Shown one piece after another: positions 1 to 34,400 of a stretch of DNA of 34,400 bases. Source of the stretch: Actinomycetes bacterium (GTDB lineage Bacteria; Actinomycetota; Actinomycetes; Nanopelagicales; Nanopelagicaceae); NCBI GenBank assembly GCA_025355665.1, contig JANXZF010000057.1, positions 1 to 34,400 on the forward strand, given 5' to 3'. Numbering within the stretch: the first letter of the stretch is position 1; each line of letters starts with the position of its first letter. A program made the position numbers and the translations under genes. The notes beneath the pieces were generated by a model that was given only the letters and a program-made list of their open reading frames with translations, was not told where the DNA came from and ran no database searches.

Positions 1-1116
1 GCCAAAACCGGATTTAGCCAGAAAAACATCACTCTTCGGATTGCCAAATTTAAGTTCGTCCCGGCAGCATGCATGGTCGCTCACGACCCAATCCAGATTG
101 CCGAGTTTCATGAAGTTCCAGAGGGCTTCGACGTCTTCTCGCGGTCGAAGCGGAGGGTTCACTTTACCTCCGACACCTGGAGAGTTATGAATGTCGGCTA
201 GTAGATGGCCTATTGTGACCTCGCGTCGGAAGTCAATGTGTGGAAACGTCTGCGCCATTTTCATTGCTGCATCGACGGCCTTGAAAGAACTCAAATGAAG
301 GAGATTAATATTGGTTAGCTTCGTCTCGTGTGCTAGATACGATGCGATTGTGATTGCTAGACCCTCTGAGTGGGGAGGACGCGAATGGTGGTATGCCTCA
401 AGGCCGGAGTACTTACCAGATTCTTCAACGATCTTCGTATAAGCGCTCATGATTTCAGCCGTTTCACAATGAAGTCCGAGTGAAATTGAGTCAGCCCTAT
501 CTCCGAACTTCTCTCGTGCACTTTGGACCCCTCGCATGACGAATTCAAAGTGCGCAAGATCGTAACGCTCGTCGGGTGGCGTCATTAAGAATGAGGATTG
601 ATCAGAGGAACGGCCATGTAATCCATGACTGCCATAGAACATAAAAATCTTGAACGAACTCACTCCGAACTGGCTGATAATTTCAGGGATTTCGGAAATA
701 TGTTGCTTGGTCATTGGGGCTAAGTGGAAGCCGTAATCAACGTAGGCACGATCTTTGCTCATAGCGAGCACGTCCGGGAAGAAGTCCAAATAGCTTCCAC
801 CTCGGTTTAAGTAATATTGTCCAGTGCGCATGTACGTAATGGCAGTAGTAACTCCACCTTGCGCCGAAGCGCGACTTTCAGAGATGGTGTCTTGATCGAG
901 GGGATTGTAGATGCCCCAATGTTGGTGAGCATCAATTGCGCCTGGGTAGGCTACACGGCCGTTGCCGTCAACAACCTTCTTACTGTTTGACGTATTCAAG
1001 TTCGCGGCGATTTGAGTGATTACTCCGTTGGCAATGCCGATGTCCAAAGGGACAGAAGATTCCCCATCATGGTTGACGACGATTACATTAGTTATGACTA
1101 AGTCGAAGACACTCAT
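1..1116 (-). CDS. Hydantoinase/dihydropyrimidinase-like amidohydrolase (partial, C-terminus beyond window edge)
   Basis: Manual reverse-strand translation gives MSVFDLVITNVIVVNHDGESSVPLDIGIANG...GRVAYPGAIDAHQHWGIYNPLDQDTISESRASAQGGVTTAITY...VSSFKIFMFYGSHG...GLHCETAEI...NLLHLSS...VVSDHACC. This matches the HxH, Lys, His, His, Asp metal-site order of cyclic amidohydrolases. It is absent from the ORF track because it runs off the left edge. Confidence 0.85.
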   Translation of the reverse strand, partial: MSVFDLVITNVIVVNHDGESSVPLDIGIANGVITQIAANLNTSNSKKVVDGNGRVAYPGAIDAHQHWGIYNPLDQDTISESRASAQGGVTTAITYMRTGQYYLNRGGSYLDFFPDVLAMSKDRAYVDYGFHLAPMTKQHISEIPEIISQFGVSSFKIFMFYGSHGLHGRSSDQSSFLMTPPDERYDLAHFEFVMRGVQSAREKFGDRADSISLGLHCETAEIMSAYTKIVEESGKYSGLEAYHHSRPPHSEGLAITIASYLAHETKLTNINLLHLSSFKAVDAAMKMAQTFPHIDFRREVTIGHLLADIHNSPGVGGKVNPPLRPREDVEALWNFMKLGNLDWVVSDHACCRDELKFGNPKSDVFLAKSGFG

Positions 1117-1149
1117 GATTCGCCTTTCAGTAGTTCGTCGTAAATTACT

Positions 1150-1187
1150 GTTCCACCTGATGAACCAGGTCGTTCCACCTGATGAAC
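1150..1187. repeat. Tandem 22-bp direct repeat, GTTCCACCTGATGAAC at 1150-1165 and again at 1172-1187; operator-like
   Basis: Read directly: GTTCCACCTGATGAACCAGGTC followed by GTTCCACCTGATGAACTAGGTT. It lies between divergent genes (amidohydrolase minus, 118-aa gene/iclR plus). Confidence 0.75.
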
Positions 1188-1308
1188 TAGGTTTACGCAG
1201 ACTACTCGAATTTAGAGTTGATGGGCAAGTTATTCTCTTTTCTTTTCACTTTTTTACTGTTACGGTGCGCGGAACAAGTTCCATCTCTGAATAGGAAGGG
1301 CGAGGGCC

Positions 1309-1665
1309 ATGATTTATCTAGTTTACAAAATGCACTTAACGGGGAAGTCTCGTAGCAACTTGAAGACCTTCTGGCACTGGTTAGAAGATCGAGAAAAGTG
1401 GTTTTACAGTTCTTTACCAATGGTTAAGAGCGTTCGCTGGTATTACAGCGTCGTTGGCGACGTGTACACCCTAGAATCTTGGACTGCATTTGAAGACGAG
1501 GCTGCATTCGGTGAGTACCGTAAAGTGCTAGCAGTACTGAAGGCAGACACTGAATGGGAAACTGAGCGAGTATCGCAAGATGATTGGTATGAATTTCTAT
1601 CAACGCGTTTAGTAACAGATCCACCCGCCAAAGTTGGTTTTGGACAACTAAATAATGTCCGCTGA
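1309..1665 (+). CDS. Small uncharacterised protein (118 aa), possibly a dimeric alpha/beta-barrel-type protein
   Basis: ORF with upstream purine-rich sequence (aggaagggcgagg); overlaps the start of the iclR ORF, suggesting co-translation. Fold guess only. Confidence 0.6.
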   Translation: MIYLVYKMHLTGKSRSNLKTFWHWLEDREKWFYSSLPMVKSVRWYYSVVGDVYTLESWTAFEDEAAFGEYRKVLAVLKADTEWETERVSQDDWYEFLSTRLVTDPPAKVGFGQLNNVR

Positions 1666-2440
1666 AGGAAGTTCACAGCGAATCGCAACTGTTGAGCGTG
1701 CAGCTGACGTTCTATTGCTTTTTTCAAAAAGTGCTGAGCGAGATCTCGGAATAAGCGAGATTGCCCGGAAATTGGACATATCGAAGGCCGCAGTTCATCG
1801 AATCCTTGCGTCCTTGAGAAGTCGTGGATTTATTGATCTGCTTGAGGAGTCGCGGCGATATACGCTCGGCACTTCTTCACTGGCTCTGGGTCTCAGGTGT
1901 CTAACCCAATTGGACATACGTACTTTGGCCGGACCGGAACTGACAGCGCTATCTCGGGCAACCCACGAAACGGCAACTCTTTCCATTCGTTCTGGATTTG
2001 AGCGATTGTACGTCGATCAAGTGGTTCCAAATCGAGAAATCGTAATGTCGGTTGCAATTGGGATCACGCATCCATTGCATGCTGGTAGTTCTTCAAAGGC
2101 ATTTCTTGCCTGGCTGCCAGAGGCCGAGATCCTTCAATTCCTTCGTCGGAAATTGAAGCCAGTTACACCTCAGACAATTACCGACCCCGCGAAGATCTTG
2201 AATGAGCTAAGACTTATCCGAAATAGGGGCTATTCGCAATCCGTGGGAGAGAGGCAGACTGGATCAGCCTCGGTGGCGGCGCCCATTTTTGATCGCATGG
2301 GCAATCCCATAGCGGTCATCAGCGTATGCGGCCCGGCAGTACGTTTTAAGTCAGAGTTATCGCAATGCGTCCCAGCTTTACTTGACTCTGCCTCACGCTT
2401 ATCAAAGCGTATGGGGTACATACCTCCCAAGAAACCTTGA
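1655..2440 (+). CDS. IclR family transcriptional regulator
   Basis: N-terminal ERAADVLLLFSKSAERDLGISEIARKLDISKAAVHRILASLRSRGFID winged HTH; C-terminal HPLHAGSSSKAFLAWLPE...GYSQSVGERQTGSASVAAPIFDRMGNPIAVISVCGPAVR, typical of IclR effector domains. Confidence 0.93.
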   Translation: MSAEGSSQRIATVERAADVLLLFSKSAERDLGISEIARKLDISKAAVHRILASLRSRGFIDLLEESRRYTLGTSSLALGLRCLTQLDIRTLAGPELTALSRATHETATLSIRSGFERLYVDQVVPNREIVMSVAIGITHPLHAGSSSKAFLAWLPEAEILQFLRRKLKPVTPQTITDPAKILNELRLIRNRGYSQSVGERQTGSASVAAPIFDRMGNPIAVISVCGPAVRFKSELSQCVPALLDSASRLSKRMGYIPPKKP

Positions 2441-2446
2441 AAAACC

Positions 2447-3403
2447 ATGCAGATCGGTTTTGCAATGGGTCTGGCGGGGATTGCCGTCGAGGACTATCGA
2501 GATATCGCCGTTGAAGCAGAACGAGCCGGCACCTATGCGCTTTGCGTAGGCGAAGCGGCACACGAAAGTTTTTCGATGGCAGCCTATTTCGCCACGCTCA
2601 CGTCAAAGCCGAAGATCATCACTGCGATCACTACGTGGGTGCGCCCTCCGATGAATGCCGCTGTGGCAGCAACAACCGTAGATGAGATCTCGAATGGGCG
2701 ATTTGAGTTGGGGCTGGGAACAATGCCAGACAAGTGGAACCGTGATTACTATGGAATAGATCCCGATCGTCCGGTTTCGCGTATGCGTGAATATGTTTCG
2801 GCAATTCGCGCAGGTTGCGAAGCGCACAGCGGTCGAAAAGCGAACTTTGACGGTGAGTTCTATCAGGTTAAAGATTATGAACGGTTCTCTGTACCTCTTC
2901 GAAATCGAGTTCCGATTCACCTGGCCGCAACTCGCCCAGGCATGGCACGACTTGCTGGTGAAATCGCAGACGGCGTAATCGTCAATTGGTTTCATACGAA
3001 AGAGTGGTTGCATCAAAGTCTAGAGCCGGCAATTAAGGAAGGTAGTGCTAAGTCTGGCAACATTTGCAGGAGATCGGCGATGGTTCGAGTCCTTATCGAA
3101 CCGAACTCAGATAAAGCTCGAGAAATGCTCAGACCGTCTTTCGAGTTGTATCGCAAGATCCCCTATTTTCAAGAAATCGCTAGATCGGCTGGCTTTGCAA
3201 TGACTCAAACTTCAGAGTTGCCTGGTGAATTAATTGATGCCATGACCATTCACGGGTCTTTGGATCAGGTGGTTGATCAGATCTATCAACGCTATGGCAC
3301 ATGGGCAGATTGGCTAGAGCTCATTCCGGGCGGCGTCACGCCAGAAATCTTGAGAGATTCCTATGAAAGCCTATTTACGTTGCTTCCAATACTCAATTTT
3401 TAA
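2447..3403 (+). CDS. LLM class (luciferase-like) oxidoreductase, probably F420-dependent
   Basis: TIM-barrel LLM features: MQIGFAMG..., TTVDEISNGRFELGLGTMPDKWNRDYYGID, VPIHLAATRPGMARLAGEIADGVIVNW. Confidence 0.85.
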   Translation: MQIGFAMGLAGIAVEDYRDIAVEAERAGTYALCVGEAAHESFSMAAYFATLTSKPKIITAITTWVRPPMNAAVAATTVDEISNGRFELGLGTMPDKWNRDYYGIDPDRPVSRMREYVSAIRAGCEAHSGRKANFDGEFYQVKDYERFSVPLRNRVPIHLAATRPGMARLAGEIADGVIVNWFHTKEWLHQSLEPAIKEGSAKSGNICRRSAMVRVLIEPNSDKAREMLRPSFELYRKIPYFQEIARSAGFAMTQTSELPGELIDAMTIHGSLDQVVDQIYQRYGTWADWLELIPGGVTPEILRDSYESLFTLLPILNF

Positions 3404-3430
3404 CGTACATTTTTGCAATTCCCAATAATC

Positions 3431-3447
3431 TTTCCGCTTGGTGGAAC
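3431..3447. promoter_or_regulatory. Candidate IclR-type operator TTTCCGCTTGGTGGAAC
   Basis: Imperfect inverted repeat (TTTCCGC / GTGGAAC) upstream of the ABC transporter gene; resembles the other palindromes at 3552, 12577 and 15168. Confidence 0.4.
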
Positions 3448-3510
3448 AACATCACGAATTGGTAACAAACCTAATTTGAGTGTAATTATTGATTTTTTTC
3501 CATTAAACCC

Positions 3511-3539
3511 TTGACCCTTGAGGAACGAGTGTTTAACAT
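3511..3539 (+). promoter_or_regulatory. Candidate sigma70-type promoter: TTGACC - 17 bp - TAACAT
   Basis: Read directly; 54 bp upstream of the substrate-binding protein GTG start, just before the palindrome at 3550-3570. Confidence 0.55.
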
Positions 3540-3549
3540 ATTTGGAAGG

Positions 3550-3570
3550 GTGTTTCGTAGAGCGAAACAC
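3550..3570. promoter_or_regulatory. Perfect inverted repeat GTGTTTCG-tagag-CGAAACAC, candidate operator or 5' UTR stem-loop
   Basis: 8-bp perfect arms with a 5-nt spacer, immediately downstream of the predicted -10 and upstream of the RBS. Confidence 0.55.
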
Positions 3571-3593
3571 TAACGGCCTGTGATGGAGGAAAC

Positions 3594-4937
3594 GTGATTA
3601 GGAGAAAAATAATCATCACCGCACTTACAATAAGTGCGATGATCGCAAGTACGGTTTCGGCAACAGCTGTAGATCGCCCAGGTCTAGTTCCCCACAGTGT
3701 TTGGAAGTCTGGGCAGGCAGTCATCAAGGTAGGTTTAATTGCACCAATGACTGGCGTGTTTGCAACTCTCGGTGTGAATCAACGCAATTCGCTCCAAGTG
3801 TTAGCTGATTCTATTAATGCGGCTGGTGGTATTGGTGGCGCGAAGATTCAGATTGTAGTTCGTGATGGAGGTCTTGACCCCGTTGCTTCAACGAATGCGG
3901 CAAAGGAGTTTGCTGGAGACTCTTCCATAGCCTTCGTCATGGGACCTTCCATTTCATCGTTCTATGCTGGTGCTGCTGCGTACTACGAAGCTAATAAGAA
4001 ACTCAATTGCCAGGCAGGTGTTGCCGCACTTGATTTCACTGACTACAAGTACGGGTTCCGTTCGCAGGATTTCTTCAAAGATGACTACGCTCAAGAACTT
4101 TCAATTCTTCAGCGAAAAGGAGTCAAGAAATTTGGCATGATCTACGAAGCGGGGAGCACGGGTATTGCTGCTGACGCGTTCTTCAAAGATTCAGCCCCTG
4201 ATTACGGCTTGACTTACCTCGGTTGGCAAGTAATTACTTCAACTCAGACGACCCATGATGCAGAACTTCAGAAGTTGATCAACCTGGGCGCTCAAGCCGT
4301 TGATATCTCCAATAACGCGTATGGGGCTTACACGACTCAAGCTGCAGCGGATCTTAACTTCAAGGGCATACTCTTTGGTGGGTCCGGGTCGCAGAACATC
4401 GCTTTCCAAGAAACCGGCGGAGACCACTTCGTAGGCACATTGATGGCTGCTCCTAACTACCAATTCCCAATTCGCGACAAGTCAACTTGGATGCCTGGTT
4501 ACAAGGCCCATATTGACGCTGTTGTGAAGCAATACGGAGTAACCACAGGTCCTAAGTCCGGTTCCACGTCTCCTAACGGCACCGCAATTGAAGCCGATTG
4601 CTTGTACGCATTCGCAGTTGCTTCGAACAAGGCTCGCTCATTTGATTCCACAAAGGTGCGGGATCAAATGGCTTCGCTGGACATTCCCGCAATAAACACG
4701 CCATCGGGAGTTCGCATCCATCCAGGCACCAATCACAATTTCTACAGTGCCGATGGAATTAGCGTCTACCAATGGTTCAAGGATGCAAATGGCTGGTACA
4801 CCGTTCAGGTCAACGGCCTTGCTGTACTTAACGCAAAGTGCACGATAGTTGGTTGGCTAATGCACCGATCAAACGGAGCTCCATTAATCTGCACGAAGGT
4901 AGGGACAAATCTCTACTACAAGGCGCAGAGCGCATAA
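3594..4937 (+). CDS. ABC transporter substrate-binding protein (branched-chain amino acid/amide type, LivJ/K-like)
   Basis: GTG start with RBS ggagga; signal peptide MIRRKIIITALTISAMIASTVSATA; IKVGLIAPMTGVFATLGVNQRNSLQVLADSINAAGGIGGAKIQIVVRDGG periplasmic-binding motif. Confidence 0.9.
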   Translation: MIRRKIIITALTISAMIASTVSATAVDRPGLVPHSVWKSGQAVIKVGLIAPMTGVFATLGVNQRNSLQVLADSINAAGGIGGAKIQIVVRDGGLDPVASTNAAKEFAGDSSIAFVMGPSISSFYAGAAAYYEANKKLNCQAGVAALDFTDYKYGFRSQDFFKDDYAQELSILQRKGVKKFGMIYEAGSTGIAADAFFKDSAPDYGLTYLGWQVITSTQTTHDAELQKLINLGAQAVDISNNAYGAYTTQAAADLNFKGILFGGSGSQNIAFQETGGDHFVGTLMAAPNYQFPIRDKSTWMPGYKAHIDAVVKQYGVTTGPKSGSTSPNGTAIEADCLYAFAVASNKARSFDSTKVRDQMASLDIPAINTPSGVRIHPGTNHNFYSADGISVYQWFKDANGWYTVQVNGLAVLNAKCTIVGWLMHRSNGAPLICTKVGTNLYYKAQSA

Positions 4938-4968
4938 CTGATAGGAAAATGCATCTAAGTTAGGAAGT

Positions 4969-5012
4969 AATAGTGAGAGTGGACAGGCACTTAATGATCC
5001 ACTCTCACTATT
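4969..5012. terminator. Strong stem-loop between substrate-binding protein and permease genes (attenuator/processing element)
   Basis: AATAGTGAGAGTGGA-(14 nt)-TCCACTCTCACTATT: a 15-bp perfect stem; only a short T-rich tail (ttcttg) follows. Confidence 0.7.
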
Positions 5013-5064
5013 TTCTTGAGGCACGGCCACCCGTACAGCCTTCGTCGAGAAGAAATGGTTTTTA

Positions 5065-5931
5065 ATGGATCTGCAGATTTGGGTTGAAGGGCTTTATATT
5101 GGGTCGGTTTACGCGCTCATTGCCCTGAGCATGACGGTCGTCTACCAACCGACGCGCATTATGAATTTTGCACAAGGTGAGGGCTTCGTTCTCGGTGCGG
5201 CAATTGGGTATCAAACAATTGGCGTGTGGCATTGGCCAGTCTGGCAAGCCGGTGCAGCCTTGATACTTTTGGCAATGGCCATGGGCTATGTAATGGAGCG
5301 GATGGTCATGCTGCCTGTGCAACTGAGCGGAAACCGATTTGCTTGGATTATCGCGACACTAGCTGCTGCCCTCATCTTCCAGTCCCTATTCAATTTGCCC
5401 TACGCTAACGTGACTTTTGGTTACTTTGAGTTTTTCAAGACAAGAGCAAATATCTTCGGGGCGCATATCGCGATGCAAAAAATTCTCGTATTTACGTTCA
5501 TGGTTTTTGCTGCCGTCTTCTATGATCAGCTACTCAAGCGCACTTTGTGGGGTCGCTCAATCAGGGCAGTTGCTCACAATAACGACACTTCCATAATTCT
5601 CGGAATTCCCACCAAACTTGTAATCAAGGTGGCTTTTATTTCAGGCACGGTGCTCATAGCATGCGCGGGCTTTTTGGCAGCACCCGTCATTATTGTGGCT
5701 CCTGCATCCGGTCTCTTTTTCACGATTCAGGGCTTCACGGCCGCGATCATTGGCGGCGTTGGAAGCCCGAAAGGTGCGGTTGCGGGGGGATTGATGATCG
5801 GGATTCTAGACAGTGTTGTTCGAAGTTCCTTGGGCGGGACCTGGGGCGTATTTAGCACGGTAATGGCATTGGCGCTGATTTTGGTAGTTCGGCCCAACGG
5901 TTTCTTTGGCAAGAGAGTTGTGGGGAGATAA
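5065..5931 (+). CDS. Branched-chain amino acid-type ABC transporter permease (LivH-like)
   Basis: Hydrophobic; starts IWVEGLYIGSVYALIALSMTVVYQPTRIMNFAQGE; contains FTAAIIGGVGSPKGAVAGGLMIGILDS. Confidence 0.92.
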   Translation: MDLQIWVEGLYIGSVYALIALSMTVVYQPTRIMNFAQGEGFVLGAAIGYQTIGVWHWPVWQAGAALILLAMAMGYVMERMVMLPVQLSGNRFAWIIATLAAALIFQSLFNLPYANVTFGYFEFFKTRANIFGAHIAMQKILVFTFMVFAAVFYDQLLKRTLWGRSIRAVAHNNDTSIILGIPTKLVIKVAFISGTVLIACAGFLAAPVIIVAPASGLFFTIQGFTAAIIGGVGSPKGAVAGGLMIGILDSVVRSSLGGTWGVFSTVMALALILVVRPNGFFGKRVVGR

Positions 5932-7746
5932 ATGATTTCGTCGTACAAAACACTAAATCGGGTGCTGGTCGCAGGCACTGCCATTGCAATTGCGCTGCTT
6001 TATCTTTTTCCACTTTTTGCTCGGACTACAAATAACCCTAGCTACTACCTCCAGATAGTCTCCGTCGCGCTTTGTTCGGCGATCCTCACAATTTCGTTAA
6101 ATATCTGTATGGGCTACGGCGGACTTATGTCCCTGATGCACACCGGATTGCAGATGATGGGTGGCTACGCAGTTGCCATTTTGACCCTGAATCATCACTG
6201 GAACGGTTGGCTAGCTCTAGTAATGGCCATCGTGGTCGGTGCTGTGTTCGCCGTATTGGTTATCCTCCTTTCCTTGCGGGCAACGTATTTGTACTTTGGA
6301 ATGATAACTCTTGCCGTGAACTTGATCGCAATGGAGGCGATTCGACAAGGTGGCTCCTTTACTGGTGGCTACAATGGTCTCATCGGAGTAATGGCACCCG
6401 GAATTACAACGACGATGATGACGCCACAAGCATTTTATGTATTTCTCCTGACGATTCTCATTGGTGTGTACGTCATTCAGCGGAATCTAGTCTTCAGCGG
6501 ATTTGGGCGAAACACTATGGCTCTTCGCGAGTCACCAGAGACTGCAACTGCACTTGGTATTTCACCAAACGTCCACCGGGTAAAAATCTTCGCGGTCTCG
6601 GGTGCCCTCGCTGGACTGGCCGGGGGACTGCTTTCAATGCAACTCGGTTATGCAATGTCGGAGATCGGTGATCTAGGTAGTGGCCTGATTTTCTTCGTTG
6701 GACTATTTCTTGGCGGCATTTCCACCCTGGCAGGACCAATAATCGGAGTCGCAGTCGTAGCAACGATCGCTTTCCTTATTCGCGGAACTGCGCAGTACAA
6801 CACTCTCGTTTTGGGCGGTCTTTTACTTTTATGCATGGTGGTTCTACCACGAGGTGTTGTCGGAATGTATCGCTATTCTCGGTTTGGATCGCCTCATGTT
6901 CGGGAATTCGATCAGGCCGAGATCGACTCGTTTCAACTCGACATTTCCGTCAAAGATGTCGTGAAGAATCAAATTCTTCTTGAATCGCATGATTTGGCGA
7001 AGCATTTTGGTGGAATACATGCCGTGGATGGTGTCTCAATTGTCTTTAGATCGGGAGAAGTCCATGGAATCATAGGGCCAAATGGTTCCGGAAAATCAAC
7101 TCTAATTTCTTGTCTTACCGGTTACTACCCCCTCACTGCGGGGTCAGTAGAAATATTAGGCAATCCGGCTCCGAAAAAGCCATTCCTAATATCACGGCTT
7201 GGGGTTACCCGTGTTTTTCAAATTCCACACCTTTTTGAACGAGAAAGTGTGCTGGACAATGTCTTGACCGGAATGTACCGACGAGACAGATATTCAATTT
7301 TTGATGCAATATTTCGCACCCCTCGGTACCGGAAGGCCAACGCACGCAGCACGGAAGAGGCAAGAGCCCTTCTGGCATTAGCAGGTTTGTTGAACCAACA
7401 AGACCTGACCGCGGGATCTATTTCCCATGGCCAGAAGCGTTTGTTGGAAGTTGTGAGAGCGGTTGCAACTCAACCCAAGATCTTGATCTTGGATGAGCCG
7501 GCAACGGGCTTGCGCCAGGATGAATTGGATGTCTTGAAAGGCTTGATATCCAGATTGGCGAAAGAAGGAATGAGCGTTGTCCTAATAGAGCACAACGTCG
7601 ATTTCTTGATGAACCTTGCTGACATTGTGACGGTTATAGAGAGTGGCAAAGTGATTGCCGAGGGTACACCGATGGAGGTTCAGAAGAATGAGAAAGTGCT
7701 CGACGCGTATCTCGGTCGTACTGACTTTTCGAAGGAACTCGCATGA
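5932..7746 (+). CDS. Fused LivM-type permease + LivG-type ATPase
   Basis: N-terminal ~330 aa LivM-like (SLNICMGYGGLMSLMHTGLQMMGGYAVA... ALGISPNVHRVKIFAVSGALAGLAGGL); C-terminal ATPase with Walker A GPNGSGKST, ISHGQKRLLEVVRAVATQPKILILDEPATGL. Confidence 0.92.
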   Translation: MISSYKTLNRVLVAGTAIAIALLYLFPLFARTTNNPSYYLQIVSVALCSAILTISLNICMGYGGLMSLMHTGLQMMGGYAVAILTLNHHWNGWLALVMAIVVGAVFAVLVILLSLRATYLYFGMITLAVNLIAMEAIRQGGSFTGGYNGLIGVMAPGITTTMMTPQAFYVFLLTILIGVYVIQRNLVFSGFGRNTMALRESPETATALGISPNVHRVKIFAVSGALAGLAGGLLSMQLGYAMSEIGDLGSGLIFFVGLFLGGISTLAGPIIGVAVVATIAFLIRGTAQYNTLVLGGLLLLCMVVLPRGVVGMYRYSRFGSPHVREFDQAEIDSFQLDISVKDVVKNQILLESHDLAKHFGGIHAVDGVSIVFRSGEVHGIIGPNGSGKSTLISCLTGYYPLTAGSVEILGNPAPKKPFLISRLGVTRVFQIPHLFERESVLDNVLTGMYRRDRYSIFDAIFRTPRYRKANARSTEEARALLALAGLLNQQDLTAGSISHGQKRLLEVVRAVATQPKILILDEPATGLRQDELDVLKGLISRLAKEGMSVVLIEHNVDFLMNLADIVTVIESGKVIAEGTPMEVQKNEKVLDAYLGRTDFSKELA

Positions 7747-8465
7747 GTAACTTGGAGTTGAAGAATCTCACCATCACATACGGCGGCGCAAAGGCATTGA
7801 ATGGGTTATCGATTGAGGTGAAGGAAGGCGAGTTCGTCGCTCTCCTTGGTGCAAATGGCGCGGGCAAGACAACTTCCCTTCGTGCCATCTCGGGCCTACT
7901 CAAGCCAACCACGGGCTCGATCCGTTTTGGGGGAGAAGACATTACAAAATTGTCAGGGTATAAACGTGTGGCACTTGGAATCGGCCACGTGCCTGAAGGT
8001 CGACAGATTTTTCCCGATCACACAGTCGATGAGAACTTGCAACTCGGCTCATTCATTAAGCGAAAGTCATACAAAGAGGTAAGTCAAACCCTAGAAGAAA
8101 TGTTTGGACTATTCCCCAAGTTGAGAGAGCGACGAAAGCAAATGGCCGGAACTCTAAGTGGGGGCGAAGCACAGATGTTGGCGATCGCGCGTTCCTTGAT
8201 GTCTAGACCTCGGATATTGATGCTAGACGAACCCAGCCTTGGACTCGCGCCGCAGATGGTTTTGGAGATGTTTCGTTATCTCAAGAAGTTGCATGCGGAG
8301 CAAGGTTTAACAATCCTCTTGGTGGAGCAACAAGCTCGATTGGCGTTACAGCTCGCTAGCCGTGCTTACATTTTGGAACGTGGCCAGGTGAAGATAGCTG
8401 GGTTGGCAGAAGACTTAATCATCGACAAACGTGTTGCAGAGGCGTATTTGGGGACCTCTCATTAG
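7743..8465 (+). CDS. Branched-chain amino acid-type ABC transporter ATPase (LivF-like)
   Basis: Walker A GANGAGKTTS, LSGGEAQMLAIARSLMSRPRILMLDEPSLGLAPQM; overlaps the upstream stop (ATGA). Confidence 0.93.
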   Translation: MSNLELKNLTITYGGAKALNGLSIEVKEGEFVALLGANGAGKTTSLRAISGLLKPTTGSIRFGGEDITKLSGYKRVALGIGHVPEGRQIFPDHTVDENLQLGSFIKRKSYKEVSQTLEEMFGLFPKLRERRKQMAGTLSGGEAQMLAIARSLMSRPRILMLDEPSLGLAPQMVLEMFRYLKKLHAEQGLTILLVEQQARLALQLASRAYILERGQVKIAGLAEDLIIDKRVAEAYLGTSH

Positions 8466-8472
8466 TGTCTCG

Positions 8473-9429
8473 GTGCAGCCTCTCGTAAGTGGGGTTACTG
8501 CCGCCCTAATCGGAATCCATGATCTAGACAACCAACTAGGATTTTGGCGCGAAGAATTGGGCTGGAACATCATTGAGGAAGGCGCAATCTCAAGTGTAGT
8601 TGCAAGAGAACTTTATCGGGTCGATGGTGAAATTAGGGTTTGGAAATTGGCTCCAGTGGAAGCCGACTCCGGCCAACTTTGGTTTATGCAGACGCCAAAT
8701 TCCGAGTACCTTGTTCCGCGCCATCCGCACACAAGTGAGTTGGGTTTTCATGCCGTCGATCTTTACACCAGGGATTGCATGGCCACTTATGATCAATTGC
8801 TCGCTAAAGGTTGGAAATGGCCGGCACTTCCGCAGAAATACGACGTTCCTCTAAGCGGCAAGAATATTGAAGTTATGGAAGGTTTCTGCTTTGGACCTGA
8901 GGGAAGCGATATCGTTTTTGTCGAAGCCAAGAATGCACGGTCAACTATTGTTTGGGATAAGGATCCAACGCTGGCATACACAGAATTGACATCAGTTGTG
9001 TGCGGAGTAAAGGATGTCGATCTGGCTAAGGAGTTCTTTGGACCAGAGGGTTTGGGGATGTCAATCTGGTATGACGTAACGATGATATCGAAAGGCGTTA
9101 ACATCGTGGCGGGCTTGCCGAGTGATTCGGAAATTCGACTGGTGTTTGCAGCGGGTGGTAAGACTGCACGGATAGAAATCATTAACGTGACGAATCACGA
9201 GCCAACTGCTGATTGCCGACAGATTCAGCGACCTGGGAAATCCCTTGGGCAGATTGGTTGGTCCTTTCTTACCACCGATCTCGAATTGGCGATGGCAAAG
9301 GTTGTATCCAAGCGGGGGCGATTAATCACCCGTCCCGTTCTCACGAACGATCCAATCCACGGTAGTGCTCGAGTTGTGGCTGCGGAAACGCCCGAAGGAG
9401 CATTCATAGAATTATGGGAGCAGGGCTAG
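8473..9429 (+). CDS. Two-domain VOC/glyoxalase-fold protein
   Basis: ORF begins at 8431 but GTG at 8473 avoids overlapping livF. Two repeated domains, each with a GFHAVDLYTRD or ELTSVVCGVKDVD-type VOC pattern and GPEGSDIVFVE. Confidence 0.75.
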   Translation: MQPLVSGVTAALIGIHDLDNQLGFWREELGWNIIEEGAISSVVARELYRVDGEIRVWKLAPVEADSGQLWFMQTPNSEYLVPRHPHTSELGFHAVDLYTRDCMATYDQLLAKGWKWPALPQKYDVPLSGKNIEVMEGFCFGPEGSDIVFVEAKNARSTIVWDKDPTLAYTELTSVVCGVKDVDLAKEFFGPEGLGMSIWYDVTMISKGVNIVAGLPSDSEIRLVFAAGGKTARIEIINVTNHEPTADCRQIQRPGKSLGQIGWSFLTTDLELAMAKVVSKRGRLITRPVLTNDPIHGSARVVAAETPEGAFIELWEQG

Positions 9430-9431
9430 GC

Positions 9432-10121
9432 ATGGAGCACCAGAGTTGGTCGGGCCGCATTGACTATATTCATGATGATGGTCGCCATCGTGGTCGTGAA
9501 TGGTTTACGGTAACCAAACATCAAGAAGGCTTTCGAGTGGCTCGGGCAATGTGCGAGATGGATGACACGGAGATTCTGCGCGACGTGACTTTTACAATGG
9601 CCGAAGATTTTCGCCCTGTTGAGTCGTATATCCGGCTCGTTGTTAGAGGCAAACATCGGGGGAGCGCATGGTTTACTTTTGAAGGCGAAGAAGCCAAATG
9701 CGAATCTTGGATGACTGGCCTTGGCCGAGTTAGCCAGACATTGGCTGTGCCTGGCGGAGCTGCTTCTTTCGGGTCTCATCCTGTGCTCTGCGACTGCTTT
9801 CACTCGGCACTTTATGACCATTCCAATCCAGTAAAGATTCAACCTATTGCCCAAATTCTGAATTCCTCACTTGAGCCCGATGGTTCAACCGGTCCGATGC
9901 TTGGTCAATGGGCAATCAGCATGGAGTTCATCGGCGAAGAGTCGGTAACAGTGCCGGCTGGCACATTTGACACACACCATTATCGTTTTCATCTCGATAA
10001 TTACGGCTGGGCACCGGAAGATATTTGGGTGATGCCGGGGTCGCGTCAGTTGGTAAAGATTCGATGGGACGTACTCAAGACCACGTATGTGTTGGCCGAA
10101 CTAAGTGGAACTCCAGTATGA
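9432..10121 (+). CDS. Uncharacterised protein, possibly DUF3108-like beta-barrel
   Basis: ORF; ATG at 9432 just after the VOC stop. Contains ESVTVPAGTFDTHHYRFHLDN...DIWVMPGSRQLVKIRWD, similar in layout to DUF3108-type proteins. Confidence 0.6.
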   Translation: MEHQSWSGRIDYIHDDGRHRGREWFTVTKHQEGFRVARAMCEMDDTEILRDVTFTMAEDFRPVESYIRLVVRGKHRGSAWFTFEGEEAKCESWMTGLGRVSQTLAVPGGAASFGSHPVLCDCFHSALYDHSNPVKIQPIAQILNSSLEPDGSTGPMLGQWAISMEFIGEESVTVPAGTFDTHHYRFHLDNYGWAPEDIWVMPGSRQLVKIRWDVLKTTYVLAELSGTPV

Positions 10122-10567
10122 GTCAGCTTCGCGACGTTCTAAATAGCGTTGCTGGAGTTTGGGATGGAACGTATTCTCATTTTGCGTTAGACGGAACCCT
10201 TCTCGAGAAATATGCATGCCACCAAGAAACTCGGATGGATGGGGACAGTTGGTTCGAAAGGGTCGTTTACAGGCGTGAAGACCAGCCCGAGGAAGTGCTC
10301 GATTTTCGTGCCCAAATCGTTGGGGAGAACCTCCTTTTTGAGGATGACAACTTTGTCGGAAGAACGATTCCGGCAACGCCACAGATGTTTCTCTTTCCAT
10401 ATTCCTGGAAAGATAGGCCAAACCTCAAAATTCTCGAACTTGTTTATCTTGTTAACGAGAATTATCGAACACGGCATTGGCAGCATTTTGAAAATGATCG
10501 ACTGGTAAAAACATCTATGATCGAAGAAACAAGAACTCCAAACGGCAAGGTTGCTATCTGGAGATAG
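10118..10567 (+). CDS. Uncharacterised small protein (149 aa), DUF3598-like (lipocalin-like) guess
   Basis: ATGA overlap with the upstream gene gives start MSQLRDVLNSVAGVWDGTYSHFALDGTLLEKY. Confidence 0.6.
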   Translation: MSQLRDVLNSVAGVWDGTYSHFALDGTLLEKYACHQETRMDGDSWFERVVYRREDQPEEVLDFRAQIVGENLLFEDDNFVGRTIPATPQMFLFPYSWKDRPNLKILELVYLVNENYRTRHWQHFENDRLVKTSMIEETRTPNGKVAIWR

Positions 10568-10620
10568 TCCAAATTACAGATGGAGAAAATTTCAACTTCA
10601 TCTGCCATCTCAAAATATTG

Positions 10621-10653
10621 AGGTTGCCTTTACGTGTCACGTGAAGGCAACCT
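10621..10653. terminator. Near-perfect 33-bp palindrome between convergent genes, candidate bidirectional terminator
   Basis: AGGTTGCCTTTACGTG-t-CACGTGAAGGCAACCT: 16-bp arms with one T-G mismatch, between stops of the 10118 (+) and 10652 (-) genes. Confidence 0.7.
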
Positions 10654-11341
10654 AGACATGCGCCCCGATTTTAGTCACACCTAGGAATGCTGCCGCCAGT
10701 ACACAGAACCAGATTGTGTGTACCCACGGGAGGCTTCTTTTTAGTGAAAGGACAACTGCACCTTCGGCCTCAGCATCTGAATTGCCGGCCAGGATCTTTC
10801 CCATGGCTGGACCGAACGCAACGAGTGTCCTTCGGATTTGGATGCCACCGAAAATTGCAAACGAATAAAAAAGAACTTTCAGTGCCAACCACCTTGGATT
10901 AGTGGTAACCCCAAAAGGATTATTCGCGAAAAGCACATACAGGCTCACAGCAGCAAGTACGACCACTAAGACGTAACGAATCGATAGGTCGATTCTTCTT
11001 ATTAGGGCCGCACGAGCGTCACCATGCGAACGGTAATTCCTCACGACTAGGTACAACCAAATGAGGGCACCTATCCAAGTTACAATTGCGAGAAGTGGAG
11101 ATAGGAATGTCGCGCCCTTGTTGTCTACCACCATTAGTGAAACTCCGGTTGGCAAAATAAGAACGAGACATACCCGTGGTGACATGTCTACAAACTCCAT
11201 GATCTTCGCTGCCGTTGCCCGCGCATCGAGAGATAACTCTTGTTTAACTATGAATCTACTGGCGTAGTAGACCCCCATGTCAGCACCAAGCCAATAAACA
11301 AATAGAACAATGTGAATGAAGATCAGGATTTCGCGTATCAC
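10652..11341 (-). CDS. Small integral membrane protein
   Basis: ORF track starts at 11566, overlapping the cupin gene; GTG at 11341 follows the cupin stop and gives MIREILIFIHIVLFVYWLGADMGVYYASRFIV with several hydrophobic segments. Confidence 0.7.
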   Translation of the reverse strand: MIREILIFIHIVLFVYWLGADMGVYYASRFIVKQELSLDARATAAKIMEFVDMSPRVCLVLILPTGVSLMVVDNKGATFLSPLLAIVTWIGALIWLYLVVRNYRSHGDARAALIRRIDLSIRYVLVVVLAAVSLYVLFANNPFGVTTNPRWLALKVLFYSFAIFGGIQIRRTLVAFGPAMGKILAGNSDAEAEGAVVLSLKRSLPWVHTIWFCVLAAAFLGVTKIGAHV

Positions 11342-11342
11342 G

Positions 11343-12122
11343 CTACATACCGTCCCCGTCCCAACGTCCCGCAGAACGGGAGCGGACCGGTAGCGTTGAG
11401 ATAATGGGTGCTGGAATTGGCATTCCGGCCTTCCAGGCACGTCCTTGGCCCCAGATGTGTGCGTTCTCGCCAGTTCGCTCGTCTTTGTGCTCAAGCGATC
11501 GTGGTTCTGGCCACTCTGCATGTGAATGACCGTGTTCTTTAGCGCCGTCGCCGTGTGAATGGTCATGATCTAGACCAAGTGCAACCAGGCTCTTGTCGGT
11601 GCCTGCGCCATGCTCTACATAATCAACATCCGGCTTTCCGAGTGAGCGTTGATAATCTACGGACTTCTTTAGCAACGCCAATTCCTCTGGAGTACGGGGT
11701 GAAGGAAGTTGAGCTAAATCGTGGCTGGATTGCGACCAAGTCATGCGTCCGCCTTCAGGGCCATAATTTACTGCCTCGGCGCCCCAGCGAACCCATTCAT
11801 TTTGGCTATACCAATTCTGTAATTCTCCGTCAGAACGAATCAACCAGGTTGCTCCACCTTCCATTGTGACAAAGTGGCCGTGCTTTACGCGAGCCGGACG
11901 GAAGAAGTAGACGCCAGGCTTTGTGTCGCCGAAGTTATACGCCTGGTGACCTTGGAGTGTATAGGCCTCTTCGTAACATGGATGATGCGCCAATCGATGA
12001 TCCGTCCATCCCTCTCTCGCGCGAACCAAACGAGTGTAGAAACCGGTAACTGGGTCAATCTTCAAATACTTGATCAGGAGTCCAGGCATGGGGCCGGGGT
12101 TTGGAACTTCATCCCACTTCAT
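11343..12122 (-). CDS. Cupin-like protein with internal His-rich segment
   Basis: ATG start; HHPCYEEAYTLQGHQAYNF...PGVYFFRPARVKHGHFVTMEGGATWLIRSDGEL, then LDHDHSHGDGAKEHGHSHAEWPEPRSLEHKDE. Confidence 0.7.
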   Translation of the reverse strand: MKWDEVPNPGPMPGLLIKYLKIDPVTGFYTRLVRAREGWTDHRLAHHPCYEEAYTLQGHQAYNFGDTKPGVYFFRPARVKHGHFVTMEGGATWLIRSDGELQNWYSQNEWVRWGAEAVNYGPEGGRMTWSQSSHDLAQLPSPRTPEELALLKKSVDYQRSLGKPDVDYVEHGAGTDKSLVALGLDHDHSHGDGAKEHGHSHAEWPEPRSLEHKDERTGENAHIWGQGRAWKAGMPIPAPIISTLPVRSRSAGRWDGDGM

Positions 12123-12142
12123 GGCCTCGCTGTCTTTGATTG

Positions 12143-12538
12143 TTATGTCTCCACTCGCGTCAGCCCATCGAGGAGCCTTAACACTATCGACGGCGTCAAA
12201 CCCGCGTCACCGTATTCACGGTAGTGAAGAATCTTCGTGCCCTCTTTAAAGAAAATCGAATCCATTGGAACGCCTTTAGGCATTTGAATGTAGCCACCCT
12301 TGCCCAAGGTCTGGTTACCAATGCGCATTTCACCATCAATTACGTAGTACTCGGAATTCGCATGATGTATGCCAGCGCCACGATTCCAATCTGTGTGAAA
12401 GTCAACGCGAAGGGAACATGAACCATCTTCTTCGTCAACGCTCAAGCGACGTTCACTCGCACGACCATTTCCTCCGACTAATTCAGCACCATGCCAGACA
12501 TAATCAATTTCGTTAATGACTTCAACGTGTGGACGCAT
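12143..12538 (-). CDS. Single-domain cupin protein
   Basis: GAGIHHANSEYYVIDGEMRIGNQTLGKGGYIQMPKGVPMDSIFFKEGTKILHYREYG, typical cupin motifs. Confidence 0.8.
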   Translation of the reverse strand: MRPHVEVINEIDYVWHGAELVGGNGRASERRLSVDEEDGSCSLRVDFHTDWNRGAGIHHANSEYYVIDGEMRIGNQTLGKGGYIQMPKGVPMDSIFFKEGTKILHYREYGDAGLTPSIVLRLLDGLTRVET

Positions 12539-12576
12539 GAACTCCCCCTAGTTATTATTAACAACACTTGCGCGCT

Positions 12577-12593
12577 GTTCCGCTATGCGGAAA
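12577..12593. promoter_or_regulatory. IclR-type palindrome GTTCCGCTATGCGGAAA
   Basis: Perfect TTCCGC-TAT-GCGGAA palindrome 39 bp upstream of the cupin start at 12538. Confidence 0.6.
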
Positions 12594-12647
12594 AAGCTTC
12601 CAATGACAGATGCGACAGTAGCGATGCAGAACGACTTTCGCAAGAGA

Positions 12648-14189
12648 TTATCGGGGCGGTTCTTCGGAATATTGGTCGCGCAAATCTCGCTTTAATACCT
12701 TGCCGGAGGCATTCCTGGGTAGGGCTTGAGCAAAAAAGAACTTCGAGGGAACCTTATAGCCAGCCAGGAATTGACGCGTGTGCGCATCCAATTCTTCTCT
12801 AGTTATTTCCTTTCCGCTGCGTGAAACGACAATGGCAACGACTCGTTCGCCCCAGGTTTCATCCTTTAGCCCGATAACTGCGCACTCCGCAATGTCGAGG
12901 TGTTTGGCCAATACTTCTTCTATTTCTCGTGGGTAAATATTGACGCCACCTGAAATTACCAAGTCTTTCTTTCGATCCACTACGGAGATATATCCTTCGT
13001 TATCGCGAATCACGATATCGCCACATGTTAGGAATCCATCTGGCGTGGTGCACGCGGCTGTGGCCTCATCATCTTTCAGATAGCCGTTCATCAAGTACGG
13101 AGAACGTGAGTAGAGCTCACCTGGTTGGCCGTCGGGCGTGGGCGTTCCGTCTTCATTCACAATTCGAACTTCCGTCATAAACCAGGGAGGTCCGACTGAA
13201 CCTGCTTTCCGAAGGGCGTCAACTGGTCGAAGATTCGTGACTATGCTAGCTTCCGTCGAGCCGTACATTTCATGGACTCCTGCCGTGGGAAAGAGTCTTA
13301 GGACCCACTCTTTGAGCGCTACTGGAAGCGCTGCGGCGTTGAAGTACAAGCAATCTAGGCTTGATAAATCCTTCGACCTCACCACGTCATCGCCAAGAGC
13401 ACGCATCATTTGAGCGTGGGTGGGAACTAGAAACATAGATTGGATCTTGTACTTCACAACCATATCTAGCGTTTCAGCAGCGTCAAACTTTCTTTGAATT
13501 ACTAGAGTGCCGCCAGTGAATAGTCCGGTATAGGCGAAGGCGAATCCTGCGCCGTGATACATGGGGGCAACCGCAATAGTTGTACGACCTGGACCAAGCC
13601 GCCACTCAAGCGCGGTGGCATAAAATGTTAAACAACGGGAACGATGCGAGATTAGAACACCTTTAGGCTTGCCGGTGGTGCCCGACGTATATGCGATGCA
13701 AAACGGCTCTCTCTCATCGACTCTGATCTCAGGGTCAACTGCCGTCGCCTGGCTTATAACCGATTCGTAATTCGGGTGAATTCCCGTTCCCTCAACGGCC
13801 CATACTATTTCGGGTAATCGCGCTGGCAAAAATGAAAGCAGCGCTTGGTCATAGATAAGAGCCTTCGCCTCGGAATGTGACAATATGTAAGAGTTCTCTT
13901 CAGCGGTTTGACGCGGATTAATAGGGACGATTGGCAATCCAGCCATGGCGCATCCCGCCGCGATTTCAGGATATTCCATCCGATTACCCAACAGGATTGC
14001 AACTGGTTGGCCGGGAGTTAGGTTTGCCGCAATCAGCGAATTGGCTAATCTGCAAGCGCGTTCGTGCAGTTCTCGATAGGTAATGGAGCGCTCTCCATCG
14101 ATTATCGCAGTTACGTTGGGAGAAGCAACTGCAAATTCTCGAATACCGTTTGCAATATTTAGTGGGGCGCCGCCTGGATGTATGGTCAT
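12648..14189 (-). CDS. Acyl-CoA synthetase / AMP-dependent synthetase and ligase
   Basis: FCIAYTSGTTGKPKGVLISHRS, YGSTEASIV, LTCGDIVIRDNEGYISVVDRKKDLVISGGVNIYPREIEEVL, PRNASGKVLKRDLR. ATG at 14189 overlaps the upstream VOC stop. Confidence 0.95.
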   Translation of the reverse strand: MTIHPGGAPLNIANGIREFAVASPNVTAIIDGERSITYRELHERACRLANSLIAANLTPGQPVAILLGNRMEYPEIAAGCAMAGLPIVPINPRQTAEENSYILSHSEAKALIYDQALLSFLPARLPEIVWAVEGTGIHPNYESVISQATAVDPEIRVDEREPFCIAYTSGTTGKPKGVLISHRSRCLTFYATALEWRLGPGRTTIAVAPMYHGAGFAFAYTGLFTGGTLVIQRKFDAAETLDMVVKYKIQSMFLVPTHAQMMRALGDDVVRSKDLSSLDCLYFNAAALPVALKEWVLRLFPTAGVHEMYGSTEASIVTNLRPVDALRKAGSVGPPWFMTEVRIVNEDGTPTPDGQPGELYSRSPYLMNGYLKDDEATAACTTPDGFLTCGDIVIRDNEGYISVVDRKKDLVISGGVNIYPREIEEVLAKHLDIAECAVIGLKDETWGERVVAIVVSRSGKEITREELDAHTRQFLAGYKVPSKFFFAQALPRNASGKVLKRDLRDQYSEEPPR

Positions 14190-15109
14190 AGTTTTGAATC
14201 CTCCAGACACCAGAGTTCGAAAGCAACTCCTGCGGGCGAAATTGCCCTGACCGCATTTCTGAGTTTACCTTCTAAGCGGGCCGACACGAATGGTGTCTGC
14301 TCTAGACCTAGCAGCATTTGTTGCGCAAATTCCATGGCGTTAGGGAGATCGACTTTGAACACCACCGGGCCAAATTCGGCCGCTAATGGGGTGAATTGCT
14401 TCAGCGACCTTTCTGGACTCAGCTGAGATGAAACCAATTCGACCTTCGCTCTGTTGGTTGAGTCGGGTCCCCGCCAGTACAAAGCAAACCGCATCTCTAG
14501 TCCAGGCTCAGGCAATTCCATCAGGCCAACCATCGGAGTTCCATCGAAAGGCGTGTCGCGTAATTGTGTTAAGCCAGCCCGCTTATTCCAGAAGTCACTG
14601 TCTAAGCGAGTGTCTTGTACTAAGTTAACAAAAGCATTGATTTCCGAAAAAGCTAAACTTGAATTTCTATCCAGGAGACTATCTCTCAGAATAGTGCCAC
14701 CGACCAAGACTACGCTCAATCCCTCTGGGCCCAGTATTCGACATTCCTGTACCGATTTTCCATCCAGTTCCCACTCCGCTATCGGAAGAGGAAAGTATTC
14801 TTTGGATTTTGCGTACTCAATTGCCGTTGCCATGTCTCGGGCGTATATATCGATGGTGTATCCGCGAATATCGAGTGGTCCATACTTTGGAGGCGCAAGT
14901 GAAGTTTCCACAATTCTAATTCCGGGAATCGCGCCTGGCGTCCGCATGATGATTTGAGTTCGAGCCCCGATAAGGCCGTAAAGAATTTCGGATGCATCAG
15001 ACGAAAGTTCCTCTAAATGGAAAACCTCCAAACCGAAGTTCTTGAAAAATTCAACCGCAATCTTTAGATCATTTGCTCCGACAACAGCGTGATCAGGCGC
15101 AGCAAGCAT
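14186..15109 (-). CDS. Two-domain VOC/glyoxalase-fold protein (paralogous to 8473-9429)
   Basis: Start MLAAPDHAVVGANDLKIAVEFFKNFGLEV; GYTIDIYARDMATAIEYA, GPEGLSVVLVGG. The ORF-track N-terminal extension overlaps the divergent MaoC gene and is rejected. Confidence 0.72.
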   Translation of the reverse strand: MLAAPDHAVVGANDLKIAVEFFKNFGLEVFHLEELSSDASEILYGLIGARTQIIMRTPGAIPGIRIVETSLAPPKYGPLDIRGYTIDIYARDMATAIEYAKSKEYFPLPIAEWELDGKSVQECRILGPEGLSVVLVGGTILRDSLLDRNSSLAFSEINAFVNLVQDTRLDSDFWNKRAGLTQLRDTPFDGTPMVGLMELPEPGLEMRFALYWRGPDSTNRAKVELVSSQLSPERSLKQFTPLAAEFGPVVFKVDLPNAMEFAQQMLLGLEQTPFVSARLEGKLRNAVRAISPAGVAFELWCLEDSKL

Positions 15110-15167
15110 TAAGCCTCCAAATATGTTTGATCGAGAATAACCAGTATCATTTGGGGATATAAGACGC

Positions 15168-15184
15168 TTTCCTTCCGGTGGAAC
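15168..15184. promoter_or_regulatory. Candidate IclR-type operator TTTCCTTCCGGTGGAAC
   Basis: Imperfect inverted repeat TTCC/GGAA in the divergent region between VOC (-) and MaoC (+) genes. Confidence 0.4.
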
Positions 15185-15217
15185 AAAGCGAAATCGAGAA
15201 TTAGGGGCGAGGTTGAT

Positions 15218-15742
15218 ATGACTAAACATGAAGCTGTTTTGGGCCGATTCTTTGAAGATTATGTTGTTGGCGATACGTACGAACATCCCTTTGGAAGAAC
15301 TATTGGTGAAGCTGATAACACTTGGTTCACCTTGCTTACGTGCAATACAAATCAAAACCATTTTAACGTGGAGTTTGCAAAATCGAATCCAATTACTCAA
15401 GGTCGCGTGATTGTTAACTCTGGTCTCACGCTTGCGATGGTACTTGGTATTAGCGTCATGGACATGAGTCAGAACGCGGTTGCAAATTTGGGTTGGACCG
15501 ATATCAAACTTTCGTTTCCACTTTATGTAGGCGACACTTTGTACGCGGAATCAATTTGTTTGGATGCCAGGATTTCCAAATCTCGCGACAATGTCGGCAT
15601 CATCACAATGAAAACACGTGGCCTGAATCAAGATGGGGAAGAAGTCGCCTCCATGTTTCGAACCGTCATGATTGCAAAGCGAACATCCGGATTAGGGCGC
15701 GACTACTTTCCCAAGGCAAAAACTGGAGAATTGACCCTTTAA
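15218..15742 (+). CDS. MaoC family dehydratase
   Basis: GRFFEDYVVGDTYEHPFGRTIGEADNTWFTLLTCNTNQNHFNVEFAK..., hot-dog fold MaoC pattern. Confidence 0.9.
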   Translation: MTKHEAVLGRFFEDYVVGDTYEHPFGRTIGEADNTWFTLLTCNTNQNHFNVEFAKSNPITQGRVIVNSGLTLAMVLGISVMDMSQNAVANLGWTDIKLSFPLYVGDTLYAESICLDARISKSRDNVGIITMKTRGLNQDGEEVASMFRTVMIAKRTSGLGRDYFPKAKTGELTL

Positions 15743-16422
15743 TTTATTCCCGTAATTCGTATTCCGGCATGGGTTTTGTATCGTCGGTTCATCGAGATCA
15801 AGTTGGCCGTTAGGGCTTCGATTTGTCCGCAGTTCCGCATTTTCCCTGCGTATACGCCGCGCATTCCCTTAATCATGTCAATTAAGGATTGCACTAGATC
15901 GGTCGCCGCTTTGTCGTCACCGGCGACCATAATGTCGATTTCGACTTCATCTAGTGACGTATCTGAAAGCAAAACAGCGGATACGTGATTGAAAGCGGAT
16001 ACAACATGACTGTCTGTGAGAATCCCTTGCGCCTGCGCGCAAGCGCTCCCTTCAGGAACGTGAAGGGCAAAAGCGCCGCTCTTATCGAAGCCCAATGGAT
16101 TCACGCAATCTATGACAATTTTGTTAGTGAGGTGGATTTTTAGGGCCTCAACTGACTCTAGATGGCTTTCCCACGGCAAAGCCAGAATAACAACGTCGGC
16201 TTGCGCCGCGCATGTTGCATTATCGGTACCGCTCACGCCGTACCCGACTTCTTGTGCTGCAGAATCTGCCTTGGTGCTATCGCGTGAGCCGAGTATCACC
16301 GTGAAACCGGCCTTGGCCAATCTATATCCGAGGCCTTTACCTTGCGCGCCAGTTCCGCCGGCAATTCCAATCACGAGGTCATTGAGTTCTTTATTTCGGT
16401 ATTGGCCCGTTGTATCTAGCAT
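15739..16422 (-). CDS. npdG: NADPH-dependent F420 reductase (F420H2:NADP oxidoreductase)
   Basis: IGIAGGTGAQGKGLGYRLAKAGFTVILGSRDSTKA...VVILALPWESHLESVEAL...IVIDCVNPLGFDKSGAFALHVPEGSACAQAQGIL...VVSAFNHVSAVLL. Confidence 0.92.
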   Translation of the reverse strand: MLDTTGQYRNKELNDLVIGIAGGTGAQGKGLGYRLAKAGFTVILGSRDSTKADSAAQEVGYGVSGTDNATCAAQADVVILALPWESHLESVEALKIHLTNKIVIDCVNPLGFDKSGAFALHVPEGSACAQAQGILTDSHVVSAFNHVSAVLLSDTSLDEVEIDIMVAGDDKAATDLVQSLIDMIKGMRGVYAGKMRNCGQIEALTANLISMNRRYKTHAGIRITGIN

Positions 16423-16445
16423 GCGCGCATACTATAAGGATGAAC

Positions 16446-17081
16446 CTATTTTCGCATTCGGTGTTCCATTATCGATCGAGTTGCACGTCCAAGGGCTGAA
16501 AGTGGTATTTGCCCTAGGTCTGTAAAATCGTCGCAATCACGCATTATGCCCGCGAAAGCCGGGTGAGAGAGTTCTTTGGCGCCATTTTTCAAATGCTCGA
16601 GTGCGGAGTTAGGTCCAAATTGTGGGTTAAATGCGTTGGAGTTTGTTACGAAATAGATAGTAGTTCCTTTTCCCGAAAAATCGGGAATAAAGCTCTGCTC
16701 GTTCGCACTCGCGAGGTCAAGTGCTATTGCTAGCTCTGCACTGGTGATTGAGGGGAGATCGGGAAGTATCACTGAGATCTTATTGCTAGCCCCAATTGCC
16801 CGACGTACATCGTTGTTGATCCCAGTCATTTGGGTAAGCGGGAAGGATCGAATACGCAAATCGGGATTAGTCGTAACATCTAGGTGATGCAATCCTACGA
16901 TCGTGATCGAGCCAACATTGGAAAGTTGAAGGATCGCGTCAATCACATCATTGGCCATTGCTCTAATTAGCGACTTTCGCTCGTTATTGGGTAGACCTTG
17001 CAACCGGGATTTTCCCGTGACGAATTGTTTCAGCGGGAGGAATACATCCCAGTTGCCGACATCATTATCTACTGGGGACAC
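16446..17081 (-). CDS. cofC: 2-phospho-L-lactate (or PEP) guanylyltransferase CofC
   Basis: VFLPLKQFVTGKSRLQGLPNNERKSLIRAMANDVIDA, VILPDLPSITSAEL, FNPQFGPNSALEHL, GTG start; adjacent to cofD and cofE. Confidence 0.85.
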   Translation of the reverse strand: MSPVDNDVGNWDVFLPLKQFVTGKSRLQGLPNNERKSLIRAMANDVIDAILQLSNVGSITIVGLHHLDVTTNPDLRIRSFPLTQMTGINNDVRRAIGASNKISVILPDLPSITSAELAIALDLASANEQSFIPDFSGKGTTIYFVTNSNAFNPQFGPNSALEHLKNGAKELSHPAFAGIMRDCDDFTDLGQIPLSALGRATRSIMEHRMRK

Positions 17082-17083
17082 AG

Positions 17084-17093
17084 TATTATCGTA
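17084..17093. promoter_or_regulatory. Candidate bidirectional -10 element (TATTATCGTA) for leaderless cofC and cofD
   Basis: + strand TATTAT with 7 nt to the cofD ATG (17097); - strand TACGAT with 6 nt to the cofC GTG (17081). Confidence 0.5.
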
Positions 17094-17096
17094 CTC

Positions 17097-18080
17097 ATGA
17101 CGGCACCAATTCGGATTACAACTCTTGTAGGCGGGATTGGTGGAGCACGTTTTCTCAAGGGCCTACGGGTAAATCCAAACCTCGACATTTCGGTGATAGT
17201 AAATAGCGGCGATGACATCACGATGCATGGTTTGCGTGTTTGTCCAGACCTAGATTCGGTCCTGTACAACCTGGCCGGCGTTGCCGATCTTGATCGCGGT
17301 TGGGGTAGAGCCGATGAATCTTGGAGACTTCAAGATGAGTTGGCTGATTACCTTGGTGAGCGGCCGTGGTTCAATTTGGGGGATCAGGATTTTGCGTTAC
17401 ATATTTTTCGCACATATCTGTTGAATCAAGGAATTCCTCTTCACGAAATTGTTTTGAGGCAATGCGCTAGGTGGAACATTGCTGAAAAGATCTTGCCAAG
17501 TACAAATAATTTTGTAGAAACAAGAGTTCACCTTGAGGAGGCCCTCAACGGGGCAAGTTGGTTGCATTTCCAAGAATGGTGGGTTCGATACCACGCAGCG
17601 CCATTGGTGACGAGATTTCAATTGGAAGGTGCAGCAGAGGCGAAACCAGCCCCCGGCGTGCTGGATGCGATTGCGGAAGCGGACGTAATACTTTTTGCAC
17701 CTAGTAATCCAATAGTCTCAATCGGCACAATTTTGGAAATACCTGGAATCCGGGAAGCCTTGATTTCGACATCAGCGCCGATCGTTGGAATCTCACCGAT
17801 CATTGGGGATCATCCTGTTCTCGGTATGGCTGACAGATGTCTAATCTCACTCAAACTAGAAGCCAGTGCGACCTCGGTCGCAACGCTTTACGGTAGTCGA
17901 CGAGAAGGTGGATTGCTAGATGGCTGGTTGATTGCAGATTCAGATAACGGACAAGTGAATCAAATCGAAAAACTAGGAATTAGTTGTCTTGCGATCCCAC
18001 TTCTAATGAAGAATGAATTATTGACTCAAGACATGGCCGCGGCTGCAATCGCCATGGCGAAATCTGTGACAATCCGATGA
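17097..18080 (+). CDS. cofD: 2-phospho-L-lactate transferase CofD
   Basis: ITTLVGGIGGARFLKGL, VNSGDDITMHGLRVCPDLDSVLYNLAGVADLDRGWG, LGDQDFALHIFRTYLLNQGIPL, FAPSNPIVSIGTILEIPGIREAL. ATG at 17097 preferred over the ORF-track start 16998, which overlaps cofC. Confidence 0.95.
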   Translation: MTAPIRITTLVGGIGGARFLKGLRVNPNLDISVIVNSGDDITMHGLRVCPDLDSVLYNLAGVADLDRGWGRADESWRLQDELADYLGERPWFNLGDQDFALHIFRTYLLNQGIPLHEIVLRQCARWNIAEKILPSTNNFVETRVHLEEALNGASWLHFQEWWVRYHAAPLVTRFQLEGAAEAKPAPGVLDAIAEADVILFAPSNPIVSIGTILEIPGIREALISTSAPIVGISPIIGDHPVLGMADRCLISLKLEASATSVATLYGSRREGGLLDGWLIADSDNGQVNQIEKLGISCLAIPLLMKNELLTQDMAAAAIAMAKSVTIR

Positions 18081-18841
18081 CAAGCGAATTTAGCGTCCAC
18101 CCAATTAAGGGCATCCCTGAAATAGTTCCAGGCGATGATTTGGCCTCCATCATTTTGACGGCCGTAAGAAACGGACCGGGTCTAAAATCTTTTGACATTT
18201 TGGTTATTACGAGCAAGATAATTAGCAAAGCAGAGGGCCGAATCGTGCCAAGTTCTAGCCGCGACCAAATCATTGATGAAGAAACTGTTCGCATAGTTGC
18301 GGAGCGGGGAAAGACGAAGATTGTAGAGACCAGACATGGATTGATAATGGCTGCAGCAGGAGTAGATGCATCAAATGCTCCGAGTGGAATGGTTCTGAAG
18401 TTGCCAATTGATAGCGACCTTAGCGCGCGCCATTTGCGGAAGGAATTGTCTGCGACTTTTCACCCAATCGGCATAATCATTACTGACACGATGGGTCGGG
18501 CCTGGCGTTTGGGCCTCACGGACAACGCAATCGGTGTGGCGGGAGTTCAAACCTTGCTTGATTATCGCGGACAGACGGATGCTGCCGGCCGAACTCTTGA
18601 GCAGACGGTGGTTGCGGTTGCTGACGAGATTGCTAGTGCTGCCGAATTGGTCAAAGGCAAACTTGATGGGATCCCCGTCGTGCTTGTCCGCGGTCTGTCT
18701 CAATACATCACATCCGATGATGGACCAGGCGCCCACTCTATTATTCGCCCACTGGAGGAAGATATGTTCGCAATCGGAGCTGAGATGGCTCAACGTCGCG
18801 GATATTTGATGGGCTATAACGACGGCAAGCAAAGCGATTAA
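18077..18841 (+). CDS. cofE: Coenzyme F420:L-glutamate ligase CofE (single domain)
   Basis: VITSKIISKAEGRIV, HGLIMAAAGVDASNAPSGMVLKLPIDSD, IIITDTMGRAWRLGLTDNAIGVAGV; ATGA overlap with cofD. Confidence 0.93.
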   Translation: MTSEFSVHPIKGIPEIVPGDDLASIILTAVRNGPGLKSFDILVITSKIISKAEGRIVPSSSRDQIIDEETVRIVAERGKTKIVETRHGLIMAAAGVDASNAPSGMVLKLPIDSDLSARHLRKELSATFHPIGIIITDTMGRAWRLGLTDNAIGVAGVQTLLDYRGQTDAAGRTLEQTVVAVADEIASAAELVKGKLDGIPVVLVRGLSQYITSDDGPGAHSIIRPLEEDMFAIGAEMAQRRGYLMGYNDGKQSD

Positions 18842-19905
18842 GTCGTAAGGATTGCGCGTTCGGAAGATCCATATTCCTTGCGAAGTTGGGGTACGACATC
18901 TGTTGCAAATTGTTCGGCAACATCGACGATGCCGGTTATTCGCATGCCATGTGGTTCGGCATACGGAGTACCTCCGAGCAGGTATATGTGCTGAAGTCCC
19001 ATATCCAAAAGCACACGCAACTTTTCAAGACAGAGCGATGGAGAGCCACAGATTGCCATCCAACGCACGAAGTCATCGTCAATCATTCGAAGGTGCGTTC
19101 CTCTTTCTTGCGCGTGATGCGCCATGTCGTATTGAGACTTCAAGTTTTCGGCGATCGTTTTGATTTGCGGCGGGAGGTGGTCGGTCGAGGCGGCCTTCAT
19201 ACCAGCAAAGTGAGACACTAAACCCGCACCGGTGCGCGCTAAATTTACGGCTCGCTGTTCATCGTCATCGCAAACCAGGTTTATATATGCGCCCACTTGT
19301 ACATTACGTCGATCCCTCCCGTTAATGAGCATTCGCGCGTTGAATACGTCCATGGCCCATTTAATTCGTTCTGGTGCGCTGCCAACGGCGAAGGAAACTC
19401 GATCTGCCACATCGGCGGCCAATTCGATGGTTTTGGGCCCGGTGCATGCAATGTCGATGGGGACGGGCGGGACTTCGCCGGGAGTTATCCATCGCATCTT
19501 AGATTTTGTGCCATCTCGATCTACTTCACCGCCTGCAATGTAGGTGCGAATTGCGTTGGCATAGGCAACGAGTTGTTCTCCTGTTGCTTGCTTTTTGCCG
19601 ATGTGCGCGGCAGACGAGTCGCCACGACCAAGGCCGCATATGGTCCTCCCACCTGATTCAATTTGTAGAGTCGCAAGGGCCCCGGCCGTTACGGCCACAT
19701 CTCGAGTAATTGGATTGGTAACGCCTGTACCAATCTTTACCTTAGTGGTGGCGGCGGCAGCCAATGAAAGTTGCCCATAGGGGTCGGCCGAGAGGTTTTG
19801 GGTATCGGGCATAAGGAGGTACTCGAATCCCAAGTCTTCAACGCGCTTGGCATTTGGCGCAGTAAAACCGGCAGAGGGTTCATTGACAATCCCAATTTCA
19901 ATCAT
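18838..19905 (-). CDS. LLM class F420-dependent oxidoreductase
   Basis: RVEDLGFEYLLMPDTQNLSADPYGQLSLAAAATTKVKIGTGVTNPITRDVAVTAGALATLQIESGGRTICGLGRGDSSAAHIGK..., PPVPIDIACTGPKTIELAADVADRVSFAVG. Confidence 0.9.
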   Translation of the reverse strand: MIEIGIVNEPSAGFTAPNAKRVEDLGFEYLLMPDTQNLSADPYGQLSLAAAATTKVKIGTGVTNPITRDVAVTAGALATLQIESGGRTICGLGRGDSSAAHIGKKQATGEQLVAYANAIRTYIAGGEVDRDGTKSKMRWITPGEVPPVPIDIACTGPKTIELAADVADRVSFAVGSAPERIKWAMDVFNARMLINGRDRRNVQVGAYINLVCDDDEQRAVNLARTGAGLVSHFAGMKAASTDHLPPQIKTIAENLKSQYDMAHHAQERGTHLRMIDDDFVRWMAICGSPSLCLEKLRVLLDMGLQHIYLLGGTPYAEPHGMRITGIVDVAEQFATDVVPQLRKEYGSSERAILTT

Positions 19906-19947
19906 AGGGGCCTCCTATTGCGAACTATGGCGAAAAGGACACGAGCC

Positions 19948-21525
19948 TCATTCAATCGTTAATGTTAACTGCTCCTGAGTTCGTTTTACCTCTGATGGGT
20001 TCTCGATCCTAGTCCTGCGGGCGGTCTGGAATGATTTGCCAACGACTGTGAGTTCGTCACTTACCTGCTTCTTGATGTTCTCTTCGCTTTTTAGGAGGGT
20101 GACGAGTGCATCAATGGTTGATTTGAGTTCCCTCTGTTCCGTTTCGAGTTCCAATTTCGACATCTTGGTCAAACGGCGAAGGGGCATGTCCAGAATGTAA
20201 GTTGCCTGCTCATCGTTGAGTTTGAATGCCTTGATGAGGGCTTCTTTGGCTGTGGCCGCATCTTCACTTCCACGGATAATTTTGATTACCTTGTCGATAT
20301 CGATTATTGCTTTGAGGAGACCATCAACAAGTGTGAGTCGGGCAGTTGCCTTCGCCTTTCGGAATTCAGAGCGACGGCGGACCACTTGCACTCGGTGGCC
20401 GATAAAGACCTGGAGTAATTCTTTCAGTCCGAGAGTTTGTGGGCGCCCATTCACCAGGGCAACGGCGTTGATGGCGAAGCCGTCTTCCATTGGTGTGAGT
20501 TTGTAAAGCTGCTCAAGCACTTGCTCTGGTTCGAATCCATTCTTGAGTTCGATGACAACATTGGTACCAGTTTTGCCATCCGTGAGATCGATGATGTCGG
20601 AAATCCCTTGGATCTTTTTCGCTTTTGCAAGGTCGGCGATTCGCTCGACGATTTTTTCCGGGCCGATATTGAAAGGCAGTTCCTTGATCGTGATGCCCAT
20701 CTTTCGCGATGACACTTTGCCGATTTCGACGGTCGCTCGAAGTTTAAAGCTCCCTTTGCCGGTGGCGTATGCCTCGCGTACGCCCTCGGTTCCGACCAGC
20801 TGACCACCCGTTGGGAAATCCGGACCCGGTACGTACTTCATAAGTTGTTTCAACGTTGCGTTCGGATTTTCAATCAGGTACTTCGTTGCTGCGATGACTT
20901 CGCCGAGATTGTGTGGTGCCATATTGGTGGCCATGCCGACTGCAATACCTGATCCACCGTTGACCAAGAGGTTTGGGTACGCGGCAGGTAAAACGAGAGG
21001 TTCAAGAATTTGGCCGTCGTAGTTAGGTCCAAAATCAACCGTGTCTTCATCGGCCTCAGCCACCATCGTCATTGCCGCTAGGGCCAAACGTGCCTCGGTG
21101 TAACGCATTGCCGCAGGGCCAGAATCGAGAGAACCGAAGTTTCCGTGTCCATCGACTAGCGGTAGGCCCATCGAGAAGGACTGAGACATTCTGACTAGCG
21201 CGTCGTAGATGGCGACATCGCCGTGGGGGTGGAACTTACCCATGACTTCACCGACAACGCGCGAACTCTTTACGTGGCCACGTTCTGGTCGAAGACCCAT
21301 TTCTGACATCGCATGAAGAATCCGGCGGTGAACGGGCTTCAAGCCATCGCGAGCGTCAGGGAGGGCGCGGGAGTAGATGACTGAGTACGCGTATTCGAGG
21401 AATGAGCCAGACATCTCGGTAGAAACGTCGATATCGACGATCTTGCCTGGATATTCACCAGGCTTTGCGCCGACGGGTTTCTTGGTTCTAGAACCGGCTT
21501 TTGAGGGAGTTTTTGCTGTCGCCAT
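19948..21525 (-). CDS. Type IIA topoisomerase subunit A (GyrA/ParC-like), lacking the C-terminal beta-pinwheel domain
   Basis: [83 protein letters not shown], and coiled-coil gate; stops at ~525 aa. ATG at 21525 ([16 protein letters not shown]). Confidence 0.93.
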
Positions 21526-21551
21526 GGCCGTGATTATGCCAATACATGGCT

Positions 21552-22445
21552 TTAATGTGCGGGAGTGACGTGCGGTCTTGCTCCAACTATTGAAACACAC
21601 AGCGCCGCAGAACTTGCTCCGGCCTGCATGCACGACTTCAAATCTGGATTATCAAGCCATGAAGCGATGAATCCGCCTGCGAAGGAATCTCCAGCACCAG
21701 TTGTATCTACAACGCGAGTCGGCAGCGCTGGGATCTTTATTAATTCACCTCCACGAGATTTGCCGATTGCGCCTTCAGATCCGCATTTGATGATAGCTGT
21801 GGGGGATGACTCCAAGAGGGCATCGAGGGCGGATTCCAGTTGAACCTCCTCCGTAAGAAAAGTTGCTTCCTCTTCGTTCATGAATAGCGCCGACATCAAC
21901 GGCAGCCAACTTCGAATCTCTTTGATGTCGACCTGACTCATACCTCCGACGGTCGCTGGATCAAAAAAGATAGGAATGTTTGCTCCACGGATCTTTTCGA
22001 TGATGTCGAGAACACCAGGCCTTGAAACGTCGTCAAGAAGCGCGTACCCAGAAAGATATACGATTTGGATTGCGTTAAGGTCAGGAAGATCTTTTATGGA
22101 TAGCCCCGAGTTAGCACCAGTTTCTGGAAACATCGTTCTTTCGCCCGTGAGATCGACAAGAACTACCACCACACCGGTTTGAACTCCTGGAACTACGCAG
22201 TTTTCATGCTCAACCCCCAGTGCATCAAACTCGGAGATGATGGCACCGCCTGCGGGGTCACTTCCTACCCGTGCCACAATTTTCGTTGGTGCCCCGGAAA
22301 CTTGAGACCAGGATGCGACATTGCCTGCAGCGCCCCCGCCGTGGGTTGAGATCTTTGAAGGCGTGTCACTTCCGTAGTTGATTTTGGTTTGCAATACGGC
22401 GATCACGTCGAGCATCACATCACCGATGCATAAGACTTTGGCCAC
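21552..22445 (-). CDS. PfkB family carbohydrate kinase (candidate pseudouridine kinase by adjacency to PsuG)
   Basis: [40 protein letters not shown] signature. Confidence 0.9.
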
Positions 22446-22449
22446 GAGG

Positions 22450-23364
22450 TTATTTCTTACCTGCTACTGCAATATCGGCGGCAAGTGCAGAATTTGATTT
22501 GATGATGTCGATATTGACTCGAAGTGATTCACCGTGGCTTGCGATGTGAAAATGTTCAAGAAGGAAGGGAGTTACGGCCTTGCCGGAAATGCCTTGTGCT
22601 TTGGCTAGCGCAAGACCGCTGGCGAGAATCTCATCGTGTCGGGCACGGTCCATTTCATGTACGACGGGATTGGCGATGATGAGTGCCGACCGATTGGTAC
22701 CGAGTGCCGAACGAGCCGATTGAATCGCCGCAACTTCGGCCGGATCATCAACTTGATGCTCAATCGTGAATCCAGAATCGGTTAGATAGAAACCAGGAAA
22801 ATTCGTCGTCCTATACCCGACTACTCCGATAGCCAAGGTCTCTAGTCGCTCGAGGGTCGCCCCAACATCAAGAATGGATTTAACGCCTGCGCAGACAACT
22901 GTGATGTCGAGATTCGATAGAGCGGTGAGATCTGCAGATTCGTCAAAGGATTGATTCGCCCCTCGGTGCACACCACCAAGCCCGCCGGTAGCAAAGACTG
23001 ATATGCCCGCGTGCACGGCTAAATGCGCAGTTGCTGCGACTGTCGTTGCAGCGCTGGCTTTCCTTGCGACAACAATGGCCAAATCACGGCTAGATGCTTT
23101 TGCAATGTCGTCACGATTGGCGATTTCATCGAGTTCTGTTTCTGAAAGGCCGATATGCACGGTGCCATCAATGACAGCAATAGTCGCTGGAACAGCACCA
23201 TGTTGCCGGACGATTTCTTCAACTTCTCGAGCGACTTGCAAATTCTGAGGTCTCGGAAGCCCGTGGCTGATGATCGTAGATTCGAGTGCGACAATTGGTT
23301 TGCCTAGAGATAAGGCTTCTCTGACTTCATGTGAGTAATGAATTACTGAATCATTTGCGACCAC
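22450..23364 (-). CDS. psuG: Pseudouridine-5'-phosphate glycosidase
   Basis: PIVALESTIISHGLPRPQNLQVAREVEEIVRQHGAVPATIAVIDG, FATGGLGGVHRGA, DISADLTAL-type region, VVCAGVKSILDVGATLERLET. Confidence 0.95.
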   Translation of the reverse strand: MVANDSVIHYSHEVREALSLGKPIVALESTIISHGLPRPQNLQVAREVEEIVRQHGAVPATIAVIDGTVHIGLSETELDEIANRDDIAKASSRDLAIVVARKASAATTVAATAHLAVHAGISVFATGGLGGVHRGANQSFDESADLTALSNLDITVVCAGVKSILDVGATLERLETLAIGVVGYRTTNFPGFYLTDSGFTIEHQVDDPAEVAAIQSARSALGTNRSALIIANPVVHEMDRARHDEILASGLALAKAQGISGKAVTPFLLEHFHIASHGESLRVNIDIIKSNSALAADIAVAGKK

Positions 23365-23401
23365 TTGCTCACGATACTGGATTTAATGAGAGGATTGCAC
23401 C

Positions 23402-24508
23402 GTGCATTTGGCAGAGATCACTCCCTCCATTTTTTCTGGGCTTGGACTTACCGATTCAAAGGACACTCTTGGCATTGGCGAGAGCCCTCACGGACGAGAG
23501 TGTTTATTTCTGATCGACGGCCTTGGCGAAGCAGCTCTCTACGAACATGCGCAATTTGCTCCGACGCTGAGCAACTTGGCTAATTTTGGCCCTGTATCAA
23601 CTGCCTTTCCATCTACAACCGTCACGAGTTTGACGACGTTGATGACCGGGGTATTTCCGGGTGCTCACGGAATGTTGGGCTACACCATTCGAGTTCCACG
23701 CAGTGGTGGTCGCTTACTTAATTCACTGAAATGGGACGAACGTGTTGATCCATTTACTTGGCAGCCTGTTCCAACTTTATTTGAAAGGGCAGCAATTGCT
23801 GGAATTCGCGTTTCGCACGTCGCCGCCAAACGATACGAAGGCTCTGGATTTACCTCGGCTGCATTTCGAGGAGCCGAGTACCGAGGGGCGAACATTCTCA
23901 CGGAGATGGTTGAACAAACTGCGATATCTCTTAAGAAAACACCTGCGTTCACCTATGTATATATCAATGAAGTTGATGTGGCAGGACACAGCGATGGAGT
24001 CGGTTCTGAGAAGTGGTTGGGCGCCCTTGCCTACGCAGATCAAGTGGCGACTGCACTGATTGAAGGCTTGCCACGTGGAACAAGAATTTGGATAACAGCC
24101 GATCACGGAATGGTAAATGCAAAAGAGAAGATTATTTTGGGACGAGAGAATTCGCTGCTTGAAGGTATTTCATTGGTCGCGGGGGAGCCGAGAGCCAGAC
24201 ATCTGTATCTAGATGACGAGCACCTCTCAGGAGAAGGACCCAATGATGTCGCTGCGCGCTACCGCGAATTTTTCGACGAACGAATCAATGTCTATACCCG
24301 CAAAGAAGCCATAGAGGCCCAGCTCTTTGGTGATGTCGTTTCCGAGCCGTCCTTTGACCGCATGGGCGATGTAATTGCTGTACCTCACGATGAGATTGTC
24401 TTGATCGATCCACTGCGCGCGGATTTGGAATCATCAATGGTTGGACATCACGGGGCAATGACTGTCGCTGAATGTCTTGTTCCGTTGAGATCGGTGGTTC
24501 TGCACTAA
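23402..24508 (+). CDS. Alkaline phosphatase superfamily / nucleotide pyrophosphatase-phosphodiesterase family protein
   Basis: LFLIDGLGEAALYEHAQFAPTLSNL...TAFPSTTVTSLTTLMTGVFPGAHGMLGYTIR...YINEVDVAGHSDGVGS...WITADHGMV. Confidence 0.9.
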   Translation: MHLAEITPSIFSGLGLTDSKDTLGIGESPHGRECLFLIDGLGEAALYEHAQFAPTLSNLANFGPVSTAFPSTTVTSLTTLMTGVFPGAHGMLGYTIRVPRSGGRLLNSLKWDERVDPFTWQPVPTLFERAAIAGIRVSHVAAKRYEGSGFTSAAFRGAEYRGANILTEMVEQTAISLKKTPAFTYVYINEVDVAGHSDGVGSEKWLGALAYADQVATALIEGLPRGTRIWITADHGMVNAKEKIILGRENSLLEGISLVAGEPRARHLYLDDEHLSGEGPNDVAARYREFFDERINVYTRKEAIEAQLFGDVVSEPSFDRMGDVIAVPHDEIVLIDPLRADLESSMVGHHGAMTVAECLVPLRSVVLH

Positions 24509-24520
24509 TAAGGGGATCGA

Positions 24521-25318
24521 CTACTCGAATTCAGGGTCTTGGTCGGGACTCTTTGTTGACCCGAACATAATCTCATCCCAGGATGGAACCTTGGCACGCG
24601 CAGTCACGCCGTCTTTTTCGGCTTCAGAATCTGGGGTTTCACGGATCGATACCAGTCTTGGGCCTTCGCGATTTTCTTTGGGTCGGTTCTGGGCTATGCG
24701 TGAAACTGAAGGGTGATTGCCGTAGATCAATCCGTGATCCGATGGACGCTCGCGTTGAGCCGTTTCATCTCCCAGAATCCAACGAGCGCTTTCATCCTGG
24801 GCAGTGATTGCCCGACGGGTTTGATCAAATATCCATTCAGCGGTGCCTTGACCGTCCCTGTTGGGATAGTGGAGGCGAATAACCCATGTGCCATCTTCGA
24901 GTCGCCAAGCGTTCCATTCGGCGGTGGTCATGTCGACTTGGCGAGGTGCCAGTTTTGCACTTACTGCTTCAATGAAAGTCAGAGCACTTCCCGTTGTACG
25001 AAGAATTACGTTGTGCGCCAAATCAATGATGTAGGTGCGTTCTTGCAATATCGGCCCAGCAAATCTTTCCACTTTTTCTTTGGCCCATTGCGCTTCGCGC
25101 GCAAGTGAGTCAATGGATTCGCCAGCGCGTAATCGAGATTGAATCTCTTTGACGGTGATGGTTCCGGCTTCACTCTCGCGCACCGCGGCCAGTCTTGGTT
25201 GATTGACTGTTGCTCGCAACGTGTCGCTGATCCGAAGGGTGTACTCGCCACCTTCGCCATCGCCAAGGCTTAGATAAGCCCCATCCGTGGTCTTACCAGT
25301 TAAACGAAGTTCAGTCAC
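24521..25318 (-). CDS. sepH: SepH-like septation protein (DUF3071)
   Basis: GTG start at 25318 overlapping the MFS stop: MTELRLTGKTTDGAYLSLGDGEGGEYTLRISDTLRATV, SRLRAGESIDSLAREAQWAKEKVERFAGPILQER. Confidence 0.85.
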   Translation of the reverse strand: MTELRLTGKTTDGAYLSLGDGEGGEYTLRISDTLRATVNQPRLAAVRESEAGTITVKEIQSRLRAGESIDSLAREAQWAKEKVERFAGPILQERTYIIDLAHNVILRTTGSALTFIEAVSAKLAPRQVDMTTAEWNAWRLEDGTWVIRLHYPNRDGQGTAEWIFDQTRRAITAQDESARWILGDETAQRERPSDHGLIYGNHPSVSRIAQNRPKENREGPRLVSIRETPDSEAEKDGVTARAKVPSWDEIMFGSTKSPDQDPEFE

Positions 25319-26514
25319 GAAGCCGAGCGTAACCGATTCCAGGTGCGGAAGTAGGGAAGCGACATAGCAAGACCACAACAAAGTGCGCCGAATGGAACGA
25401 GAAAGCCTTTTTGGGCTCCGTAATTGTCGATGACCCAGCCAGTAACCGAACTGGCGACGGCGCCACCCAGAGGCATGCCTGCAATTACCCAGGCGAGCGT
25501 TTCAGTGATCTGTGCTGGAGGCACGGCGGTTTCTGCAACTCCATATGCGGACACGATTAGGGGTGCGATGGCTAAGCCATTGATGAATAGGGCCACACCG
25601 AGGAAAAGTAAATTGGTGACGAAGATCAAAGGTATAGAGAGAACTGTGAGGGCGAAAAAGAATAATAGGAATCGCTTCGCATGATTCAACCGCCAAACGA
25701 TTATTCCGTTTGTCGCAGCCGCAGTGGCACTACCTGCCGCCCAAATTGCGAGCATCAAACCCGTGCGCGCAAGAGCGTGATGACTCTGCATATATCCGAC
25801 GACGACGATTCCAACCGCGCTAAAAAACCCTCCCAGGAAAATCGAAGGGAGAACAACAGCCTGAACCGCGCGATTTTTCATGACGGGCGGATGGGGTTCG
25901 CCAACATTGCGAGGATGCGGTGGAGGTTCGGTTTTGGTCTGGAGGCCAAAGAAAGTCGTTCCTATGAGCATGAATACCAATCCCACTACCAATCCTGCGG
26001 CGGGGGCGATGGAGGTGGCGCATGCTGTTGCGATGACAGGGCCAAGGATGAAAACGACCTCGTCCATCAGGGCCTCGTAGGAGTAGGCAGTGTTTATGAG
26101 CTGTCGGTTCTCACCGAGTGCCCAGAGCCATCGTCGACGTACCAGACTTCCCGCGTTCACAATGCAGGCTTCGGCCAGGATGATCGATACAAACCAGGTC
26201 CACCTAGACGCCTCTTTGGTCACGAGCACTATGAACACAATCATGAAGAACGTTCGAAGTGGCATCGAGATGAAAAGGGTTCGCCTCTGTCCGATGCGAT
26301 CTGCGGCGCGAGACCAGAACGGAAGAGAGATAGTCACGACAATGGAAGCCACGGCCGCGAGTAAGCCAGCCAATGTGTAGGACTTTGTCGCATGAACAAC
26401 TATGAAGATGAGAGCTAAAGAGTCCATGGAAATGGGCATTCGCGCAACGAAACCCGCTATCGAAAAACGCAGGCCACCTGGCGTCTGAAATAGTTGGCGA
26501 TATGGCGTGAACAC
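25315..26514 (-). CDS. MFS transporter
   Basis: Multiple hydrophobic segments; FWSRAADRIGQRRTLFI motif between TM2 and TM3. Confidence 0.9.
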   Translation of the reverse strand: MFTPYRQLFQTPGGLRFSIAGFVARMPISMDSLALIFIVVHATKSYTLAGLLAAVASIVVTISLPFWSRAADRIGQRRTLFISMPLRTFFMIVFIVLVTKEASRWTWFVSIILAEACIVNAGSLVRRRWLWALGENRQLINTAYSYEALMDEVVFILGPVIATACATSIAPAAGLVVGLVFMLIGTTFFGLQTKTEPPPHPRNVGEPHPPVMKNRAVQAVVLPSIFLGGFFSAVGIVVVGYMQSHHALARTGLMLAIWAAGSATAAATNGIIVWRLNHAKRFLLFFFALTVLSIPLIFVTNLLFLGVALFINGLAIAPLIVSAYGVAETAVPPAQITETLAWVIAGMPLGGAVASSVTGWVIDNYGAQKGFLVPFGALCCGLAMSLPYFRTWNRLRSAS

Positions 26515-26525
26515 TATGGAATCCT

Positions 26526-27317
26526 ATGTCTCACTACAGTTCTCTTGTGTCCTCATTATCTTCATCTCAAGAGTTACTCGAATTAGCCCTTGGCGTTGCC
26601 GAAAGGGCCGGAAATTTGCTCGTGCAACGGCCATTGGTTTTTGAAGTAACTTCGAAATCCGTTGCGATCGATATCGCTACTCAGATGGATCGCGACAGTG
26701 AGAAATTGATCGTTGAGTCCATTCTGAGTGCAAGACCTGGCGACGGCATTGTCGGGGAAGAAGGTTCATCTCGATCTTCATCGACGGGAATTACGTGGGT
26801 TATCGATCCGATAGATGGAACCGTCAATTATCTATACGGCCTTCCTGGCTGGAGTGTCAGCATTGCGGCAAAGGATCAGAGTGGGGTGCTCGTTGGCGTG
26901 GTGCATTCTCCGACTATTGGATCTACCTGGACGGCTACCAAAGGCGGAGGAGCATTTTTTAATTCGCGCCCCATTAGGTGTAATAGTGATATCTCCCTCG
27001 ATCGTGCCCTTATAGGCACGGGCTTTGCATACGATGTAAAAGAGCGGGTAAACCAAGGCAGAGTAGTTGCCTCTCTTATCCCCAATATTCGCGATCTTCG
27101 GAGGATTGGCTCTGCGGCGGTGGATATTTGCTATGTAGCTATGGGGGCATTTGACGGATATTTCGAACTGGGCTTGAAAGAGTGGGATCTGGCTGCCGCT
27201 TCACTCATTGCCACTGAATCCGGGGCGCTTATCTCCACCGATTCGCAAGGTATTACCTACTGCGCTGGTCCGGGACTTTACCCAGTGTTACTAGAGGCGA
27301 TAGAGCAGGGGATATAG
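26526..27317 (+). CDS. suhB: Inositol monophosphatase family protein
   Basis: SVAIDIATQMDRDSEKLIVESI, GIVGEEGS, WVIDPIDGTVNYLYGLPGWSVSIA, EWDLAAASLIATESGA. Confidence 0.93.
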   Translation: MSHYSSLVSSLSSSQELLELALGVAERAGNLLVQRPLVFEVTSKSVAIDIATQMDRDSEKLIVESILSARPGDGIVGEEGSSRSSSTGITWVIDPIDGTVNYLYGLPGWSVSIAAKDQSGVLVGVVHSPTIGSTWTATKGGGAFFNSRPIRCNSDISLDRALIGTGFAYDVKERVNQGRVVASLIPNIRDLRRIGSAAVDICYVAMGAFDGYFELGLKEWDLAAASLIATESGALISTDSQGITYCAGPGLYPVLLEAIEQGI

Positions 27318-27442
27318 GCTCGATTTAGCCTAAAGGCCCTGCTTGTGGCAGGATAAGCCCCTTACGCGAAGGGCACAAAACTTGGCGTTTTAGGATGTTT
27401 TAAAAATTCGGGACAACTTGGACATAAGAATGAGGACTCACC

Positions 27443-27877
27443 ATGAACGTGCTTGACGCGGTAGACGCTGCTTCTCTTCGCTCGGATATTCCAACCTTCC
27501 GTGCCGGCGATGAGCTCAAGGTTCATGTTCGAGTTATCGAAGGTAGCAAGAGCCGTATCCAGGTTTTCCAAGGAATTGTCATTCGCCGTCAAGGTAATGG
27601 CGCTCGCGAAACATTCACCATCCGTAAAGTTTCATACGGCGTAGGAGTCGAACGTACCTTCCCAGTGCACACCCCCGTTATCGAAAAGATCGAACTAGTT
27701 CGTCGCGGTGATGTTCGTCGTGCCAAGTTGTATTACTTGCGCGACCTTCGCGGCAAGGCTGCAAAGATTCGTGAAAAGCGAAGCGACATTGAAGAAAGTA
27801 CTAACAAGCGTTCGGCGGTAGCGGCAGCAGGTGTCGAAGCCCCGGAACTGAGCGAAGCCCCCGTCGAGCAGGCATAA
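27443..27877 (+). CDS. rplS: 50S ribosomal protein L19
   Basis: [97 protein letters not shown]. Confidence 0.98.
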
Positions 27878-27886
27878 AGCACCTGT

Positions 27887-28540
27887 ATGTCGCGCAAGGG
27901 TTCAGTCCTTCGCGAGTTTCCAATACTCGTTGTCGTAGCGCTTCTCGTCTCTTTGATAATTAAGACTTTCTTCGTACAGTTTTTTTATATTCCGTCGGGC
28001 TCGATGGAAACAACACTCGAAGTTAAAGACCGGGTGGCTGTCAACAAAGTCCCATTTCTCTCGCACACGATTCATCGTGGCGACATCATCGTCTTCCACG
28101 ATCCCGATCATTGGTTGGCCGATCCGGTTCCAAGTACCGAGCCGTACATAATTGCCAAACTCAAAGAGGGCTTAATTGCCGTTGGTGTCCTTCCTAACCC
28201 CGCGAAGCAACATTTAGTCAAGCGAGTAATTGGTGTTGCAGGTGATCACGTGGTGTGTTGCGATAATAACAAACGCATTACGGTTAATGGGATACCCCTG
28301 AAAGAACCGTACATATACAAGGGCGACAATCCCAGTGACATGAACTTCGATGTAGTCGTTCCAGCCGGAAAGCTTTGGGTAATGGGAGATCATCGAGGAG
28401 CCAGTGCCGATTCTCGTTACCATCTAGATGACATCAACAAGGGTTTTGTGCCAGTAAGCAAGGTGGTGGGTCGTGTCGTTGCGGTCATTTGGCCGGCAAG
28501 TCACGCCAAGATCGTGCATCCAATCAACGCCCTGAAGTAG
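27887..28540 (+). CDS. lepB: Signal peptidase I
   Basis: FFVQFFYIPSGSMETTLEVKDRVAVNK, VKRVIGVAGDHV, VPAGKLWVMGDHRGASADSRYH. Confidence 0.97.
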   Translation: MSRKGSVLREFPILVVVALLVSLIIKTFFVQFFYIPSGSMETTLEVKDRVAVNKVPFLSHTIHRGDIIVFHDPDHWLADPVPSTEPYIIAKLKEGLIAVGVLPNPAKQHLVKRVIGVAGDHVVCCDNNKRITVNGIPLKEPYIYKGDNPSDMNFDVVVPAGKLWVMGDHRGASADSRYHLDDINKGFVPVSKVVGRVVAVIWPASHAKIVHPINALK

Positions 28541-28556
28541 ATTTCTCGGAATATTC

Positions 28557-29171
28557 GTGAAAGTCATCGAGCGACTTCTGCTTGATGCGGGAATATCACC
28601 TCTTGCAGGTGTCGACGAGGCTGGACGAGGCGCTTGTGCAGGGCCTCTGCTCGTCGCCGCCGTAATCTTGCGAGATCCGTTTGCTCCCGAACTCGCGAAG
28701 GTGCGTGATTCCAAGGAAATTTCCGAAGCGGCTCGAGAGCAACTCTTCGACGTTATTGTCGAAGCCTCGGAGTCCATTTCGATCATTGGAATTCCATCAT
28801 CGCTAGTGGATGAGCGCGGGGTACATGCAGCAAACATCGACGGCATGCGACGGGCAGTTCATGGACTAACCGTTTTGCCGAAATATGTATTAACGGATGG
28901 TTACGTCATTCCCGGGCTCGGATTTCCGACACTAGGTGTTTGGAAGGGCGATCAGGTGGTGCACACGATCAGTGCGGCTTCGATCATTGCCAAGGTGACG
29001 CGTGACCGGATAATGCGCGAGATGGATGTGGAATATCCGGGTTATGGATTCGCACAACATAAGGGCTACGTCACTGCCTCACATAAGAAAGCGCTTGAGG
29101 AATTGGGGCCGTGTTCGATTCACCGCTATTCATTTGCCAACGTAGCCGGATTAACTAACAGCCCCGCATAA
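28557..29171 (+). CDS. rnhB: Ribonuclease HII
   Basis: LAGVDEAGRGACAGPLLVAAVIL, RDSKEISEAAREQL, AASIIAKVTRDRIM. Confidence 0.97.
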   Translation: MKVIERLLLDAGISPLAGVDEAGRGACAGPLLVAAVILRDPFAPELAKVRDSKEISEAAREQLFDVIVEASESISIIGIPSSLVDERGVHAANIDGMRRAVHGLTVLPKYVLTDGYVIPGLGFPTLGVWKGDQVVHTISAASIIAKVTRDRIMREMDVEYPGYGFAQHKGYVTASHKKALEELGPCSIHRYSFANVAGLTNSPA

Positions 29172-29231
29172 CCCACACGTCGTCACACTCGGACCCTTCT
29201 TAACGGTACTAAGAGTTAGCCTGCAAGAACT

Positions 29232-29612
29232 ATGGCACATGAAACTAACAACAAATCTGGAAACAGAACCATCGGGGCATTTGGAGAAGATGCAGTTGTC
29301 GAGTTTCTCCGAGAACGAGGGTTGATTGTTCTCGAACGCAATTGGCGTATACGAGAAGGCGAAATCGACATTGTCGCCAAACTTGCAGATGGCACCCTCG
29401 TGTTTGTCGAAGTCAAGACTCGAACTTCTGTCGCTTTCGGGCACCCTCTTGAAGCAATTAACTCGGATAAAGCCAGACGACTTCAGCGCCTTGCACTTGC
29501 GTGGCTAGCTACACATCAATCGTTGGGATGTGATTATCGAATCGATTGCGCCGCCGTCTTGATATCGACTGGCGGTAAGTACAGCGTCGAGTACCGAGAG
29601 AACGTTCTGTGA
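29232..29612 (+). CDS. UPF0102 family (YraN-like) endonuclease-fold protein
   Basis: GAFGEDAVVEFLRERGLIVLERNWRIREGEIDIVAKLADGTLVFVEVKTRTS. Confidence 0.93.
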   Translation: MAHETNNKSGNRTIGAFGEDAVVEFLRERGLIVLERNWRIREGEIDIVAKLADGTLVFVEVKTRTSVAFGHPLEAINSDKARRLQRLALAWLATHQSLGCDYRIDCAAVLISTGGKYSVEYRENVL

Positions 29613-29625
29613 GCCGAGACATTCG

Positions 29626-31146
29626 ATGACGCTGGGGCAAAGCCTGAGTGTGTCTCTAGTTGGATTAGAGGGGCAACTTGTAACGGTTGAAGTTGATATC
29701 GCAAATGGACTTCCCGGTTACACACTCCTCGGGCTGCCAGATGCGGCGCTTACTGAATCACGGGATCGAGTGCGTTCGGCCCTGGTCAATAGTTCAGAGA
29801 CTTGGCCAAATAGAAAGGTGACGGTGTCCCTTTCTCCGGCATGGTTACCAAAGAGCGGTTCGAGTTTTGATCTTCCAATAGCGGTTGCGTTGCTTGCCGC
29901 CCAACAACTCATTCCAGAGGAACAATCCAGAAGAGTCTTGTACCTAGGGGAGTTGGCACTTGACGGTCACATTCGAGGCGTCCGCGGAGTACTTCCCTCC
30001 TTAATTGTCGCCCACAAAGCCGGCATCACGTCAGCCGTCGTACCCTGGGCTAATCGAGTTGAAGCCCAGCTTATGCGCGAGCTGACCATCATTCCCATGC
30101 CGCATTTGCGGCAATTACTTCGATGGCTCCGAACTGGAGAGCGAGAGGAATCTGTTGAGCTTGAGTTAGTTTCGCCAATTCAAGAGTCCATTTACGATTT
30201 TGCTGACGTCGCAGGACAGGCGCCGGCTCGATTGGCAGCCGAGGTTGCCGCAGTTGGTGGCCACCATCTTCTACTTACTGGACCGCCCGGCGCGGGCAAA
30301 ACGATGATCGCCCAGCGACTACCGGGGATACTGCCTGAGCTAACTCGTGAAGAATCACTCGAAGTCACTGCTATTCATTCCATTGCGGGAGGACTAAGCA
30401 CTCGCTCACCTTTGGCCAACGATGCTCCCTTTGTAGCTCCGCACCACAGTGCAACCCGCGTTGCCATGGTTGGGGGAGGCTCGAACGCTATTAGACCGGG
30501 TGCCTGTTCTTTAGCGCATCGAGGCGTTCTTTTCGTAGACGAGGCCCCTGAATGCGATTCGGGAGTGCTCGATTCGCTACGTCAGCCACTCGAATCTGGC
30601 TCGATAACGATCGCGCGAGCGGTGGGGACCGTTTCTTACCCAGCGCATTTTCTGCTCGTGCTGGCTGCGAATCCATGCCCATGCGGAAAATTCTCCGGAC
30701 GTGGCCGAAACTGTATCTGCACTTCACAACAAGTTCGCCGATACCTCGGAAAGTTATCCGGTCCTCTAATGGATCGGATCGATCTTCGGGTACAAGTTGA
30801 CCCACTAAGCAGAGTCGAATTGAGCGGTCCAGAGTTGGGAGAAAGCAGTTCCGATATTCGGGAAAGGGTGGTCAACGCACGAGCGAGGGCGTTCAAGCGC
30901 TTTGCATCCGAAACTTGGTCAACCAATTCTGAAATTTCGAGCCGTGCGCTTCGTATCACTTATCAGCCTGAACGTTGTGCGATGAATTTTTTGCACGCAG
31001 AACTTGATCGTGAGCGGATTACTGCCCGCGGTCTTCACAAGATCATGCGTACGGCCTGGAGTATCGCCGATTTAAGTGGACACGTTCGCCCGACATTGGC
31101 AGATACCCAACTGGCCTACACGCTTCGGGAAGGTGCCGAATCGTGA
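29626..31146 (+). CDS. ComM/YifB family Mg-chelatase-like AAA ATPase
   Basis: VEVDIANGLPGYTLLGLPDAALTESRDRVRSAL, LLTGPPGAGKTMIAQRLPGILP, HHSATRVAMVGGGSNAIRPGACSLAHRGVLFVDEAPE, AANPCPCG. Confidence 0.97.
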   Translation: MTLGQSLSVSLVGLEGQLVTVEVDIANGLPGYTLLGLPDAALTESRDRVRSALVNSSETWPNRKVTVSLSPAWLPKSGSSFDLPIAVALLAAQQLIPEEQSRRVLYLGELALDGHIRGVRGVLPSLIVAHKAGITSAVVPWANRVEAQLMRELTIIPMPHLRQLLRWLRTGEREESVELELVSPIQESIYDFADVAGQAPARLAAEVAAVGGHHLLLTGPPGAGKTMIAQRLPGILPELTREESLEVTAIHSIAGGLSTRSPLANDAPFVAPHHSATRVAMVGGGSNAIRPGACSLAHRGVLFVDEAPECDSGVLDSLRQPLESGSITIARAVGTVSYPAHFLLVLAANPCPCGKFSGRGRNCICTSQQVRRYLGKLSGPLMDRIDLRVQVDPLSRVELSGPELGESSSDIRERVVNARARAFKRFASETWSTNSEISSRALRITYQPERCAMNFLHAELDRERITARGLHKIMRTAWSIADLSGHVRPTLADTQLAYTLREGAES

Positions 31147-32003
31147 ACTCCCTCGAGGCTCGAGCAATACTTTTCTCGTCAATTGAAGGCGGATCGAATT
31201 TTTGGGCTCACGAGATCGACGCGCTAGGCCCCGTCGAAGTTGTCGCGAAGATACGCGGCCGTGGTTATGACACCGTCAAGTATGAAAAATTGATATCAAG
31301 GATCGAGGGCGCGCAATCTAGTTCAGTTATCGCGGCGATCGCAACCAGTGGATCCGAATTCATAACTCCCGAAGATCCTGTCTGGCCCATCCAACTCAAC
31401 GACCTATCCGCGCTGCCGATCGGGTTGGTCGTCCGCGGCTCGGTTGAAGCTTTGCACATTCCATCATTGGCAATCGTAGGCACTCGAAATCCTACGAACT
31501 ACGGAGTGCGCGTGGCTGGAGATTTTGCTGCCGGTTTTGCCGATCGTGAATGGGCAATCGTTAGCGGAGGCGCGTACGGAATTGATGCCGCCGCACACCG
31601 TGGCGCACTTGTGGCAGAGGGGGTAACCATTGCGGTACTGGCCGCAGGAATAGATGTGAATTATCCTGCGGGTCATGCGCGGCTTTTTGCAGAAATTGCA
31701 GAAACCGGCGCCCTCGTCAGCGAAGTGATGCCAGGTGTTAGGGCCATTCCCTCACGATTCCTCACGCGGAATCGACTGATCGCAGCGCTCTCGAAATCCA
31801 CGCTGGTGGTTGAAGCGGCTTTCCGAAGTGGATCACTTCGAACTGCAAGAGATGCGGCCGAATTAATGAGGCCCGTAATGGCGATACCTGGTCCGATCAC
31901 TTCGCCGACAAGTGAGGGTTGTCATCGATTAATTGGGGAGCGAGCTGCCGAAGTCGTGACGTCAGTTGCCGATGCAGTGGAGTTTGTCAGCACATATAAG
32001 TGA
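31143..32003 (+). CDS. dprA: DNA-processing protein DprA
   Basis: LAIVGTRNPTNYGVRVAGDFAAGFADREWAIVSGGAYGIDAAAHRGAL..., VLAAGIDVNYPAGHARLFAEIAETGALVSEVMPG. Confidence 0.96.
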   Translation: MNSLEARAILFSSIEGGSNFWAHEIDALGPVEVVAKIRGRGYDTVKYEKLISRIEGAQSSSVIAAIATSGSEFITPEDPVWPIQLNDLSALPIGLVVRGSVEALHIPSLAIVGTRNPTNYGVRVAGDFAAGFADREWAIVSGGAYGIDAAAHRGALVAEGVTIAVLAAGIDVNYPAGHARLFAEIAETGALVSEVMPGVRAIPSRFLTRNRLIAALSKSTLVVEAAFRSGSLRTARDAAELMRPVMAIPGPITSPTSEGCHRLIGERAAEVVTSVADAVEFVSTYK

Positions 32004-32015
32004 GAGACTTGTGCC

Positions 32016-32933
32016 ATGAGTGATTTTCGTTCTGGCTTCGTGGCCATTGTTGGCCGCCCGAATACAGGCAAGTCGACCCTCGTTAACGCACTCGTCGGCA
32101 GCAAGGTCGTTATTACTTCTCCCCACCCGAACACCACTCGTCACGCCGTCAGAGGAATCGTTAATCGCCCTGACTTTCAGGCGATCTTGGTGGATACACC
32201 TGGAATTCATAAACCAAAGACACTTCTTGGTCATCGGCTAAACGCCGTTGTTGGTCAGAATCTCGACTCGGTCGATGCCATCATCATGTGTCTACCAGCC
32301 GACGAATCTTCGGGTTCAGGAGATGAATTCATCATTCAGGAAATTGCTAAGCATCCGAAATCCAAGAAGATCGCGGTTATCACCAAGACCGATCTAGTTT
32401 CCAAAAATGCCTTAGCTGCAAAACTGTCTGGGATAGTGGCTCTGGCGAAGGATCTCACTTGGGACGAAATCATTCCCGTCTCAGCAACTATTCATGATCA
32501 GATTGATTTGCTCACTGAGCTCATTGGATCTGCCCTGCCTACTGGCCCTGAGTTCTACCCCCAGGGAATGGCATCGGATCAAGGCCAGGAACAATGGATT
32601 TGCGAATTGATTCGCGAAGCGGCGCTACGTGATGCTCGCCAGGAACTTCCTCATTCGATTACCGTCACCATTGATGAAATGTCTCAACGAGAAGATCAAG
32701 GCGACAAACCGTTCTTTGATATTCACGCGACAATACATGTCGAACGTGACTCGCAAAGGGGAATACTGCTCGGGCATAAAGGTGAGCAATTGAAGGACAT
32801 CGGGACTCGAGCCCGCGCCGATATCGAAAGAATATTGTCTGCAAAAGTTTTTTTGGGCCTTCATATCAAAGTATCAAAGGATTGGCAGAGGGACCCGAAA
32901 CTCTTGGAGCGATTGGGATTTAACGGAGAGTAA
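32016..32933 (+). CDS. era: GTPase Era
   Basis: GFVAIVGRPNTGKSTLVNALVGSKVVITSPHPNTTRHAVRGI, DTPGIHKPK, TKTD, C-terminal KH-like ILLGHKGEQLKDIGTRARADIE. Confidence 0.96.
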   Translation: MSDFRSGFVAIVGRPNTGKSTLVNALVGSKVVITSPHPNTTRHAVRGIVNRPDFQAILVDTPGIHKPKTLLGHRLNAVVGQNLDSVDAIIMCLPADESSGSGDEFIIQEIAKHPKSKKIAVITKTDLVSKNALAAKLSGIVALAKDLTWDEIIPVSATIHDQIDLLTELIGSALPTGPEFYPQGMASDQGQEQWICELIREAALRDARQELPHSITVTIDEMSQREDQGDKPFFDIHATIHVERDSQRGILLGHKGEQLKDIGTRARADIERILSAKVFLGLHIKVSKDWQRDPKLLERLGFNGE

Positions 32934-32946
32934 TTTTGCTTGGTAA

Positions 32947-33522
32947 TTACTGGCAGGTGCTTGATTGACTTGTTACTTTTGTCGCTGATTGAGTTGCACG
33001 CGCAATCAAGATTCGAGATTGACCAGTATTTAGTTGGCTATAAGATGAATCCATAAGCGTCTGAATTTGGGTTGGGGCAGAAGATCTAAAGGATGAATAC
33101 TGCGCACCGTACGAAACCGTCTGATAACTAATCGAGTCAGCAGTTGGTTGAATCCAAACAGGGGACGAAAATCCAGTGCAGGCGATCGTCTTAGGTGCAG
33201 CACTTTCTGCAACTAGCTTGTGCATTGCACTGCAAGTGAACCATGTGTAGAGACCTGGGCTGCCTGCGCGAACGCCTTCACCAAAAACCACCGAATGGCA
33301 ATACAAGTTGCTGCCAGCGGTATTTGAGAAATTAGATTTCCAATTCTTGCTGAGCTCTAATTCTGTTGTAACTGTTTTAACGAATTTTGTAATTTGTGTT
33401 TGCGAGAAATGAACGGTACTTGCGTCGCCAGTTGCAGCGTATGAAGTTTCGGTCAGGAGCACTACGGCGACAAACAAGGCGGCCTTGAGGACTGAACTCC
33501 TCTTAAGACGCTTTGCCATCAT
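32947..33522 (-). CDS. Predicted secreted protein of unknown function
   Basis: Likely start MMAKRLKRSSVLKAALFVAVVLLTETSYAATG (signal peptide); mature region has four Cys. ORF track starts at 33582. Confidence 0.6.
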   Translation of the reverse strand: MMAKRLKRSSVLKAALFVAVVLLTETSYAATGDASTVHFSQTQITKFVKTVTTELELSKNWKSNFSNTAGSNLYCHSVVFGEGVRAGSPGLYTWFTCSAMHKLVAESAAPKTIACTGFSSPVWIQPTADSISYQTVSYGAQYSSFRSSAPTQIQTLMDSSYSQLNTGQSRILIARATQSATKVTSQSSTCQ

Positions 33523-33651
33523 CTGCACCCTTACTCGGTTCTGGCCGTTACGGGTTGAGTGTGGACGTTTGAAGATGTGCAATGAAATGAGTGAAGAGGG
33601 GAAGCACTTCTGGAAACGTACGAAATCATTCGTCCGCGTTCCTTCTCATCC

Positions 33652-33665
33652 TTGAACATGTTCAA
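33652..33665. repeat. Perfect 14-bp palindrome TTGAACATGTTCAA
   Basis: Read directly in the intergenic region upstream of the secreted protein. Confidence 0.6.
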
Positions 33666-33729
33666 CCAGTCCTTTTATTCTCTTGTACAACTTTGGCCCC
33701 GTTGCCAATCGTTGTTACTATTTTTTCGA

Positions 33730-33876
33730 TTAGCAGCAAGAATTAGCGCCTGGGATCGTCAAAAGCGTGAATGACGTTCCGCCGGAGATTGTGCTCTTCC
33801 TTGGTGCGGCGTTTGCCGGAAGCGCGGTCGTAACAACTAATACGACTGCGATTAAGGTCAGTCCGATTTGCTTCAC
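33730..33876 (-). CDS. Small predicted secreted peptide (48 aa), not in the ORF track; possible peptide signal
   Basis: Manual reverse-strand translation from GTG with RBS TTGGAGGA: MKQIGLTLIAVVLVVTTALPANAAPRKSTISGGTSFTLLTIPGANSCC*. Positively charged start, hydrophobic core and ANA/A cleavage-like site, Cys-Cys C-terminus. Confidence 0.6.
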   Translation of the reverse strand: MKQIGLTLIAVVLVVTTALPANAAPRKSTISGGTSFTLLTIPGANSCC

Positions 33877-33891
33877 AGTATCCTCCAAATG

Positions 33892-33910
33892 TCTTTACTA
33901 TTTGTAAAGA
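33892..33910. promoter_or_regulatory. Inverted repeat TCTTTAC-TATTT-GTAAAGA in the divergent peptide/regulator promoter
   Basis: 7-bp perfect arms with a 5-nt spacer, overlapping a plausible + strand promoter (TTTACT - 18 bp - TAAGAT). Confidence 0.55.
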
Positions 33911-33954
33911 TTAGTTGTAAGATATACCAAAGTCGTCAAGAAGGGAAGTGGGTT

Positions 33955-34400
33955 ATGGAGTTTGGAGAGAAGCTCCGAACGCTGAGGGAGAAAGCCGGTC
34001 TAACTCAGTATGAGCTTGCCGAGGGCATAGCTGCCTCCAGTTTCATATCCCTGCTAGAGGGGGGTAAACGCAAGCCTAAGCCTGAGTTGGTCGTCAAATT
34101 AGCGGCAAGGTTGGGCGTGCCCACGGAGGATCTGGTGATCGACCAGAGCGCCCAAGAGCGCGAACTCAATCTCAATACCGCCAAGGTCGCCCTGAGTTCT
34201 GGAGATCTCGAAATCGCGGAGGATTTTGCGAAGCAGGTCTTAATGTTCGGTCCTGAGGGCATCCAAGATATGGCTTCGCTGGCCGCTTCGGTGGTTTTGC
34301 TTCAGATCAATGCGCGTAGGGGTCTTTTCGAGGGTGTTCTGGATCAATTGGAACAGCTCTTGAAAGATAATCCAAAGGCGGCCCCTGAGTTGAGGTCTCG
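33955..34400 (+). CDS. XRE-family HTH regulator with probable TPR-like C-terminal region (partial, runs off right edge)
   Basis: Manual translation: MEFGEKLRTLREKAGLTQYELAEGIAASSFISLLEGGKRKPKPELVVKLAARLGVPTEDLVIDQSAQERELNLNTAKVALSSGDLEIAEDFAKQVLMFGPEGIQDMASLAASVVLLQINARRGLFEGVLDQLEQLLKDNPKAAPELRS.... HTH plus helical-pair pattern typical of TPR proteins. Confidence 0.85.
   Translation, partial: MEFGEKLRTLREKAGLTQYELAEGIAASSFISLLEGGKRKPKPELVVKLAARLGVPTEDLVIDQSAQERELNLNTAKVALSSGDLEIAEDFAKQVLMFGPEGIQDMASLAASVVLLQINARRGLFEGVLDQLEQLLKDNPKAAPELRS

Follow-up and report, generated by a model that had tools for sequence, protein, structure and literature searches.

The window, that is, the whole stretch of DNA analysed, is the full 34,400-nt contig JANXZF010000057.1 (GenBank assembly GCA_025355665.1) of a freshwater actinobacterium belonging to the Nanopelagicaceae. 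Near its end, a 48-codon gene for a peptide precursor was delimited on the minus strand (33730..33876; GTG at 33876, stop at 33730) on the basis of sequence, conservation in orthologues and pN/pS. It is preceded by a Shine-Dalgarno sequence, GGAGG (33883..33887, minus strand), which reads GGAGG or AGGGAG in the relatives. The product consists of a signal part, VKQIGLTLIAVVLVVTTALPANA (residues 1–23, ALPANA), and a 25-aa tail, APRKSTISGGTSFTLLTIPGANSCC, with IPGANSCC as the C-terminus. Divergent from this gene and 78 bp away, the ATG at 33955 opens an ORF for the N-terminal 148 codons of an XRE-HTH plus TPR regulator (33955..34400, plus strand), which is incomplete as the contig and the window end together. 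These observations confirmed what had been read from the sequence alone, namely a 48-codon ORF with a ribosome-binding site (RBS) and a Sec-type N-terminus, divergent from an XRE regulator truncated by the window.

Codirectional with the peptide gene, a signal-bearing protein of about 190 aa is encoded at 32947..33531 (minus strand); it had no Pfam match, is of unassigned family and is kept at the same place in the window's clade (L063–L068). It may be a target or an operon partner of the pair. Elsewhere in the window (15739–18841), ORFs reading by eye as CofC-, CofD- and CofE-like F420 cofactor genes and an F420-dependent NADP reductase were noticed, with LLM-type oxidoreductases, also named by eye, nearby.

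The precursor gene, the regulator and the palindrome between them

Orthologues were sought by using the regulator fragment as query against 201 family genomes, a clear orthologue being defined as HTH plus TPR with E<1e-15. This yielded 15 loci (window included), indicating that the pair is patchy. Absence of the small ORF beside orthologues and lack of codon-level purifying selection had been named beforehand as grounds for refutation. A divergent, signal-bearing small ORF with a Cys-Cys tail was present beside 15/15 orthologous regulators, about 75–160 bp away, each having a start codon, an RBS and a Sec-type N-terminus. Comparison of the window's peptide gene with its closest orthologue (L068) gave a pN/pS of 0.24 (pS 0.54, pN 0.13; Fisher p=9e-7), which indicates that this gene is under purifying selection at the codon level; the pooled value was 0.40 over 17 pairs, and individual close pairs having few synonymous changes gave values around or above 1.

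In the 15 family precursors, the Cys-Cys was located at the C-terminal end or no more than 5 residues from it. Their alignment revealed that, outside the signal, only one Gly and the Cys-Cys are invariant, with the spacing Gx3CC, and that the central part of the tail differs between precursors in both length and sequence, which is also the case in known pheromone precursors. A K/R n-region, a hydrophobic core and an AxA site were clear in most precursors upon motif inspection, and the cleavage site proposed from the window sequence agreed with the conserved AxA motif. Judged by these motifs, the precursor is probably exported by Sec. The peptides had no matching family model in Pfam or NCBIfam.

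Examination of the region between the two genes revealed a palindrome with perfect 6-bp arms, CTTTACTATTTGTAAAG (33893..33909), for which shuffles gave 0 occurrences expected by chance. Six same-genus genomes carry the exact palindrome; in five of them (G000, G148, G100, G070 and G106) it occurs once, always lying between the peptide and regulator genes. The site was aligned in nine loci, and the sister clade retains it with small changes. It may be regarded as a candidate operator. In the sixth genome, G003, two further tandem copies were noticed about 183 kb away (L184 5130–5290; G003:C2, ~891.1 kb), preceding a 25-codon ORF, MKKLTALVLTGAFLTVISAAPSGTA, that resembles the signal part of a second peptide gene, in the manner of a truncated CC-peptide precursor. 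They also precede a FliA/WhiG-like sigma factor that lies in a flagellar locus beside hook-type and csrA/fliW-like genes (names by eye), so that a link of the peptide system to motility is possible. Use of the palindrome with up to 3 mismatches as a regulon finder was dropped, the match rate being near that of the control.

Complete orthologues of the regulator in the window's clade are 432–434 aa long, and Pfam HTH_3 and TPR_12 were detected in 36/36 regulator relatives. The AlphaFold2 model of the regulator of L068, the closest orthologue (mean pLDDT 91), has an HTH at the N-terminus and, after it, about nine helical (TPR) hairpins. Its top bacterial PDB fold matches were RapJ-CSF (the best), PlcR-PapR, RapI and Rap of phage Phi3T, the remaining top matches being eukaryotic or designed TPR proteins; the TM-scores were moderate (0.4–0.6 on the query), values to be expected of a flexible superhelix. 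The TPR-like C-terminus suspected from the truncated copy, the lack of which had also been named as a ground for refutation, is thus seen in the complete orthologues, by TPR_12, by the model and by its RapJ, PlcR and RapI fold neighbours. In a profile search, PlcR was the best natural PDB match over HTH plus TPR (E 6.5e-16) among the 60 matches listed, a similarity that could reflect a separate HTH plus TPR fusion. Rgg or ComR chains were absent among these 60 matches, and a search for phage copies in INPHARED found no full-length relative. It was also noticed that two regulator paralogues of 371–374 aa, L031 (G000:C64, 17.6–18.7 kb) and L032 (G148:C49), are TPR-only proteins without the HTH, Rap-like in architecture, and have no CC peptide adjoining them.

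Spread across Actinomycetota and neighbouring genes

When the regulator alignment was used to scan GTDB genomes, 80 loci were recovered; Streptomyces accounts for many of them, and Kitasatospora, Streptacidiphilus, Umezawaea, Kineosporia, Nonomuraea and Thermoactinospora are also represented. Adjacent CC ORFs were defined as lying within 900 bp of the regulator and having 25–100 codons, an RBS, a hydrophobic N-terminus and a C-terminal CC; such signal-bearing ORFs were present at 51 of the 80 loci, and a relaxed scan added four more CC-peptide loci. Their density beside regulators was 0.349/kb, compared with 0.0089/kb in far flanks totalling 562 kb, an enrichment of about 40-fold among loci that are related, and the p-values therefore overstate the certainty and should not be read at face value. 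When only ORFs with CC as their last two residues were counted, there were 37 beside regulators versus 1 in the far flanks, and each of the other terminal dipeptides occurred 0–3 times. A chance ORF was ruled out as an explanation of the peptide gene because of the conservation, selection and enrichment of the small ORF.

When mapped onto a 105-regulator tree, the CC-peptide label required 8 changes versus 35 in shuffles and was found on several deep branches. Gene order varied by branch, being mostly divergent upstream and otherwise downstream convergent or codirectional, and precursor length ranged from 32 to 79 aa (47 examples). In the Actinomadura/Actinoallomurus regulator branch, no CC peptide was found, the relaxed scan included, and the Actinomadura branch had no consistent peptide of another kind. 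Most of the more distant XRE-TPR paralogues, of the YVSTIEAGR type, were without an adjacent CC peptide; the exceptions, L165 and L167, come from another class and have a regulator of a second, distant type (YTHAHVSTIEAGR), and their divergent precursors are 32–33 aa long and end in PHCC or PGCCG. A copy of the pair is also borne by a plasmid of Streptomyces goshikiensis, in which the peptide is annotated as a hypothetical protein.

In the Streptomyces branch with tails like SGGCC, about 20 loci have genes of an Opp-type importer no more than 6 kb from the pair. These genes lie upstream, adjoining the peptide gene, and encode SBP_bac_5, BPD_transp_1 and ABC_tran with oligo_HPY proteins (roughly -6 to -0.4 kb relative to the regulator; L074, L083, L088, L094 and L102 are among the loci). 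A BTAD SARP activator was found near the pair in the IPLCC branch, Nonomuraea and Thermoactinospora. Neither Opp nor SARP genes adjoin the pair in the clade of the window itself; the window's genome (G000) encodes three SBP_bac_5 proteins elsewhere, and import of the peptide is therefore possible there. In Streptacidiphilus (L110 and L118), a second XRE-TPR regulator was noticed beside the first, about 1.5–3.1 kb after the regulator start, together with an SBP_bac_5 protein adjoining the peptide gene. Across the loci, no recurrent modification/maturation, immunity or export gene was found among the conserved neighbours. The sequence-only reading did not extend to the invariance of the Cys-Cys tail, to the conservation of the palindrome, to the spread over the phylum or to the Opp and SARP genes near the pair.

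Comparison with known peptide-receptor systems and rival explanations

The operational signature of RRNPP systems comprises a Sec-exported precursor of 10–100 aa and a receptor of 250–500 aa with TPRs, their genes lying -60 to 400 bp apart (PMC10075063). The precursor has 48 aa in the window and 32–79 aa over the 47 examples, within the 10–100 aa of PMC10075063; complete orthologues of the receptor (432–434 aa; window copy incomplete) fall within its 250–500 aa; the TPRs that it calls for are present by TPR_12 in 36/36 relatives and by the AF2 model; and the 78 bp between the genes lies within its -60 to 400 bp. The orthologues thus show the published signature (PMC10075063) in precursor size, receptor size, TPRs and gene spacing, Sec export being read from motifs only, and the earlier suggestion of an RRNPP-like actinobacterial analogue is supported to this extent. 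By its way of working, the pair would be grouped with RRNPP, whatever its descent relative to the known RRNPPA subfamilies (PlcR, Rap, NprR, Rgg, ComR, PrgX and AimR).

PlcR-PapR of the Bacillus cereus group, which the pair resembles, combines a cytoplasmic regulator of XRE HTH plus TPR type with an adjacent short precursor exported by Sec; the pair described here has a longer TPR region (about nine repeats), divergent genes and a Cys-Cys tail, and occurs in Actinomycetota instead of Firmicutes. In Rap-Phr and NprR-NprX, about nine TPRs, the number also seen here, bind a re-imported C-terminal peptide (PMC9765709), but the peptide tail differs from Cys-Cys. Rap lacks an HTH and contains a three-helix bundle, and the helices listed for the L068 model include no evident extra bundle of this kind. 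Rgg-SHP and ComR-XIP resemble the pair in having a short precursor with a conserved double-residue signature near the C-terminus, which in XIP is Trp-Trp. SHP precursors are exported via PptAB, not Sec (PMC10075063), whereas the precursors here are Sec-type as judged by motif. The NsdA-family TPR regulators of Streptomyces (NCBIfam NF053720) showed weak profile similarity to 30/36 regulators, member 1 reaching 36 bits, below the cut-off of 75.

It is improbable that the CC peptide is itself an effector, such as a small secreted antimicrobial or a metal- or redox-active peptide, with the HTH-TPR protein merely repressing it and sensing something else. A palindrome at the start of a divergently transcribed gene suits simple repression, and the two Cys could coordinate a metal or be joined as a vicinal disulfide; however, the body is very short and variable with only the tail conserved, recurrent modification, immunity or export genes were not found near the pair, oligopeptide importers are close by in many loci, and the receptor fold is closest to that of peptide receptors. 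Other ligands too are bound by TPR-HTH proteins, and this counts against reading the regulator as a peptide receptor, as do the lack of a CC peptide in the Actinomadura/Actinoallomurus branch, the patchiness of the pair in the family and the lack of adjacent Opp or SARP genes in the window's clade. The lack of a recurrent maturation enzyme among the conserved neighbours, together with a leader that is a Sec-type signal, makes it very doubtful that the precursor is that of a RiPP, with a Cys-Cys tail enzymatically modified to give a signal or antibiotic, although a leader with a short core and conserved C-terminal Cys, and SARP genes near some loci, would fit.

An XRE regulator adjoining a small hydrophobic ORF, with weak HipB-like HTH scores, recalls a toxin-antitoxin-like pair in which a small hydrophobic membrane peptide is under an XRE antitoxin. 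This is most unlikely, as an n-region with K/R, a hydrophobic core and a polar tail after the AxA site point to export and not to membrane residence, the TPR domain has about 370 aa, the C-terminal CC is invariant, and several gene orders occur, downstream convergent among them. None of these rivals explains the importers, the TPR fold and the tail-only conservation jointly. An exported precursor, an oligopeptide importer, an HTH-TPR protein with the fold of peptide receptors and a palindrome together make up the RRNPP parts list, and an RRNPP-like reading is therefore the most likely; we consider it probable that a secreted and re-imported peptide ending in Cys-Cys binds the TPR domain of the regulator.

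Proposed mode of action and implications

In such an RRNPP-like pair, the precursor would be exported by Sec and cleaved by signal peptidase after AxA, and further proteolysis would release a short C-terminal peptide ending in Cys-Cys. An oligopeptide ABC importer would return this peptide to the cytoplasm, where it would bind the concave face of the HTH-TPR regulator and alter its action at the CTTTACnnnnnGTAAAG palindrome between the divergent genes. Since this site lies between both genes, the pair is proposed to be autoregulated. In other genera, the pair may also control neighbours, e.g. SARP activators. We lean, though only slightly, towards a wider view in which the invariant C-terminal Cys-Cys is the common ending of an undescribed, phylum-wide peptide language of Actinomycetota read by HTH-TPR receptors. 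In Streptomyces, this language would be wired to dedicated oligopeptide importers and to SARP activators of antibiotic production, and the dithiol, whether free, in a disulfide or metal-bound, might serve as a chemical gate on the signal.

The RRNPP survey covered Firmicutes and viruses, and Actinomycetota were described as typically using small molecules (PMC10075063). No actinobacterial RRNPP case or CC peptide was found in the open-licence literature, and a description may exist elsewhere. These results suggest a peptide-signalling system with a Cys-Cys signature across Actinomycetota that is undescribed in the open-licence literature. Peptide signals whose readers are cytoplasmic TPR receptors are known from Firmicutes and the mobile elements of these bacteria, and the pair would add this signalling class to the main antibiotic producers. 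If true, short CC-ended peptides would be candidate inducers of silent SARP-controlled clusters. To our knowledge, the imported peptide signals in Streptomyces development have long been missing, and the CC peptides would then be candidates for them.
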